Shown: positions 1-64,000 of the stretch, one piece after another | Layout: every line of letters starts with the position of its first letter | How positions within the stretch are numbered: the stretch's first letter is position 1 | Origin: Microbacterium sp. SORGH_AS_1204 | GTDB lineage: Bacteria; Actinomycetota; Actinomycetes; Actinomycetales; Microbacteriaceae | Direction of reading: 5' to 3' | DNA length: 64,000 nt | Assembly: GCF_030818935.1 (NCBI RefSeq) | Contig: NZ_JAUTBD010000001.1 | Coordinates: 2,666,001-2,730,000, forward strand | Translations under genes and position numbers: made by a program | The notes under the pieces: generated by a model | What the model was told of the DNA's origin: nothing | The model's input: only the letters and a program-made list of their open reading frames with translations | Database searches by the model: none

Positions 1-2
1 CC

Positions 3-1610
3 GCACCCAAGGACGCCAAGAGCGAGCTGTCGATCGACGACGAGACGGCCCGCGTCCGCGAGGCCATCGGCGCGGTCGCGCGCGAGCTCGAGGCCCGCGG
101 CGCACAGGCCGGCGGCGCCGCCCGCGACGTGCTCGAGGCCCAGGCGATGATCGCCGAAGACCCCACCCTCGAAGCCGAGGTCGACAGCCGCCTCGCCGCG
201 GGCAAGACCGGCGAGTTCGCCGTGCACGACGCCTTCGCGTCGTTCCGCGAGCAGCTCGTCGCCCTCGGCGGCTACCTCGGCGAGCGCGCCGCCGACCTCG
301 ACGATGTCGCCCAGCGCGTGATCGCCCGTCTCCGCGGCGTCGCCGCCCCCGGCATCCCCGACCCCGGGTATCCGTTCGTGCTCGTCGCGAAGGACCTCGC
401 CCCGGCCGACACCGCGCTGCTCGACCTCGAGAAGGTGCTGGCCCTGGTCACCACCGAGGGCGGTCCCACCTCGCACACCGCGATCCTCGCTCGCGAGAAG
501 TCGATCGTCGCCGTGGTCGGCGCCGCCGACGCGAAAGACCTCGTCGACGGCCAGACGGTGATCGTGGATGCCGCCGCGGGCGTCGTCACGGTCGACCCGA
601 GCGCCGACGACCTGGCCCGCGCGCAGAACCGCGCCGACGCGCGGGCCGCCGCATCCTCGGCCCCGATCACCGACGGTGCCCTCGCCGACGGCACGAAGGT
701 GCCGCTGCTGGCGAACCTCGGAAAGCCCGGCGGCGCCGCCGAGGCCGTCGAGCTCGGCGCCGAAGGGGTCGGTCTGTTCCGCACCGAGTTCCTCTTCCTC
801 AGCTCCAGCTCCGCCCCCACCGTCGAGGAGCAGCGCACCGCGTACACCGAACTGCTCAGCGCCTTCCCGGGCAAGAAGGTCGTCGTGCGCATGCTCGACG
901 CCGGTGCCGACAAGCCCCTGCCGTTCCTCAACGACGCGCACGAGGAGAACCCCGCGCTCGGCCTCCGGGGTCTGCGCGCCCTCCGCGCCAGCGAGGACAT
1001 CCTGCGCGAGCAGCTGACCGCCCTGGCCGAAGCGGATGCCGCGACGCGGGCGACCGAGGCCGGACCCGCCGACCTGTGGGTCATGGCACCGATGGTCTCC
1101 ACGGTCGAAGAGACGCAGTACTTCACCGCGTTGGCGAAGGACTACGGCCTGAAGACGACGGGTGTCATGGTCGAGGTGCCCTCCTCGGCGCTGCTGGCCG
1201 ACCGCATCCTGCAGATCGCGGACTTCGCCTCGATCGGCACGAACGACCTCACGCAGTACACGCTCGCCGCCGATCGCCTGCTCGGTTCGGTCGCGTCGTT
1301 CCAGGACCCGTGGCATCCCGCCGTCCTCCGCCTCATCCGCGAGGTCGGCGCCGCCGGACGGACCCACGGCAAGCCCGTCGGCATCTGCGGCGAGGCGGCG
1401 GCCGACCCGCTGCTGGCCGTCGTGCTCGTGGGGCTCGGCGCCACCACGCTGTCGATGGCCCCCACGGCCCTCGCCGACGTGCGCGCCACCCTGCTCCTGC
1501 ACACCCTCGATGACGCCCGCCGCATCGCCGAGGCCGCCCTCGGCACCGACGACGCGGCATCCGCCCGGGAAGCGGCTCAACGCGCCGCCGCCCTCGCGCC
1601 CACCCCGTGA
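3..1610 (+). CDS. ptsI: PTS enzyme I (phosphoenolpyruvate-protein phosphotransferase), 5' end missing
   Basis: Enzyme I takes phosphate from PEP and passes it to HPr, the first step of all PTS sugar uptake, in the cytoplasm. The gene enters the window already open, so about the first 30-60 residues are missing. The visible 535 residues hold the swivelling His domain with the phosphorylated histidine in GGPTSHTAILA, then the PEP-binding TIM barrel with GLFRTEFLF, DAGADKPLPFL, IGTNDLTQYT and GICGEAA (active-site Cys). The stop is followed after 101 bp by the mannitol permease gene, so this general PTS component is clustered with the mannitol-specific ones. HPr is not in the window. Family assignment is secure. 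Confidence 0.96.
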   Translation, partial: APKDAKSELSIDDETARVREAIGAVARELEARGAQAGGAARDVLEAQAMIAEDPTLEAEVDSRLAAGKTGEFAVHDAFASFREQLVALGGYLGERAADLDDVAQRVIARLRGVAAPGIPDPGYPFVLVAKDLAPADTALLDLEKVLALVTTEGGPTSHTAILAREKSIVAVVGAADAKDLVDGQTVIVDAAAGVVTVDPSADDLARAQNRADARAAASSAPITDGALADGTKVPLLANLGKPGGAAEAVELGAEGVGLFRTEFLFLSSSSAPTVEEQRTAYTELLSAFPGKKVVVRMLDAGADKPLPFLNDAHEENPALGLRGLRALRASEDILREQLTALAEADAATRATEAGPADLWVMAPMVSTVEETQYFTALAKDYGLKTTGVMVEVPSSALLADRILQIADFASIGTNDLTQYTLAADRLLGSVASFQDPWHPAVLRLIREVGAAGRTHGKPVGICGEAAADPLLAVVLVGLGATTLSMAPTALADVRATLLLHTLDDARRIAEAALGTDDAASAREAAQRAAALAPTP

Positions 1611-1711
1611 ACGCACGGGGGCGGCCCTGGCCGCCCCCGCCGACACCGCGGCGCGAGCCGCTCCCCCCATCGCACGGCCCCCGCCGTGCACCACACCAAG
1701 GAGACACAGCA

Positions 1712-3382
1712 ATGACGACGACGTCACCCGCCAAGAAGCCGGGAGGAGCGCGGATCGCCGTACAGCGATTCGGCACGTTCCTGTCCGGCATGATCATGCC
1801 GAACATCGCGGCATTCATCGCATGGGGCTTCATCACCATGCTCTTCATCCCGAAGGGCTTCTTCGGGGCGGAGAGCCCCTTCGGCCCTGCGTGGCACTGG
1901 GCTCCGGTCGCCGAGATCCTCGGCGGCGGCGGTGACGCCGCCACGATCGGCTGGCCCGGCGCCATGACCGCCCTCAGCGCGACCGAGGACGGCACGACCT
2001 ACCAGGGCTACGTCGGCCTGGTCAGCGTCATGATCACCTACCTGCTGCCCCTGCTCATCGCCAACACCGGTGGACGCATCGTCTACGGCGCCCGCGGCGG
2101 CGTCGTGGCGACCATCGCCGTGATGGGTGTGATCGCCGGTACCGACATCCCGATGTTCCTCGGCGCCATGATCATGGGCCCGCTCGCGGCCTGGATCACC
2201 AAGCAGATGGACAAGCTGTGGGACGGCAAGATCCGCCCCGGCTTCGAGATGCTCGTGAACAACTTCTCGGCCGGCATCCTCGGCATGGTCCTCGCGATCG
2301 TCGGCTTCTTCGCCTTCGGTCCGGTCTTCCTCGGCATCAGCGCCGTGCTCGGCGGCATCGTCGCGTTCCTCGTGCAGTTCAACCTGCTGCCGGTGCTGTC
2401 GATCATCGTCGAGCCCGCCAAGGTGCTGTTCCTCAACAACGCGATCAACCACGGCGTCTTCACCCCGCTCGGCGTCGAGCAGGTCGCCGACACCGGCAAG
2501 TCGATCCTCTTCCTCATCGAGGCCAACCCCGGCCCGGGCCTCGGACTCCTTCTCGCCTTCACCTTCTTCGGAGTGGGCGCGGCGAAGGCCTCGGCCCCCG
2601 GTGCGATCGTCATCCAGTTCCTGGGCGGCATCCACGAGATCTACTTCCCGTACGCCCTCGCCAAGCCCATGACGATCCTCGCGCTGATCGCCGGTGGAGC
2701 CTCGGGAGTCGCGACGAACATGATCTTCCAGGGGGGCCTGGTCTTCCCGGCGGCCCCGGGCAGCATCATCGCGGTCACGGCTGCCGCCGCCGGCGGTGGC
2801 GTTGCGAACGTGCTCGTCGTCCTGCTGTCGGTGGTCGTCGCCGCTGTCGTGACCTTCCTCATCGCGGGCGTCATCCTCCGCGCCTCACGCAAGCGCGACC
2901 AGGAGGCCGAGGGCGACAGCTTCGCCGCGGCCATCGACCAGACCGCCGCCAACAAGGGCAAGGAGTCGTCGGCCCTCGGCGCCCTCCGTACCCGCGCCGC
3001 CGGCACCACCGGTTCGGGCACCACCGAGACGGCCGACCGCGACGTCGACGCCGCCCTGGGCGGGCTCGGCGGCGCCACGGCCACGAAGCAGCTGAACAAC
3101 ATCGTGTTCGCCTGCGACGCCGGCATGGGCTCGTCGGCCATGGGCGCCAGCGTCCTGCGCAACAAGATCAAGAAGGCCGGCATCGACGGCGTCACGGTCA
3201 CCAACCAGGCGATCGCGAACCTCGACGGCTCGGCCGACCTGGTCATCACGCAGAACCAGCTCACCGACCGCGCGAAGGCGCAGTCGCCCGACTCCGTGCA
3301 CGTCTCGGTCGACAACTTCATGAACTCGCCGCGGTACGACGAGGTCGTGGAGATGGTGCGCGCGCAGCACGAATCCAAGTAA
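1712..3382 (+). CDS. mtlA: PTS mannitol transporter subunit IICB
   Basis: Membrane permease and phosphorylating IIB domain for D-mannitol; it imports mannitol as mannitol 1-phosphate. I start it at ATG 1712 because AAGGAG lies 8 bases upstream and MTTTSPAKK leads into the usual amphipathic segment and IIC helices; an upstream in-frame extension is proline-rich junk. Length is 556 aa. The IIC domain shows GGRIVYGARGG and the substrate-site region HGVFTPLG; a linker near residues 395-455 is charged and Ala/Gly-rich; the IIB domain starts near 460 with ACDAGMGSSAMGA, whose Cys468 is the phosphorylation site. There is no IIA domain, which is supplied by the separate mtlF next door. Confidence 0.96.
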   Translation: MTTTSPAKKPGGARIAVQRFGTFLSGMIMPNIAAFIAWGFITMLFIPKGFFGAESPFGPAWHWAPVAEILGGGGDAATIGWPGAMTALSATEDGTTYQGYVGLVSVMITYLLPLLIANTGGRIVYGARGGVVATIAVMGVIAGTDIPMFLGAMIMGPLAAWITKQMDKLWDGKIRPGFEMLVNNFSAGILGMVLAIVGFFAFGPVFLGISAVLGGIVAFLVQFNLLPVLSIIVEPAKVLFLNNAINHGVFTPLGVEQVADTGKSILFLIEANPGPGLGLLLAFTFFGVGAAKASAPGAIVIQFLGGIHEIYFPYALAKPMTILALIAGGASGVATNMIFQGGLVFPAAPGSIIAVTAAAAGGGVANVLVVLLSVVVAAVVTFLIAGVILRASRKRDQEAEGDSFAAAIDQTAANKGKESSALGALRTRAAGTTGSGTTETADRDVDAALGGLGGATATKQLNNIVFACDAGMGSSAMGASVLRNKIKKAGIDGVTVTNQAIANLDGSADLVITQNQLTDRAKAQSPDSVHVSVDNFMNSPRYDEVVEMVRAQHESK

Positions 3383-3395
3383 CCCCTAGCACGGA

Positions 3396-3420
3396 GGGGC
3401 CGGGACACAACCCCGGCCCC
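3396..3420 (+). terminator. Hairpin between mtlA and mtlF
   Basis: Perfect 9-bp stem (GGGGCCGGG, 3396-3404, with its complement at 3412-3420) and a 7-base loop, followed by TTCGTCTTCCC. It begins 13 bases after the mtlA stop. It looks like an intrinsic terminator or attenuator that would lower mtlF and mtlD transcription relative to mtlA. Confidence 0.7.
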
Positions 3421-3483
3421 TTCGTCTTCCCGTCCGGCCCGCGTTTTGCGAGGCTGGACAGCACGACGAGAAAGGCGAGAACC

Positions 3484-3921
3484 ATGTCGAACGTCCTCCG
3501 CATCGAATCCGTCCGCATCCACCCCGGGAGCGCCACCCGCGAGGAGGCGATGAAAGAAGCCGCCGACCTGCTCCAGGCTTCCGGCTCCGTCACCGCCGAC
3601 TACTTCGCCGCCATGCAGGCCCGTGAAGAGACCGTGTCGACGTACATGGGCAACGAGCTCGCCATCCCCCACGGCACCAACGAGACCAAGCAGGCGATCC
3701 TCGCCTCGGGCCTCAGCGTCGTCCGCTACGACGGCGGCGTCGACTGGGGCGGGGAGCCCGTGACGTTCGTCGTCGGCATCGCCGGCAAGGGCGACGAGCA
3801 CCTCGAGATCCTGTCGCAGATCGCCATCCTCTTCTCCGAAGAGGACGATGTCGCGCGCCTGAAGGCCGCCTCCTCCCCCGAGGAGCTCTACGAGGCCCTG
3901 TCGGGTTCCGTCAACGCATGA
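3484..3921 (+). CDS. mtlF: PTS mannitol-specific IIA component
   Basis: Cytoplasmic phosphocarrier (145 aa) that moves phosphate from HPr to the IIB domain of the mannitol permease. The phosphorylated histidine is His63 in ELAIPHGTNE, the characteristic fructose/mannitol IIA motif, and the whole protein is one IIA domain of normal length. ATG 3484 is preceded by AGAAAGGCGAGAACC. The stop overlaps the mtlD start by ATGA, so the two are translationally coupled. Confidence 0.95.
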   Translation: MSNVLRIESVRIHPGSATREEAMKEAADLLQASGSVTADYFAAMQAREETVSTYMGNELAIPHGTNETKQAILASGLSVVRYDGGVDWGGEPVTFVVGIAGKGDEHLEILSQIAILFSEEDDVARLKAASSPEELYEALSGSVNA

Positions 3922-5069
3922 AGGCCGTCCACTTCGGCGCCGGCAACATCGGCCGGGGCTTCGTCGGACTGCTGCTGCACGAGGGCGGCTACGACCTCGT
4001 CTTCTCCGACGTCTCCGCGGCGCTGGTCGCGGCGATCAACGACGCCTCCTCGTACACCGTCCACGAGGTGGGCGAGGGCGGCGTCGACAAAGAGGTGACA
4101 AAGTTCCGCGCCATCGACAGCTCGGTGGACGCCGAGGCGCTCATCGACGAGATCGCCACGGCCGACGTGGTCACCACCGCCGTCGGCCCGACCATCCTGA
4201 AGTTCGTCGCCCCGCACATCGTCGCCGGTCTGGCGCTTCGCGACCCCTCCCTCGCGCCGCTGCAGATCATGGCGTGCGAGAACGCGATCGGTGCGACCGA
4301 CCAGCTGCGCGAGCACGTCATCGAGCTCGCCGGCGAGTCGTGGGACGCCCTGGCCGCGCGGGCGGTGTTCGCCAACACCGCGGTCGACCGCATCGTTCCG
4401 GCACAGGCGCAGGGCGGTGTCGACGTCACCGTCGAGCCGTTCTACGAGTGGGCGATCGAACGGGCGCCCTTCGGCGACACCCCGCCGCGCATCCCGGGTG
4501 CGCACTTCGTCGACGACCTCGAGCCGTACATCGAGCGCAAGCTCTTCACGGTGAACACCGGGCACGCCACCACGGCGTACTTCGGCGCGCAGGCCGGCGT
4601 CGAGCGCATCTCCGACGCCCTCGCCGACCCCGCGATCGCCGCGAAGGTGGAGGCCGCGCTCGAAGAGACCAGCGCGCTGCTCGTCGAGAAGCACGAGCTG
4701 GATGCCGCGGTGCAGGGCGAGTACCGCGCGACGATCCTGCGACGCTTCCGCAACGACGCGCTGCCCGACACGGTCTGGCGCGTGGGCCGGCAGCCGCTGC
4801 GCAAGCTCTCGCGGCACGAACGGTTCGTCGGCCCCGCGGCCGAGGCCGTCGAGCGAGGTCTTCCCGTCGACGCGCTCGTCGCCGCGATGGCCGCGGCCCT
4901 GGAGTTCTCGGATGCCGAGGACGCCCAGGCCGTCGACCTGCAGCGGATGCTCCGCGAGCTCGACGCCGACGCGTTCACCGCCGAGGTCACCGGCCTCTCG
5001 CCCGATCACCCGTTGTTCGCCCGGATCGCCGAGATCGTCACGGCCCGTCAGGGGGCTCTCGCGGTCTGA
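3918..5069 (+). CDS. mtlD: Mannitol-1-phosphate 5-dehydrogenase
   Basis: Oxidises mannitol 1-phosphate to fructose 6-phosphate with NAD, feeding glycolysis. The 383-aa protein begins with the Rossmann motif FGAGNIGRGFVG and carries TVNTGHATTAYFG near residue 210, the lysine- and histidine-containing catalytic region of the long-chain mannitol dehydrogenases. Length matches the family (about 380). It starts on the ATG that overlaps the mtlF stop. No mannitol activator (mtlR) is nearby. Confidence 0.96.
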   Translation: MKAVHFGAGNIGRGFVGLLLHEGGYDLVFSDVSAALVAAINDASSYTVHEVGEGGVDKEVTKFRAIDSSVDAEALIDEIATADVVTTAVGPTILKFVAPHIVAGLALRDPSLAPLQIMACENAIGATDQLREHVIELAGESWDALAARAVFANTAVDRIVPAQAQGGVDVTVEPFYEWAIERAPFGDTPPRIPGAHFVDDLEPYIERKLFTVNTGHATTAYFGAQAGVERISDALADPAIAAKVEAALEETSALLVEKHELDAAVQGEYRATILRRFRNDALPDTVWRVGRQPLRKLSRHERFVGPAAEAVERGLPVDALVAAMAAALEFSDAEDAQAVDLQRMLRELDADAFTAEVTGLSPDHPLFARIAEIVTARQGALAV

Positions 5070-5078
5070 GCACCGGGT

Positions 5079-5084
5079 TACCCT
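5079..5084 (+). promoter_or_regulatory. Leaderless -10 (TACCCT) before the hydrolase gene
   Basis: TACCCT fits the actinobacterial TANNNT -10 and ends 6 bases before the GTG start at 5091, the spacing expected for a leaderless transcript. The intervening CGGAGG could instead act as a ribosome binding site. Confidence 0.4.
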
Positions 5085-5090
5085 CGGAGG

Positions 5091-5873
5091 GTGACCGACA
5101 CGACCCCGTCCGGCGCCGGCGGAGCGCCCCGAGCGCCCCGCCGGCGCCGTCGTGTTCTGCGGTGGATCCTCGGGGGCCTGGGCGCCCTCGTCGTGCTGCT
5201 GGTCGCCGGCATCCTGATCTACAGCCAGGTCGGTGTCATGGGAGCCGAAGCCGAACCGCTCGCCGCCGCGCGGGCGAACCCGGGGCTGTCGATCACCGAT
5301 GACGGTGCCGGTATCGTCCTCTCCCCCACGGCCGCGGCGACCGGGCAGGGCCTCGTCTTCATCCCGGGCGCGAAGGTCGAGGCCGAGGGGTACATCGCGA
5401 CCCTCGCCGACACGGTCGTCGGCGACGGCATCACGGTCGTCATCACCAAGCCCTGGCTGAATCTGGCGTTCTTCGACCCGCGTCCCCTGTCGACCTTCAC
5501 CGAGCTGGCCCCCGACGTCACCACGTGGGCCGTCGGCGGACACTCCCTCGGCGGCGTGCGCGCGTGCCAGCTGGCCTCCGACGCCGACGCGTTGGTGCTG
5601 TTCGCCTCGTATTGCGCGAACGACCTCTCGGCATCCGATCTCCCCGTCCTGAGCCTCTCCGGTTCGGAAGACGGCCTGTCCACTCCGCAGAAGATCGCGG
5701 ATGCCAGGAGCCAGCTGCCGGCGACGGCGACCTTCGTCGAGATCCCCGGCGCCTCGCACGCCTCTTTCGGCGCCTACGGCCCGCAGCCCGGAGACGGCCG
5801 GCCCACCGCCGACCCGTCCGAGGTCGACAGCATGATCGCCGAGCAGCTCGCCGGCTTCCTGCCGCGACGCTGA
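5091..5873 (+). CDS. Membrane-anchored alpha/beta hydrolase
   Basis: A 260-aa protein with one N-terminal membrane segment (about residues 24-45, after an Arg-rich stretch), so the hydrolase domain is probably outside the membrane. The fold shows the nucleophile elbow GHSLGG near residue 150, an acidic residue in SGSEDGLSTP and the histidine in PGASHASFGAYG, giving a complete Ser-Asp-His triad. It resembles the small dienelactone-hydrolase-like group common in Actinobacteria; the substrate is unknown. It starts 21 bp after mtlD and may be read through from it, but nothing ties it to mannitol. Confidence 0.8.
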   Translation: MTDTTPSGAGGAPRAPRRRRRVLRWILGGLGALVVLLVAGILIYSQVGVMGAEAEPLAAARANPGLSITDDGAGIVLSPTAAATGQGLVFIPGAKVEAEGYIATLADTVVGDGITVVITKPWLNLAFFDPRPLSTFTELAPDVTTWAVGGHSLGGVRACQLASDADALVLFASYCANDLSASDLPVLSLSGSEDGLSTPQKIADARSQLPATATFVEIPGASHASFGAYGPQPGDGRPTADPSEVDSMIAEQLAGFLPRR

Positions 5874-6345
5874 GCGGGAGCCCTCGCCGCCTGGTCGCGG
5901 TGCACCGACCGCCGCGGACCCGCGACGGACGACCGGCGGAACGAGCGCGGCGGCTCCGTGCCGCCCGACCCGAGCTCTGATGCGCGCGCCACGCGGCTCT
6001 CTCGACGCTGCCTCGAGCCGACCTCGACCACAGCTCACGGGCGCCGTCGACCCCGGCTCGCGGGCGCCGTCGACCCCATCGCGGTGAACGGAAGGAGCCG
6101 TCGTGCAAGGGCCGTCGTCTCGCACGGGCCCCGGCGAGAAACTACGCAGTTCCTAACCAGTAGTGAACTAGGTAGTTCCTCCACTCCCTGGAAACGCCCG
6201 CTATTCCTACGATTCAAAGAGCCGGTCCTCGTCTGTTCCTAACCACCGGGAAAGCACCGGAACACGTCCGCTTCTCGAATCCGCCCTCCCGTCGGCGACG
6301 ATTCGTCGACCGACGCGGCGCCGAGCGTCGCGCGAAAGGGCCAAG
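5874..6345. other. 472-bp non-coding region upstream of the pilus locus
   Basis: No credible gene. The first 260 bases are GC-rich and contain a direct repeat of GCGCCGTCGACCCC (around 6042 and 6065). From about 6135 the composition drops to clearly AT-richer sequence, the likely promoter and control region of the pilus genes. Confidence 0.6.
6140..6245 (+). promoter_or_regulatory. Candidate control region of the pilus operon
   Basis: An AT-richer block with an 11-base direct repeat GTTCCTAACCA at 6149-6159 and 6235-6245, and an inverted pair AACTAC (6140-6145) and GTAGTT (6172-6177). TACGAT at 6208-6213 could be a -10 element. The adhesin start lies 100 bases downstream. The regulator is unknown. 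Confidence 0.35.
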
Positions 6346-9300
6346 TTGTCGTCGCGCCGATCCGCCGCGCGTCCCGCGCGGACGCGTGCCGTCTCCACCG
6401 CCGCCGCCGTGGCCGTGCTGGCGGTGCTGCTGGGTTCGGGCGTGACGGCGGCCAGCGCCGCGTCGTCCGTTCCCGCGACACCGGCACCATCCGCATCCGC
6501 GCCGATGCCCACGCCCGCCCCGTCCGACGAGGGCACCTCGACGCCGCCGTCGCCCGAGGGCGCGGTCGATGACGCCACGAAGCCATCGGCGACACCGGTT
6601 CCCGATACACCGGACGTGCCCGAACAGCCCGACGACGCCGACGCGTCAACGGCCCCGGCGCCCGACGCGTCCGCCCCGCCCGATGACGCCCGAGTCCCGA
6701 CCGCACCGACCGATGAGTTCGCACAGACGCCGGACGCCGCCCCCGACGCTTCCGTCGACGACCTCGGTCGGTCGGTGCAGCTGCGTGCCGCGCCCGAGGA
6801 CGCGCGCGTCGGGATCCTCGCGGCGGGCGTGCCGGAGGCGCCCATCGAGGTCTGGGGCGAGAACTTCGAGCAGGGCCTGAACACGACGAGCCCCTCGGCC
6901 CTCACCGCGTACGCGGGCGGCCGGTACGCGGCCCCCGGATGGTCCACGCCCTCCACCTGCACCGGCGTGCTGGTCAACTACACCGCCGCGTACTACCCGA
7001 CCGAGACGAGCAGCTGCCCACGGCAGGTCTTGAGCAACGGGCTGTTCTCGACGCTCGCCGCGCGCGAGGTGCGCCGTCTCGCCGACGTGCTCGGCCAGGT
7101 CGCGGCGGGCGTCGCCGGGTCGCAGTCATCGACGGCACCGGCCGTCGGGTCGACCGACGCGACACGCACCAACCACGCCCTGGTGGGCTACCCCACCGCG
7201 ACGCCCGGCGGCACGACCGTGGCGGAGTCGAACGCCGCGCTCGGCATCACCGCGGCCGGGTCGAGGTACTACACGCTGCGGCTGAACGCCGCCGCCGCCG
7301 GCTGTTCGACGGGTGCGCCGTCGCTGACACCCATCCTCTTCTCCGGCTCGACCACCCTTCTCGCCCCCTTCGCCGCCCCCCTCACCCCCTGCAGCCTGAC
7401 CGGATCGGTGTACTACAGCTCCTCCCCCGTGCTGGAGCGCACCGGCGGCGTCATCGCCGGTGTCGGCGATCCCGCCATCACCACCTCGGCCCGCGCCGCG
7501 GTCTACACCGGCTCCTCCGCGGCTCTGCTCACCCCGGCGCAGATCGCCTCCGCGCGTCTGCGCCTGTCGAACAGCGCCACCGGCACCGGCAGCGGCTTCG
7601 GCGTCGACAACCTGCGCGTGCTCGACGTCACTCCGAGCCTCGACTTCTCGTTCAGCCCCGCGAGCGTGCCGGTCGGGACGCCCTCGACCCTGACCTACAC
7701 GATCACCAACACGTCGGAGGCCATCGCCAAGAACGACTGGTCGTTCACGAACACCCTCCCGGCGGGCCTCACGGTCGCGCCGACCCCGGCCGTGGGCGGC
7801 ACCTGCACCCAGGTCGCCGGAACGACCTTCGCCGTCACCGCCCTCGCAGGATCCGCGAGCATCGCGGCGGTGGGGGGTGACCTCGCCTCCGGAGCGAGCT
7901 CGTGCACGATCACGGTGAACGTCGTGGCATCCACGGAGAACACCTTCACCAACGCCCCCGCCAACGTCGTCACTCCGCTGATCGCCCCCGAAGCCGCCAC
8001 GCTCACGGTCACGCCCGCCTCGCGACTGACCGTGCGCAAGAACCTTCCCGCGCGCCTCGCCTCCACCGACCAGTTCACCCTGTCGGTGCGCAGCGGCACC
8101 ACCGTGATCGCCTCGGCGACGACCACGGGCACCGCCACGGGCGTGCAGGCGGCGCAGGTGTCGCGGCAGATCGTCGAAGCCGGAGCCACGTACACGATCG
8201 CCGAGACGCCCACCGCCGGTGTCGCACTCGGCTATGCCAGCTCGTACGAGTGCACCCGCGACGGGACGGTCATCGCCGCCGGCACCTCGCGCTCGGGCCC
8301 GCTCACCATGCCCCAGGACGACGGCGCCGAGGTCGTGTGCACCTTCACCAACACCGTGCAGCAGCCGCGCCTGTTCTGCGACAGCGGGCTGTTCTACAGC
8401 GTCACCACCAACGGCGCGCTGATCCAGGCCGACGGGTCCACCGGCGCGCAGGCCGGTGTCGGCTCGTGGAGCAACGTCACCGGAGCCAACGCGCTCGGCG
8501 TCGCCGCGGGCGGCACCGCCGCCTACGCCCTGAACCGATCGACGGATGCCGCCAACGTGCTGTCCATCCTCAAATGGACGCCGACCGGCGGCTTCGAGAC
8601 GCTCGCCAACACCGCGTACACGACGGCGGATCGCACCGGAACGGCGATCGGCGGCAGCATCGTCGCCGGAGCGATCGACCTCGTCACGGGCCGCTATCTG
8701 TTCGGCAAGTACAACAACGGCTCGTTCTACGTATGGAGCTTCACGGAGTCCGCGCCCACGGCATCCCGCTTCACCTACCTCGGGTCGTTCAGCGCCGGAA
8801 CCGCCCCCAACGGCAACGGCGACATGGCCTTCGACAACCGCGGCAACCTCTACGTCCTCGGCGCCGCCACGGTCAACAACGCCAGCAGCGCGGCCATCTT
8901 CACCGTCACCGCCGACACCCTCGCCGCCGCCACTGGCGGCACCCTCGCCGTCAGCACGTCGACGACGCGCACCCTGAACGGACTGGATGCCACACCCGCC
9001 TTCGGCAGCGTCAACGGCATCGCCTTCTCACCCCGCGGCACCATCTACCTCTCCAGCGGCACGAGCACTTACGAGTTCGATCCCACGACGTGGACGCGGG
9101 TCGCCGGCAGCCCGCGCATCGACATCGCCTCGACCGACCTCGCCAGCTGCAACAGCCCCGGTACCGTCACCGTGCAGAAGAACGTCGTCGGGCGCGCGGC
9201 AGCCGCCGACCAGTTCCAGCTCACCCTCGCCGACGCGAACGGCACGCTCGGCACGGCCACGACCACGGGCGCGGCCACCGGGCGGCAGGCCGCGCAGGTC

Positions 9301-10696
9301 GGCGCCTTCCCCGCCACCATCGGCTCGACACTGACCGTGTCGGAGACGATGGCGGCGGGATCGGCCTCGGCCATCGGGGTGTACACCGTGCGCTTGGAGT
9401 GCTGGAGCGACGGCATCCGCCTCACGAGCGCCAGCGCGGCAACGGCGACCGTGACCATGCCCGACCGCTTCGGCGCGAACGTCGTGTGCACCTTCTTCAA
9501 CTCCCCCAGCCCCGTGGCCACGGTGACGGTGACCAAACGCGTCCTCGACCCGGCGACCAATCAGTCGACACCCGCGGCCGGTTGGAGCCTGGGCACGGCG
9601 GCCACCGCCACCGCCGGAACGGCGACCGTGCTGCCCAGCGAAGCGCCACGCCAGACCAGCGACGCCGCGGGCAACGCCGTGTGGAGCGTGCTGTTCGGCT
9701 CGGCGGCGTCGCGCGCCACCCTCACGATCTCCGAGGTGCAGCAGACGCGCTTCACCTTCGTCAGCGGGACGTGCACGGTCAACGGCACCGACCGGGCCGT
9801 CACGTTCACCACCACGGGCGGGGTGGTCAGCGGCATCCTCACCGGCATCGCCCCCTCGGCGGTCGTCGCGTGCACGCTGGTCAATCAGCCGGTCACTTCT
9901 CTCACCCTGGTGAAGACGGTGTCGTCGGGCTCGGCGGCCGCGACCGACTGGACGGTGACCGCGACCGGCCCCCACCGGCGCGCTCCCGGGTCCCACCGGC
10001 CGCACCGGCACCGCGGCCACCACGAACATCCCGGTCTCGCCCGCGCGCCCGTATCGGCTCAGCGAGACCGGAACGAATGCCGCCTACGTGCAGGTCGGCG
10101 CCTGGCGCTGCGTCGAGGCGACGGGCGCGGAGGTCGCCGTCACCGCCACGAGCGACGTGACGGTGCGCACCGGCGCCGCCGTCACCTGCACCGTCACCAA
10201 CGCCACCGCCACCATGACGCTGCTGAAAGACGTTACCGCCCCGAGCCCCGGCTTCGTCCCCTCCACCTGGACGGTGACCGCCGCGCCCGCGGTCCTCACC
10301 GGCGCGACCCTGCCGACGCAGAGCCGCGTGGGTGCGGCCTACGACCCGGTCGCCGGCAACGCCGCGAGCACGTTCGAGGTGCGCCCGGGGCACGGCTATA
10401 CGCTCAGCGAGGCGCCCACCGTGGCGGGCACGCGACTGGCCTACCTCACCCTCCGCCTCGAGCGACTCGACGGTTCGACCTGGACGCCGGTCACCGGTCG
10501 CAGCGTCACGGCCCCCGCCGCCGGCCAGAACGTCGTCTACCGCTTCGTCAACGCCCCGGTCGTGGGTCCCGTGCTGCCCCTCACGGGCGGTGTCGGCGCC
10601 GACACGTTCGCCATCGCCGGAGGCCTCCTGCTCGCCCTCACCGTCGTGGGCGCCGTCATCCATCGCAGACGCAGGGGAGGGAGCCTTCCGACATGA
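6346..10696 (+). CDS. LPXTG-anchored pilus adhesin/tip protein, frameshifted
   Basis: Large cell-wall-anchored surface protein, probably the minor or tip pilin. It starts at TTG 6346 (AAAGGG 5 bases upstream). It has a signal peptide (residues about 17-40), a Pro/Ala/Asp-rich stretch, a cysteine-containing N-terminal domain (about 165-430), a DUF11-like domain (about 440-555), then repeated SpaA/prealbumin-like domains with motifs such as LTVRKNL, TVQKNVV, TVTKRV, LTLVKTV and MTLLKDV. A roughly 260-residue block near 675-935 has beta-propeller-like repeats. The C-terminus is LPLTG, a hydrophobic helix and RRRRGG. The frame breaks in a C5 run at 9969-9973: deleting one C restores a 1449-aa protein. 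As written, the original frame stays open into the pilin gene, so the gene is not truncated by a stop. Confidence 0.85.
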
Positions 10697-10767
10697 GCCC
10701 TCCCGTCGCGCGACGCCGCCGACCGCACCACTTCCGCATCACACTCCACCGTCCGAGAGGAACCACC

Positions 10768-12282
10768 ATGTCCATCCGCAAGAAAGCGGGCGCCGTTCTG
10801 AGCGTCCTCGCCATCGGGGCCCTCGCCGCCGTCGGTGCCGTCTCCCCGGCATCGGCGGTGACGCGAGAGGGCAACATCGACCCCACGATCAACCGCACGT
10901 TGACGCTGCACAAGCACGCGCTCGGGCCCTCGACGCCGCTGAACCCGACCTCCACCGGCCAGCAGCTGGCCACGCCCCCGGCCGACCCGCTGGCGGGCGC
11001 GCAGTTCACCGCGACGCTCGTGTCGGGCATCGACCTGACCACGGCCGCCGGCTGGACGCAGGCAGCCTCCCTCACCCCCGCGCAGGCCGCCCAGCGTCCC
11101 AACACGGTGAGCTTCGTCTCGTCGGAGTCCAACGCCGCGGGCATCGCGACGTTCTCGCCCGATCCCGTGCAGTACCCCACCGGCCTGCCCATCGGCGTGT
11201 ACCTCGTGACCGAGACCCAGCTGCCCGAGACCGCCACCAACCCGGCGGCGCCGTTCCTGGTGACGCTGCCCACGCCCACGGGAGCGGCGGGCTCCCCCGC
11301 CAACCAGTGGATCTACGACGTGCACGTCTACCCCAAGAACGCCGTCACCCAGCTGACCAAGACGCGCGTGCCCGCGCCCGACGGGTCGGTCGAGCAGCGC
11401 AACCCCGACCTGATCCGCTGGGCGATCGCCTCGTCGATCCCGACGCTGGCGGCCGGTGACGCGATCGACGTGTTCACGTTGACCGACGTGCTGCCCGCCG
11501 AGCTGACCTACTTGACCGCGGCCACCGTGCCCCCGGGCGTCACGCCGTCGAACGTGGTCGTCACCAACGCGGCCGGCACGGCGCAGACCTTCACCGAGGG
11601 CACCGATTACACGATCACCAACACGGGCGGCAACCTCGTGCTGGACTTCACCGCCGCCGGCCGCACGCGTCTCGCGGGACTCCAGGGCGGAACCGTGACG
11701 TTCAACGTGCTGACGCGCGCCACGGCGATCCCCGCCAGCGGCGTCATCATCAACACCGCCACGGCCAACGTCAACGGAGCGACCGAGTCGGTCACCGGCT
11801 CGACGCCCATCGGCCAGCTCACCGTGTCGGCCTACACCACCTCGAACGGCGCGCGCGTGCCGCTCGCCGGCGCGGTCTACCAGGTGTTCCTCACCGAGCA
11901 GGATGCCATCAACGGCGCCAACCCGATCGTGATCAACGGCTCGTCCACCTGGACGACCGGCGCCGACGGCAATGTCGTCATCCCGATCATCACGCCCGGC
12001 AACTACTGGGTGCGCGAGACGGTTCCCCCGACCGGGTACCAGCTGCCCTCGCCCGACCGCGTCGTGACGGCGGTCGTGCCCGGCCCGACCTCGACGACGG
12101 GCACCGTCCGCAACTACGTCGAGTTCGCGCACAACCAGGTGCCCGCGTTCGCCCTGCCCATCACCGGTGGCGACGGCGGCCTGTGGTTCGGCGTCGGAGG
12201 TGCTGCCCTGCTGACCGCCATGGTCGGCGCGGCGTTCGTCGTCTCGCGTCGCCGCTCGCGCGCGGTCGAGGCTGCGGCCTGA
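10768..12282 (+). CDS. Major pilin, SpaH/SpaA type, LPXTG-anchored
   Basis: Backbone subunit of a sortase-polymerised pilus (504 aa). It starts at ATG 10768 with GAGAGG upstream and has a classic signal peptide ending in SPASAV. The pilin motif WIYDVHVYPKN supplies Lys190, the residue the sortase joins to the next subunit. The E-box is NYWVRETVPPTGYQLP near residues 410-430, typical of Cna-B domains that form internal Lys-Asn isopeptide bonds. The C-terminus is LPITG, a membrane helix and an Arg-rich tail. It follows the adhesin by 71 bp and precedes the sortase by 11 bp, so the three form one pilus operon. Confidence 0.93.
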   Translation: MSIRKKAGAVLSVLAIGALAAVGAVSPASAVTREGNIDPTINRTLTLHKHALGPSTPLNPTSTGQQLATPPADPLAGAQFTATLVSGIDLTTAAGWTQAASLTPAQAAQRPNTVSFVSSESNAAGIATFSPDPVQYPTGLPIGVYLVTETQLPETATNPAAPFLVTLPTPTGAAGSPANQWIYDVHVYPKNAVTQLTKTRVPAPDGSVEQRNPDLIRWAIASSIPTLAAGDAIDVFTLTDVLPAELTYLTAATVPPGVTPSNVVVTNAAGTAQTFTEGTDYTITNTGGNLVLDFTAAGRTRLAGLQGGTVTFNVLTRATAIPASGVIINTATANVNGATESVTGSTPIGQLTVSAYTTSNGARVPLAGAVYQVFLTEQDAINGANPIVINGSSTWTTGADGNVVIPIITPGNYWVRETVPPTGYQLPSPDRVVTAVVPGPTSTTGTVRNYVEFAHNQVPAFALPITGGDGGLWFGVGGAALLTAMVGAAFVVSRRRSRAVEAAA

Positions 12283-12293
12283 TCGCTCACCGT

Positions 12294-13307
12294 ATGAAGA
12301 GGGGGACGACGGTGCGGCGCGATGCCGCCCCGTCGTCCCCTTCGTCGGCTCCGCTCCGGCGCGATCGCCGTCGCCCCGCGTGGAAGCTCTCGCCCGTCTC
12401 CCTGGCCCTCGCGATCGGCGCCCTCGCGGGAGTCGGGCTGCTGATGTACCCGACGGTGGCCGCGTGGTTCGCCCAGTACGTGCAGTCGCAGGTCATCGAC
12501 GGATACTCGAACCAGATCCGCGACCTGGGCGCCGACACCCTCGCCGACCAGCTCGCCGCCGCCCGCGCGTACAACACCCGCCTCGTCGACGGCGGTGCCG
12601 AGATCGCGGCGAACGAACGCCTTCCGTTGGCCAACTCCCCCGATCAGTCCAGCGACTACGCCGAGCAGTTGCGGTCGGATGCCGCGGGTCTCATGGCGCG
12701 GGTGAAGATCCCCGCCATCGCCGTCGATCTGCCGGTGTACCACGGCACCAGCGAGAAGGTGCTTTACGAGGGCGTGGGCCACCTCGAGGGAACCGCGCTG
12801 CCGGTGGGCGGCGACACCACCCACTCCGTGCTCACCGCGCACCGCGGGCTCGCGACGGCCGAGCTCTTCACCCACCTCGACCGCGTCGGCCTCGACGACA
12901 CCTTCACCATCGAGGTGTTCGGCGAGGTGCTCGTGTACCGCGTCGTCGACACGCGCGTGGTCGAACCGGAGGACACCGAGTCGCTCGCGCCGGTCGTCGG
13001 CCGCGACCTCGTCACCCTCGTCACCTGCACGCCGCTGGGCGTCAACAGCCACCGCATCCTGGTCACCGGGGAGCGCGTCATCCCCACTCCCCGAGCCGAC
13101 CTCGACGGCGCGGGCGCTCGCCCCGACATCCCGACGTTCCCGTGGTGGATCTTCGTGCTCGCCGCCGCGGTCGTGGCCGCGGGCGTCTACGTGTGGTGGG
13201 CCGGCCGGCCGCCGCGGCGCCCGCTCTCTGGCCCGCGCGACCTCCTCGTCGCGGGTTCGACGGCCGATCTTCCGCGCGTGATCCGCGCCCCGCGGGCAAC
13301 GCCGTGA
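12294..13307 (+). CDS. srtC: Class C sortase (pilus polymerase)
   Basis: Transpeptidase (337 aa) that cleaves the pilin sorting signals and links subunits through the pilin-motif lysine. It has an N-terminal membrane helix (about 35-57), a catalytic domain with His183 in LTAHRG and Cys245 in LVTCTPLG, an Arg in SHRILVTGER, and a second membrane helix near the C-terminus (about 282-302), the two-helix layout of class C enzymes. I chose ATG 12294, 11 bp after the pilin stop. A housekeeping sortase for final wall anchoring is not in the window. Confidence 0.93.
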   Translation: MKRGTTVRRDAAPSSPSSAPLRRDRRRPAWKLSPVSLALAIGALAGVGLLMYPTVAAWFAQYVQSQVIDGYSNQIRDLGADTLADQLAAARAYNTRLVDGGAEIAANERLPLANSPDQSSDYAEQLRSDAAGLMARVKIPAIAVDLPVYHGTSEKVLYEGVGHLEGTALPVGGDTTHSVLTAHRGLATAELFTHLDRVGLDDTFTIEVFGEVLVYRVVDTRVVEPEDTESLAPVVGRDLVTLVTCTPLGVNSHRILVTGERVIPTPRADLDGAGARPDIPTFPWWIFVLAAAVVAAGVYVWWAGRPPRRPLSGPRDLLVAGSTADLPRVIRAPRATP

Positions 13308-13313
13308 ACAGCG

Positions 13314-13372
13314 TCGGGTGTCCGAGACGCGCCGGATGCCACGGACTGTGGCGACGTGTCTCGGACACCCGA
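13314..13372. terminator. Bidirectional terminator between srtC and tctA
   Basis: Perfect 15-bp arms (13314-13328 and 13358-13372, TCGGGTGTCCGAGAC and complement) enclose a smaller hairpin GCCAC...GTGGC (13338-13352). It sits between two convergent genes and can serve both. Confidence 0.8.
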
Positions 13373-13389
13373 TCGGATGCACCGGGGCG

Positions 13390-15051
13390 CTATCGGCCAG
13401 GCGGATCCTCACGAGCGGCGCGGGCCTTCTCGGCCGCCAGCTCCGCGCGGATCGTCTCGGTGCGCACGTCGGTGGGACGCTCCCCCGGCTCCCACAGGTG
13501 GTCGACCGCCGCCTGCGGGTGCCCCTCGGTCGCGGCCAGCGACGCCTCGAGGGCCCGCTCGTAACGGCTCTGGCGGCGCTTGAGCCACAGTCCCGTGACG
13601 AGGAAAACCGCCAGCACGACGTACGCCGACGCGGCGAACGGGTGCAGGAACAGGTCGGCGACATTGCCCTGGCTGAGCTGCAGCGCCTTGCGCAGCTGCT
13701 GCTCACCCATCGGCCCGAGGATCAGCCCCACGATGAGCGGTGCGATCGGGAAGCCGAAGCGCCGCATGAAGTACCCGAGCGCGCCGACGATCAAGAGGAT
13801 GACGATGTCGAGCGTCGAGAAGCTCACCGCGTAGGCGCCGAGCACCGCGAAGGTGAGGATGCCGGCGTACAGGTACGGCCGCGGGATCTGCAGCACCTTC
13901 ACCCACAGCCCGGCCAGCGGCAGGTTCAGCACGATGAGCAGCACGTTGCCGATGTACAGGCTCGCGATCAGCGCCCAGACGAGGTCGCCCTGGTTCTGGA
14001 AGAGCTGGGGTCCGGGCTGGATGCCGTACGACTGGAAGGCCGTGATGATGATGGCCGCGGTGGCCGTCGTCGGAAGGCCCAGGGTCAGCAGCGGCACCAG
14101 CACACCCGCCGCGGCGGCGTTGTTGGCGGCCTCGGGTCCGGCGACGCCCTCGATGGCGCCGCGGCCGAACTGCTCCTTGTTCTTCGACAGCTTCTTCTCG
14201 CTCGCGTACGACAGGAAGGTCGCGACGTCGGCGCCGCCGGCCGGGATGGTGCCGATGGGGAAGCCGATGAAGGTGCCGCGCAGCCACGGCTTCCACGACC
14301 GGCGCCAGTCCTCACGCGTCATCCAATTGCGCCAACCCCGCGTGACCGGGATGACGGGGATGGGCCCTTGTCGCAGGCGTGCGGCGACGTACAGGGTCTC
14401 CCCCACCGCGAAGAGGCCGACGGCCACGAGCACGACGCTCACGCCGTCCGACAGCGCGAGGATGCCCATCGTGTACCGAGCCTGCCCGGTGGTCGCCTCG
14501 GTGCCGATGAGGCCGACGAGCAGGCCGATGCCGAGCGAGGCGAGACCGCGAGACGGCGACGACCCCAGCAGTGCGCCCACCGTGACGAAGGCCACCACGA
14601 TGAGGGCGACGAAGTCCGCCGGTGAGAGGTTGACCGCGAATCGGGCGAGCAGCGGCGCGAACAGCGTCAGCAGCGCGGTCGCGATCGTTCCCGCGATGAA
14701 CGAGCCGATGGCGGCCGTCGCGAGGGCCGCGGCTCCGCGCCCGAGCTTGGCCATCTTGTTGCCCTCGATGGCGGTGATGACGGATGCCGATTCACCCGGG
14801 GTGTTCAGCAGGATGCTGGTGGTCGAGCCACCGTACATCCCGCCGTAGTAGATGCCCGCGAAGGTGATGATGGCCGCCGTGGGCGACAGCGAGTAGGTCA
14901 GGGGCAGCAGCAGGGCGACGGTCATGGCCGGGCCGATGCCCGGGAGCACTCCGACCGCGGTTCCGATCACGACGCCGAGCAGGGCGAACAGCAGGTACTC
15001 CGGCTGCAGCGCCGTGGCGAAGCCCTCCACGAGGGCGTTCACTGAATCCAT
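13390..15051 (-). CDS. tctA: Tripartite tricarboxylate transporter, large permease TctA
   Basis: Large membrane subunit (553 aa, about 12 helices) of a TTT-family secondary transporter for citrate or another carboxylate, driven by an ion gradient. The N-terminal half contains the family signatures [21 protein letters not shown] and [20 protein letters not shown]; the second half repeats this pattern ([31 protein letters not shown]). It is the last gene of tctC-tctB-tctA, 12 bp after tctB. The substrate cannot be told from sequence. Confidence 0.95.
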
Positions 15052-15063
15052 GTCGACGGTCTC

Positions 15064-15615
15064 CTAGCCGAACAGGGGTCCGGGGCCGTACCACCAGTCG
15101 AAGGCGGCCCCGCGGGGAAGGAAGAGGCCCAGGCCCTCGCCGAAGAGGAGCTGGGTGCCGATGCCGATGACCAGCCCGACCAGGAACGCCACCCAGGGGC
15201 GCTTCGCCCCGAGGGTCCAGGCGACGCCGCCGAACAGCAGGGCGGCGACCATCCACCACCCGAGCAGTTCGAGCAGCAGCAGCACGGCGACCAGCAGCGC
15301 GACGAGCTTGAGGATCGTCCACCAGTCGGTCTTGGCATCCGGGTCGATGTCCTCGCCCTCTTCGCGCGGCGCGACCTGGCCGCGCAGCGCCGCGACCACG
15401 AGCGCGCCACCGGAGCCGAGCAGGATCAGCGCGACGGCGAAGGGGAACACCTGCGGGCCGATCGCCTGCCCCGCCGGGACGCGGATGGCGAAGGCGCCCA
15501 CGAGGGCGAAGACGCCGAGGCCGAAGACGACGCCGGCGAAGATCGCGTTGCCGATCCGGTCGGCGCCCCACCGGGGGCGGGCGGTGCCCGCCCCCGGTGC
15601 CTCGGTGGTCGTCAC
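15064..15615 (-). CDS. tctB: Tripartite tricarboxylate transporter, small permease TctB
   Basis: Small membrane subunit (183 aa, four helices) that pairs with TctA. I start it at GTG 15615, whose GTGA overlaps the tctC stop; a much longer upstream in-frame reading is a shadow of tctC. The glycine-rich first helix (IGNAIFAGVVFGLGVFALVG) and the C-terminal helix ending at FGEGLGLFLP are typical of this poorly conserved family; position between tctC and tctA settles it. Confidence 0.9.
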   Translation of the reverse strand: MTTTEAPGAGTARPRWGADRIGNAIFAGVVFGLGVFALVGAFAIRVPAGQAIGPQVFPFAVALILLGSGGALVVAALRGQVAPREEGEDIDPDAKTDWWTILKLVALLVAVLLLLELLGWWMVAALLFGGVAWTLGAKRPWVAFLVGLVIGIGTQLLFGEGLGLFLPRGAAFDWWYGPGPLFG

Positions 15616-16628
15616 GAGATCAACCCGATGTTCTTCAGCGTCCCCGACACGTCGACGATGTTCTCGTCGACGAAGGAGGTGAACTCCGCCCCGGTCAAGA
15701 AGGCGTCGGTCCAGCCGCGCTCCTCGAGCACGTCCTTCCACGCACCCGACTCGTGCATCGAGGTGACCAGGGCGGTGAGGCCCTCGGCATCCGCCTCGCT
15801 GATGCCGCCGGGGGCGAGCAGGCCGCGCCAGTTGGTATAGACGACGTCGAAGCCCTCCGAAGTCATGGTGGGCACCTCGGGCAGCAGGGTGGCGGCTTCT
15901 CCGCTCGAGACGGCGAGCGCGCGCAGGTCGCCCGACTCGACGTACTCGGCGAATTCGCCGACACCCGAGATGCCGGCCGCGGCGTTGTTGCCGAGCAGCA
16001 GCGAGACGGCCTCGCCGCCACCGGCGTTGGGCACGTAGTTGAGCTTCTGGGTGATGTCGGCGCCCGAGAGTCCGGCCTCCTCCAGCAGGAGCCCCGCGAG
16101 GATGTGGTCGGCGCCGCCGGCGGAGCCGCCGGTGATGGTGACGCCCTGCCCCTGCGCGACGATGGCGTCGACGAGGTCCTGGAGCGTCTGGTACTCGCTG
16201 GCGGCGGGCACCACGACGACGAGCGGCTCCTCGGTGAGGCGGGCGATCGGCGTGGTGTCCTCGATGCGGTTCTCGGCGGCGTTCGTCTCGACGGCACCGA
16301 CCATGACAAGGCCCGTCACCATCAGCGTGTAGGGGTCGCGTTCGTTGGCCAGTGAGGCCAGGCCCACCGTGCCGCCGGCGCCGCCGACGTTGCTGACGGC
16401 GGCGGTGCCCACCAGGCTCTCGCCGGTCAGCACGTCGGAGACGGCGCGACCGGTCTGATCCCAGCCGCCGCCCGGGTCGGCGGGGACGATGATGTTGACG
16501 GAGTCGATGGATGCCGCATCCTGCGAGGCTGCGGCCCCGCCGGCGCCCGCACCCTGCGGGTTGCAGCCGGTGAGAGCCGCGAGGGAGAGCGCAGCCAGGG
16601 GGACGAGGGCGATGGTGGTGCGACGCAT
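15612..16628 (-). CDS. tctC: Tripartite tricarboxylate transporter, substrate-binding lipoprotein TctC
   Basis: Extracytoplasmic receptor (338 aa) of the TTT transporter. The lipobox LAALTGC anchors it near residue 22, followed by an Ala/Gly linker. VNIIVPADPGGGWDQTGR is the family ligand-loop motif, and later GGSAGGADHILAG and FDVVYTNWRGLLAPGG match the Bug/TctC fold. The ATG at 16628 has GAGGAG upstream. It is transcribed away from the sensor kinase gene across a 169-bp gap, an arrangement typical of kinase-controlled carboxylate transporters. Confidence 0.94.
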   Translation of the reverse strand: MRRTTIALVPLAALSLAALTGCNPQGAGAGGAAASQDAASIDSVNIIVPADPGGGWDQTGRAVSDVLTGESLVGTAAVSNVGGAGGTVGLASLANERDPYTLMVTGLVMVGAVETNAAENRIEDTTPIARLTEEPLVVVVPAASEYQTLQDLVDAIVAQGQGVTITGGSAGGADHILAGLLLEEAGLSGADITQKLNYVPNAGGGEAVSLLLGNNAAAGISGVGEFAEYVESGDLRALAVSSGEAATLLPEVPTMTSEGFDVVYTNWRGLLAPGGISEADAEGLTALVTSMHESGAWKDVLEERGWTDAFLTGAEFTSFVDENIVDVSGTLKNIGLIS

Positions 16629-16720
16629 GCGCGGTACTCCTCTTCGAGTTCGGGGAGGCGCCGTCGCCTCTCCGCTGATGGCTCACCGTAGGCAGCGACT
16701 GTGGGACGCGTCGCGCTTGT

Positions 16721-16746
16721 GCAACTAAGAACGAGTTCGGCAACTA
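16721..16746. promoter_or_regulatory. Direct repeat in the tctC/kinase divergent promoter
   Basis: GCAACTA occurs at 16721-16727 and again at 16740-16746, 19 bases apart, in the AT-richest part of the gap between tctC and the kinase gene. Direct repeats two helical turns apart are a usual binding pattern for response regulators, so this may be the site of the neighbouring regulator. Confidence 0.35.
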
Positions 16747-16797
16747 TTGGTCGCGCACGGGACTGCGCCTACCGCCCGCCCCGGGAGACAATGAACC

Positions 16798-18372
16798 GTG
16801 GTCCGAGCACTGTCGCTGAGACTGCAGCTGTTGCTGCTGCAGGCGTTGATCGTGTGCGCCGTGACCCTCGGGGCGGGCGTGGTCACCGTCTGGATCCAAG
16901 AGAGCGCGATCCGCGACTCCTACCGCGAGCGCATGGTCGGGGTGGCCCTGTCGATCGCTCGACTGCCGGTCATCGTCGACGCCTTCGACGACCCCGACCC
17001 CTCGACGGCGATCCAACCGGTGGCCGAGGTCATCCGCGAGGCGTCGGCGTTGACCTACGTCGTGGTGACCGACCTCGACGGCATCCGCCTCTCCCACCCG
17101 AATCCCGACCGCATCGGCGAGATCGTGTCGACCGACCCCTCCATCCCGCTGTCGGGCCAGGTGTGGTCGGGCACCGAGACGGGCACACTGGGCCAGTCCT
17201 ACCGGGTGAAGGTGCCGATCTTCGCCGACGGCGACGACGAGACCGCCCCGGTCATCGGCGCGGTGTCGGTCGGGGTGCTCGAGTCCGAGCTCGCCGCCGA
17301 CCTGCAGTCGCGGCTGCCCGGGCTCTTCCTCGCGTTCGGCGGGGCCGCCGTCGCCGGGGTGTTCGGCGCCGCCTGGGTGTCGGCGCTCATCCGCCGCCGC
17401 ATCCTGGGCCTCGAGCCCGATGAGATCGCCGAGCTGGTGGGCGAGCGCGAGACCATGCTGCACCGCCTCAGCGAGGGGGTGATCCGCGTCGACCACCGCG
17501 GCATCGTCGCGAGCGCCAACGACGCCGCCGAACGCCTCATCGGCCGCGGCCCGCTCGGCGGGCGCCGCGCCGGCGAGACGCTGGACGGCCCGCTCCTGCA
17601 GGTGATGGAAGACGGCGAGCCCGAGGGCCGGCTCGTGCTGGCCGGCGAGCGCCCCGTGATCGCCCGGTCGACGGGGCTTCGCGACGACCGCGGCCGGGTG
17701 GTGGGCGGCACCCTGCTGCTGCGCGACCACAGCGAACTGCACGAGGCGCTGCGCAGCATGGACGGGCAGCAGTCGCTCACCGAGGGCCTGCGCGCCCAGG
17801 CGCACGAGTTCGCCAACTCGCTGCACGTGGTGTCGGGGCTGCTCGAGCTCGGCGCGTGGGACGACGCGCGGGAGTTCATCGCCCAGGTGCGACCGGGCGG
17901 CCCGCTGGATCCGGGACCGGATGCCGCGACCCTCGGCAGCGAGGTGACCGCTCTGCTGTCGGTCAAGCTCGCCCGCGCACGCGAGCTCGACGTGGCGCTC
18001 GACGTGGTCGCGCACGGCACTCCGCCGCCGGACTCCGTGGGCGATCTCATCACCGTGGTCGGGAACCTCGTCGACAACGCCCTGGAGGCGTGCCGGCCCG
18101 GCGACCGTCTGCGGGTGACGGTGGATGCCGACGACCATGCGGTGCGGGTCCGGGTCGACGACAGCGGCGCCGGCGTCCCCGACGCCCTGCGTGCGCGCGT
18201 GTTCGACGAGGGCGTGAGCACGAAGGGCACGAACGCCCGGTCGCGCGGCATCGGTCTCGCGCTCGTCCGGCGGGTGGCCCGTCGCCGCGGTGGCGACGCC
18301 CGTGTCGAGCGCTCCCCGCTGGGCGGTGCGCGCTTCGAGGTGGTCCTCCCCGCGGCGGAGCGGGTGTCGTGA
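16798..18372 (+). CDS. CitA/DcuS-family sensor histidine kinase
   Basis: Membrane sensor (524 aa) for an external carboxylate. Helix 1 (about 8-32) and helix 2 (about 175-197) frame a periplasmic PAS-like domain with VVVTDLDGIRLSHPNPDRIG, close to the citrate/C4-dicarboxylate-binding PDC domains of CitA and DcuS. A cytoplasmic PAS domain follows (VDHRGIVASANDAAERL). The H-box is LRAQAHEFANSLHVVSGL with His336; ATPase motifs are VGNLVDNALEAC, DSGAGVP and GIGLALV. Start is GTG 16798. The stop overlaps the regulator gene. Divergent tctCBA is the likely target. Confidence 0.93.
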   Translation: MVRALSLRLQLLLLQALIVCAVTLGAGVVTVWIQESAIRDSYRERMVGVALSIARLPVIVDAFDDPDPSTAIQPVAEVIREASALTYVVVTDLDGIRLSHPNPDRIGEIVSTDPSIPLSGQVWSGTETGTLGQSYRVKVPIFADGDDETAPVIGAVSVGVLESELAADLQSRLPGLFLAFGGAAVAGVFGAAWVSALIRRRILGLEPDEIAELVGERETMLHRLSEGVIRVDHRGIVASANDAAERLIGRGPLGGRRAGETLDGPLLQVMEDGEPEGRLVLAGERPVIARSTGLRDDRGRVVGGTLLLRDHSELHEALRSMDGQQSLTEGLRAQAHEFANSLHVVSGLLELGAWDDAREFIAQVRPGGPLDPGPDAATLGSEVTALLSVKLARARELDVALDVVAHGTPPPDSVGDLITVVGNLVDNALEACRPGDRLRVTVDADDHAVRVRVDDSGAGVPDALRARVFDEGVSTKGTNARSRGIGLALVRRVARRRGGDARVERSPLGGARFEVVLPAAERVS

Positions 18373-19049
18373 TGCTGCGCGTTCTCGTCGTCGACGACAT
18401 CCCCGCCGTCGCCTCGCTGCACGGGCGGTTCGTCTCGGCGCACTCCGCGTGCGAGCTGGTCGGCACCGCCGGAAGCGGACCGGATGCCGTCTCGGCGGTG
18501 GCCGAACTCCGTCCCGATCTCGTCCTGCTCGATGTGCATCTGCCGGGCTTCTCGGGCCTCGACGCGTTACGGGCGGTGCGCGCGGACGGCACACTCGTGC
18601 AGCCGGAGGTGATCGCCGTCACCGCGGCCCGCGACGTCGACACCGTGCGCACCGCGCGTCTGATGGGCGTGCAGCACTATCTCGTGAAACCGTTCACGGC
18701 TGGCGAGCTGCACGCGCGGATCGACGACGTCCTCGCCGAGCGCCGATCGTCGGCGGCGGTGGCGGGCTCGCTCGACCAGCGGGGCGTCGACGCGGTGCTG
18801 CGCCCCATGACGCGCCGCCCGCTGCCGAAGGGACTGTCCCGCCCCACCCTCGACCTGGTGCGGACGGCCCTCGGCGAACTGGGGTCGGCCACCGCTGCCG
18901 AGGTCGCCGACCATCTGGGTCTGTCTCGGGTGAGCTGCCGGCGGTACCTCGAGCACCTCGCCGAGGACGGCGAGTGCACGCGCAGCCTCGACTACAGCAC
19001 CGCGGGGCGACCGAGCACGCGGTACACGATCGTCGTCCCCGCCTCCTGA
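18372..19049 (+). CDS. CitB/DcuR-family response regulator
   Basis: Partner of the preceding kinase (225 aa), coupled through an overlapping TGATG. The receiver domain has VVDD, the phosphorylated Asp in LVLLDVHLPGF, the Thr in VIAVTAARD and the Lys in HYLVKPF. The C-terminal part (about 150-220) is a winged helix-turn-helix with TAAEVADHLGLSRVSCRRYLEHL, the output domain of the CitB group rather than OmpR or NarL. It likely activates tctCBA in response to external carboxylate. Confidence 0.92.
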   Translation: MLRVLVVDDIPAVASLHGRFVSAHSACELVGTAGSGPDAVSAVAELRPDLVLLDVHLPGFSGLDALRAVRADGTLVQPEVIAVTAARDVDTVRTARLMGVQHYLVKPFTAGELHARIDDVLAERRSSAAVAGSLDQRGVDAVLRPMTRRPLPKGLSRPTLDLVRTALGELGSATAAEVADHLGLSRVSCRRYLEHLAEDGECTRSLDYSTAGRPSTRYTIVVPAS

Positions 19050-19098
19050 GCGTCCCGCGCCGCCCCCGACCCGAGTGGCGGCCGCGACTCGGCCGGCG

Positions 19099-20229
19099 TC
19101 AGCGCCGGAAGCCCTCCGAGATGATCTCGATGAGTTCCTCGCGCTCCTCCACCGGCAGGAACGCTCCGGCGGCGGCGTTGAGCTGGAACGCCTCGAGGTC
19201 GTCGAGGTCGTACTCGAACGCCTGCGCCAGCAGCCCCAGCTCGCGGGTCAGGGTGGTGGCGCTCATCAGGCGGTTGTCGACGTTCACGGTGACCGAGAAG
19301 TCCAGCTGGTAGAGCAGGTCGAACGGGTGCGCGTCCATCGTGTCGCCCCACGCCGTGACGGCCCCCGACTGCAGGTTCGACGTCGGCGACAGCTCGAGCG
19401 TGATCTCGCGATCGCGCACCCAGCGGGCCAGGTCGCCGAAGGTGACCTGCACCTCTTCGCCCTCGCGCGAGACGACGTCGAGGTCGTTGGCGATGCGCAC
19501 GCCGTGGCCGAGCCGCAGGGCGCGCCCGTCGATGAGGGCGGAGCGGATGGATGCCAGACCGGCACCCTCTCCGGCGTGCACGGTCGTGGGGAAGAACTGC
19601 GCGGCCAGGTAGTCGAACGCCTCGCGATGACGCGACGGCAGGAAGCCGTCTTCGGGGCCGGCGATGTCGAAGCCGACCACGCCGCGTCCGCGCCACGAGA
19701 CGGCGAGCTCGGCGATGTCACGCGCGTTGTCGTTGTGGCGGAGCGCGGTGAGCAGTTGACCGACGCGGATGTCGTGACCGCGCGCGTCGGCGGCATCCTC
19801 TCCCTGCTCGATACCCTCCTGCACGGCGTCCACGACCTCGTCGAGGCTGAGGCCGCGGGTGAGGTGCTGCTCGGGCGCCCAGCGCACCTCGCCGTAGACG
19901 ACGCCGTCGGCGGCGAGGTCTTCGACGAACTCCTTCGCCGTGCGCACGAGTCCCTCGCGCGTCTGCATCACGCCGACGGTGACCGAGAACTTCTCGAGGT
20001 AGTCCTCGAGCGAGCCGCCGTCGATGTGGTCCGAGAACCAGGCCTCGAGCCCCTTGGCGTTGTCGGCGGGCAGGTCGAGGCCGATCTCGTCGGCGAGCTC
20101 GAGCACCGTCTGGGGGCGCAGCCCGCCGTCGAGGTGGTCGTGCAGCGAGACCTTCGGCAGGTCGGCGATCTTCGTGCGGCCGATGCGGAACTCGTCGGAT
20201 GCCACGGTGCTCTTCTTTCCGGATGCCAT
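19099..20229 (-). CDS. add: Adenosine deaminase
   Basis: Deaminates adenosine and deoxyadenosine to inosine forms (376 aa, cytoplasmic, Zn-dependent). Motifs: LHDHLDGG (two metal-binding His), HAGEG (metal His and catalytic Glu), RLGHGVRI, and ELSPTSN; the second metal-site Asp lies in VNVDNRL. It is the last gene of the nucleoside operon; its ATG overlaps the deoA TAA by one base. Confidence 0.96.
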   Translation of the reverse strand: MASGKKSTVASDEFRIGRTKIADLPKVSLHDHLDGGLRPQTVLELADEIGLDLPADNAKGLEAWFSDHIDGGSLEDYLEKFSVTVGVMQTREGLVRTAKEFVEDLAADGVVYGEVRWAPEQHLTRGLSLDEVVDAVQEGIEQGEDAADARGHDIRVGQLLTALRHNDNARDIAELAVSWRGRGVVGFDIAGPEDGFLPSRHREAFDYLAAQFFPTTVHAGEGAGLASIRSALIDGRALRLGHGVRIANDLDVVSREGEEVQVTFGDLARWVRDREITLELSPTSNLQSGAVTAWGDTMDAHPFDLLYQLDFSVTVNVDNRLMSATTLTRELGLLAQAFEYDLDDLEAFQLNAAAGAFLPVEEREELIEIISEGFRR

Positions 20230-21518
20230 TACGCGGTGATCCGCTCACGCACGAGGGGCGATGCGGCGGGGGCGGTGTCGCCGATCTCGAGTGCCCCCTC
20301 GACGGCTCCGAGCGCACGCTCGAAGCGCGACTCGTCGTCGGCCGACAGGGTGAACAGCGGTTGACCGGCGGTGACCGCCCGGCCGACGGTGACGTGCAGG
20401 TCGATGCCGGCGGCATGCACCACGGCGTCCTCGGCCCGCGCGCGACCGGCGCCCAGGCGCCAGGCGCCGATGCCGAAGAGAAGGGCCTCGACGCGGGTGA
20501 CGACGCCCGAGCGCTGCGCCACGACCGTGTGCGTCTCGCGAGGCGTCGGGAGCGCGGCATCCGGATCGCCGTCCTGCGCGCGGATCATGCGGTTCCACAC
20601 GTCCATCGCGCGACCGTCCTTCAGCGCGGCCTCGACGTCGGCGTCGGGCTGACCGGCGAGGGTCAGCATCTCGCGGGCGAGGGAGACGGTGAGCTCCACC
20701 ACGTCGGCGGGCCCGCCGCCGGCGAGCACCTCGACCGACTCGCGCACCTCGTTGGCGTTGCCGATCGCCAGGCCCAGCGGGGTGTTCATGTCGGTGAGCA
20801 GCGCCGTGGTGTTCACGCCCGAGTCGGTGCCGAGGGCGACCATCGTCTCGGCGAGTTCGCGCGCACGGTCGATGTCCTGCATGAAGGCGCCCGAGCCGAA
20901 CTTCACGTCGAGCACGAGCGAGTCGGTGCCCTCGGCGATCTTCTTCGACATGATGCTCGACGCGATCAGGGGGATCGCCTCCACGGTGCCGGTGACGTCG
21001 CGCAGCGCGTAGAGCTTCTTGTCGGCCGGGGCCAGGCCCGTACCCGCCGCGCAGATGACCGCGCCCACGTCGGCGAGCTGCGCCATGATCTCGTCGTTCG
21101 ACAGCGCCGCGCGCCAGCCGGGGATCGACTCGAGCTTGTCGAGCGTGCCGCCGGTGTGACCGAGGCCGCGGCCCGACAGCTGCGGCACCGCGACGCCGAA
21201 CGACGCCACGAGGGGTGCCAGGGGCAGCGTGATCTTGTCGCCGACGCCGCCGGTGGAGTGCTTGTCGACGGTGACCTTGCCGAGGGAGGAGAAGTCCATT
21301 CGCTCGCCCGAGGCGATCATCGCGTCGGTGAGCACGCGGATCTGATCGCGCCCCAGTCCGTTCAGCAGCACCGCCATCGTGAAGGCCGACATCTGGGCAT
21401 CCATGACGTACCCGCGGGTGTACGCATCGACCAGCCAGCGGATCTCACCCTCGGTGATGGCGCGCCCGTCGCGCTGCGCGCGGATGATGTCGACCGCGTC
21501 GTACTGCTCGGCGCTCAC
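20229..21518 (-). CDS. deoA: Thymidine phosphorylase
   Basis: Splits thymidine or deoxyuridine with phosphate to the free base and deoxyribose 1-phosphate (429 aa). The signature SGRGLGHTGGTLDKLESIPG is intact, with KVTVDKHSTGGVGDKITLPL upstream for phosphate and substrate binding. I start at GTG 21518, whose GTGA overlaps the cdd stop; the longer upstream reading is the cdd gene in another frame. It joins cdd and add in salvage of imported nucleosides. Confidence 0.96.
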   Translation of the reverse strand: MSAEQYDAVDIIRAQRDGRAITEGEIRWLVDAYTRGYVMDAQMSAFTMAVLLNGLGRDQIRVLTDAMIASGERMDFSSLGKVTVDKHSTGGVGDKITLPLAPLVASFGVAVPQLSGRGLGHTGGTLDKLESIPGWRAALSNDEIMAQLADVGAVICAAGTGLAPADKKLYALRDVTGTVEAIPLIASSIMSKKIAEGTDSLVLDVKFGSGAFMQDIDRARELAETMVALGTDSGVNTTALLTDMNTPLGLAIGNANEVRESVEVLAGGGPADVVELTVSLAREMLTLAGQPDADVEAALKDGRAMDVWNRMIRAQDGDPDAALPTPRETHTVVAQRSGVVTRVEALLFGIGAWRLGAGRARAEDAVVHAAGIDLHVTVGRAVTAGQPLFTLSADDESRFERALGAVEGALEIGDTAPAASPLVRERITA

Positions 21519-21916
21519 CGGGCCGCCTCCTCGAGGTCGCGCGGACCGAACGCATCGGGCAGCACCTCGTCGATGGTCCGGATGCCGCTGACCGTCTCGA
21601 GCAGCATGCCCGGGATCGCGTGCTCGAACAGCAGCTGACGGCAGCGCCCGCACGGCATGAGGGTGCGCCCCTCGCCGTCGACGCAGACGAACGCGACCAG
21701 CTGGCCACCGCCCGACATGTGCAGCTCCGACACCAGTCCGCACTCGGCGCACAGCGTCACCCCGTAGGAGGCGTTCTCGACGTTGCATCCCGAGACGATG
21801 CGGCCGTCGGCGACGAGCGCGGCGGCGCCCACCTTGAAACGGGAGTAGGGCGCGTACGCGCGGTGCATGGCATCCGTCGCCGCGGAACGGAGTTCGTCCC
21901 AGTCGATGTCGGTCAT
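21515..21916 (-). CDS. cdd: Cytidine deaminase
   Basis: Converts cytidine and deoxycytidine to uridine forms (133 aa, the short homotetrameric type). Zn-binding and catalytic motifs are CAECGLV (Cys and Glu) and PCGRCRQ (two Cys); substrate-contact residues are in FKVGAA and GCNVENASYG. It begins the enzyme part of the operon, 79 bp after the second permease gene. Confidence 0.96.
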   Translation of the reverse strand: MTDIDWDELRSAATDAMHRAYAPYSRFKVGAAALVADGRIVSGCNVENASYGVTLCAECGLVSELHMSGGGQLVAFVCVDGEGRTLMPCGRCRQLLFEHAIPGMLLETVSGIRTIDEVLPDAFGPRDLEEAAR

Positions 21917-21995
21917 CGTGGAGTGAGGGGTCCTCTCGTGAAGGGGGAAGGGCGTCGACCTCGCGTGACGGAAGCGTCAGCCGGTGAAGCGGGGG

Positions 21996-23294
21996 TCAGC
22001 CCTTGATATACGGTTTGCCGGCCGCCGCGGGCCCGCGGACCTTTCCGACGAGCCCTGCCACGGCGAAGATCGTCACCACGTACGGCAGCATGAGCATGAA
22101 CTCGCTGGGCACGGGCGAGCCGATCACGCCGAGGGTGTTCTGCAGGTTCGAGGCGAAGCCGAACAGGAGCGCGGCGAGCGTGGCGCGGATCGGATCCCAC
22201 TGGCCGAAGATGACGGCCGCCAGAGCGATGTAGCCGGCGCCGGCCGTCATCTCCTTGTTGAACGCACCCACGGAGCCGAGGGTGAAGAACGCTCCGCCGA
22301 GGCCGGCGATGGCGCCGCCCAAGGACACGTTCCAGAAGCGGGTCTTGGCGATGTTGATCCCGACGGTATCGGCGGCCTGCGGGTGCTCGCCCACCGCGCG
22401 GAGCCGCAGGCCCCAGCGGGTGTGGAAGAGGCCCACGTAGACCAGCGCGACCGTCACGTACATCAGGTAGACGATGACGGTCTGATTGAACAGCATCGGC
22501 CCGATGATCGGGATGTCGGCGAGCACCGGGATGGGCAGGCGAGGGAACCGCGGCGGCGAGTTGAGGGTCGCCGCGTTCGGCGCCAGCAACTGCGAGAAGA
22601 AGAAGCTCGTCAGACCCACCACCAGCACATTCAGCACCACACCGACGATCACCTGGTCGACGAAGTACTTGATCGCGAAGGCGGCGAGCACGAACGACAC
22701 CAGCACGCCCGAGACACCCGCGGCGAGGAGCCCCACGAAGGGGTTCCCCGTCGCCGTCGCCACGACCGCCGAGGTGAAGGCGCCCGCCAACAGCTGGCCC
22801 TCGATCGCGATGTTCACGACGCCGACGCGCTCGCTGAGCACCCCGGCCATGGCGCCGAAGATGAGCGGCACCGACAGGCTCAGACCGCCCGCCAGCAGAC
22901 CCGTGAGCGGGATGACCGAGGTCGTCGCGCCGGCGGCCGCCCACGTGAGGAAGCCCACCATGAACACCACAGCGAAGATGATCGCCAGCCACAGCGGCGG
23001 TCGACGGTGGGCGCGCACGAGCAGCACGCTCGCGACGGTGATGAGGGCGAGCAGCACGGTGCATACCGCACCGGTCACCACGCCGCCGAGCACGACCTCG
23101 GGCAGTTGCAGGAACTCCCCCGGGCTCGAGATGCGGAAGACGGCGTCACCGTCCTGGCGCGCGATGACGAACAGCACCGCGGCGAGCACGGTGATGACGC
23201 CGTAGACGACCGGCGCCTTCCAGCTGATGACGACGGTCTTGTCGAGCGCGTCCGATGTCGGCGACGCCTCGTGGTGCGGGGCGGTGGTGCTCAC
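21996..23294 (-). CDS. ABC nucleoside transporter permease (second subunit)
   Basis: Membrane subunit (432 aa, about 10 helices) of a BmpA-type nucleoside importer, like the second permease of the NupNOPQ/RnsABCD group. PLIFGAMAGVLSERVGVVNIAIEGQLL is the family signature, and LRAVGEHPQAADTVGI matches the EAA-like loop facing the ATPase. Start GTG 23294 overlaps the previous stop (GTGA). The first 100 residues, before the conserved core, contain an extra pair of helices. Confidence 0.93.
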   Translation of the reverse strand: MSTTAPHHEASPTSDALDKTVVISWKAPVVYGVITVLAAVLFVIARQDGDAVFRISSPGEFLQLPEVVLGGVVTGAVCTVLLALITVASVLLVRAHRRPPLWLAIIFAVVFMVGFLTWAAAGATTSVIPLTGLLAGGLSLSVPLIFGAMAGVLSERVGVVNIAIEGQLLAGAFTSAVVATATGNPFVGLLAAGVSGVLVSFVLAAFAIKYFVDQVIVGVVLNVLVVGLTSFFFSQLLAPNAATLNSPPRFPRLPIPVLADIPIIGPMLFNQTVIVYLMYVTVALVYVGLFHTRWGLRLRAVGEHPQAADTVGINIAKTRFWNVSLGGAIAGLGGAFFTLGSVGAFNKEMTAGAGYIALAAVIFGQWDPIRATLAALLFGFASNLQNTLGVIGSPVPSEFMLMLPYVVTIFAVAGLVGKVRGPAAAGKPYIKG

Positions 23295-24646
23295 TTGGCC
23301 GCCTCCTTCTTCTTGAGGGTGCGGGTCTTGACCGGGCGCGCTCCCGGCGCCGGGAGGCGGAAGATCGCCCGCACGAGCGGCGGTGCGGCGATGAACAGCA
23401 CGATCAGCGACTGCACGACGAGCACGATGTCGATCGGCACACCGTTGGCGGCCTGCATGGCGAAGCCGCCGGCCTTGAACGCACCGAACAGGATTCCGGC
23501 GACGAGCACGCCGACGGGGGTCGAGCGCCCCAGCAGCGCGACCGTGATCGCGTCGAAGCCGATGCCGGCGTCGATACCGCTGGAGAAGCCCGTCGTCACC
23601 GTCCCGAGGACCTGATCGACACCGGCAAGGCCGATGAGTCCGCCGGAGATGAGCATGGCGACCACGTACATCGACTTGACGTTGATGCCGGCCACGCGCG
23701 CGGCGTTCGGGTTCAGGCCCACCGCACGGAAGCGGAAGCCGAGTGAGGAACGCTCGAGGATCCACCACACGAGTGCGACGGCGGCGAGCGACAGGATGAA
23801 GCCGAAGTGCAGGTTGTAGGCCGGTCCGAACAGGTCGGGGAAGACCGCGGTGTCCTTCATCGCCGGCGTCGTGGGGTTGCTGGAGCCCGGGGCCTGCAGC
23901 AGCCCGGGGGTACGCAGCAGGTAGTAGACGAGGTAGAAGCCGACGTAGTTGAGCATGATCGTGACGATCACCTCGTGGGCTCCGGTGCGGGCCTTCAGCA
24001 GCCCCGCGATACCCGCCCACAGCGCTCCCGCGACGACGCCAGCGATCAGGGCGACGACCATGTGCAGGCCCCACGGCAGGTCGAAGGCGAAGGCGACGTA
24101 GCCGCCGGCCGCGGCGGCGACGAGCATCTGTCCGCGACCGCCGATGTTGAACATGCCGACGCGGAAGGCGAGAGCGACGCCGAGGCCCGCCGCGATCAGC
24201 GGGGTCGCGAACGTCAGCGTCTCGGTGAGCGGGCGGATGCCGGTGGCGAACTCCGGGCGACGGAAGTTGTAGATCGCACCCTGGAAGAACGATCCGTAGG
24301 CACCCGACACGGACTGCCAGATCGCCGCGAAGGTGTCGCCGGGGCGGGCGAAGAAGTATCCGGCTGCGGCCTGCACGTTCTCGTCGGTGGCCGCGATCAT
24401 GATCGCGCCGACCAGCAGCGCGAGGATGACAGCGAGGACGGAGATGATCGCGTTGCCTGTGGCGATCTCTCGCAGCGCGCGTCGCCAACGGTCCTCGTCC
24501 GGTGCGGGTCCCGGGGCGACGACGCGGGCCCCGGCTGCGGGATCCACCTTCGACCCGCCCTCGAGGGCGATGTCGGCGCTGGCGGCGTCGGCGGCGCGAT
24601 CTGCACGCGAGACGTTCGGGTCGTGCGGGCTGTGGGGATCGCTCAC
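23291..24646 (-). CDS. ABC nucleoside transporter permease (first subunit)
   Basis: First membrane subunit (451 aa) of the nucleoside importer. After a charged N-terminal region of about 60 residues come helices with the signature LTFATPLIAAGLGVALAFRVGMFNIGGRGQML and the coupling-loop motif FRAVGLNPNAARVAGI. It starts at GTG 24646, overlapping the ATPase stop, and its own stop overlaps the second permease, so all three subunits are translationally coupled. Confidence 0.93.
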   Translation of the reverse strand: MSDPHSPHDPNVSRADRAADAASADIALEGGSKVDPAAGARVVAPGPAPDEDRWRRALREIATGNAIISVLAVILALLVGAIMIAATDENVQAAAGYFFARPGDTFAAIWQSVSGAYGSFFQGAIYNFRRPEFATGIRPLTETLTFATPLIAAGLGVALAFRVGMFNIGGRGQMLVAAAAGGYVAFAFDLPWGLHMVVALIAGVVAGALWAGIAGLLKARTGAHEVIVTIMLNYVGFYLVYYLLRTPGLLQAPGSSNPTTPAMKDTAVFPDLFGPAYNLHFGFILSLAAVALVWWILERSSLGFRFRAVGLNPNAARVAGINVKSMYVVAMLISGGLIGLAGVDQVLGTVTTGFSSGIDAGIGFDAITVALLGRSTPVGVLVAGILFGAFKAGGFAMQAANGVPIDIVLVVQSLIVLFIAAPPLVRAIFRLPAPGARPVKTRTLKKKEAAK

Positions 24647-26163
24647 GCGGCGACTCCTTCGTTCTGGGGCGCTTCGCCGGCCATCATGAGGCCGAGCACG
24701 TCGCGCGAGGTGTCACCGGGCACGATGCCGACGACGCGCCCGCGATACATGACCATGATTCGGTCGGCGAGCGCCGTCACCTCGTCGAGCTCGGTCGACA
24801 CGACGATGACGGGGACGCCCGCGTCACGGGTCTCGATGACGCGCTTGTGGATGAACTCGATCGATCCGACATCGACACCGCGGGTGGGCTGCGCGGCCAC
24901 GAACAGACGCAGATCGCGGCTCAGTTCGCGGGCGAGCACGACCTTCTGCTGATTACCGCCGGACAGGCGCGCGACGGGGGTTTCGATCGACGGCGTGCGC
25001 ACATCGAACTCGGCGACCTTGTCGCGGGCGAAAGCGGCGAGCGTCGTCAGCTGCAGTGCACCGCTCCTGACGAACGGAGCGCCGTCGGCCCGGTCGAGCA
25101 TGAGGTTCTCGGCGATGGAGAACTCGCCCACCAGGCCGTCCTCCTTGCGGTCCTCCGGGACGAATCCGACGCCGGCATCGAGGACCGCCCGCACGGAGGA
25201 GCCGTTCAGCTCCTTGCCGTCGAGGATGATCGATCCCTCGACCCGCTCCTGCAGGCCCACGAGCGCCTCGGTGAGTTCGGTCTGACCGTTGCCCTGCACG
25301 CCCGCGATCGCGAGCACCTCTCCGCGTCGCACGTCGAAGCTGACGTCGTTGACGACGACCTGCCCGATGGCGTCGACGACGGTCAGTCCCGTCACCGACA
25401 GCCCCACCTCGCCGAGCGTGGGCGCCTCTTTCTGCACGGTGAGCTCCACGGCGCGACCGACCATGAGCGACGCGAGCTCCGCATTGGACGCGGTGGGCTC
25501 GGCTTCGCCGACCACCTTGCCCAGTCGGATGACGGTGATGCGGTCTGCGACCTCGCGGACCTCGCGCAGCTTGTGCGTAATGAAGACGATCGAGGTGCCT
25601 GCGGCTTTGAGCTGGCGCATGATCGCCATCAGCTCGTCGGTCTCCTGGGGGGTCAGCACGGCGGTGGGCTCGTCGAAGACGAGCACCTTGGCGTCTCGCG
25701 AGAGGGCCTTGATGATCTCGACGCGCTGCTGCACGCCGACAGGAAGATCGTCCACGAGCGCGTCGGGGTCGACGTCGAAGCCGAAGCGGTCGGAGATCTC
25801 CTTCACCTTGGCCCGCGCGGCGCCGAGGTCGAGCCGACCGCCCGCCTTGGTGGGCTCGTGACCGAGCATGACGTTCTCGGCGACCGTGAAGACGGGGATC
25901 AGCATGAAGTGCTGGTGCACCATGCCGATACCCGCTCGCATCGCGTCGCCCGGGCCGGAGAAGTGCTGCACGTCGTCGTTCAGCAGGATCTCGCCGCCGT
26001 CGGCCTGGTAGAGGCCATAGAGGACGTTCATCAGGGTGGACTTGCCGGCACCGTTCTCGCCGAGCAGGCAGTGGATCTCGCCGGCCTCCACGGTGAGGTC
26101 GATGTGGTCGTTCGCCACCAGGGATCCGAAGGTCTTCGTGATCCCGCGGAGTTCGAGCTTCAT
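24643..26163 (-). CDS. ABC nucleoside transporter ATP-binding protein (double NBD)
   Basis: Energy-coupling subunit (506 aa) with two nucleotide-binding domains in one chain, as in sugar and nucleoside importers. NBD1: GENGAGKSTLMN (Walker A), LPVGVQQRVEI (degenerate signature), VLVFDEPTAVLTP (Walker B). NBD2: Walker A is the degenerate GVQGNGQTELTEAL, with signature LSGGNQQKVVLARE and RLFVAAQPTRGVD. NBD2 has lost the P-loop lysine, usual for this family. ATG 26163 is chosen because MKLELRGITKTFG starts the first domain. Confidence 0.94.
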   Translation of the reverse strand: MKLELRGITKTFGSLVANDHIDLTVEAGEIHCLLGENGAGKSTLMNVLYGLYQADGGEILLNDDVQHFSGPGDAMRAGIGMVHQHFMLIPVFTVAENVMLGHEPTKAGGRLDLGAARAKVKEISDRFGFDVDPDALVDDLPVGVQQRVEIIKALSRDAKVLVFDEPTAVLTPQETDELMAIMRQLKAAGTSIVFITHKLREVREVADRITVIRLGKVVGEAEPTASNAELASLMVGRAVELTVQKEAPTLGEVGLSVTGLTVVDAIGQVVVNDVSFDVRRGEVLAIAGVQGNGQTELTEALVGLQERVEGSIILDGKELNGSSVRAVLDAGVGFVPEDRKEDGLVGEFSIAENLMLDRADGAPFVRSGALQLTTLAAFARDKVAEFDVRTPSIETPVARLSGGNQQKVVLARELSRDLRLFVAAQPTRGVDVGSIEFIHKRVIETRDAGVPVIVVSTELDEVTALADRIMVMYRGRVVGIVPGDTSRDVLGLMMAGEAPQNEGVAA

Positions 26164-26269
26164 GTTCCCGATCCTAAGTTCTCGGCGCCGGACGCGGCAG
26201 GCGTCCGGCGAGAAGGACCGCCTCTTGAGCGGCCCCGGGTGTGAGCGGTTGTTCGCGCCCATAAACGGA

Positions 26270-26297
26270 GGGGAGGCCGGCGTGCGCCGGCCTCCCC
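26270..26297 (-). terminator. Strong hairpin between the binding-protein and ATPase genes
   Basis: Perfect 13-bp inverted repeat (26270-26282 and 26285-26297, GGGGAGGCCGGCG and complement) with a minimal loop, 17 bases after the lipoprotein stop. It probably attenuates transcription or protects the 3' end so that more binding protein than transporter is made. Confidence 0.65.
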
Positions 26298-26313
26298 GAG
26301 GCAGTGCGAGCTA

Positions 26314-27420
26314 TCAGCCGGCGAGGTAGGACTCGACGGTGATCGACCCGTCGACGATCTGCGCCTTGAGCTCGTCGATCTTGCTGGTGAGATCGGCCGG
26401 CACGCGGTCGGACCAGTCGTGGTACGGGGCCAGGCCCACACCCTCGTTCTCGAGCGTGCCGATGAAGGGAGCGGCGTCGAACTCACCGTTGCCGGCGGCG
26501 ACGATGGCGTCCTTCGTGCCCACGTCGATGCCCTTCAGGATCGAGGTCAGCAGCAGGTCACCAACCGAGGGGTCGGTCTCGTAGACGTCAGCGTCCACGC
26601 CGACGAGGGCGATCTCGCGTCCGGCGTCCTTGATGGCGACGGCGGCCGACTGGTAGATCGGACCTCCGACGGGCAGCAGCACGTCGACGTTCTGGTCGAT
26701 GAGCGCCTGCGCCGTCTGGCGGGCGGTGTCGTTGGCTTCGAAGCCACCGGTGAAGGAGCCGTCCTTCGCGGCGCGGTCCCAGCCCACGACGCGCACCGAG
26801 GCGCCGTTGTCGGCGTTGTACTTCTCAACGCCCTGCGCGAAGCCGTCCATGAAGATGCTCACGGTCGGGATGTTCAGGCCACCGAAGGTGCCGACCACGC
26901 CGGTCTTCGAGGTGCCCGCGGCGAGATAGCCGGCGAGGTAGGCCGCCTGAGCGGTGTCGAAGATGATGGGCTTGATGTTGGGGGCGTCAGTCTGTCCGTC
27001 GAAGTCGCTGTCGACGGTGTCGTCGATCGAGACGTACTCGAGGTCGGGGTTGGCCTTGGCCGACTCGAGCGCCGCCGGGGCCAGCAGGAAGCCGACCGTG
27101 ACGATCGTGTTGCAGCCCTGGTCGACGAGGTTCTGGAGGTTGGAGGCGTAGTCGGTCTCTGCCTGTGATTCGACCTCGATGGGGGTCTTCGAGCCGAGCT
27201 CGGAAGCGGCCGCGTCGACACCCTCTTTGCCGAGCTGGTTGAACGACTTGTCGTCGAAGCCACCGGCGTCCGACACCATGCAGGGCAGGTAGTCGCTCGC
27301 GCCGGCCCCGGCGCCGGCGCTCGCACCGTTGCTTTCGGGCGCTGCACCGCAACCGGCGAGCAGCACGGCGGCGCCGATCATGGCGAAGCCGCTGATGACG
27401 GCCTTTTTCGTGGTCTTCAC
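26314..27420 (-). CDS. BMP-family nucleoside-binding lipoprotein
   Basis: Extracytoplasmic receptor (368 aa) for nucleosides, first gene of the seven-gene operon. The lipobox LLAGC is followed by an Ala/Ser/Gly linker. The mature part has CMVSDAGGFDDKSFNQLG, the family ligand-binding motif, and VLLPVGGPIYQSA. I start at GTG 27420, with GGAGG 7 bases upstream, because the predicted signal peptide KKAVISGFAMIGAAVLLAGC follows directly; the upstream in-frame extension lacks any signal features. Confidence 0.94.
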   Translation of the reverse strand: MKTTKKAVISGFAMIGAAVLLAGCGAAPESNGASAGAGAGASDYLPCMVSDAGGFDDKSFNQLGKEGVDAAASELGSKTPIEVESQAETDYASNLQNLVDQGCNTIVTVGFLLAPAALESAKANPDLEYVSIDDTVDSDFDGQTDAPNIKPIIFDTAQAAYLAGYLAAGTSKTGVVGTFGGLNIPTVSIFMDGFAQGVEKYNADNGASVRVVGWDRAAKDGSFTGGFEANDTARQTAQALIDQNVDVLLPVGGPIYQSAAVAIKDAGREIALVGVDADVYETDPSVGDLLLTSILKGIDVGTKDAIVAAGNGEFDAAPFIGTLENEGVGLAPYHDWSDRVPADLTSKIDELKAQIVDGSITVESYLAG

Positions 27421-27586
27421 GAATGGTCCTCCAAGACGGATGCCCCCAACGGGTTCGGGGGACGATCCCGTCACGTTACCTACTGTGTCGCCGTGCTTGC
27501 GCGCCGGGAGCCGCGGTGCGCGCCAATGGTTACAAAGACGCAATCTCGCGTCATCCGGACGCCACACGATGCGTCATCAACAGGAA

Positions 27587-27613
27587 CCGGATGCCGCAGT
27601 CTGCGGCATCCGG
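27587..27613 (-). terminator. Terminator of manC
   Basis: Perfect 12-bp stem, CCGGATGCCGCA (27587-27598) with complement at 27602-27613 and a 3-base loop, immediately after the manC stop. The stem contains the frequent word GGATGCC. The remaining sequence to 27420 should hold the nucleoside-operon promoter. Confidence 0.8.
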
Positions 27614-27615
27614 TC

Positions 27616-28734
27616 TCAGAGCACGTCGCCGCGACCGGTGAGCTTCAACGCGTCGACGACGCCCTTGACGCGCTGGGCGTTCTCGGTCGTGGTGACCAGG
27701 AGGGCGTCGGGGGTGTCGACCACGACGATGTCGCGCACTCCGATGAGGCTGATGACGCGCTTGGTCTGCGAGACGACGATGCCGCTGGAGGCGTCTGAGA
27801 GCACGCGGGCGTCCTCACCGAGGATGGCGAGTTCGTTGCGGCCGCCGCCGGAGTTGAGCTTCGACAGACTGGCGAAGTCCCCCACGTCGTCCCAGTCGAA
27901 GTGCCCGGGGATGACGGCGAGACGTCCCTTCTCGGCAGCCGGCTCGGCGACCGAGTAGTCGATGGCGATCTTCTTCAGGCCCGGCCAGATGCGGTCTACC
28001 GCGGGGCCGCGGCGGTCGCGGTCGTCCCAGGCCTCGGCCAGCTCGAGAAGGCCCGCGTGCAACTCGGGCTCGTTGACGGCGAGCTCCGCCAGCAGCACGT
28101 CGGCGCGGGTGATGAACATGCCCGCGTTCCACAGGTAGTCGCGGTCGGCGAAGTACTGCTTGGCGGTGTCGAGGTCGGGCTTCTCGACGAAGCGCTCGAC
28201 CGTGTACGCCTCGGGGGCGTCGTCCACGATGAGCTCGTCGGCCTTCTTGATGTAGCCGAAGCCCACCGACGCCTCGGCCGGCTGGATGCCGATCGTGCAG
28301 ATGTAGCCCTCGCGGGCCACCGCCACCGCCTGGCGCACCGCGAACTCGAACTGCCGCGTCTGGCGGATGACGTGGTCGGCCGCGAAGGAGCCGATGATGA
28401 CGTCGGGCTCGCGGCGGACGAGGATCGCCGCGGCGAGGCCGATGGCCGCCGAGGAGTCCCGCGGCTCGGACTCGAGGAAGACGTTGTGATCGGGGACCCC
28501 CGGAAGCTCCCGCTCGACGGCGGCCCGGTGCGCGCGCCCGGTCACGACGGCGATGCGACCCTCACCCGACAACGGGGCCAATCGGTCCCAGGTGTCGCGC
28601 AGCAGGGTCTGACCCGACCCGGTGAGGTCGTGCAGGAATTTGGGGGCGTCCGCCCGTGAGAGCGGCCAGAGGCGGCTGCCGATCCCCCCGGCGGGGATCA
28701 CGGCGTAGAAGTCGTCGATAGCGAGGTCGGCCAT
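27616..28734 (-). CDS. manC: Mannose-1-phosphate guanylyltransferase
   Basis: Makes GDP-mannose from GTP and mannose 1-phosphate (372 aa, cytoplasmic), the donor for mannosylated lipids and glycans. The nucleotide-binding motif VIPAGGIGSRLWPLSR is at residue 13; ADHVI and VEKPD are typical nucleotidyltransferase motifs, and FDWDDVGDF lies late in the chain. Length fits the monofunctional type without an isomerase domain. It is divergent from sdhC, with no functional link evident. Confidence 0.93.
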   Translation of the reverse strand: MADLAIDDFYAVIPAGGIGSRLWPLSRADAPKFLHDLTGSGQTLLRDTWDRLAPLSGEGRIAVVTGRAHRAAVERELPGVPDHNVFLESEPRDSSAAIGLAAAILVRREPDVIIGSFAADHVIRQTRQFEFAVRQAVAVAREGYICTIGIQPAEASVGFGYIKKADELIVDDAPEAYTVERFVEKPDLDTAKQYFADRDYLWNAGMFITRADVLLAELAVNEPELHAGLLELAEAWDDRDRRGPAVDRIWPGLKKIAIDYSVAEPAAEKGRLAVIPGHFDWDDVGDFASLSKLNSGGGRNELAILGEDARVLSDASSGIVVSQTKRVISLIGVRDIVVVDTPDALLVTTTENAQRVKGVVDALKLTGRGDVL

Positions 28735-28741
28735 GGCTCCG

Positions 28742-28747
28742 ACCCTA
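28742..28747 (-). promoter_or_regulatory. Leaderless -10 (TAGGGT) of manC
   Basis: On the minus strand TAGGGT ends 7 bases before the manC ATG, the spacing of a leaderless promoter. No other ribosome binding site is convincing. Confidence 0.4.
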
Positions 28748-28831
28748 GCGGGCTGCGGCGACGCCGCTTTTCGGGGCCGTTACGGGTGAAGTCCGGAGCC
28801 GTCGGGGTCGCCCTGCCGGCGTCCGGATTTA

Positions 28832-28845
28832 TCTCGATATCGAGA
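28832..28845. promoter_or_regulatory. Perfect 14-bp palindrome in the manC/sdhC gap
   Basis: TCTCGATATCGAGA is fully palindromic and lies in an AT-richer part of the divergent promoter region, about 120 bases before sdhC. It has the form of an operator for a dimeric repressor; I cannot name the regulator. Confidence 0.45.
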
Positions 28846-28850
28846 GAGTC

Positions 28851-28864
28851 TTAGGCCGCCCTAA
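28851..28864. promoter_or_regulatory. TTAGG-N4-CCTAA inverted repeat upstream of sdhC
   Basis: The arms match the ends of the DtxR/IdeR iron-box consensus, but that consensus has 9 bases between them and here there are 4, so it is at best a partial box. Iron control of sdh is known in corynebacteria, which makes it worth noting. TAGTAT at 28889-28894 downstream could be the sdhC -10 element. Confidence 0.3.
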
Positions 28865-28966
28865 TCCCCGCCGTTCATAGCCCGGACGTAGTATTCATGA
28901 GCGCCCGTGTGACGCTTCGGGACCTGTGCGGGTCCTCAACACCGTGTTCGATCAGGGAGGACGACC

Positions 28967-29401
28967 GTGTCAGCACCAGCACGTGCCACGCCGTCGGTGA
29001 AAGAGACCACGTCGAAGAGGCCCCGCGGCACTCTCTACCGCGGCCGCGAGGGAATGTGGTCGTGGGTCCTGCACCGCATCACCGGTGTGGCGATCTTCTT
29101 CTTCCTCCTCGTGCACATCCTCGACACGGCGCTCATCCGCGTCTCGCCTGAGGCGTACGACGCCGTCATCGGCACCTACAAGAACCCGGTGATGGGGCTC
29201 GGCGAGGTGGCCCTGGTCGGCGCGATCGCCTACCACGCGTTCAACGGCCTGCGCATCATCCTCGTCGACTTCTGGCCCTGGGCCACGCGTCACCAGCGTC
29301 AGCTGTGGTGGGGTGTGCTGGGCCTCTGGGTCGTCACCATGGCCGGCTTCACCCCGCGCCACCTCATCAACGTCTTCAGCGCCGTCACCGGGAGCCACTG
29401 A
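28967..29401 (+). CDS. sdhC: Succinate dehydrogenase cytochrome b subunit
   Basis: Membrane anchor and haem-binding subunit (144 aa, three helices) of complex II. MWSWVLHRITGVAIFFFLLVHILDTALIRVSP contains the Ser/Arg pair and the haem histidine of the family, and AYHAFNGLRIILVDF is the second conserved helix. GTG 28967 has AGGGAGG 6-7 bases upstream. Stop and sdhD start overlap as ATGA. Confidence 0.95.
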   Translation: MSAPARATPSVKETTSKRPRGTLYRGREGMWSWVLHRITGVAIFFFLLVHILDTALIRVSPEAYDAVIGTYKNPVMGLGEVALVGAIAYHAFNGLRIILVDFWPWATRHQRQLWWGVLGLWVVTMAGFTPRHLINVFSAVTGSH

Positions 29402-29859
29402 TGTCCGTCGCCCAAGAAGCCGCCACGATCCCCGCCCCGCGCACGCCCAGCGTCCGCAAGAAGGGTTCCAATCTCGAGAAGTGGGGCTGGATCTACATGC
29501 GCGCCTCCGGCGTGCTGCTGATCGTCCTGATCTTCGGCCACCTGTTCGTCAACCTCATGACGGGCGACGGCATCCACCAGATCGACTTCGCGTTCGTCGC
29601 GGGCAAGCTCGCCTCGCCGTTCTGGCAGTGGTGGGACGTGCTGATGCTGTGGCTGGCGCTCATCCACGGCGCGAACGGCATGCGCACGATCGTCAATGAC
29701 TACGTCACGAACGCCAAGATCCGCACGATCCTCGTCGGCTCACTGTGGGTGTCCGCAGGCTTCCTGATCCTCCTCGGCACGCTCGTCGTCTTCACCTTCG
29801 ACCCCTGCCTCGGCGTCACCGAGAGCAGCTCCCTGTGGGACGTGTGCCAGGCGGCGTGA
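29401..29859 (+). CDS. sdhD: Succinate dehydrogenase hydrophobic membrane anchor subunit
   Basis: Second membrane anchor (152 aa, three helices) of complex II. YMRASGVLLIVLIFGHLFVNLM and LIHGANGMRTIVNDYV carry the conserved histidines that complete the haem and quinone sites. ATG 29401 overlaps the sdhC stop; the longer in-frame extension upstream runs through sdhC in the wrong frame. Confidence 0.95.
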   Translation: MSVAQEAATIPAPRTPSVRKKGSNLEKWGWIYMRASGVLLIVLIFGHLFVNLMTGDGIHQIDFAFVAGKLASPFWQWWDVLMLWLALIHGANGMRTIVNDYVTNAKIRTILVGSLWVSAGFLILLGTLVVFTFDPCLGVTESSSLWDVCQAA

Positions 29860-29904
29860 GCCCGTGGCATCCCTTTTCTCCCTGACACCAGAGGTATCGC
29901 ACAC

Positions 29905-31734
29905 GTGAGCACTCAGACTTCTTCGGACTCCGTCGTCAAGGACGGCGTCCACTACCACCAGTTCGACGTCGTCATCGTCGGCGCCGGCGGCGCGGGAATG
30001 CGCGCGGCCATCGAGGCCGGCCCCGGCGCGAAGACCGCTGTCATCTCGAAGCTCTACCCGACGCGCTCGCACACCGGTGCGGCGCAGGGCGGCATGGCGG
30101 CGGCGCTCGCCAACGTCGAAGAGGACTCGTGGGAGTGGCACACCTTCGACACCATCAAGGGCGGCGACTACCTCGTCGATCAGGATGCCGCGGAGATCCT
30201 CGCCAAAGAAGCGATCGACGCCGTCATCGACCTCGAGAACATGGGTCTGCCCTTCAACCGCACCCCCGAGGGCAAGATCGACCAGCGCCGCTTCGGCGGC
30301 CACACGGCCGACCACGGCAAGACCCCCGTGCGCCGCGCGTGCTACGCCGCCGACCGCACCGGTCACATGATCCTGCAGACGCTCTTCCAGAACTGCGTCA
30401 AGCTCGGCATCAACTTCTTCAACGAGTTCTACGTGCTCGACCTCATCACGGTCAAGGATGCCGCGGGCAAGACCCTGGTGGCCGGCGTCGTCGCCTACGA
30501 CCTCGCCACCGGCGAGCTGCACGTGTTCCAGTCGAAGGCCGTCGTCTTCGCGACCGGCGGTTTCGGCAAGATCTTCAAGACCACCTCCAACGCCCACACC
30601 CTCACCGGTGACGGCGTCGGCATCGTCTGGCGCAAGGGCCTCCCCCTGGAGGACATGGAGTTCTTCCAGTTCCACCCCACCGGCCTCGCCGGTCTCGGCA
30701 TCCTCCTCACCGAGGGCGCTCGAGGTGAGGGCGCGATCCTGCGCAACGCCAGCGGTGAGCGCTTCATGGAGCGCTACGCCCCGACGATCAAAGACCTCGC
30801 GCCCCGTGACATCGTCGCCCGCTGCATGGTGCAGGAAGTGGCCGAGGGCCGCGGTGCCGGCCCCCACCGCGACTACGTGCTGCTCGACTGCACGCACCTG
30901 GGCGCCGAGGTGCTCGAGACCAAGCTCCCCGACATCACCGAATTCGCCCGCACCTACCTCGGTGTCGACCCGGTCGTCGAGCCGGTGCCGGTCATGCCGA
31001 CAGCGCACTACGCCATGGGCGGCATCCCCACCAACATCAAGGCCGAGGTGCTCGCCGACAACGACACCGTCGTGCCGGGCCTCTACGCCGCCGGCGAGTG
31101 CGCGTGCGTCTCGGTGCACGGCTCCAACCGCCTGGGCACCAACTCGCTGCTCGACATCAACGTGTTCGGCAAGCGCGCCGGCCGTAACGCCGTCGAGTAC
31201 GTCAAGACCGCCGACTTCGTTCCGCTGCCCGAAGACCCCGCCGCCGAGGTGCGCGGTCTCATCGAGGGCCTGCGCAACAACAGCGGCACCGAGCGCATCG
31301 CCGTGCTGCGCAAGACGCTGCAGGACGAGATGGACAAGGGCGCGCAGGTGTTCCGCACCCACGAGTCCCTCGCCCACGTCATGGACGTGATCGCCGACCT
31401 GCGCGAGCGCTACAAGAACATCCACGTCGACGACAAGGGCAAGCGCTTCAATACCGACCTGCTCGAGGCCGTCGAGCTCGGCTTCCTGCTCGACCTCGCC
31501 GAGGTGGTCGTCTACTCGGCCCAGAACCGCGAGGAGAGCCGCGGCGGTCACATGCGCGACGACTTCCCCACGCGCGACGACGAGAAGTACATGCAGCACA
31601 CCATGGCGTACCTGTCGGGAGACCCCCACTCGTCGCACCCGGCTGATCACATCGAGCTCGGCTGGAAGCCCGTGGTCTTCACCAAGAACGAGGCGGGCGA
31701 ATTGCGCTACCCCCCGCTGGAGAGGAAGTACTGA
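29905..31734 (+). CDS. sdhA: Succinate dehydrogenase flavoprotein subunit
   Basis: Catalytic subunit (609 aa) that oxidises succinate to fumarate and holds covalent [20 protein letters not shown] is the dinucleotide fold, [10 protein letters not shown] carries the FAD-linked histidine, and [30 protein letters not shown] and LTEGARGEG line the active site. Start is GTG 29905 after AGAGGTATCGCACAC. It is 45 bp from sdhD and one base from sdhB. Confidence 0.97.
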
Positions 31735-31735
31735 G

Positions 31736-32542
31736 ATGGCATCCACCGCCCTTCGACAGGCTCAGGGACCCGAGACCTCAGTGGACACCTCGGACGAGAT
31801 CGAGCAGGCTCCCGCCGACACCGGCATCCAGTCGTTCCTCGTCACCTTCAACATCCGCCGATTCGACCCCGAGGTCGACGACGAACCCCGTTGGGTCGAC
31901 TACGACGTGGAGCTGTACTCCACCGACCGCGTGCTCGACGCGCTGCACAAGATCAAGTGGGAGACCGACGGGTCGCTGTCGTTCCGCCGCTCGTGCGCGC
32001 ACGGCATCTGCGGATCGGATGCCATGCGCATCAACGGCCGCAACCGCCTCGCCTGCAAGACGCTGATCAAGGATCTCGACATCTCGCAGCCCATCTACGT
32101 CGAGGCGATCAAGGGCCTGCCGCTCGAGAAGGACCTCATCGTCGACATGGAGCCGTTCTTCGCCTCCTACCGCGAGGTGCAGCCGTTCCTCATCTCGAAC
32201 TCGAAGCCCGAGCCGGGCAAGGAGCGCGTGCAGTCGATCGTCGACCGCGAGATCTTCGACGACACCACCAAGTGCATCCTGTGCGCCGCGTGCACCTCGT
32301 CGTGTCCGGTGTTCTGGACCGACGGGCAGTACTTCGGCCCCGCCGCGATCGTGAACGCCCACCGCTTCATCTTCGACTCGCGTGACGACGCCGGCGATGT
32401 GCGTCTCGACATCCTCAACGACAAAGAGGGCGTGTGGCGCTGCCGCACCACCTTCAACTGCACCGAGGCGTGCCCCCGCGGCATCGAGGTCACCAAGGCC
32501 ATCGCCGAGGTCAAGCAGGCCGTCCTCCGCGGCGGTCGCTGA
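31736..32542 (+). CDS. sdhB: Succinate dehydrogenase iron-sulfur subunit
   Basis: Electron-transfer subunit (268 aa). The ferredoxin domain has SCAHGICGSDAMRINGRNRLAC for the [2Fe-2S] centre; the C-terminal domain has CILCAACTSSCP and CTEACPRGI for the other two clusters. The first 15 residues (containing ALRQAQGPE) are encoded by a copy of a dispersed repeat (31749-31770) and are not part of the family; translation from ATG 31736 would include them, while GTG 31781 would skip them. The conserved protein starts near residue 30, so function should be unaffected. Confidence 0.96.
   Translation: MASTALRQAQGPETSVDTSDEIEQAPADTGIQSFLVTFNIRRFDPEVDDEPRWVDYDVELYSTDRVLDALHKIKWETDGSLSFRRSCAHGICGSDAMRINGRNRLACKTLIKDLDISQPIYVEAIKGLPLEKDLIVDMEPFFASYREVQPFLISNSKPEPGKERVQSIVDREIFDDTTKCILCAACTSSCPVFWTDGQYFGPAAIVNAHRFIFDSRDDAGDVRLDILNDKEGVWRCRTTFNCTEACPRGIEVTKAIAEVKQAVLRGGR
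31749..31770 (+). repeat. CCCTTCGACARGCTCAGGGACC repeat, copy inside sdhB
   Basis: A 22-bp element whose ends (GGTCCCT and AGGGACC) are complementary. This copy lies in frame in the 5' end of sdhB. Other copies: 32572-32593 (reverse), 45020-45041, and a degenerate one at 44941-44959. Confidence 0.8.
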
Positions 32543-32554
32543 CCCCTCACCTTT

Positions 32555-32611
32555 CGAACGGCGGGTGCGCCGGTCCCTGAGCTTGTCGAAGGGACGGCGC
32601 CCCGCCGTTCG
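32555..32611. terminator. Hairpin after sdhB built around a dispersed repeat copy
   Basis: Near-perfect outer arms CGAACGGCGGGTGCGCC (32555-32571) and its partner (32596-32611) enclose the repeat copy 32572-32593, which can itself fold. It begins 13 bases after the sdhB stop and likely acts as the operon terminator. The rest of the gap to 32761 shows nothing further. Confidence 0.7.
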
Positions 32612-32761
32612 GCGTTTCCGCTCGACTGCGGACGGGCGGCCGCGTTCCCCGCGGAAGCGTCCCCTCCTCGTGGACGCTCGCCGGCAGAACGCGAGCATCA
32701 CGACGTCTGCGAGCGGGGGACGACGCATGACGACGCGCCGTGCGTCGTGGCATCCACTCAG

Positions 32762-32767
32762 TAGGCT
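32762..32767 (+). promoter_or_regulatory. Leaderless -10 (TAGGCT) of the BrkB-like gene
   Basis: TAGGCT ends exactly 6 bases before the GTG start at 32774 and there is no Shine-Dalgarno sequence in between, indicating a leaderless transcript and supporting that start. Confidence 0.5.
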
Positions 32768-32773
32768 CGACGG

Positions 32774-33973
32774 GTGACCGAGACCAGCCACGACGCGCGC
32801 CCGCTGCCCGCGGTCCGCGACGACGAGGCTCCGCTGCGCGCACGGTTCGAGGCGGCCCAGTCGGCCGTCCGCGACCGCCTCGACCAGCCCATCGCCCGCG
32901 CGGCGAAGATCGCGCGATGGTTCCCGATCCGGGTGTGGCGACACTTCCTGCAGCACAACGGCTTCCTGCTCGCGGCGGGGATGAGTTATCAGGCGCTGTT
33001 CGCCGTCTTCTCGGCGCTGTATCTGGCGTTCGCGGCGGTCGGTCTGTGGCTCGGCGGGAGCCGCATGGCGGTCGAGGGTCTCATCCGCATCGTCAACAGC
33101 TACATCCCCGGCCTCATCAGCGAGAACGGCCTCGTCAAACCCGAACAGGTCGAGGAGGCGACGCAGCAGAGCGGCAGTCTGCTCACCATCACCGGAAGCG
33201 TCGCCGTCGTGGTCGTCGTCTGGACCGCCATCGGCTTCGTCACCTTCACCCGTCGCGCCGTGCGCGACACCTTCGGGCTGCCGTTCGACATGCGCAACTA
33301 CGTCATGCTCAAGGCGCGCGATTTCCTGGCGTCGGTGCTCTTCGGCGTCTCGCTGTTGGTCGGCGCTCTGCTGGGCACGGTGACGACCGGGGCGATCGAC
33401 CTCGTCTTCAGCCTCATCGGCTGGGATCGCGAGACCGCCGGGTGGATCCTCGGCGCGCGGGCGGTGTCGCTGGTCGTCGCCTTCGGCATCAACACCGTCG
33501 CCCTCGCCGCGCTGTTCCGCTTCCTCACGGGAACGACGCTGTCGTGGCGGCGCGCGTGGCCCGGCGCCCTCGTCGGAGCTACCGGCATGGTGCTGCTGCA
33601 GGTCGGAGCCGGCTTCCTCGTCGTCTACACCCCCACGAACCCGCTGCTGTCGACGTTCACGGTGCTCATCGGTTTCCTGCTGTGGTTCCGCTTCATCGGC
33701 ATCGTGATCCTGGTCTCGGCCGCGTGGATCGCCGTCGCGGCCGGCGACAACGACGTGCCGCTGCGATCCCCCGAGGACCGCCGCGCGATGGAGCAGGCCG
33801 CGCTGGTGATCGCCGCGCAGGTGGGCGTGCGCGAGGCGGAGAAGGCACTCGCCCTCGCTCGCTGGCCATGGCGTTGGCGGGCACGCCGGCGGCTCTCGGC
33901 CGCCGAGAACACGCTGGCCCGCGCCGAGGCCGACGTGCCGGCGCCGCGGCGCGCGTCGCTGATCCCGGAATGA
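32774..33973 (+). CDS. YihY/BrkB-family inner membrane protein
   Basis: Polytopic membrane protein (399 aa, about six helices between residues 60 and 320) of the YihY/virulence factor BrkB family, once wrongly named RNase BN. LAAGMSYQALFAVFSALYLAFA and TPTNPLLSTFTVLIGFLLWFRFIG are the conserved first and last segments. The N-terminal 55 and C-terminal 80 residues are charged and cytoplasmic. The molecular function of the family is not known. Confidence 0.9.
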   Translation: MTETSHDARPLPAVRDDEAPLRARFEAAQSAVRDRLDQPIARAAKIARWFPIRVWRHFLQHNGFLLAAGMSYQALFAVFSALYLAFAAVGLWLGGSRMAVEGLIRIVNSYIPGLISENGLVKPEQVEEATQQSGSLLTITGSVAVVVVVWTAIGFVTFTRRAVRDTFGLPFDMRNYVMLKARDFLASVLFGVSLLVGALLGTVTTGAIDLVFSLIGWDRETAGWILGARAVSLVVAFGINTVALAALFRFLTGTTLSWRRAWPGALVGATGMVLLQVGAGFLVVYTPTNPLLSTFTVLIGFLLWFRFIGIVILVSAAWIAVAAGDNDVPLRSPEDRRAMEQAALVIAAQVGVREAEKALALARWPWRWRARRRLSAAENTLARAEADVPAPRRASLIPE

Positions 33974-34068
33974 CCTCCGCCCCCGCCCCGCCCGTCGCAT
34001 CGACGGCGTGCACGGCACGGATGCCACGTCGGGGCGGTCGAGCCGAGAGCGATGTCGGAGGTCGCGGT

Positions 34069-34074
34069 TAGGCT
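34069..34074 (+). promoter_or_regulatory. Leaderless -10 (TAGGCT) of xth
   Basis: TAGGCT ends 6 bases before GTG 34081, the same spacing as at the BrkB-like and trpS genes. It supports this start codon. Confidence 0.5.
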
Positions 34075-34080
34075 CATCGG

Positions 34081-34930
34081 GTGGCTCGTTCCGTGCGTAT
34101 CGTCTCCGTCAACGTCAATGGCATCCGTGCCGCCGTCCGCAAGGGAATGAGCGAATGGCTCGACGCCTCCGGCGCCGACATCGTCGCCCTGCAAGAGGTA
34201 CGGGCCACCGCTGAGCAGCTCGCCGACGCCCTGCCCGGGTGGCAGATCGTCAACGACGAGTCGTTGCAGAAGGGCCGCGCGGGCGTGGCCATCATCAGCC
34301 GCCTCCCCGGCGTCGAGACGCGAACCCACCTCGGCCCCGAACCGCTCGACGCCTCGGGTCGCTGGATCGAGACCGACTTCGACATCGACGGTGAGACCGT
34401 TACGGTCATCAGCGCCTACGTGCACAGCGGCGAGGTCGACACACCCAAGCAAGACGCGAAGTGGCTCTTTTTGTGATGCCATGGAGCAGCGTCTCACCGA
34501 GCTCGGCGCGACGACCGAGCTCGCGGTGGTCATGGGCGACCTCAACGTGGGCCACCGCGAGCTCGACATCAAGAACTGGCGCGGAAATCGCAAGAACGCC
34601 GGCTTCCTGCCCCGAGAACGCGCGTATTTCGACCGCTTCTTCGGACCCGCCGGCGAGCAGGTCGAGGGCGTCGACGGCTCCGTCGGCACCGGCCTGGGGT
34701 GGGTCGATGTGGGACGCCGTCACGCGGGCGAGGTCGAGGGTCCGTACACGTGGTGGTCGATGCGCGGCAAGGCGTTCGACAACGACTCGGGCTGGCGCAT
34801 CGACTACCACGTCGTCACCCCCGCCCTCGCGGAACGCGTCACCGATTACCGCGTCGACCGCGCGCCGTCGTACGACACGCGCTGGAGCGATCACTCCCCC
34901 GTCATCGTCGACTACACGCTCGGCGGCTGA
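34081..34930 (+). pseudogene. xth: Exodeoxyribonuclease III, frameshifted as read
   Basis: AP endonuclease and 3'-5' exonuclease of base-excision repair. The first part has VSVNVNGIRAA, the metal-binding Glu in ALQEVRA and ISAYVHSGEV; the second part has MGDLNVGHRELDI, WRIDYHVVTPAL and SDHSPVIVDY with the catalytic Asp-His. Together they make a normal 282-aa enzyme. The two parts are in different frames: one extra T in the T5 run at 34468-34472 causes a stop (TGA) right after WLFL. All catalytic motifs survive and nothing else is damaged, so the break is either a very recent mutation or a sequencing error. Confidence 0.9.
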
Positions 34931-34958
34931 CGGGCCGCCTGCCCGTCGAGCAACGCCG

Positions 34959-35552
34959 TCAGGACGCCGGGACGGTGAAGCTGACGTCGCTACTGCTGCC
35001 CTGCGGTCCCTGGAACACCACCGAGGTCGGCGGACCCGACGTCGACGCCACCACCACGCATCCACGCATCTCCGTGCCCAGGCCGGCGCCGAGCTCGCGG
35101 CCCTCCGCGGGCTCGCACCCGCGCAGACTCTCGAGCACCGACAGTGTCATGGCATCCGGATCACCGGCCACCATGTTCTGCGAGGGCGAGAAGTCTTCGT
35201 CACCCGTGAGGTTGGTCCAGCTGTAGCTGACGAAGTAAGCCGTCGCCTCGCTGAGGTCGTCGCCGCCGGGAACCATCACGTCGGCGAACGCGCCCTTCTC
35301 ACCCTCGACGAGCGCGGTCGTCTTCACCGCGAGCACGGTCTCGACATCGTCGGTCGCGAGGTAACGGACGGCACCCCACTCCCCTGCGCCCACCACGCTG
35401 CCGTCGGCCTGCACCTGGTCGGGCGCGGGGGCGCCTTGTGCGGGAGGAGCGGTGTACCACTCGTCGGCGGGTTCGGCCGACGAGCAACCGGCTGTGACGC
35501 CGACGAGGGCGGCGAGGGCGAGGACGGGCAGCAGCTTTCGGGGGGAACGCAT
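34959..35552 (-). CDS. Putative secreted lipoprotein, function unknown
   Basis: A 197-aa protein with a typical lipoprotein signal (MRSPRKLLPVLALAALVGVTAGC) and an acidic Ser/Thr-rich mature part containing two cysteines (RGCEPAEG and MRGCVVV) that could form a disulphide. I recognise no family. ATG 35552 is preferred because a TACGAT -10 lies 7 bases upstream and the signal peptide begins there. It overlaps nothing and sits convergent to xth, divergent to trpS. Confidence 0.75.
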   Translation of the reverse strand: MRSPRKLLPVLALAALVGVTAGCSSAEPADEWYTAPPAQGAPAPDQVQADGSVVGAGEWGAVRYLATDDVETVLAVKTTALVEGEKGAFADVMVPGGDDLSEATAYFVSYSWTNLTGDEDFSPSQNMVAGDPDAMTLSVLESLRGCEPAEGRELGAGLGTEMRGCVVVASTSGPPTSVVFQGPQGSSSDVSFTVPAS

Positions 35553-35559
35553 GGCATCC

Positions 35560-35565
35560 ATCGTA
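35560..35565 (-). promoter_or_regulatory. Leaderless -10 (TACGAT) of the lipoprotein gene
   Basis: On the minus strand TACGAT is followed by the 7 bases GGATGCC and then the ATG. It fixes the start of the lipoprotein. Confidence 0.45.
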
Positions 35566-35629
35566 AAGACGCGCGTGGCGGCGACGGGGCCCGTCGACAG
35601 CATGGGCTCGCTCAGACCGCACCGCCGCC

Positions 35630-36646
<1,017 letters not shown>

Positions 36647-36658
36647 TCCGCTCCGCTC

Positions 36659-36691
36659 GATGCCCGCACGACCGACTGTCGTGCGGGCATC
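36659..36691 (+). terminator. Terminator of trpS
   Basis: Perfect 14-bp stem GATGCCCGCACGAC (36659-36672) with complement at 36678-36691 and a 5-base loop, 13 bases after the trpS stop. Confidence 0.85.
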
Positions 36692-36734
36692 GTCGTTCCG
36701 GCATCGCGACACATCGCTGTTCGCGCGCTCCGCG

Positions 36735-36803
36735 CACAACTCCTGCACATCGCGCGCGACCGGTGCTCACGCCCGCGCAGGACGGCGAATTGCAGGAGTC
36801 GTG
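36735..36803. repeat. CACAACTCCTGCA palindromic repeat, copy 1
   Basis: Inverted arms CACAACTCCTGCA (36735-36747) and TGCAGGAGTCGTG (36791-36803), 12 of 13 matched, around a 43-base centre. Intergenic. A further single half-like ACAACTCCCGCG follows near 36861. Same family as 37784-37867 and 47503-47573. Confidence 0.65.
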
Positions 36804-36891
36804 CTCGCCCAGCGTCGCGACGCGCCCCTCAGCCCGCGGGTCGTCGGCCCTCCCGCGCACACAACTCCCGCGTGACTCGTCGCCTCGGGAT

Positions 36892-37698
36892 CTATCGCCG
36901 GAGCCGAGGTTTCAAGCCGGTGATCGCGGCGCGCACCGCATCGGGCTTATACAGAATCTCTTCGGTGATGAGCCGGAGGGTGAAGTAGCCCGCGTCCGCG
37001 GCGACGCGATCACGTCGACGGTCTTCGCGTTGCGCTTCCCACGACGAATGATGAGCCCTGCTGTCGCACTCGATGATGAGCCGGTTCTCCACGACGAAGT
37101 CGACCCGACCGACCCGCGGAATGCGAACTTGTGACCTCCACCGCAACCCGAGGCTGCGCAGCATGAGTCTCACGATCGTCTCGGGACCGGATTCTGCAGA
37201 TGCGTCCACCACGCGCTCCAACCGGCCGAACCGGCGCGGCAGGAGCTGAAAGACGTGCCGTACGTCAGGCGCTCCGATCAATCCCCGGTTCCACGCGCTG
37301 TCCAGCGAAGCGATGAAGCTTCTCGGCGGCTGACACGAGGCGGATTGAACGAGCGCCTCACGCAGCGGCGCATGCGTCGCTCGAGCCGGTGCGGCGCTCT
37401 CGCGCCAGTGACCGCGAACCTCTGCGCCCCGCGCCGGCAGACGACTCGCGCCGCGATCGAACTGCACATGGACCTGCGTGACCTCGTGCGCGAATATCCC
37501 GCGGGCGCGGAGAAGCGACAGGCAATCCAGACGGCCGCCGAGCTGCGCGGCTTGCAGAACGTCGCTCGGCAGTTCAGCGGGCAGGTAGACGTCACGGCGA
37601 GCACGAACCAGCATGCCCGCGCGGACAGAACGATCGATGTCGGCACGGGTCATACCCTCGGCACGGAGGTCGCGGTATGAGGCGGACGTGACACACAT
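36892..37698 (-). CDS. AbiEi-like winged-helix protein with DUF559/Vsr-like nuclease domain
   Basis: A 268-aa protein of a type very common in Actinobacteria. Residues 1-50 resemble the winged helix of AbiEi-type antitoxins (RADIDRSVRAGMLVRARRDVYL). Residues about 175-260 resemble the DUF559 PD-(D/E)XK fold: RVDFVVENRLIIECDSRAHHSS carries the Asp and the Glu of the nuclease core, and GYFTLRLITEEIL follows. No toxin partner (AbiEii) is adjacent, so a working toxin-antitoxin role is unsupported; restriction, repair or an orphan regulator are all possible. Confidence 0.75.
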   Translation of the reverse strand: MCVTSASYRDLRAEGMTRADIDRSVRAGMLVRARRDVYLPAELPSDVLQAAQLGGRLDCLSLLRARGIFAHEVTQVHVQFDRGASRLPARGAEVRGHWRESAAPARATHAPLREALVQSASCQPPRSFIASLDSAWNRGLIGAPDVRHVFQLLPRRFGRLERVVDASAESGPETIVRLMLRSLGLRWRSQVRIPRVGRVDFVVENRLIIECDSRAHHSSWEAQREDRRRDRVAADAGYFTLRLITEEILYKPDAVRAAITGLKPRLRR

Positions 37699-37783
37699 CA
37701 GTCGAGAGTCTCCTGGCGGAGGCGGTCGCGAGCGCCGACGACGCAGTCTGTGGACAACTCAGCCGGTGCGCCTGGGCGACACC

Positions 37784-37867
37784 ACTCCTGCCGGTCGCGT
37801 CGGATCGGGCCAGGACCCCCCCCCCCCCCCCCCCCCCCCCCCCCGAATCCCGCGACTTCGCAGGAGT
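37784..37867. repeat. CACAACTCCTGCA-type palindrome, copy 2, containing poly-C
   Basis: Left arm ACTCCTGC (37784-37791) plus GTCGCG (37794-37799) pairs with CGCGAC (37851-37856) plus GCAGGAGT (37860-37867). The loop carries the 29-base C run. It lies in the gap between two divergent genes. Confidence 0.6.
37816..37844 (+). repeat. Poly-C tract of 29 bases
   Basis: An uninterrupted run of 29 C, by far the longest homopolymer in the window, 109 bases before the start of the Fpg/Nei gene and 118 bases before the start of the divergent AbiEi-like gene. Tracts like this slip in replication and are also prone to miscounting in assemblies. Confidence 0.9.
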
Positions 37868-37952
37868 TCTGCACGGACGTACGGCTGCCCTCGCGGATGC
37901 CGAGGGGCACAAGGCCTCTTCCCCTGTCGGAGGGGCGTGGCACGATGGGCGC

Positions 37953-38816
37953 ATGCCGGAGATGCCAGAGGTCGAAGGACTTGTCGAGTTCCTGCGGGGG
38001 CGCCTCGCGGGGCTCTGCGTCGACAGGGCGACGGTGTCGGCCATCAATGCGCTGAAGACGTATGCCCCTCCTCTGACCGACCTCGTCGGCGCGCGGGTCA
38101 GCGGAGTCGAGCGGCACGGCAAGTTCGTCGACATCTCGACCGACGGCGGCATCCATCTCGTGTTCCACCTGGCGAAGGCCGGATGGTTGCGGTGGTACGA
38201 CGCCCTGCCCACGACGCTGATCAAGCCGGGGAAGACTCCCATCGCGCTGCGCGTGGGCTTCGATGACGGCTCCGGGTTCGACCTCACCGAGGCCGGCACC
38301 AAGAAGTCGCTCGCCGTCTATGCCGTCACCGCACCCGACGACGTGCCCGGCATCGCGCGCCTCGGGCCCGACCCGCTCGACGACGATTTCGGCCGCGCAG
38401 AGTTCGGTGCGCTGCTCACCGGTCGCCGCACGCAGATCAAGGGCGTGCTGCGCGACCAGTCGATCATCGCCGGCGTGGGCAACGCCTACTCCGACGAGAT
38501 CCTGCACGCGGCGAAGATGTCGCCCTACGCCCTGGCCGCCTCGCTGACCGACGACGAGGTCGACCGGCTGTTCACGGCGATGACGACCACACTCACCGAG
38601 GCCGTCGAGGCGGCCCGCGGCAAGCCCCCGGCTGAACTCAAGGATGCCAAGAGACGCGGCATGCGCGTGCACGGGCGGCGCGGCGAGGCGTGTCCGGCGT
38701 GCGGCGACGAGGTGCGCAGCGTCTTCTTCGCCGACAACTCCCTCGAGTACTGCCCGACCTGCCAGACGGGCGGGAAGCTGCTCGCCGACCGTCGTCTGTC
38801 GCGCCTGCTGAAGTAG
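37953..38816 (+). CDS. Fpg/Nei-family DNA glycosylase
   Basis: Base-excision repair glycosylase and AP lyase (287 aa). The N-terminus MPEMPEVEGL exposes the catalytic Pro2 and Glu3 after Met removal. The helix-two-turn-helix motif is RDQSIIAGVGNAYSDEILHAA, and the C-terminal zinc finger has CPACG and CPTCQ. The position that is Arg in the classical Fpg finger appears to be Asn (DNSLEYCPTC), as in an actinobacterial MPEMPEVE subgroup, so substrate range may differ from 8-oxoguanine. CACGAT at 37941-37946, 6 bases before the ATG, may be a weak leaderless -10. Confidence 0.88.
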   Translation: MPEMPEVEGLVEFLRGRLAGLCVDRATVSAINALKTYAPPLTDLVGARVSGVERHGKFVDISTDGGIHLVFHLAKAGWLRWYDALPTTLIKPGKTPIALRVGFDDGSGFDLTEAGTKKSLAVYAVTAPDDVPGIARLGPDPLDDDFGRAEFGALLTGRRTQIKGVLRDQSIIAGVGNAYSDEILHAAKMSPYALAASLTDDEVDRLFTAMTTTLTEAVEAARGKPPAELKDAKRRGMRVHGRRGEACPACGDEVRSVFFADNSLEYCPTCQTGGKLLADRRLSRLLK

Positions 38817-39151
38817 CACCTCGAGATCACAGCCCCCGGCGGCCGCAGCTTCTACGGCGAGACCGTTCGTCACCGACGGCGACACCATCGCGGCACCGGG
38901 AACGGGGTCGTGGCGTAACCGAGAGCGGCGCCGAGAGCGGGGTCGTGGCGGCATCGAGAGCGGCGTCGTCACGCCCTCCGCCACAGCACCGCGCCGTCGC
39001 CCCACTGCAGCACCGCGCATGTGTGCGACCGCTTGCCGCGCAACGCGTCACCGCACCACCGCTCCTCCAGCCGCCGAGGCGCCTCAACGCACTGGCGGAA
39101 ACGACAACGGCGGGCGACACCGAAGTGCCGCCCGCCGCCGTCGTCAACGGG
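38817..39151. other. 335-bp gap between convergent glycosylase and subtilisin genes
   Basis: No gene. It holds short direct repeats: CGAGAGCGG at 38920, 38932 and 38955, and GGGGTCGTGGCG at 38904-38915 and 38939-38950. The far end holds the subtilisin terminator. The rest is featureless. Confidence 0.55.
39108..39137 (-). terminator. Terminator of the subtilisin gene
   Basis: CGGCGGGC (39108-39115) pairs with GCCCGCCG (39130-39137), 15 bases past the subtilisin stop; it could also stop transcription from the glycosylase side. Confidence 0.65.
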
Positions 39152-40913
39152 TCAGGAGACCGTGATCGTCACGATCGGGCTCCACCCGATGTTGCCGGCC
39201 GCATCCACGGCGCGCGATCGGATCTGATACCGGCCCTTGGGGTACTGGCTGGCGTCGAGCGTCGTGCGCCAGAGCCCGTCGCTGCCGCGCACGGCGTCAC
39301 CGAGCTTGGTCGAGCCGGCCCAGAAGCTGACGCCGGTCACGCCCACGTTGTCGCTCGCCGAAGCGACCAGGTCATTGCGTCCGGTGACCGTCGCACCCGT
39401 GGCCGGGCTGACGATGGACGTCGTCGGTGCGGTCGTGTCCTTCGACGGCGTCGGCGAGGGGGTCGGCGTCGGCGAGGCGGTCGGCGTCGGCGAGGCGGTC
39501 GGCGTCGCAGTCGGCGTCGGCGTCGGCGTCGGCGTCGGTGTGCGCGTCGGGGTGGGCGACGCAGTGGGCGTCGGGGTCGGCGACGCGGTGGGCGTCGGCG
39601 TCGGAGTCGGCGTCGGCACCGGGCCGGAGCCCGTGGGGGCCACGGTCGCGAGGAAGCCGTAGTACTTGCTCGGCGAGGAGCCGGCTGCCGACGGGCTGCC
39701 GAACCAGGTGTGGCCCTTGGCGTCGGCTGCCGATGCCTGAGCGATGACCTGCTGGGTGACCTGCGGCGGGGTCATGCCGGCGCAGCTCCCGGTGGTGAAG
39801 CAGTCGAGCACGACACCGCTGAGAACGGCCGTCGCCATGCTGGTCCCCGACTGGATGTACCCGTAGCGATTGCCCTTCAGCGTCGTGTAGGGACAGGTTC
39901 CGGGAGCCGCCAGAGTGTGGGCCTTGTCCGCGGCGGACACCGCGTAGTTCGTGTTGTTCCAAGGGGTGTCGTCGAGCGTGGTGTACCCGCACGGGCTCGC
40001 CGCCAATCCGCCCGGACGACCGTCGTAGTCGGCCATGTTGGTGGCCGTCAACACCTCGTCGTAGGCACCGGGGAGCACGCGCGCGAGGTCGGTGTTCCCG
40101 TTGCCGGCTCCCGCCACCACGACGACGCCCTGCGACGTCAGCGTGCAGATCGCCTGGTGAAGGGCGTCGGCGTTCGAGTATCCGCAATTGCCGTCGTCCG
40201 CGCCGGCGAATCCGAGACTCATGTTGGCGACCTTGATGTTGTAGGTCGCTGCATTCTTGATGACCCAGTCGACACCGCACAGCAGCGACGACATGGTGCC
40301 CTTGTTCTTGGCATCCATGACACGGACCGAATAGATCGGCGCACCGGGAGCGACACCCACCGTGCCCACGTTGTTGTCGTAGGCGGCGATGTATCCCGAG
40401 ACGCCGGTGCCGTGGCCGTTGCCGTCGCGCTCGTCGCTGAAACCGAGGCAGTTCACTGCTCCGGCCAGGTTTGTAGTCCTCGTGGGAGTTGACGCCCGAG
40501 TCGATGACGGCGACAGCCGGACCGGTCCACGGCTGCTGAACCCCGTCGCCCGCGCTGACCGGCGGCGCGTCGGCCTGCACGGTCTTCGGCGTGGGGGTGT
40601 CCATCTGCGCGAAACCCTCGACTTCGACGTCGGCCGCCAGGATGCTGACGCGGCTGTCGTTCGCCAGCGCGGTCGCCTCTTCGGCCGTGAGGCTCGCGGC
40701 GAACCCGTTCAGGGCGGCGGTGTACCGCTCATCGACATCGACGCCGTAGCGTGCCGCGAGCGCGGGCGCGTCGACGCCGTCGGCGAGCCCGATGATGTAG
40801 TCGCCCGCCGGGCGCGTGGCGGCCGACGCCGGTGACGCACCGACCACGCCGGCCAGCACCACGGCGGCCACGGCCACCATCGCGCTCGCAGGACGGAAGA
40901 TCTTCAAAGCCAT
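39152..40913 (-). pseudogene. Secreted subtilisin-like (S8) serine protease, frameshifted as read
   Basis: Extracellular protease (586 aa when repaired). Signal peptide from ATG 40913, an inhibitor-like propeptide (IIGLADGVDAPALAARYGV...), then the S8 domain with all three catalytic motifs: Asp in VAVIDSGV, His in [11 protein letters not shown] and Ser in [10 protein letters not shown] Pro-Thr/Ser repeat linker of about 60 residues leads to an Ig-like domain ([18 protein letters not shown]... to VTITVS). The frame shifts at the T3 run 40470-40472: removing one base joins SHEDY to [11 protein letters not shown]. Domains on both sides are intact, so recent mutation or sequencing error is likely. 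Confidence 0.88.
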
Positions 40914-41401
40914 TTCCTCAACCCTCGCCAAGAACTCAGGGCGGAGTAATAGGAATGCCCGCCAGCGATAAGAATACGGCCTGAAAGTTTCGACAAGGTG
41001 ACGCGCCCGAGATTCTTTGGTATAGATTGCGCCTCCGTTGCGGTCGTCGGCGACGACGCGGCCGGGTCACCGCCCGTGCGAACGGAGTCGCATCCCGCCG
41101 ACGGAGGCAGTCGCACCCCGCCGCCGCCCGTGTTCCCTCCGGTTTCGGGGAATGGAACGGCCACCGCCGCGTTCACTACACTCAGAAGTGCAACAACGTG
41201 CTCCGGGGTCGGTGGGAATCCGAACCGGCGGTGACAGTCCGCGAACCCCTCCGCGTCATGCGGTGGGGCCGATCCGGTGGAACTCCGGAACCGACGGTGA
41301 TGCGACGGGTAATTCGTCGCTAGTCCGGATAGGAGGCAGCACGGAGGGCGTTACGCGCCATCCCGCTGATCCTGCCCCGACACCTCGGGAAGGACAGGGA
41401 A
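40914..41401. other. 488-bp divergent region holding the FMN riboswitch
   Basis: Non-coding. The first 130 bases include AT-richer sequence near 40945-41030 that should hold the subtilisin promoter; the second half is the riboflavin leader with the FMN riboswitch. Confidence 0.7.
41197..41343 (+). promoter_or_regulatory. FMN riboswitch (RFN element) controlling the rib operon
   Basis: Conserved blocks are in the right order: ACCGGCGGT and AGTCCGCGA, then GATCCGGT, ACCGACGGT and TAGTCCGGAT. The closing helix pairs CGTGCT (41197-41202) with AGCACG (41338-41343). Between the switch and the ribD start a small hairpin CCCGA...TCGGG (41376-41389) abuts the AAGGA ribosome binding site, so control of translation initiation is likely. 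FMN binding should shut off ribD-ribE-ribBA-ribH. Confidence 0.95.
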
Positions 41402-42475
41402 ATGGCATCCGCCGTCGAGATCGACGCCATGCGGCGAGCACTCCTGCTCGCCCGGCGCGGCCCGCGCGGTCTGAATCCGCAGGTCGGCGCGGTCATCCTC
41501 TCCCCGGCCGGCGACGTGCTCGCAGAGGGGTTCCATCGCGGAGCGGGCACCCCGCACGCCGAGGTCGACGCCCTGTCGCAGCTCGCTTCCGGCGAAGCGC
41601 GCGGCTCGACCGCGGTCGTCACTCTGGAGCCGTGCAATCACACCGGCCGCACGGGCCCGTGCGCCCTCGCGCTCATCGAGGCGGGCGTCGCCCGCGTGGT
41701 CTACGCCCTCGACGATCCCACGGATGCCGCGGCGGGCGGCGCGGACCGGCTCCGGGCTGCGGGTGTCGACGTCGAGAACGGCGTCGAGGCCGACGCCGCC
41801 GCGGCGCTCGTCCATGACTGGGTGACGCTGCAGCGCACCGGTCGCCCGCACGTCACCGTCAAATGGGCGCAGAGCCTCGACGGCCGGGCGGCCGCGGCGG
41901 ACGGCTCGAGCCAGTGGATCACCGGGCCCGACGCCCGCCGCGACGTGCACGCGCGCCGTGCGCAGGCCGACGCGATCGTCGCGGGGACTGGAACGGTCCG
42001 TAGCGACGACCCCGCCCTGACCGCGCGGTCCGACGACGGGTCGCTTCTCGAGCATCAGCCCGTACCGGTCATCGTCGGAGCGAGCGAGACGGCTCCGGAT
42101 GCCGCTGTGCGCCGCCACCCGCACGCTCCGCTGTTCTATGCGACACACGACCTGCGCGCCGTGCTCGCCGACCTCGCCGGGCGAGGCGTACAGCGCGTCT
42201 TCGTCGAGGGCGGACCCACCGTGGCGAGCGCGTTCCTGCGCGAGGGCCTCGCCGACGAGGTGCTCGTGTACGTCGCTCCCGTGCTGATCGGCGGCTCGCG
42301 CCTCGCCCTCGGCGACATCGGCGTGGCGAGCATCGCCGACGCGCGGCGGCTTGTCGTGGCATCCATCCAGAATCTGGGCGACGACCTCGTGATCGTCGCC
42401 CACCCCGCCGACGACCGCAGTGCACCCGCACCGCTCGGCGCCGACGCCGCCCCCGACACCAGAGGAGACGCCTGA
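41402..42475 (+). CDS. ribD: Bifunctional riboflavin deaminase/reductase
   Basis: Second and third steps of riboflavin synthesis (357 aa): deamination of the diaminopyrimidine, then reduction of the ribosyl side chain with NADPH. The deaminase has HAEVDAL (Zn His and catalytic Glu) and PCNHTGRTGPC (two Zn Cys); the reductase has RPHVTVKWAQSLDGR and VEGGPTVASAF. ATG 41402 follows AAGGACAGGGA. Stop and ribE start overlap as TGATG. Confidence 0.96.
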   Translation: MASAVEIDAMRRALLLARRGPRGLNPQVGAVILSPAGDVLAEGFHRGAGTPHAEVDALSQLASGEARGSTAVVTLEPCNHTGRTGPCALALIEAGVARVVYALDDPTDAAAGGADRLRAAGVDVENGVEADAAAALVHDWVTLQRTGRPHVTVKWAQSLDGRAAAADGSSQWITGPDARRDVHARRAQADAIVAGTGTVRSDDPALTARSDDGSLLEHQPVPVIVGASETAPDAAVRRHPHAPLFYATHDLRAVLADLAGRGVQRVFVEGGPTVASAFLREGLADEVLVYVAPVLIGGSRLALGDIGVASIADARRLVVASIQNLGDDLVIVAHPADDRSAPAPLGADAAPDTRGDA

Positions 42476-43128
42476 TGTTCACCGGAATCGTCGAAGAGAT
42501 CGGCGCCGTCACCGCCGTCGAGCCCTCGGGCGACGGCGTGCGGCTCACGCTGCGCGCGCCGCTGTCGGTATCGGATGCCGGCCACGGCGACTCGATCTCG
42601 GTCAGCGGCGTGTGCCTCACGGTCGTCGACCAGGGCGACGACTGGTTCACCGCCGACGTGATGAAGCAGACGCTCGACGTGTCGACGCTGGCGGGCGTCT
42701 CGCCCGGGCGGGCGGTCAACCTCGAGCGCGCCACCGCCGCCCACGGCCGGCTCGGCGGGCACATCGTGCAAGGCCACATCGACGGCACGGGGGTCGTGCG
42801 CGAGGTGCGGCCGGGCGCCCAGTGGAGCGTCGTGCGGGTCGGCATCCCGGCTCATCTCGCACCGCTCGTCGTCGACAAGGGATCGATCGCGATCGACGGC
42901 GTCTCGCTCACCGTCAGCGCGGTCAGCGAGGCCGCGAATCCCGAGCCGTGGCTCGAAGTCTCGCTGATCCCCGAGACCCTCGCAGCGACGACGCTCGGCA
43001 CGGCCGAGGCGGGCACCCCCGTGAATCTCGAGACCGACATCCTGGCCCGCCATGTGCAGCGCATGCTCGCTTTCCGCACCGACGCCGGCGCACCCGGCAG
43101 CATCGACACCGAGAGGGGCTCCGCATGA
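42475..43128 (+). CDS. ribE: Riboflavin synthase, alpha subunit
   Basis: Final step: dismutation of two 6,7-dimethyl-8-ribityllumazine to riboflavin (217 aa). It consists of two similar beta-barrels, the first starting MFTGIVEEIG with VSGVCLTV, the second with GGHIVQGHIDG and IDGVSLTVS. Full length, overlapping both neighbours. Confidence 0.96.
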   Translation: MFTGIVEEIGAVTAVEPSGDGVRLTLRAPLSVSDAGHGDSISVSGVCLTVVDQGDDWFTADVMKQTLDVSTLAGVSPGRAVNLERATAAHGRLGGHIVQGHIDGTGVVREVRPGAQWSVVRVGIPAHLAPLVVDKGSIAIDGVSLTVSAVSEAANPEPWLEVSLIPETLAATTLGTAEAGTPVNLETDILARHVQRMLAFRTDAGAPGSIDTERGSA

Positions 43129-44393
43129 GCCTGTCCACCATCCCCGAGGCCCTGGAGGCCCTGCGTCAGGGACGCCCGATCCTGGTCGCCGACGACGAGA
43201 ACCGTGAGAACGAGGGCGACGTCATCATCTCGGCGCAGCTCGCCACCCCCGAGTGGCTGGCGTGGACGGTCCGCTGGTCGAGCGGTTACGTCTGCGCCCC
43301 CATGCCCGCCGAGTGGGCCGACCGGCTCGACCTGCCGCCCATGGTCGAGGTGAACCAGGACGCTCGCGGTACCGCCTACACCGTGAGCGTCGACGCCGCC
43401 TCGGGCGTGACGACCGGCATCAGCGCCTCCGACCGTGCCCGCACGCTCAACGTGCTCGCCGACCCCGCATCGGTGCCGACCAGCGTCATCCGCCCCGGAC
43501 ACGTGCTTCCGCTGCGTGCCGTCGACGGCGGTGTGCGCGAACGCGCGGGCCACACCGAGGCCGCCGTCGACCTCATGCGCCTCGCCGGACTCGAGCCGGT
43601 CGGTGCGATCGCCGAGGTCGTCGCCGAAGACGGCAGCATGATGCGCTTGCCCGGGCTGTTCGAACTCGGCGAGCGCGACGGCATCCCGGTCATCACGATC
43701 GAGCAGCTCATCGCCCACCTGAACGAGACCGACCCGCTGCCCGCCGCTGCTCCGGCGCGGCGCCGCGTGAGCCTGCGCGCCGAATCCAACGTGCCCACCT
43801 CGCACGGAACCTTCCGCTTCCTCGCCTATAAAGATCGTGTGACGGGCACCGACCACCTCGCCGTCGTCTCCGGAGACCTCACCGAGAAGGCGCCGCTCGT
43901 ACGCGTGCACTCCGAGTGCCTGACCGGAGAGGCGTTCGGCTCGCTGAAGTGCGAGTGCGGTCCCCAGTTGGATGCCGCGCTCGACACCATCGACCGCGAC
44001 GGTGGCATCGTCATCTACATGCGCGGCCACGAGGGACGCGGCATCGGCCTCATCAACAAGCTGCGCGCGTACAACCTGCAGGAGCGCGGGCTCGACACGG
44101 TCGACGCCAACCTGGCCCTGGGGCTGCCCGCCGATGCCCGCGACTACGCCGCCGCCGCCGGCATCCTCGCCGACCTGGGCGTCGAGCAGGTGCGTCTGCT
44201 CACGAACAACACCGACAAGGTCGCGCAGTTGCGCAGCTTCGGCCTCGACGTCGTCGAGCAGGTGCCCCTGCTCGTGGGCGTCGGCCCCAACAACCACCAG
44301 TACCTCGAGACGAAGCGCGACCGCATGGGTCACGTGATCGCCGAGGACGACCTGCGCGACGCGCTCGCGCACATGAAGGAAGAGAGCGTCTGA
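43125..44393 (+). CDS. ribBA: Bifunctional DHBP synthase/GTP cyclohydrolase II
   Basis: Makes both riboflavin precursors (422 aa): the 4-carbon unit from ribulose 5-phosphate and the pyrimidine from GTP. The N-terminal half has DDENRENEGD (Mg and substrate acids) and GHTEAAVDL; the C-terminal half has the Zn motif HSECLTGEAFGSLKCECG and RGHEGRGIGL. I start at ATG 43125, where the ATGA overlaps the ribE stop. Confidence 0.96.
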   Translation: MSLSTIPEALEALRQGRPILVADDENRENEGDVIISAQLATPEWLAWTVRWSSGYVCAPMPAEWADRLDLPPMVEVNQDARGTAYTVSVDAASGVTTGISASDRARTLNVLADPASVPTSVIRPGHVLPLRAVDGGVRERAGHTEAAVDLMRLAGLEPVGAIAEVVAEDGSMMRLPGLFELGERDGIPVITIEQLIAHLNETDPLPAAAPARRRVSLRAESNVPTSHGTFRFLAYKDRVTGTDHLAVVSGDLTEKAPLVRVHSECLTGEAFGSLKCECGPQLDAALDTIDRDGGIVIYMRGHEGRGIGLINKLRAYNLQERGLDTVDANLALGLPADARDYAAAAGILADLGVEQVRLLTNNTDKVAQLRSFGLDVVEQVPLLVGVGPNNHQYLETKRDRMGHVIAEDDLRDALAHMKEESV

Positions 44394-44866
44394 TGGCCGG
44401 CAGTGGAGCACCTGAGACCGGCGGCGTCGACGCCTCCGGCCTGAAAGTCGTCGTCATCGCCGGCACCTGGCACGAGGTCATCACGAACGGCCTGATCGCC
44501 GGGGCGAAGCGCGTCTTGGACGCCACCGGTGCGACGTACCGCGTCGTGCGGGTTCCCGGTTCGTTCGAACTGCCCGTCGCGGCGCGCGCCGCCTTCGACG
44601 GCGGGGCGGATGCCGTGGTGGCCCTCGGCGTGATCATCCGCGGAGGGACGCCGCACTTCGAGTTCGTCTCGTCGGCGGCGACCGACGGCCTGACGCGCGT
44701 GGCGCTGGACGCCGGCAAGCCCGTCGGCTTCGGTGTGCTCACACTGGACGACGAGCAGCAGGGCCTCGATCGCGCGGGACTCGAGGGATCCAAGGAGGAC
44801 AAGGGCGAGGAAGCCGCCGACGCGGCGATCCGCACGGCTCTGGTGTTGCGGGAGCTGCGCGGCTGA
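44393..44866 (+). CDS. ribH: 6,7-dimethyl-8-ribityllumazine synthase
   Basis: Condenses the pyrimidine with the 4-carbon unit (157 aa; usually an icosahedral shell or pentamer). VPGSFELPVAA, the catalytic-loop region VALGVIIRGGTPHFEFV with its His, and FGVLTLDDEQQ are conserved. Position 89 has Thr where many homologues have Glu/Asp in RGxTxHF. Last gene of the rib operon, overlapping ribBA. Confidence 0.95.
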   Translation: MAGSGAPETGGVDASGLKVVVIAGTWHEVITNGLIAGAKRVLDATGATYRVVRVPGSFELPVAARAAFDGGADAVVALGVIIRGGTPHFEFVSSAATDGLTRVALDAGKPVGFGVLTLDDEQQGLDRAGLEGSKEDKGEEAADAAIRTALVLRELRG

Positions 44867-44897
44867 GCGCGGCCCACCGGGCGGGCTCGGGGCCTGA

Positions 44898-44921
44898 GGT
44901 GGCTCAGCCTGCCGAGCCACC
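44898..44921 (+). terminator. Likely terminator of the rib operon
   Basis: GGTGGCTC (44898-44905) pairs with GAGCCACC (44914-44921), 32 bases past the ribH stop. A similar hairpin GGTGGCT...AGCCACC recurs at 44975-44999, so this may equally be a small repeat family. Confidence 0.5.
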
Positions 44922-44940
44922 GGAACGCCCCGCGGCCGGA

Positions 44941-45041
44941 CCCTTCGACAAGCCCAGGCGGCCGCCCACAACGAGGTGGCTGAGCCCGTCGAAGCCACCG
45001 GGGTCACCGTGGGGCCGGTCCCTTCGACAGGCTCAGGGACC
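44941..45041. repeat. Cluster of dispersed repeats after ribH
   Basis: A degenerate CCCTTCGACAAGC copy (44941-44959), a GGTGGCTGAGCC...GCCACC hairpin (44975-44999) and a full CCCTTCGACAGGCTCAGGGACC copy (45020-45041) occur within 100 bases. These fill the gap between ribH and the next gene. Confidence 0.7.
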
Positions 45042-45098
45042 TCATGTCGGCGGCCCACGGTGAGGCCCGCCTTGCTGGCGACCGCGGCACGGCATCCA

Positions 45099-45104
45099 TA
45101 ACCT
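45099..45104 (+). promoter_or_regulatory. Leaderless -10 (TAACCT) before the small membrane protein
   Basis: TAACCT ends 7 bases before ATG 45112 with no ribosome binding site between them. Confidence 0.4.
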
Positions 45105-45111
45105 GACCGGT

Positions 45112-45465
45112 ATGGAGATCCTGCGCAACGTCGTCATCCTCGTGCACCTCGTCGGCTTCGCGGTGCTGTTCGGCGCGTGGGTCGTCGAGGCCGTGGCGCG
45201 CCGCACCCGCATCACCCGGCTGATGAACCCCGCCCTGGGTGTCTCCCTGGTCTCGGGCCTGGCTCTGTCGGCCCCCTGGGGCCTCGACCACGACCTGAAC
45301 TACCCGAAGATCGCGATCAAGCTGGTCGTGCTGCTCGTCATCGGTGCCCTGCTCGGTATCGGGTCGGCTCGACAGAAGCGCACGGACGCGCTGCCTTCCG
45401 CGATCTTCTGGCTCATCGGCATCCTGACCCTGCTCAACGCAGCGCTGGCGGTCATCTGGCGCTGA
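45112..45465 (+). CDS. Small four-helix membrane protein, function unknown
   Basis: A 117-aa protein with four predicted membrane segments (about 5-25, 42-57, 68-84, 94-116) and a single conserved-looking charged loop (VARRTRITRLMN). I do not recognise the family. GC and codon use match the neighbours and a promoter precedes it, so it is probably real. It is not obviously linked to rib genes or to the transporter downstream. Confidence 0.75.
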   Translation: MEILRNVVILVHLVGFAVLFGAWVVEAVARRTRITRLMNPALGVSLVSGLALSAPWGLDHDLNYPKIAIKLVVLLVIGALLGIGSARQKRTDALPSAIFWLIGILTLLNAALAVIWR

Positions 45466-45613
45466 TCGCCCGGACGCCGTCTCGCTCACCCGGCAGACAG
45501 CGGAATCCGTGGGCGATGAAGCTCGAGCGCCCGGACGCAGGTCCGCTCACCCGTCGGCCGCGGATCCCGTGGCCGCCCGGGCGACGGCGCCCATTGTCCG
45601 CTCAGCGCACGCA

Positions 45614-45619
45614 TAGACT
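45614..45619 (+). promoter_or_regulatory. -10 element (TAGACT) upstream of the MHS symporter
   Basis: TAGACT preceded by CA is a good actinobacterial -10 sequence; CCATTG/TTGTCC near 45591-45599 could be the -35. The transcript would have a leader of about 130 bases before ATG 45756. The rest of 45466-45755 shows only an imperfect duplication of GCTCACCCG-type sequence. Confidence 0.4.
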
Positions 45620-45755
45620 GGAGGGTCTGACGCCCCTGACGCGGGGACGTCCCGGTGATTCTTCGCCTCCACGCCCGCATCCACCCCCGCGAGCGCGCGC
45701 GACACCGCCGCGTCCGACCCCGGACGCGACCGTTCGACCCTCTCGTCAGGCGCTC

Positions 45756-47207
45756 ATGACCTCCTCATCCCCCACCACCCGCTCCGCCGCCGTCCCGGCC
45801 AATCCGCGTTCGCGTGTCATCACCGCGAGCCTCGTCGGCACGACGATCGAGTTCTACGACTTCTACGCCTACGCCACGGCCGCGGTGCTGGTCTTCCCCG
45901 TGCTGTTCTTCCCCACGGGCAATGACACCACCTCGCTGCTGCTGTCGTTCAGCGTCTTCGGCGCCGCCATGGTCGCGCGCCCCCTCGGCGCCATCGTCTT
46001 CGGCCACTTCGGCGACCGCTTCGGACGCAAGGCGACGCTCGTGGCATCCCTTCTCACGATGGGTGTCGCGACCTTCCTCATCGGCTGCCTGCCCACCTTC
46101 AACGAGATCGGCGTCTGGGCGGCCGTGCTGCTGCTGATCATGCGCCTCGCGCAGGGCTTCGCCCTCGGTGGCGAGTGGTCGGGTGCGGCCCTCGTCGCGA
46201 CCGAGAACGCCCCGAAGGGCAAGCGCGCCCTGTTCGGCACGTTCCCGCAGCTGGGCGCCCCGATCGGCTTCATCATCGCCAACACGGTGTTCCTCGTCAT
46301 CAACTTCGCCCTGCCGCACCCCGACGGCACCGCGCAGCGCTCGGCGGAGTTCCTCGCCTGGGGCTGGCGCGTGCCGTTCCTGTTCTCGGCCGTGATGGTC
46401 ATCGTGGGCCTGTACGTACGCCTCAAGCTCGTCGAGAGCGAGTCGTTCGCCAAGGCCGAGAAGAGCGGTGCGATCCGCAAGTTCCCCCTTGGCGAGGTCG
46501 TGCGCCGCAATTGGAAGCAGCTGATCCTCGGCACGTTCATCATGCTGGCGACGTACGTGCTGTTCTACCTGATGACGAGCTTCACGCTCTCGTACGGCAC
46601 CAAGCCCACGCTCGAGGGCGCCGCCGCCGCAGCCGAGAAAGCCGGCACCGCGTTTGACGCCGCCGCCTACGTGCCGGGGCTCGGTTTCGGGTACACCGAC
46701 TTCGTGATCATGCAGATCATCGGCGTGGTGTTCTTCGGCGTCTTCACGATGCTGTCGGGCCCCGTGGCCGATGCGATCGGCCGCAAGCGCCTGCTCATCG
46801 GCGTGACCATCGCGATCATCGTGTTCGGTCTGACGTTCTCGGTCTTCCTGCTGCCGCACGCCGATCCGAAGTTCACGGGCGCGCTCGTGCAGGCGTTCCT
46901 CGTGTTCGGCTTCCTGCTGATGGGCTCGACGTTCGGTCCCATGGGCGCGGTGCTGCCCGAGCTGTTCCCGACCAACACCCGCTACACCGGTTCGGCCATC
47001 TCGTACAACGTCTCGTCGATCCTCGGCGCGGCCCTGGCCCCCATCGTCGCGGTGGCGCTCTGGGCGACCGGCGAGGGCAACCCGTGGCTGGTCGGCCTCT
47101 ACCTGTCGGCCATGGGTGTGCTCACCCTCATCGCCCTGGTGCTCTCGCCCGAGACCAAAGACGTCGACTACGACGACAACATCGCCGCCGGAGCGATCGC
47201 GCCGTAA
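45756..47207 (+). CDS. MFS transporter, metabolite:H+ symporter (MHS) family
   Basis: Twelve-helix proton symporter (483 aa) for an organic acid or betaine-like solute. It opens with the MHS signature SLVGTTIEFYDFYAYATAA, has the loop motif GHFGDRFGRKATLV between helices 2 and 3, LAQGFALGGEWSGAALVATE, and the repeated GPVADAIGRKRLL in the second half. A 30-residue Ala-rich loop (residues about 285-310) is longer than usual. ATG 45756 is chosen because the upstream in-frame reading crosses the preceding gene out of frame. Substrate unknown. Confidence 0.92.
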   Translation: MTSSSPTTRSAAVPANPRSRVITASLVGTTIEFYDFYAYATAAVLVFPVLFFPTGNDTTSLLLSFSVFGAAMVARPLGAIVFGHFGDRFGRKATLVASLLTMGVATFLIGCLPTFNEIGVWAAVLLLIMRLAQGFALGGEWSGAALVATENAPKGKRALFGTFPQLGAPIGFIIANTVFLVINFALPHPDGTAQRSAEFLAWGWRVPFLFSAVMVIVGLYVRLKLVESESFAKAEKSGAIRKFPLGEVVRRNWKQLILGTFIMLATYVLFYLMTSFTLSYGTKPTLEGAAAAAEKAGTAFDAAAYVPGLGFGYTDFVIMQIIGVVFFGVFTMLSGPVADAIGRKRLLIGVTIAIIVFGLTFSVFLLPHADPKFTGALVQAFLVFGFLLMGSTFGPMGAVLPELFPTNTRYTGSAISYNVSSILGAALAPIVAVALWATGEGNPWLVGLYLSAMGVLTLIALVLSPETKDVDYDDNIAAGAIAP

Positions 47208-47227
47208 CCCGCCGTCTGACGGGACAT

Positions 47228-47261
47228 CGGATGCCACGGGGCCTCGGCCTCGTGGCATCCG
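47228..47261 (+). terminator. Terminator of the MHS symporter
   Basis: CGGATGCCACG (47228-47238) pairs perfectly with CGTGGCATCCG (47251-47261); the loop contains a smaller GGCC/GGCC fold. It starts 20 bases after the stop. Confidence 0.8.
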
Positions 47262-47320
47262 TCGTTCTCGGCGTCGGATCGGGCACGACTCCTGCAGATT
47301 CGATGCCGGCGGGTCATGAC

Positions 47321-47500
47321 AGGCCGCGCGGGGCGTTCTCGCCGGAGGTGTGCGCCACCCGCCAGTCCCCCGGACTCCCCTTCACCTGCGCGGCCCGGGC
47401 CGGCGGGTCGTGGCAGGCCGCGCGGGGCGTTCTCGCCGGAGGTGTGCGCCACCCGACTGTCCCCTCGACTCCCCTCTACCTGCGCGGCCCGGGCCGGCGC
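47321..47500 (+). repeat. 94-bp tandem duplication
   Basis: AGGCCGCGCGGGGCGTTCTC and the following 70-odd bases (47321-47414) are repeated from 47415 with a few mismatches; both units contain GCCGGAGGTGTGCGCCACCCG and CTGCGCGGCCCGGGCCGGCG. Confidence 0.8.
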
Positions 47501-47502
47501 GC

Positions 47503-47573
47503 GCACATCTCCTGCACAACGGTGCAGACCGGCGCTGGGGGTGCGCGCGATGCTGTCGCTGCAGGAGGTGTGC
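47503..47573. repeat. CACAACTCCTGCA-type palindrome, copy 3
   Basis: GCACATCTCCTGCA (47503-47516) and TGCAGGAGGTGTGC (47560-47573) match at 13 of 14 positions around a 43-base centre, the same spacing as copy 1. A lone half-site CACGACTCCTGCA lies at about 47284. Confidence 0.65.
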
Positions 47574-47640
47574 GCTGCCGCCCGCGCATAGCGGCGAGAG
47601 GTACGGTCGAAGCAACCCCATTTCCCTTCCCGAGGTCTGC

Positions 47641-49575
47641 ATGTCTTCTCCCGCTTCCGGGCGCGGTCGGCGCGGTCGCCGCGTGCCCGAGGGCCCGCGC
47701 GCGTCGTTCCGTCAGCTTCTGCCCTTCCTGCTCGAACACACGCGCACCCTCGTCGTCGTCGCGGTGCTGAGCGTGCTCGGGGCCGCCACCACGCTCGCCC
47801 AGCCGCTGCTCGTGGGACAGGTCATCTCGCGCGTTCAGAACGCCGTGCCCCTCGGCGCCCTCGTGTGGCTGCTCGTGGGCTTCGTCGTGGTGTCGTCGGT
47901 GATCTCGGGGTTCCAGCACTACCTGCTGCAGCGCACCGGCACCGCGGTGGTGTATTCGTCGCGCAAGCGGCTCATCGCCCGCATCCTGCGCCTGCCGGTC
48001 AGCGAGTTCGACGCGCGCCGCACCGGCGACCTGGTCTCGCGAGTCGGCACCGACACGACACTGCTCTACGCGGTGCTCACGCAGGGCTTCGCGGATGCCG
48101 TGGGCAACGCGCTCATCCTCGTCGGCGCGGTCATCGCGATGGCGTTCATCGACCCACTGCTGCTCGCACTCATCGTCGTGGTCGTGGGCACCTCTCTGGC
48201 GGTCGTCGTGCTGCTCAGCACGCGGATCCGCTCGGCATCCGCCGCGCAGCAGGCCAAGGCGGGCGAACTGTCGTCGGGAGTCGAGCGGGCGGTGGGCTCG
48301 ATCCGCACCATCCGTGCCGCCGGCGCCACCGACCGCGAAACAGCCGCCGTCACCGGCGCCGCCACCGCGGCCTACGAGGCCGGTGTGCGCATCGCGCGGG
48401 TGTCGGCCCTCATCGTGCCGATCGCCTTCGTCGCCCTGCAGGTTTCGCTGCTGGTGGTGCTCGGCGTCGGCGGGTACCGCGTGGCATCCGGCGCCATCGA
48501 CGTCGCCTCCCTCGTCACCTTCGTGATCTTCCTGTTCCTGCTCGTGCAGCCGCTGGCCTCGGCTGTCGGGGCCATCACGTCGGTGAACCAGGCACTGGGC
48601 GCACTGGGGCGCATCCAAGAAGTGCTCGACCTGCCCCTCGAAGACGATGACGACCGGGTACGCGCGACCTCGTCGGCCGGCGCCCCCTCGCAGCCGCAGG
48701 CATCCGCCACGGTCAAAGACGCGCCCGCGGCGAGCGGACCGCGGACGACGGATGCCGCGGCGATCGCCTTCCGCGATGTGCGGTTCCGCTACCCGGATCA
48801 CGTCGTCAAGGCGCGCGAGGCCGCGGCGAAAGAAGCGCGTTCTGTGTTGGCCGACGTGCACCTGGACGCCGGCGAGTTGCCCGCCGAGACGGACGACGAG
48901 GTGCTGCGGGGCGTGTCGTTCACCGTGCCCCGCGGGTCGCGGGTCGCGCTGGTGGGCCCGTCGGGTGCGGGCAAGAGCACGATCCTCTCGCTCGTCGAGC
49001 GCTTCTACGACCCGACCGACGGCACCGTGCTGATCGACGGCATCGACGCCCGCGACCTTCCGCGCGACGAGCTGCGCGCCCGCTTCGGGTACGTCGAGCA
49101 AGACGCCCCGACACTCGCCGGCACGATCGCCGACAACCTGCGCCTCGCCTCACCCGCGGCATCCGACGCCGACTGCGAGCGGGTGCTGCGCGCGGTGAAC
49201 CTCGGCGACGTGCTCGAGCGGAATCCCCTCGGCGTCGACGCCCCCGTCGGCGAGGACGGCGTCATGTTGTCGGGCGGCGAGCGTCAGCGCCTCGCCATCG
49301 CGCGAGCGCTGCTGGCCGCTCCCCCGGTGCTGCTGCTCGACGAATCGACCTCGTCGCTCGACGGCGTCAACGAACAGCGCATGCGCGAGGCGATCGACGC
49401 CGTCGCGACCGACCGGACACTGCTCGTGATCGCGCACCGCCTCTCGACGGTCGTCGACAGCGACCTCATCGTCGTGCTGCAAGACGGCCGCGTCGTCGGC
49501 CAGGGCACGCACAGCGAGCTCGTGGCATCCACTCCCCTGTACCGCGACCTGGCGAAGCACCAGCTTCTGGTCTGA
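47641..49575 (+). CDS. ABC exporter with fused permease and ATPase
   Basis: Half-transporter (644 aa) that dimerises to export a lipid, drug or peptide. Six helices (about 35-330) are followed by the nucleotide-binding domain: Walker A GPSGAGKSTIL, Q-loop GYVEQDAPTLAGTI, signature LSGGERQRLAIARALL, Walker B VLLLDESTSSLD, H-loop IAHRLSTV. Unusual: about 35 charged residues (KAREAAAKEARSVLADVHLD...) are inserted between the first NBD strand FRDVRFRYPD and VLRGVSFTVP. I start at ATG 47641; upstream in-frame sequence is repeat DNA. The substrate is unknown. Confidence 0.92.
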   Translation: MSSPASGRGRRGRRVPEGPRASFRQLLPFLLEHTRTLVVVAVLSVLGAATTLAQPLLVGQVISRVQNAVPLGALVWLLVGFVVVSSVISGFQHYLLQRTGTAVVYSSRKRLIARILRLPVSEFDARRTGDLVSRVGTDTTLLYAVLTQGFADAVGNALILVGAVIAMAFIDPLLLALIVVVVGTSLAVVVLLSTRIRSASAAQQAKAGELSSGVERAVGSIRTIRAAGATDRETAAVTGAATAAYEAGVRIARVSALIVPIAFVALQVSLLVVLGVGGYRVASGAIDVASLVTFVIFLFLLVQPLASAVGAITSVNQALGALGRIQEVLDLPLEDDDDRVRATSSAGAPSQPQASATVKDAPAASGPRTTDAAAIAFRDVRFRYPDHVVKAREAAAKEARSVLADVHLDAGELPAETDDEVLRGVSFTVPRGSRVALVGPSGAGKSTILSLVERFYDPTDGTVLIDGIDARDLPRDELRARFGYVEQDAPTLAGTIADNLRLASPAASDADCERVLRAVNLGDVLERNPLGVDAPVGEDGVMLSGGERQRLAIARALLAAPPVLLLDESTSSLDGVNEQRMREAIDAVATDRTLLVIAHRLSTVVDSDLIVVLQDGRVVGQGTHSELVASTPLYRDLAKHQLLV

Positions 49576-49620
49576 GGCCCGGGCGGTCGCGGCGTAACCC
49601 CGCCGGCGCCGAGAACGCGC

Positions 49621-49685
49621 CATAAACGCGATCTGCGTACACAAACGCGCTGTGCTCGCGTTTCTGCGCGCGGACAGCGTTTATG
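49621..49685. repeat. ATAAACGC palindromic element, copy 1
   Basis: Outer arms CATAAACGC (49621-49629) and GCGTTTATG (49677-49685), with an inner pair AAACGCG and CGCGTTT. Same outer arms and size as 61494-61560. Confidence 0.65.
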
Positions 49686-49850
49686 CGTGACCGTGCGGGC
49701 CTGACCGCGCGCATGACGCGGAACGCGTGACCGTGCGGGCCTGACCGCGCGCACGACGCGGAACGCGTGGCCGTGCGGGCCTGACCGCGCGCATGACGCG
49801 GAACGCGTGACCGTGCGGGCCTGGCCGCTGCGCGCGCGTGGCCCGGAACG
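49685..49850 (+). repeat. 40-bp tandem repeat, three copies plus a degenerate fourth
   Basis: Units begin GCGTGACCGTGCGGGCCTGA at 49685, 49725, 49765 and 49805. The first three are almost identical (single-base differences); the fourth decays after 23 bases. It starts on the last base of the ATAAACGC palindrome. Confidence 0.85.
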
Positions 49851-49861
49851 CGCGCGCACGA

Positions 49862-49900
49862 CGACGCCCCTCCCGCGCGCCAAGAACGGGAGGGGCGTCG
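49862..49900. terminator. Perfect hairpin, likely terminator of the ABC exporter
   Basis: CGACGCCCCTCCCG (49862-49875) pairs with CGGGAGGGGCGTCG (49887-49900), 14 bp, 11-base loop. Confidence 0.7.
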
Positions 49901-49908
49901 AGTCGAGA

Positions 49909-49949
49909 CGCTCGCTCCGCCGCCGCGAGACGGCGGGGCGGAGCGAGCG
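49909..49949 (-). terminator. Terminator of pckG
   Basis: CGCTCGCTCCGC (49909-49920) pairs with GCGGAGCGAGCG (49938-49949) with an inner CGCCG/CGGCG extension, directly after the pckG stop. Confidence 0.8.
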
Positions 49950-49952
49950 GAA

Positions 49953-51836
49953 TCAGGCCCGCTGCAGGCGGTACCGCAGCGACGCGAGCTCGGCGCGGAG
50001 CGCCGCCGGCAGGTGCGAGCCGAAGGTGTCGTAGAACTCCTCGGTCATGTCGGCCTCGGCCAGCCACGAGCGGGCGTCGACCGAGAACAGCTCGACGAGG
50101 TCGGCGGCCGGCAGGTCGAGGCCCGACAGGTCGAGGTCCTCGATCTTCGGCAGACGTCCGATGGGGCTCTCCACGGCGTCGACCTGACCGTCGACCCGGC
50201 GGATGATCCAGTCGATGACGCGGGCGTTGTCGCCGAAGCCGGGCCAGAGGAAGCGGCCGTCGTCACCCTTGCGGAACCAGTTGACCTGGAAGATGCGCGG
50301 CGCACGATCGAAGCGCAGCTTCTGCCCGACGCTCAGCCAGTGACCGAAGTAGTCGCCCATGTTGTAGCCGCAGAAGGGCAGCATCGCGAAGGGGTCGCGG
50401 CGCAGCTCGCCGACCGTGCCTTCCTGCGCGGCGGTCTTCTCCGAAGAAACCGTCGAGCCGATGAAGACGCCGTGCGACCAGTCGGTGGCCTCGACGACGA
50501 GCGGCACGTTCGTCGCGCGTCGACCGCCGAACAGGATGACGTCGAGCGGCACGCCCTCGGGAGCCTCCCAGTCCTCCGCGATCTGCGGGCACTGCGCGGC
50601 GCCGACCGTGAAGCGGGAGTTGGGGTGCGCGGCCGGGCGGCCCGACGCGGGCGTCCACGGGTTGCCCTGCCAGTCGGTCAGGTGCGGCGGCGCCTCGTCG
50701 GTCAGGCCCTCCCACCACACGTCGCCGTCGGGGCGCAGCGCCACGTTCGTGAAGATCGTGTTGCCCCACAGCGTCTCGATCGCGGTGACGTTGGTCGACT
50801 CCCCCGTGCCCGGGGCGACGCCGAAGAAGCCGGCCTCGGGGTTGATGGCCCACAGGCGCCCGTCTTCGCCGGGGCGGATCCACGTGATGTCGTCACCGAG
50901 GGTCTCGACGCGCCAACCGGGGATGGTGGGGCGCAGCATCGCGAGGTTGGTCTTGCCGCAGGCCGACGGGAAAGCCGCCGCCACATGGTAGGCCTTGCCC
51001 TTCGGGTCGATCACGCGGATGAGCAGCATGTGCTCGGCGAGCCAGCCCTCGTCGCGGCCGATGACCGAGGCGATACGCAGGGCGAAGCACTTCTTCGCCA
51101 GGATCGCGTTGCCGCCGTAGCCCGAGCCGAACGACCACACCTCGAGGGTGTCGGGGAAGTGCACGATGTACTTCTCGTCGTTGCAGGGCCAGGTGACGTC
51201 GGCCTCGCCCGGCGCGAGCGGGGCACCGACGGAGTGGACGGTCTTCACCCACGGGGCGCCCTGGGCGATCTGCTCGAGCACCGCCGTGCCCACGCGCGTC
51301 ATGACACCGATGGATGCCACGGCGTAGGCGCTGTCGGTGATCTGCACGCCGATGTGGCTGAGGGGGCCGCCGACCGCGCCCATCGAGAAGGGCACGACGT
51401 ACATCGTGCGCCCGCGCATCGAGCCCTCGAAGACGCCGTTCAGCGTCTCCCGGATCTCGGCCGGGGCGATCCAGTTGTTGGTGGGCCCGGCATCCTCTTC
51501 GCTCTCGGAGGCGATGTAGGTGCGCGACTCAAGACGAGCGACGTCGCCGGGGTGCGAGCGGGCCAGGTACGAACCGGGACGCCACTCGGGGTTGAGCTTG
51601 ATGAGCTTGCCCTCGTCGACCATCTCGCGCAGCAGCGCGTCGTTCTCGGCGGCGGAGCCGTCGACCCAGTGGATGCGGTCGGGCTGCGTGAGGGCCGCGA
51701 CCTGGTCGACCCAGGCGGTGAGAGCGGCGAGACCCGGGCCCTGGACGGCCGGACGGACTCCGTGTCCGGGGCGGGGAGTGCGAGCGGCGGGCGCGGCGGT
51801 GCGCGGAGTGGAGCTGAAGATGTCGGCGAGAGCCAT
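49953..51836 (-). CDS. pckG: Phosphoenolpyruvate carboxykinase (GTP)
   Basis: Gluconeogenic enzyme (627 aa) converting oxaloacetate and GTP to [16 protein letters not shown] is the P-loop with the reactive cysteine; [72 protein letters not shown] and [15 protein letters not shown] are family blocks. I start at ATG 51836 with GAGGAGAACGAC upstream rather than at a start 24 bases earlier. It is divergent from a RamB-like regulator. Confidence 0.96.
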
Positions 51837-51954
51837 GTCGTTCTCCTCGGTTGAGAGCAAACTCGGTGTCGTTCCTCCATGGTGGGGGGTTCCAGGCCCC
51901 CTTTTCCAACGAAATGTCTGGCAAGAATTCGGTTTCTTTCGCTATGGTCAAGGA
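51837..51954. promoter_or_regulatory. pckG/RamB-like divergent promoter region
   Basis: 118 bp with a central AT-richer stretch (51900-51950). It includes GAGCAAACTC near 51854-51863, whose complement contains TTTGC, a core found in RamB sites of corynebacteria; this is only a weak resemblance. Confidence 0.35.
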
Positions 51955-53394
51955 ATGGCGTCGTCGTTCGAGCTCACCACCCTGGGTCATCGCATCCGTC
52001 ACCACCGCCTGTCTCGGGGGCTCACACTCGACGAGCTGGGCGCGCTGGTGGGTGTGGCGGGCAGCCAGCTCAGCCTCATCGAGAACGGCAAGCGCGAACC
52101 CAAGCTGTCTCTCCTGCAGGAGATCGCCCGCGCGACCGAGACCGAGGTGACCGAGCTGCTCTCGAGCGAGCCGCCGAACCGACGCGCGGCCCTGGAGATC
52201 GAACTCGATCGGGCCCAGACCAGCCCGTTCTTCCGCCAGCTCGGCATCCCCCCGGTCAAGGTCACGAAGGGCACGAGCGACGACACCATCGAAGCCGTGC
52301 TCGGCCTGCACCGCGAGCTGCAGCGTCGGGAGCGGGCCACCATCGCCAGCCCCGAAGAGGCCCGCCGCGCGAACACCGAGCTGCGCCTGCGCATGCGCGA
52401 GACGGCGAACCATCTCCCCGAGATCGAGCGCCTCGCCGAGAAGCAGCTCAAAGCAGCCGGGCACACCACCGGCGCCCTCACGCACCGCACCGTCAGCATC
52501 ATGGCCGAGCAGCTCGGGTTCGACCTCCTCTACGTCAGCGACCTGCCGCACTCGGCCCGCTCGGTCACCGACCTCGAGAACGGCCGCATCTACCTTCCGC
52601 CCGCCTCCATCCCCGGCGGGCACGGCCTGCGGTCGATGGCCCTGCAGGCGATGGCCCACCGCCTGCTCGGGCATCGACCGCCCACCGACTACGCCGACTT
52701 CCTGCAGCAGCGCCTCGAGATCAATTACTACGCCGCGTGCTGCCTCATGCCCGAGACGAGCTCGGTCGCCTTCCTCGCGCAGGCGAAGAAAGACCGCAAC
52801 CTCGCCGTCGAGGACTTCCGCGACGCCTTCGGCGTCACTCACGAGGCCGCCGCGATGCGCATGACGAACCTCATGACGACGCACCTCGGCATCAAGCTGC
52901 ATTTCCTGCGCGTCGACGGCGACGGCGCGATCTCACGCGTATACGAGAACGACGGACTTCCCCTGCCGACGGATGTGACCGGATCCGTGGAGGGACAAGT
53001 CGTCTGCAAGAAGTTCTCGGCGCGGTCGGCATTCGCCGAACACAACCGCACCACCGAGCACTACCAGTACACCGACACTCCCGCGGGGACCTTCTGGTGC
53101 TCGACGCAGACCGGCACGACCAGCGACGGCGACTTCTCGATCACCGTGGGCGTGCCGTTCGACGATGCGCGGTGGTTCCGTGGACGCGAGACGTCGAAAC
53201 GGGGCGTGTCGCGCTGCCCCGACGAGTCGTGCTGCCGACGCCCCGACGCCGAAGCCGCCGAACGCTGGCAGGGCAAGGCCTGGCCGAGCGCACGGGTGCA
53301 CCGGCACATGTTCTCGCCCCTGCCCCGCGGCATGTTCCCCGGCGTCGACGACGCCGAGGTCTTCGCGTTCCTGGATCGCCACGCGAACGGCTGA
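51955..53394 (+). CDS. RamB-like XRE-family regulator of acetate/carbon metabolism
   Basis: A 479-aa regulator of the RamB/ScfR type. Residues 8-65 are a Cro/CI helix-turn-helix (RIRHHRLSRGLTLDELGALVGVAGSQLSLIENGKREPKL). The middle contains an IrrE/ImmA-like domain (LRSMALQAMAHRLLGH, where the zinc-protease HExxH is not preserved), and the C-terminal part has clustered cysteines (SRCPDESCC) and RVHRHMFSPLPRGMFPG. RamB represses acetate and glyoxylate genes in corynebacteria. Divergence from pckG suggests it controls the step into gluconeogenesis. ATG 51955 has AAGGA almost adjacent, so it may be leaderless. Confidence 0.88.
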   Translation: MASSFELTTLGHRIRHHRLSRGLTLDELGALVGVAGSQLSLIENGKREPKLSLLQEIARATETEVTELLSSEPPNRRAALEIELDRAQTSPFFRQLGIPPVKVTKGTSDDTIEAVLGLHRELQRRERATIASPEEARRANTELRLRMRETANHLPEIERLAEKQLKAAGHTTGALTHRTVSIMAEQLGFDLLYVSDLPHSARSVTDLENGRIYLPPASIPGGHGLRSMALQAMAHRLLGHRPPTDYADFLQQRLEINYYAACCLMPETSSVAFLAQAKKDRNLAVEDFRDAFGVTHEAAAMRMTNLMTTHLGIKLHFLRVDGDGAISRVYENDGLPLPTDVTGSVEGQVVCKKFSARSAFAEHNRTTEHYQYTDTPAGTFWCSTQTGTTSDGDFSITVGVPFDDARWFRGRETSKRGVSRCPDESCCRRPDAEAAERWQGKAWPSARVHRHMFSPLPRGMFPGVDDAEVFAFLDRHANG

Positions 53395-53599
53395 CGCCCT
53401 CGATCTGGGGATACCGCGGCGCTCCGACGCCGCGGACGGCTGACCCGCGCGCGCCCGGCGAGGACGCCGCAGTCGCACCTGAGAGCCGGGCGCGGGTACC
53501 GCCGGCGAGGGAGGGCGGCCGGCTCCGCCACGTTCCGACCGCACGCGCGATCCAGAGCCACGAAACGCAAACGACACATCACCGGCCTCTTCACGAAAA

Positions 53600-53612
53600 G
53601 TAAAACATTTAC
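53600..53612. promoter_or_regulatory. GTAAA-N3-TTTAC inverted repeat before the importer operon
   Basis: GTAAAACATTTAC is a perfect 5-bp inverted repeat, in an AT-rich island of a GC-rich gap, 37 bases before the operon start. It overlaps a possible -10 TACATT (53610-53615). The LacI-type regulator encoded at the end of this operon is the natural candidate to bind here. The rest of the gap (53395-53580) shows nothing. Confidence 0.4.
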
Positions 53613-53648
53613 ATTGGCGGGACACTCACCGATACGGAGGCTCCCGAC

Positions 53649-54770
53649 ATGTCACACCTTCGCACCGCCCCGCTCCCCGCTCCCTCGTCGCCCACTCGCA
53701 CCGCGCGCCGCCGCCGCCGGGGCGTCACCGTCGGCGCGGCCGGCGCCCTGCTCCTTGCCCTGACCGTCAGCGGCTGCGCCTCGCCCGCCGCATCGTCCGG
53801 CGACGCATCGTCGGACTCGTTCGGCACCGCCAGCGTCGCCCTCAGCTGGATCAAGAACTACGAATTCGCCGGCTACTACTTCGGCGAGGACGACGGCGAC
53901 TACACCGACGCCGGGTTCGACGGCGTCGACCTCATCGCCGGCGGCGGCAACACCAACTCGTGGGACCTCGTCCTCGGCGGTCAGGCGCAGATCGGCCTCG
54001 CGTCCGATCTCACCGGCATCACCGGGGCGATCAACGACGGCGCCGGCCTGAAGATCATCGGGGCCCAGTTCGTCAAGAACCCCGTGGGCTTCGTCTCGCT
54101 CGCGGCCAACCCCATCCGCACCGTCGACGACCTGAAGGGCAAGCGCATCGGCGTCGACGCGGGCGGCAAGCTCGCCGTCGAAGCGGTACTCGAGGCCAAC
54201 GACCTGCCCTCCGACACCGTCGAGTTCGTCTCGGTGCCCAGCGGCATCGACCCGCTCATGAACGGTGAGGTCGACGCCCTCATCGGCTTCCTGACCAACT
54301 ACCCGATCGCGGTCAAGAACGCCGGCGGCGACGTCGTGACCATGTCGTTCGCCGACGCGAACTACGCCCAGTTCGGAGACGCGGTCGTGGTCAGCGAAAA
54401 GGCGCTCAGCGAGAACCGCGACGAGCTCAAAGCCATCATGAAGGCGAGCATCGAGGGCTGGAACACCGCCCTCGACAAGGGCACGGATGCCATCGCCGAC
54501 ATCGCGATGAAGCACGGCGGCGCCGACAACGGCCTCGACCGCCAGCTGCAGGTCGACTCCGCGGGCGTGCTGCCCTCGTTCATGCTCACCAAGGACACCG
54601 TGAAGAACGGCATCTTCACGCTCACGCCCGATCTCATCGACCAGGCGGTCTCCTCGCTCGCCGCCGCCGGCATCACGGCCGACCCGAGCATGTTCGACAC
54701 CTCGCTCCTCGAAGAGGTGTACGCCGAGAACCCCGACCTGATCCCGGGCTTCACCGTCCCGGCATCCTGA
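53649..54770 (+). CDS. THI5/NMT1-type ABC substrate-binding lipoprotein
   Basis: Extracytoplasmic receptor (373 aa) and first gene of a seven-gene operon. After an Arg-rich start comes the lipoprotein signal ending LTVSGC. The mature part is a THI5/NMT1-like domain: LSWIKNYEFAGYYFGEDDGDY, the motif DDLKGKRIGVDAGG, and GEVDALIGFLTNYPI. Relatives bind flat heterocycles such as thiamine pyrimidines (ThiY) or riboflavin (RibY), or sulfonates and nitriles. No TPP or FMN riboswitch precedes it, so thiamine or riboflavin uptake is not indicated. ATG 53649 follows ACGGAGG. Confidence 0.9.
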   Translation: MSHLRTAPLPAPSSPTRTARRRRRGVTVGAAGALLLALTVSGCASPAASSGDASSDSFGTASVALSWIKNYEFAGYYFGEDDGDYTDAGFDGVDLIAGGGNTNSWDLVLGGQAQIGLASDLTGITGAINDGAGLKIIGAQFVKNPVGFVSLAANPIRTVDDLKGKRIGVDAGGKLAVEAVLEANDLPSDTVEFVSVPSGIDPLMNGEVDALIGFLTNYPIAVKNAGGDVVTMSFADANYAQFGDAVVVSEKALSENRDELKAIMKASIEGWNTALDKGTDAIADIAMKHGGADNGLDRQLQVDSAGVLPSFMLTKDTVKNGIFTLTPDLIDQAVSSLAAAGITADPSMFDTSLLEEVYAENPDLIPGFTVPAS

Positions 54771-54808
54771 ACGACACCCACCGGACCGCACAGAGAGGAC
54801 GCCGCGTC

Positions 54809-55606
54809 ATGAGCCCGACACCTGTGCGCGGCGTCCTCTACGGCGCCGCGGGCCTGGCCGTGCTGCTGGTCGCCTGGCACATCGTCGCCGTCACGGTCTA
54901 CCAGCGCGCCAACGGCAGCGCCGGGCCCGTGCCTCCCCCGTTGCCCGTCTTCGCCCGCGCACTGTCCGGGCTGTTCGGCGGCGCCTACGCCGAAGGCCTC
55001 GCCGCGACCGCCGGTGCGGCCCTGACCGGGTACGCCCTCGCGGTGGTGATCGCGCTGGTGCTCGGCATCCTGGTCATGATCGCCCCCACTCTGGGTCCGT
55101 TCGCCTCGCAGCTGGGGGTCGTCGCGGCGTGCGCGCCGGCGGCGGCGATCGCGCCCATCGTGGTGCTCCTGAGCCCCTCGGGCAGCCGGGCCGTCAGCGT
55201 GGTGCTGGCGCTGCTGGCCGTGGAGTTCCCGCTCGTGGTGGGGGTGCTGCTGGGGCTTCGCTCCGCTGCGCCCGCGCAGATCGATCTCGTTCACGCGTAC
55301 GGCGGCGGGGCCCCGATGGCGATCCGCAAGGTGCGGGTGATCTCGGCCATTCCGGCGCTGCTCGCCGCGTTGAAGCTCGCGGCTCCGGCGGCGTTCCTCG
55401 GAGCCATGACGGGTGAATTCTTCACCGTCGGCGTCGACGAGGGTGCCGGCCGACTGCTCATCTCGCAGCAGTACGTCGGCGATTACACCGGCATGTGGGC
55501 GATCGCCCTGCTGGCCACTGTCGTCTCGGCGTCGGGCTACGGCGCGATCGCCGTGCTCGGCCGTCTTCTCGCACCCTGGACGGCACACACCGGGAGCACA
55601 CGATGA
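54809..55606 (+). CDS. ABC importer permease (TauC/SsuC/ThiX type), first
   Basis: Membrane subunit (265 aa, about six helices) of the importer. The coupling loop is DLVHAYGGGAPMAIRKVRVISAIPALL, the EAA motif of this permease class, and ALKLAAPAAFLGAMTGEFF follows. It is 38 bp after the receptor gene (AGAGAGGACGCC upstream of ATG) and overlaps the second permease. Confidence 0.88.
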   Translation: MSPTPVRGVLYGAAGLAVLLVAWHIVAVTVYQRANGSAGPVPPPLPVFARALSGLFGGAYAEGLAATAGAALTGYALAVVIALVLGILVMIAPTLGPFASQLGVVAACAPAAAIAPIVVLLSPSGSRAVSVVLALLAVEFPLVVGVLLGLRSAAPAQIDLVHAYGGGAPMAIRKVRVISAIPALLAALKLAAPAAFLGAMTGEFFTVGVDEGAGRLLISQQYVGDYTGMWAIALLATVVSASGYGAIAVLGRLLAPWTAHTGSTR

Positions 55607-56433
55607 CCCGCACGCCCGCCTGGGTCTGGACGACCCTGTGCACGCTCGCCACCGCGCTGCTGCTCCTGCTGGGCTGGCAGCTCGCGATCACCCTCTCCGG
55701 ACTCAGCCCCTACCTCGCGAAGACGCCCATCGACGTGTGGCGCTACCTCTTCGTCGACGGGGGCGGCAAACCCTTCGACGCCGGCGAACGACGCGCCGCG
55801 CTCGCACCGATGATCGGTGTGACGCTCGGGCACAGTGCTGTCGGACTGCTGCTCGGCGTCACCGCCGGGTTCATCGGCGCGGTCGCCCTCACCGCCTCGC
55901 GCGCGCTGCGCTCGATCTTCCTGCCGCTCGCCCTGCTGCTGCAGACGGTGCCGCTCATCGCCATGGCTCCGGTCATCTACGCCGTCTTCGGCTCGGGCAT
56001 CCTCACCGCGGCGGCCGTGGCTGCGGTGGTGACGTTCTTCCCGCTGCTGATGAACATCGGCGCGGGTCTCACCTCGACCTCCGCCGAGACGGTCGACCTC
56101 GTGCGCGCGTACGGCGGTGGACGATGGACGCTGCTGCGGTTCGTGCAACTGCCGGCATCCCTCCCCTCGCTGTTCGCCGGGCTGAAGCTGGCCGCCCCCG
56201 CGACCGTGTCGGCGGCGACCCTGTACGAGTTCCTGTTCTCGTTCGAGGGTCTCGGCGCCAACCTGTTGACGAGCAAGTCGTACTCCGACTACGGCCTGCT
56301 GTGGACGCTCGTGGTGATCACGGTGCTGCTCTCGCTCGCCGCCTACGGCCTGGTCGTCGCGGCTGAGACGCTGCTGCTCGCCGGCCGCTTCCCCCCGCGC
56401 GCTTCGACCCCCGCCCAGAAAGGCCACGCATGA
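55603..56433 (+). CDS. ABC importer permease (TauC/SsuC/ThiX type), second
   Basis: Second membrane subunit (276 aa). Its coupling loop DLVRAYGGGRWTLLRFVQLPASLPSLFAGLKLAAPA closely parallels the first permease, so the transporter is a heterodimer of related subunits; most relatives use a homodimer. Start ATG 55603 overlaps the previous stop, and its stop overlaps the ATPase start. Confidence 0.88.
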   Translation: MTRTPAWVWTTLCTLATALLLLLGWQLAITLSGLSPYLAKTPIDVWRYLFVDGGGKPFDAGERRAALAPMIGVTLGHSAVGLLLGVTAGFIGAVALTASRALRSIFLPLALLLQTVPLIAMAPVIYAVFGSGILTAAAVAAVVTFFPLLMNIGAGLTSTSAETVDLVRAYGGGRWTLLRFVQLPASLPSLFAGLKLAAPATVSAATLYEFLFSFEGLGANLLTSKSYSDYGLLWTLVVITVLLSLAAYGLVVAAETLLLAGRFPPRASTPAQKGHA

Positions 56434-57188
56434 CCGAGTCCGGTGTGCACATCCGCGCCCTCACGCGCCAGTTCGCGGCCCGCGGCGGTCCCGTCGTCGC
56501 GGTGGACGGCGTCGACCTCGACACCCCGCGCGGGTCGTTCCTGTCGCTGCTCGGGCCGTCGGGCTGCGGCAAGTCGACGGTGCTGCGCATGCTCGCGGGC
56601 CTCGATACCCCCACGTCGGGCACCGCGACCGTCAATGACCTCACCCCCGCAGCCCTCCGCCGCACCCACGCTTTCGGCATCGCCTTCCAAGACCACGCAC
56701 TGCTGCCCTGGCGCACCGTCGAGCGCAACATCGCCCTGCCGTTCGAGATCGCCGGTCTCCCCGTCGACGAGGACTGGGTGAACGAGCTGCTTCATCTCGT
56801 GCGACTCGAGCAGTTCGCGAAATCGCGCCCGTGGCAGCTGTCGGGCGGCATGCGCCAGCGCGTGGCGATCGCTCGGGCACTGGCCCTGCGCCCGAGCGTG
56901 CTGTTCCTCGACGAGCCGTTCGGCGCCCTCGACGACGTCACCCGCCAGCGCCTCAACGTCGAGCTGCAGCGCCTGTGGAGCGAGCAGCGCGCGACCACCG
57001 TGATGGTCACGCACGGGGTGCAGGAGGCGGTCTTCCTCAGCGACCAGGTCGCGGTGATGAGCCCGCGCCCCGGTCGCATCAAGGAGGTCATCGACATCGA
57101 CCTGCCCCGGCCTCGCACGCTCGAGATGACGAGCACTCCCGAGTTCCACGCCTACGTCGACCGCGCCAGCGCGCTCCTGTTCCACTGA
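56430..57188 (+). CDS. ABC importer ATP-binding protein
   Basis: Energy subunit (252 aa) of the importer, nitrate/sulfonate/taurine class. Walker A GPSGCGKSTVLRML, Q-loop AFQDHALLPWRTVERNI, signature LSGGMRQRVAIARAL, Walker B VLFLDEPFGALDD, H-loop MVTHGVQEAVFLSD. Coupled to the permease by ATGA; the folE-like gene follows after 19 bp. Confidence 0.93.
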   Translation: MTESGVHIRALTRQFAARGGPVVAVDGVDLDTPRGSFLSLLGPSGCGKSTVLRMLAGLDTPTSGTATVNDLTPAALRRTHAFGIAFQDHALLPWRTVERNIALPFEIAGLPVDEDWVNELLHLVRLEQFAKSRPWQLSGGMRQRVAIARALALRPSVLFLDEPFGALDDVTRQRLNVELQRLWSEQRATTVMVTHGVQEAVFLSDQVAVMSPRPGRIKEVIDIDLPRPRTLEMTSTPEFHAYVDRASALLFH

Positions 57189-57207
57189 TCCCCCGAAAGG
57201 CCGTCTC

Positions 57208-57810
57208 ATGACCGACCTCATGCCCGTCGCCACCACGCACGCCACCCCCGATCTGGATGCCGCCGAAGCGGGCATCCGCATGTACATGCGCGCGATCGGC
57301 CTCGACACCGACCACCCCACCCTCGTCGACACGCCCCGACGGGTCGCGCACGCCGGCCTCGACCTGTTCGCAGGGATGGACGGCGACCCGCATCGCGCGC
57401 TCGGCGGCGGCGAGCCCATCGAGGGCGTCTACCCCGGACCCGTCGCCGTGCACGACATCCCCTACTCCTCGATGTGCGAGCATCACCTGCTGCCGTTCCA
57501 GGGGGTGGTGTCGGTCGTCTACCTTCCCGACCGCTCGTTGGCGGGCATCGGCGACTTCGACGCGATGCTACGTGTGCTCGCCGCCCGCCCGCAGATGCAG
57601 GAACGCCTGGCAGACCAGATCGCCGCGGTCGTCTCCGAGACGCTCGACGCGAAAGGCGTGCTCGTGAGGCTGACCGCGCAGCACGCGTGCATGTGGGCGC
57701 GCGGCGAGCGCACCGTCGGCTCGACGGCGTTCTCGCTCGCCTCGCGAGGCGTGTACGACACCGATCCCGCGGCACGGGCCGAGGCGCGGGTGCTGCTCGG
57801 ACTGCACTGA
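57208..57810 (+). CDS. Divergent GTP cyclohydrolase I (FolE) homologue
   Basis: FolE-fold protein (200 aa). Zinc and catalytic residues are present: CEHH (Cys90, His92, His93), His159 and Cys161 in AQHACMWARG, and RPQMQERL. The segment that in canonical FolE reads GLSKxxR is GIGDFDA (113-119): the Ser, Lys and Arg holding the GTP triphosphate are replaced by Gly115, Asp116 and Ala119, and the Lys after DTPxRxA is His48. I infer that the ring-opening chemistry may remain but the substrate is probably not a nucleoside triphosphate. Location inside an importer operon, away from folate genes, agrees. It could instead be an inactive paralogue. Annotation as folE would be misleading. Confidence 0.88.
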   Translation: MTDLMPVATTHATPDLDAAEAGIRMYMRAIGLDTDHPTLVDTPRRVAHAGLDLFAGMDGDPHRALGGGEPIEGVYPGPVAVHDIPYSSMCEHHLLPFQGVVSVVYLPDRSLAGIGDFDAMLRVLAARPQMQERLADQIAAVVSETLDAKGVLVRLTAQHACMWARGERTVGSTAFSLASRGVYDTDPAARAEARVLLGLH

Positions 57811-57811
57811 C

Positions 57812-58606
57812 ATGCCCGAGTCGACCGAGATCGCGCGCATCGCCGATCGGGACGGGGTCGCACTGGTGCCCGTCGGAGCGACCGAACAGCACGGCCCCCA
57901 CCTTTCCGTGACCACCGACACGGTCATCGCGGCGGCGTTCGCGGCGGCGGCGTCCGCCCGCGTCGCGAAAGACGTCGCGACCTGGGTGCTCCCGGCCATA
58001 CCGTTCGGCTATTCCCCCGAGCACGCCGGGCGGCCGGGCACCATCAGCCTCTCGCCCGACACGCTGCTCGCCCTGGCCGACGACATCGGCCGCGGCGTCG
58101 CCGCGAGCGGCATCCGTCGCCTGCTCTTCGTCAACGGCCACGGCGGCAATCCCGAGCTGCTGCACGTCGCATGCCGTCAGCTGCGGGAGCGGCGGGGACT
58201 CGCGGCGTTCGCCGTGCACGTGCCGGGGCTCCCGCTGCCGCCCGAGCTCACCGAGGGGGTGACGACCGGCGACCTGGACGCCCACGCGGGCCACTACGAG
58301 ACGAGCGTGATGCTCTCCCTCGACCCCGCCGCCGTGCGAAGGGATGCCGCACGCGCCGACGGTCTGGCCGAGGTCACCGCGGCCGCCGCATCGCTCACCC
58401 GCCCGTTCGGAGCGGTGAGCGTTCCGTGGCACGTCGACGACCTCTCGGCGTCGGGCGTCATCGGCGATCCCACCACGGCCGACGCCGGGTGGGGCGCGCG
58501 CGCGTTCGCGGCGCAGGCGGCGACTCTGGCCGACATCGTCCGCGCCGTGGCGGCCCATTCCCTTCCGCCGGAGTGGGTACACTCGCGGCGGGGGGATGCC
58601 GAATGA
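57812..58606 (+). CDS. Creatininase-family metal-dependent amidohydrolase
   Basis: Hydrolase (264 aa) of the creatininase fold, which includes creatinine amidohydrolase, the formamidopyrimidine deformylase ArfB of archaeal flavin synthesis, and MftE. Metal ligands: Glu25, His27 and Asp36 in GATEQHGPHLSVTTD, plus NGHGGN and the Glu of HAGHYET. It begins one base after the folE-like stop, so the two are certainly co-expressed. A plausible inference is hydrolysis of the formamide or amide made by the FolE-like enzyme; this is untested. The regulator gene overlaps its stop. Confidence 0.9.
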   Translation: MPESTEIARIADRDGVALVPVGATEQHGPHLSVTTDTVIAAAFAAAASARVAKDVATWVLPAIPFGYSPEHAGRPGTISLSPDTLLALADDIGRGVAASGIRRLLFVNGHGGNPELLHVACRQLRERRGLAAFAVHVPGLPLPPELTEGVTTGDLDAHAGHYETSVMLSLDPAAVRRDAARADGLAEVTAAAASLTRPFGAVSVPWHVDDLSASGVIGDPTTADAGWGARAFAAQAATLADIVRAVAAHSLPPEWVHSRRGDAE

Positions 58607-59604
58607 CCGACGGTCCAGGCCGGACGCCGACCCTCCAAGAGGTGGCGACCGAGGCGAAGGTCAGCCTCGCCACCGCCAGCAACGCCCTCACCGGCAACCG
58701 CGGGGTGAGTCCGAAGCTGCGTGATCGCGTGCTCGAGGCGGCGCAGCGGGTCGGGTACCCGCGCGCGTCGGGGCGTCGACGCACCGACCGGACGACGGTG
58801 GGCATCGTGCTGCCCGACGTGCGGCATCCGGCCTATGCCGAGCTGGCGCACGCGTTCGAACGCGAGGGCGCCCGCCGCGACTGGTCGCTGGTGCTCGCCG
58901 GGTCGGACTACCAGCCCGACATCGAGCTCGACGCGCTCGAGAACCTCGTCCGCACCACCGACGGAGTGCTTCTGTCGCCGTCTCGACCGCCGCGCTCGGG
59001 CGTGCATCGCCTGCAGGCCAGCCCCGTGCCGATCGTCGCGTGCGACGAGCCCGCCGACTCGGCGCTCATCGGCGGGTGGGTGCGCTCCGACAACTTCGGC
59101 GGCGGACGCGTCGCCGCGCACCATCTGGTCGATGCCGGCGGCACCCGCTTCGCGATGCTCGGCGGCGAGGGGTATCTGCCGTCGACGAAGGAGCGGCGCG
59201 AGGGCTTTCTCGCAGGCCTCGCCGACCGCGGCTTCGCCGCCGACGACGTGCTCATCATCGGCGAGGACTACGGCATGGACGGCGGGCAGAGCGCCATGGC
59301 CGAGCTCCTCGAGACCGACGCCGACGTCGACGCCGTCTTCGCCGTCAGCGACCTGCACGCGGTGGGGGCGTTCTTCCGCGCGCTGCAGGAGGGACGCTCG
59401 GTGCCGGAAGACCTGCTGCTGTGCGGTTTCGACGGCGTCGGCTGGACGCGGCAGATCTCGCCCACCATCACCACCGTCCGCCAGGACTGGGGCAAGATCG
59501 CCGCCCGCGCGATGGACATCCTCGACACGCTCATGTCGGGCGGCGAGGGCGACCGGGCTGTCGTCCCCGTCGAGCTGGTGCCGGGCGAGTCGACGCGGCG
59601 CTGA
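58603..59604 (+). CDS. LacI-family transcriptional regulator
   Basis: A 333-aa repressor with helix-turn-helix TLQEVATEAKVSLATASNALTGNRGVSP (residues 9-36), the hinge region, and a periplasmic-binding-protein-like effector domain (VGIVLPDVRHPAYAELAHAF ... CGFDGVGWTRQISPTITTVRQDW). It ends the importer/FolE-like operon and likely controls it in response to the imported compound. LacI proteins usually sense sugars, but purine-sensing members (PurR) exist. ATG 58603 overlaps the previous stop. Confidence 0.92.
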   Translation: MTDGPGRTPTLQEVATEAKVSLATASNALTGNRGVSPKLRDRVLEAAQRVGYPRASGRRRTDRTTVGIVLPDVRHPAYAELAHAFEREGARRDWSLVLAGSDYQPDIELDALENLVRTTDGVLLSPSRPPRSGVHRLQASPVPIVACDEPADSALIGGWVRSDNFGGGRVAAHHLVDAGGTRFAMLGGEGYLPSTKERREGFLAGLADRGFAADDVLIIGEDYGMDGGQSAMAELLETDADVDAVFAVSDLHAVGAFFRALQEGRSVPEDLLLCGFDGVGWTRQISPTITTVRQDWGKIAARAMDILDTLMSGGEGDRAVVPVELVPGESTRR

Positions 59605-59798
59605 GCCGAGCATCCGGGCTCGGGCCCGGCGGGGCGACGGGACGGGCGGCGCCGCGGGGCGGTACCGCGGTGGCGCCGTGCCGTGCTCCGGAAGATCAGC
59701 GACGAACCGCCCGGATCGAGCCGCCGGGGCGTCGATCGTCACCGAGATTTCGGAGCGCAGCACCGCGCGGGCGCAGCCCCGATCGAGGACACGAACGG

Positions 59799-59848
59799 CG
59801 GATGCCACGGCCCCGGCGCTCGATGGAGCGCGGGGGCCGTGGCATCCG
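59799..59848. terminator. Long hairpin terminating gabD and the LacI operon
   Basis: CGGATGCCACGGCCCC (59799-59814) pairs perfectly with its complement at 59833-59848, with an inner GCGCTC/GAGCGC fold. It lies between convergent operons. The rest of 59605-59798 shows nothing. Confidence 0.85.
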
Positions 59849-59852
59849 GGGC

Positions 59853-61325
59853 TTACGCGTAGGGGTTGGCCGTCAGCGTGTACTTCGTCTGCAGGTACTC
59901 GTGGATGCCCTCGTCGCCGCCCTCGCGGCCGAGGCCCGACTGCTTCCAGCCGCCGAAGGGGGCCGCGGCGTTGGAGACGACGCCGACGTTGAGGCCCATC
60001 ATCCCCGTCTCGAGCTTGTCGATCATGCGCTGACCGCGGGCGAGCGACTCGGTGAAGACGTAGGAGACGAGGCCGTACTCGGTGTCGTTGGCGAGGCGCA
60101 CGGCGTCGTCCTCGTCGTCGAACGGGATGATCGCGAGCACCGGCCCGAAGATCTCCTCGCGCAGGATGTCGCTGCCCGGCCGCACGTCCGACACCACGGT
60201 CGGCTCGAAGAACGTGCCGGGGCCCTCGACCGGCGACCCGCCGGTGGTGACCGTGGCGCCGCGCTCGACGGCATCCCCCACGAGGGTCTTGGCCTTGTCG
60301 ACCGCGCGGTCGTCGATCAGGGGGCCGATCTGCACGCCCTCCTCGGTGCCGCGACCGATCTTCATGCCCTGCACCCGCTCGGTGACGCGGCGGGTGAACT
60401 CCTCGACGACGCTGCGCTGCACGATGAAGCGGTTGGCGGCGGTGCAGGCCTGGCCGATGTTGCGGAACTTCGCCAGCATCGCGCCCTCGACCGCCTTGTC
60501 GAGGTCGGCGTCGTCGAACACGACAAAGGGCGCGTTCCCGCCGAGCTCCATCGACGTGCGAAGCACCCCGGGCGCGGCCTGCTGCAGCAGCTTCACGCCC
60601 ACGGGGGTCGACCCGGTGAACGAGAGCTTGCGCAGGCGCGGGTCGGAGATGATGCGCTCCGACACCGGGCCGGTGTTCGTGGTGGTGACGACGTTGACCA
60701 CGCCCGCCGGGAGGCCGGCATCCTGCAGGATCTGCGCGAAGAACAGCGTGGTGAGCGGTGTGAGGGTGGCGGGTTTGATGACCACCGTGCAGCCGGCGGC
60801 GAGCGCCGGTGCGATCTTGCGGGTCGCCATGGCGAGGGGGAAGTTCCACGGCGTGATCAGGTAGCAGGGCCCCACCGGGTGCTGCGTGACAATCATGCGG
60901 CCCGTGCCCTCGGGGTTCGCGCCGTAGCGGCCCTGGGTGTGGGCGGTGACCTCGCTGAACCAGCGCAGGAACTCGCCGCCGTATCCGACCTCACCACGCG
61001 CCTCAGCGAGGGGCTTGCCCATCTCGAGCGTCATCAGCAGCGCGACGTCTTCCTTGCGTTCCTGCAGCAGGTCGAAGGCGCGGCGGAGGATCTCGGCACG
61101 CTCGCGCGCCGGGGTCGCCGCCCACGACGGGAACGCGTCGGCCGCGGCATCCATCGCGGCCACGCCGTCATCGACGGAGGCGTCGGCGATCTCGAGCAGA
61201 ACGTCGCCGGTGGCCGGGTCGTTCACGGCGACGGTCGTGCCGCCCGCGGCCGCACGCCACTCGCCGTTGATGAGCAGACCGGTGGGCACGGATGCCAGCA
61301 GCTCGCTCTCGCGCGGATCAGTCAT
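59853..61325 (-). CDS. gabD: Succinate-semialdehyde dehydrogenase (NAD(P)+)
   Basis: Aldehyde dehydrogenase (490 aa) of the GabD/SSADH group, converting succinate semialdehyde to succinate for the TCA cycle. Cofactor site TPWNFPLAMATRKIAPALAAGCTVVIKPA, TGSTPVG, general base in MELGGNAPFVVFDDADLD, catalytic Cys in GQACTAANRF. ATG 61325 has AGGAGG upstream; the longer in-frame reading runs into repeat sequence. It follows the hydroxylase gene, so the two may share a role, though substrate assignment within ALDHs is uncertain. Confidence 0.88.
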   Translation of the reverse strand: MTDPRESELLASVPTGLLINGEWRAAAGGTTVAVNDPATGDVLLEIADASVDDGVAAMDAAADAFPSWAATPARERAEILRRAFDLLQERKEDVALLMTLEMGKPLAEARGEVGYGGEFLRWFSEVTAHTQGRYGANPEGTGRMIVTQHPVGPCYLITPWNFPLAMATRKIAPALAAGCTVVIKPATLTPLTTLFFAQILQDAGLPAGVVNVVTTTNTGPVSERIISDPRLRKLSFTGSTPVGVKLLQQAAPGVLRTSMELGGNAPFVVFDDADLDKAVEGAMLAKFRNIGQACTAANRFIVQRSVVEEFTRRVTERVQGMKIGRGTEEGVQIGPLIDDRAVDKAKTLVGDAVERGATVTTGGSPVEGPGTFFEPTVVSDVRPGSDILREEIFGPVLAIIPFDDEDDAVRLANDTEYGLVSYVFTESLARGQRMIDKLETGMMGLNVGVVSNAAAPFGGWKQSGLGREGGDEGIHEYLQTKYTLTANPYA

Positions 61326-61493
61326 GAGTCCTCCTGGATCGGGGCGGGGTTCCTCGCCCATTCTTCTCAGCGCGCGGACGCGTGCCGATATACGTTGCGT
61401 ACAAGGCGCCCGGTGTGCTCGCCGCGGTGGCCAGCAGGACGGGCCCGGGCCCGGGGCAGCGCCGGAGTGGGGGGCAGCGCCCCCTCGGCCGCT

Positions 61494-61560
61494 CGATAAA
61501 CGCCCATCCGAGCGAGACACGACGCGTGCCGACGTTTCTCACTCGACGGAGCGTTTATCG
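61494..61560. repeat. ATAAACGC palindromic element, copy 2
   Basis: CGATAAACGC (61494-61503) and GCGTTTATCG (61551-61560), perfect 10-bp arms, with a weaker inner pair. The right arm contains the TAA stop of the hydroxylase gene, so this copy doubles as its 3' end and possible terminator. Confidence 0.7.
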
Positions 61561-63438
61561 CGAGGGGCCGGAGCCGGCCGCGACGCGCGTAGCCGCCGGC
61601 TCGGCGGATGCCGGGTGCGCCGCCATCGCCCCGGCGAGGAATCGCTCGAGCCCGGCGGGGTCGGTCAGCGGCAGCACGTGGGCGACGTACTGATCCGGCC
61701 GCACCACCACGACCGCCCCCTCGGCGCCGATGCCGCGCTCGACGAAGATGTCGCTGGTCGTCCAGGCCGAGGGCGCTGCGGCGAAGACCTTCTCGAGGTC
61801 GGTGAGGCCGAGCGGGCCCGACCGCGGCCGGAACAGCGCCGGCACCTCGACGACGTCCTCCCAGCGCCCGGGGAAGATCGCCTTCACATCGAACACCGCG
61901 TCGAGGTCGGCGCCCTCGGGCGTGAAACGTTCGACGATCCGGTGCGCCTCCGCCGCCCATTCCGCCAGCGCCGAGCCTGCGGCATCCGCGAAAACATAGA
62001 TCCGCCACCGCCCGTCGGCCTTCGCGTGATGCCCGAGGTGCACGGGGTTGCCGTCGCACACCCGCACGACCTCGGCGCTTTTGAACCGCTTGCCGACGGG
62101 GAATCCGGATGCCAGCTCCGCCGCCGCGTCGCCCGAAACGATCGCGGACGGGGCGTACTGCGTGCCGAAGCCGGAGGGGAACTCGGCGGTGGCGAGGTAG
62201 TACGTCGCGAGCTCGTCGGGGTCGGTGATCTCGCCGGGCTTACGGGCCATGAGCGCCGACCACTCGCGGTCGAAGTCGATGAGCTGCTGGGCGACGGGTC
62301 GGCGCTCGGCGTCGTAGGTGCGCAGCAGATCGGCGGGGGCGAGGCCGGTGAGCACGTGGCCGAGCTTCCAGCCGAGGTTGAAGCCGTCTTGTATAGACAC
62401 GTTCATGCCCTGCCCGGCCTTGGCGCTGTGCGTGTGGCAGGCGTCTCCAGTGAGGAAGACGCGGGGGTTGTCGAGGTCGTCGACGAACTGATCGGTCACC
62501 CGGTGGCCCACCTCGTACACGCTGTGCCAGGCGACCTGCCTCACGTCGATCGTGTAGGGGTGCAGGATCGCGTTCGCCCGGGCGATCACCTCCTCGAGCG
62601 GCGTCTGGCGCACGCGGTGATCGTCGTCTTCCGCGACCTCGCCGAGGTCGATGTACATGCGGCTGAGGTACCCGCCCTCGCGCGGGATGTGCAGGATGTT
62701 GCCGGCCACGGCGTTGATCGCGCACTTGATGCGCCAATCGGGGAAGTCCGTCTCGACGAGCACGTCCATCACGCCCCACGCGTGCCGGGCAGCGACCCCG
62801 ACGTGCGTGCGGCCGATCGCCTGGCGCACGCCGCTGCGCGCGCCGTCGCAGCCGACGACGTACCGTGCGCGGATGGTCCGCTCTCCCGTCGCCGCGCGCA
62901 CGCGCACCTCGACGGCGTCGACACCCACGGCGAGGCCGAGGAACTCGACGCCGTAATCGGGAGTGATGCGCGCGGGGCCGTTCGCGGCGGCCTCGGCGAA
63001 GTAGTCGAGCACCCGCGCCTGGTTGACGATGAGGTGCGGGTACTCGCTGATCTTGTACGCGTAATCCTCGGTGCGGGAGTGGCGCACGATGCGGTCGGGG
63101 TTCTCGGGGTCGGGGGCCCAGAAGTTCATCCAGCCGATGTTGTACGCCTCGGCGGTGATGCGGTTCGCGAACCCGAAGGCCTCGAAGGTCTCGACGCTGC
63201 GCGGCTGGATGCCGTCGGCTTGGCCGACGGCGAGGCGCCCGTCGCGCTTCTCGATGATCCGCGTGGTCAGCTGCGGGAACTGCGACAGCTGCGCCGCGAG
63301 CAGCATGCCCGCGGGGCCCGAGCCGACGATGAGCACGTCGACCTCGTCGGGGAGCTCCGCCGGCCTGTCGATACCGGTGCCGGCCGCGTTCTGCACGCGG
63401 GGGTCGCCCGAGACGTAGCCGTGATGGTGGAACTGCAT
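61555..63438 (-). CDS. FAD-dependent aromatic hydroxylase (3-hydroxybenzoate 4-monooxygenase/phenol 2-monooxygenase type)
   Basis: Flavoprotein monooxygenase (627 aa) hydroxylating a phenolic ring with NADPH and O2. Motifs: VDVLIVGSGPAGMLLAAQLS (FAD fold, residue 34), VVGCDGARSGVRQAIG (the DG motif), LTGDACHTHSAKAGQGMNVS (FAD GD motif), and a C-terminal thioredoxin-like domain from about 430. Length and domain layout match 3-hydroxybenzoate 4-hydroxylase (MobA) and phenol hydroxylase rather than the shorter PobA class. The start lies opposite an IclR regulator, which likely controls it. The last residues are encoded inside a palindromic repeat. Confidence 0.88.
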   Translation of the reverse strand: MQFHHHGYVSGDPRVQNAAGTGIDRPAELPDEVDVLIVGSGPAGMLLAAQLSQFPQLTTRIIEKRDGRLAVGQADGIQPRSVETFEAFGFANRITAEAYNIGWMNFWAPDPENPDRIVRHSRTEDYAYKISEYPHLIVNQARVLDYFAEAAANGPARITPDYGVEFLGLAVGVDAVEVRVRAATGERTIRARYVVGCDGARSGVRQAIGRTHVGVAARHAWGVMDVLVETDFPDWRIKCAINAVAGNILHIPREGGYLSRMYIDLGEVAEDDDHRVRQTPLEEVIARANAILHPYTIDVRQVAWHSVYEVGHRVTDQFVDDLDNPRVFLTGDACHTHSAKAGQGMNVSIQDGFNLGWKLGHVLTGLAPADLLRTYDAERRPVAQQLIDFDREWSALMARKPGEITDPDELATYYLATAEFPSGFGTQYAPSAIVSGDAAAELASGFPVGKRFKSAEVVRVCDGNPVHLGHHAKADGRWRIYVFADAAGSALAEWAAEAHRIVERFTPEGADLDAVFDVKAIFPGRWEDVVEVPALFRPRSGPLGLTDLEKVFAAAPSAWTTSDIFVERGIGAEGAVVVVRPDQYVAHVLPLTDPAGLERFLAGAMAAHPASAEPAATRVAAGSGPSR

Positions 63439-63494
63439 CGTTTCTCCTGACGTCGATGTCGGGGTTGCCTCGTCGCGGCCGCTGTTCTATATTC

Positions 63495-63519
63495 GAACGC
63501 AACGTTCAGCTATCGAACG
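63495..63519. promoter_or_regulatory. GAACG half-sites in the hydroxylase/IclR divergent promoter
   Basis: GAACG-CAA-CGTTC (63495-63507) is a perfect inverted repeat, and a third GAACG half-site follows at 63515-63519, facing the CGTTC again. The block sits in the 97-bp gap between the two divergent genes and has the form expected of an IclR-family operator. Confidence 0.5.
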
Positions 63520-63535
63520 AGAGATTAGTCGCCCC

Positions 63536-64000
63536 ATGTCCCCACGGCAAGATGCGCCGCCCGCTTCTCAGACGTTGAGCCGTGGCATCCGTCTGCTCGA
63601 AGAGCTTGCCGACGCGCGCACGCCGCTGACGATCGACGACCTCGCCGCCCGCGTCGACCTGCACCGTTCGGTCGCCTACCGGCTCCTGCGCACGCTTGAA
63701 GACCACGGTCTGGTGACACGGGATGCCGCGGGCGCCGTGCGCCTGGGAACGGGCCTCGCCGCACTGGCCGCGGGCGTCGCCGCCGACCTGCAGGCCGAAG
63801 CCCTGCCCGAACTCACGATCGCCGCGAACGAGCTCGGCATGACCTGCTTCCTCGTCGTGCTCGACCACGACGAGTGCGTGACGCTGACCAGCGTCGAGCC
63901 GCGTCACGCGGTGACCGCCGTGGCGCAGCGGCCGGGGGCGCGGCATCCGGTGACCCGGGGAGCCCCCGGGCGAGCGATCCTCGCCCAGCTCCCGCCGCGG
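63536..64000 (+). CDS. IclR-family transcriptional regulator, 3' end beyond window
   Basis: The first 155 residues of an IclR-type regulator, open to the window edge. The winged helix is at residues about 10-75 (SQTLSRGIRLLEELADARTPLTIDDLAARVDLHRSVAYRLLRTLEDHGLVTRD), and the effector domain begins with LPELTIAANELGMTCFLVVLDHDECVTL. ATG 63536 is the first start after the divergent promoter. Such regulators often control divergent aromatic-degradation genes, here the hydroxylase. Confidence 0.88.
   Translation, partial: MSPRQDAPPASQTLSRGIRLLEELADARTPLTIDDLAARVDLHRSVAYRLLRTLEDHGLVTRDAAGAVRLGTGLAALAAGVAADLQAEALPELTIAANELGMTCFLVVLDHDECVTLTSVEPRHAVTAVAQRPGARHPVTRGAPGRAILAQLPPR

Follow-up and report, generated by a model that had tools for sequence, protein, structure and literature searches.

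A rebuilt FolE copy of some Microbacterium and Herbiconiux, with part of its phosphate grip lost, hints at an undescribed way of opening imported purines

The active sites of GTP cyclohydrolase I (FolE) are formed between three subunits (PMC4005822). In the passages of that source on the Thermus enzyme, K134, R137, R183 and R64 contact the phosphates, S133 touches the 2',3'-hydroxyls of the ribose, E150 binds N1 and N2 of guanine, H177 protonates N7, and H110 works on the ribose ring and possibly on C8/N9. For the Escherichia coli enzyme, the same source states that H179 promotes cleavage between N7 and C8, and that its replacement abolishes activity (PMC4005822).

A FolE-like enzyme working beside a separate deformylase would share with the archaeal ArfA/ArfB pair the division of ring opening and deformylation between two enzymes (PMC9478397). 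By analogy, the closest precedent for such a pair is BrbF of Sinorhizobium, a creatininase homologue that deformylates a GTP-derived formamidopyrimidine nucleotide, and whose bacterial ring-opening cyclohydrolase partner (BrbG) is described, in the part of the source that deals with it, as still undiscovered (PMC9478397). The source adds that creatininases act on cyclic amides and that two more distant BrbF homologues could not replace BrbF (PMC9478397). At our locus, as with BrbF, a creatininase-family formamidase would act after the guanine imidazole ring has been opened; BrbF, likened here by description only, makes a riboflavin precursor from a nucleotide, whereas our pair sits in an uptake module and its opener is FolE-like (PMC9478397).

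The window that we analyzed is a stretch of 64,000 nt (G000:C1:2666001-2730000) within the single-contig, 3.7-Mb genome of Microbacterium sp. SORGH_AS_1204. It contains a module of seven genes in the order NMT1-type binding protein, two permeases, ATPase, FolE-like protein, creatininase-family hydrolase and LacI regulator (Table 1). The same order is seen in 11 of 11 further distinct genomes read (Microbacterium and Herbiconiux), where Herbiconiux L006 has an SDR gene inserted between the hydrolase and LacI genes and the L007 contig begins inside the binding-protein gene. Before counting, we removed rows L002 and L010 (the window itself) and L013, L040, L041 and L044 (from the genomes of L006, L007, L003 and L005); L006 and L049 are one contig, and L061 and L180 are one region. 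Genes for PEPCK, an aldehyde dehydrogenase and a phenol hydroxylase flank the module in the window and in its close Microbacterium relatives, and none of these neighbours was found at the Herbiconiux loci or at the divergent Microbacterium loci L050 and L051. Because the flanking genes differ between close and divergent carriers, the module is a unit of its own.

Table 1. Features of the uptake module, with positions counted from the first nucleotide of the window. The start of permease 2 is an ATG overlapping permease 1 and was chosen by us.
Feature	Position (nt)	Strand	Evidence or occurrence
Putative LacI operator, core GTAAA-N3-TTTAC of a conserved inverted repeat	53600-53612	.	36 nt before the importer's first gene
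NMT1/THI5-type substrate-binding protein, ABC importer	53649-54770	+	PF09084, 109 bits
ABC permease 1	54809-55606	+	PF00528, 31.6 bits
ABC permease 2	55603-56433	+	PF00528, 82.5 bits over 55600-56430
ABC ATPase	56430-57188	+	PF00005, 110 bits
FolE-like protein, 200 aa	57208-57810	+	PF01227, 158 bits (cut-off 27)
Ser87 codon (E. coli position 107)	57466-57468	+	Arg in 64 of 67 other Microbacteriaceae FolE
GIGDFDA, residues 113-119, replacing GLSKxxR	57544-57564	+	Present in 12 of 12 clade members
Creatininase-family hydrolase, predicted formamidase	57812-58606	+	PF02633, 221.8 bits
LacI-family regulator	58603-59604	+	PF00356 and PF13377

An inverted repeat lies directly upstream of the module's first gene, with the longer form AACGTAAA-N3-TTTACGTT in relatives, and is present in all 11 distinct genomes that have the upstream stretch (12 aligned rows, window included). 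Its core, GTAAA-N3-TTTAC, occurs at exactly one site per genome, at the module, in 10 of the 11 module-bearing genomes searched; the contig of the 11th begins inside the substrate-binding-protein gene. The reversed control pattern gave one site, in 1 of 11 genomes. No second operator site was found in these 10 genomes and, consequently, no extra pathway gene is contributed by a wider regulon. Judged from these sequences, LacI probably binds the inverted repeat and controls the module. The best NCBIfam profile of the regulator is CytR, at 142 bits and far below the cut-off of 436.

The FolE-like protein was aligned with E. coli FolE from MG1655, numbered as in the literature (Met = 0). S135, K136, R139 and K68 of the E. 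coli enzyme become G115, D116, A119 and H48, while R65, Q151, E152, H112, H113, H179, C110, C181 and R185 are all conserved, so that the protein has C90, H92, H93, Q131, E132, H159 and C161 as its zinc ligands, catalytic histidines and guanine-binding Gln-Glu pair. These comparisons bear out much of what the earlier note had described, namely the position of GIGDFDA within its reading frame, a gap-free 17-residue stretch from the Gly to RPQ, the exchange of Ser, Lys and Arg for Gly, Asp and Ala and of the DTPxRxAK Lys for His48, and the retention of the zinc ligands C90, H93 and C161 and of the other catalytic histidines (here H92 and H159). The note had also counted the Ser as a triphosphate contact; in the Thermus enzyme, as described in PMC4005822, this Ser contacts the ribose hydroxyls and not the phosphates. 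Its claim that the triphosphate-binding residues are lost holds by half. Of the four basic residues that contact the phosphates in Thermus FolE (PMC4005822), two are gone, with Asp116 and Ala119 occupying the sites of a Lys and an Arg, and two are kept as R45 and R165.

Two Asp residues, Asp116 and Asp118, are new to the FolE-like protein. It scores 136.8 bits on the TIGR00063 equivalog (cut-off 181.6), a profile that does not discriminate here, since the host's canonical FolE (178.1 bits) and the folate-operon protein L014 (131.7 bits) also fall below the cut-off. A monomer model (mean pLDDT 88.5) has Listeria, Mycobacterium and Thermus FolE as its closest solved folds (Z 23.8, 23.6 and 23.3, rmsd 1.5-1.6), with 4uqf the best match (Z 23.8, rmsd 1.6, 185 residues aligned) and a QueF-like protein the first non-FolE match (Z 14.1). 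Compared with GTP cyclohydrolase I (PF01227, TIGR00063), the protein shares the T-fold, the zinc Cys/His/Cys, the catalytic His, the Gln-Glu pair, R65 and R185, but has no Lys or Arg at positions 68, 107, 136 and 139, has Asp116 and Asp118 instead, and is encoded in an importer operon, not in a folate operon.

We next place these substitutions against the family baseline, for which the GIGDFDA clade (12 members) was set beside 67 Microbacteriaceae FolE from outside it. The 67 consist of the host's own protein (L001), 26 of the best 30 query-like loci and 40 hand-picked loci, a non-random subset from a FolE search that matched 390 of 398 genomes. All 67 have Gly at position 135. Position 136 is basic in 44 (37 Arg, 7 Lys) and non-basic in 23, position 139 is likewise basic in 44 (41 Arg, 3 Lys) and non-basic in 23, and both are non-basic in 6. 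The Lys of DTPxRxAK at position 68 has a basic counterpart in 4 proteins and a non-basic one in 63, and position 107 is Arg in 64. The host's folate-operon FolE carries GLGALPR. The six proteins without both the 136 and 139 basic residues, L144 among them, all adjoin folP, folB and folK and are therefore presumably working folate enzymes; consequently, losses within GLSKxxR alone prove no new substrate, and we reject the charge loss as such a proof. The family survey warns that GLSKxxR alone is a poor basis for inferring a change of substrate. Across the family, the absence of Ser135, the frequent loss of Lys136 or Arg139 and the presence of Arg107 make it possible that phosphate binding has been relocated, for example in L014, L015, L034, L144, L158 and L170. 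Arg107 is absent from the E. coli, Thermus and Mycobacterium rows.

Within the clade, position 136 is Asp, 139 is Ala and 107 is Ser in 12 of 12 members, and position 68 is never basic. Positions 135, 136 and 139 of GIGDFDA are invariant in all 12, so the segment is no isolated oddity. None of the 12 clade members has Lys or Arg at 68, 107, 136 or 139, a state that recurs in one of the 67 others (L144); the remaining family members have one such residue in 5 cases, two in 32 and three in 29. The stronger sequence argument is this joint loss, including that of Arg107 (Ser87 here), together with the two new Asp residues; position 107 presumably lies near the phosphates. The clade keeps the zinc ligands, H112, Q151 and E152 in 12 of 12 and H179 in 10 of 12, with Gln at the H179 position in L045 and L046. 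Gln also stands at the catalytic His179 position in two other family FolE, L039 and L156.

In a quick IQ-TREE of 84 rows, run with no bootstrap, the 12 rows form one clade (SH-aLRT 100) on a stem of 1.33 changes per site, a length that can mislead placement, and the clade nests (98) with seven further FolE of the family, of which five show Lys136 replaced by Ala. GxGDFDx thus marks a clade, which answers a check that had been proposed for it. Paired with three close Microbacterium counterparts, the window's FolE-like gene has dN/dS values of 0.116-0.133, and with three distant ones 0.253-0.340, compared with 0.152-0.521 for the hydrolase and 0.052 and 0.110 for PEPCK. The gene is therefore under purifying selection (0.12-0.34), and plain decay is rejected on the same values.

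The nearest named relatives, 92-93% identical, are from Microbacterium testaceum NS283, Microbacterium sp. Leaf151 and M. hydrothermale. At E <= 1e-60, the FolE-like protein has matches in 8 of 198 Microbacterium genomes, counting that of the window. A second genus contributes 3 of its 16 genomes, Herbiconiux moechotypicola among them, and these three alone supply the other clade members in the family FolE search (398 genomes). A class-wide search of 394 genomes (E <= 1e-44) gave no match beyond the window's own. A DNA scan for the G-x-G-D-F-D motif matched in 16 of 396 phylum genomes, and of the 10 loci examined among these only the window's own is FolE-like. On plasmids, 242 records match FolE, all with less than 60% identity.

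The canonical folE that the earlier note had suggested seeking was found elsewhere in the genome, in a folate operon at G000:C1:3133806-3134354, between ftsH and folP, folB and folK, with a phosphoribosyltransferase gene preceding ftsH (Pfam: Peptidase_M41/AAA, Pribosyltran, Pterin_bind, FolB, HPPK). FolB at least accompanies folE at 17 of 17 other folE loci tested (one read twice), and no FtsH, FolP, FolB or FolK match was found at 6 of 6 module loci tested or in the window. The paralogue is real, conserved and unusual, and the GLSKxxR argument built on it is weaker than claimed. Of the proposal that the substrate has changed and the gene has not decayed, the conserved paralogue (dN/dS 0.12-0.34), its long branch, the canonical folE elsewhere and the importer/hydrolase operon speak in favour; its derivation from the charge of GLSKxxR suffers from Lys136, Arg139 and both being non-basic in 23, 23 and 6 of 67, and from L144, a protein devoid of all four basic residues although its gene belongs to a folP-folB-folK operon, which therefore leaves room for GTP use by the FolE-like protein as well. 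What carries the case for a new substrate is the module, together with the combined loss of basic residues; its main evidence, the genomic context, is indirect.

The hydrolase downstream scores nearest to MftE and not to ArfB. Its NCBIfam scores are 161.8 bits for MftE (TIGR03964, cut-off 172), 97.4 for creatininase (TIGR04448, cut-off 235), 55.5 for IolN (cut-off 245) and 21.1 for ArfB (NF033501, cut-off 180). By hand mapping, the 12 hydrolase rows retain the equivalents of creatininase E34, H36, D45 and H120, and all 12 have Gly in place of E122; the five are metal-ligand positions of creatininase. A creatininase in the strict sense is not supported (97.4 of 235 bits, Gly at the E122 position), a role as MftE in mycofactocin formation is rejected (161.8 of 172 bits, and no mycofactocin radical SAM protein over cut-off in the genome), and identity with ArfB finds no support at 21.1 of 180 bits. 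The pair thus differs from ArfA/ArfB in a hydrolase with only 21 bits on the ArfB profile and in an ArfA that is not known to be homologous to FolE. For the hydrolase, the monomer model (pLDDT 78.3) has creatininases as its solved matches (Z 21.3, rmsd 3.0); ArfB and other formamidases are absent from its list of PDB matches, which proves nothing. The fold models of the FolE-like protein and the hydrolase agree with their families, and neither model shows function. Two plasmid loci, L084 and L085 (Klebsiella and Ruegeria), combine a creatininase-family gene with RidA, an amidohydrolase, an FAD oxidoreductase and an importer binding protein, and these gene sets might represent another N-heterocycle pathway.

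The importer is of the NMT1 type, having a PF09084 binding protein, two permeases and an ATPase, and the best solved relative of its binding protein is a formylaminopyrimidine-binding protein (3ix1, E 1.8e-7). NMT1/THI5-like genes under xanthine riboswitches have been tied to purine degradation and not to thiamin (PMC7373994). Our module shares with these purine-linked importers the binding-protein family and the purine neighbourhood of its relatives, but differs in having no xanthine riboswitch in the window and in being probably regulated by LacI. At gathering score, Rfam finds nothing in the window but an FMN riboswitch, and control by a xanthine/NMT1 riboswitch, for which no such match was found there, is rejected.

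Of 296 class genomes, 44 encode relatives of the binding protein (E <= 1e-40), and the window's genome is one of these. We read 20 importer loci fetched from class genomes and 6 from the plasmid collection (317 matching records), using eight queries, seven purine- or urea-catabolism enzymes and the PucR regulator, and counting any match at 1e-10. Purine genes lie near importer relatives at 19 of 22 loci and at 1 of 4 further ones (L078-L080, L082), hence at 20 of 26, and the same queries find nothing at 13 FolE loci that do not belong to the module or at 12 loci of the module itself (one duplicate; 11 distinct genomes, window left out), numbers that are limited by queries taken from the counted loci and by a control from one family. 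A single adenine-deaminase/urease arrangement, repeated, makes up 11 of the 22 loci. The neighbours include a xanthine-dehydrogenase-type Mo-hydroxylase, adenosine, adenine-like and guanine-like deaminases, and allantoate amidohydrolase. The last exceeds its cut-off, as do adenosine deaminase and a cytidine/guanine-type deaminase in Pfam; the Mo-hydroxylase domains have XdhA as best profile but stay under its cut-off, and an adenine-deaminase C-terminal domain lies beside urease subunits with TIGR01178 under its cut-off. At L081, PucR and adenosine deaminase lie beside the importer. Among four roseobacter/paracoccus importer relatives, three are without purine genes and three have lipid, sulfatase and sugar neighbours. 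Within the 64-kb window, the eight queries gave a single match, a weak adenosine-deaminase-like one (E 4e-10) on the minus strand at 19570-20169, which is 33 kb away from the module. Module carriers have a Mo-hydroxylase in 11 of 11 cases and non-carriers in 15 of 21; it was rejected as a discriminator on these counts, and an oxidative purine route may well coexist.

Taken together, we read the FolE-like gene as a FolE paralogue with a new function, part of a self-contained uptake module that is probably controlled by LacI and opens purine rings, an interpretation of sequence and context to which we give somewhat less than an even chance. In its more specific form, held tentatively and at much the same odds, the FolE-like enzyme would be a guanosine (or guanine) cyclohydrolase I that opens imported purine rings by hydrolysis alone, served by its own importer and a creatininase-family formamidase. 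The importer would take up a guanine-type purine, with guanosine as first candidate, followed by deoxyguanosine or by guanine, free or modified. Since Zn-Cys-His-Cys, His and Gln-Glu are retained, we predict the same first step as in FolE, in which the enzyme would add a zinc-activated water at C8 and open the imidazole ring to a formamidopyrimidine, with no triphosphate needed. The loss of basic residues, the Asp in their place and the adjoining importer lead to the prediction of an imported, probably unphosphorylated substrate. Given a separate formamidase next door, the FolE-like enzyme is predicted to stop at, or to release, the formamidopyrimidine, from which the creatininase-family enzyme would split off formate to give a diaminopyrimidine (a ribosylamino one if the sugar is retained). 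The overall process would be a hydrolytic, oxidant-free opening of the purine ring for nitrogen or precursor salvage. Gln for H179, the residue that promotes N7-C8 cleavage, in L045 and L046 fits a stop at the formamidopyrimidine, but L039 and L156 have Gln too. E. coli His179 mutants reportedly make the formamide intermediate.

The purine neighbours of importer relatives (20 of 26 loci) count for purine import. Against the model count the absence of any purine gene beside the module (0 of 12 module loci), the purine-poor roseobacter/paracoccus relatives, the retained equivalents of R65 and R185, the nearness of the hydrolase to MftE rather than to ArfB, and the failure of the two distant BrbF homologues to replace BrbF (PMC9478397).

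Instead of a purine, the importer may bring in another cyclic amidine or heterocycle, such as a pterin, a hydantoin- or creatinine-like compound or the thiamin pyrimidine, which the FolE-like and creatininase-like enzymes would open stepwise. This is unlikely, though it draws on several observations: creatininases act on cyclic amides (PMC9478397), relatives of the hydrolase in Klebsiella and Ruegeria keep company with amidohydrolase, RidA, oxidoreductase and importer genes, the best solved relative of the binding protein binds formylaminopyrimidine, and some importer relatives have no purine neighbours. The invariance of Q151/E152, the guanine-edge contact, in 12 of 12 clade members argues against it, as do the purine genes near most actinobacterial importer relatives.

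Slightly less likely still, in our judgement, is that the substrate is still GTP (or GMP or GDP), with the FolE-like protein as an additional cyclohydrolase whose reaction ends at the formamidopyrimidine nucleotide, which the creatininase-family formamidase would then take over. This would be a bacterial equivalent of ArfA/ArfB, or of BrbG feeding BrbF. The genome already has RibA and a canonical FolE, an ABC importer and a LacI regulator are hard to explain for a cytoplasmic GTP route, and Asp116 and Ala119 stand where Thermus FolE contacts phosphate with Lys and Arg (PMC4005822). Yet the FolE fold and its chemistry residues are kept, as are R65 and R185, a folate-operon FolE without the four basic residues exists (L144), BrbF is a creatininase homologue whose partner cyclohydrolase is described as undiscovered (PMC9478397), and a RibA gene lies in the same window (43779-44267). 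Because RibA is present, riboflavin supply is rejected as the main role, though kept as a rival. A moonlighting or decayed FolE with no catalytic role is highly improbable: Gln replaces H179 in 2 of 12 members and such replacement kills the E. coli activity (PMC4005822), but the gene is under purifying selection, its zinc and guanine residues are invariant, it is co-conserved with six other genes, and L039 and L156 of the same family also have Gln at H179.

If the purine ring-opening reading is true, FolE chemistry has been recruited for nutrient use instead of cofactor synthesis, purine opening can dispense with oxygen and molybdenum, and the module encodes an undescribed purine catabolic or salvage route. 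It would also offer a natural precedent and candidate type for the cyclohydrolase preceding BrbF in rhizobia, as that step is presented in PMC9478397. Even with GTP as the substrate, an uptake operon that pairs a GTP cyclohydrolase I with a separate deformylase seems new; in the open-licence literature, judged mostly by titles, we found no title describing such an operon or chemistry.

Several neighbours of the module are recorded here in their own right. An FMN riboswitch (41195-41345), with a RibA-domain gene downstream, lies about 9 kb before the module. Herbiconiux L006 has RbsD/FucU-family and DUF5996 neighbours (4829-6219), and L051 has an FMN-reductase family gene after LacI (5195-5761; the assignment was tested on this locus) with a look-alike in L050 (10523-11089), all absent at the close Microbacterium loci. 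In the window, genes of the aldehyde dehydrogenase and phenol 2-monooxygenase families follow the module on the minus strand (59853-63438).
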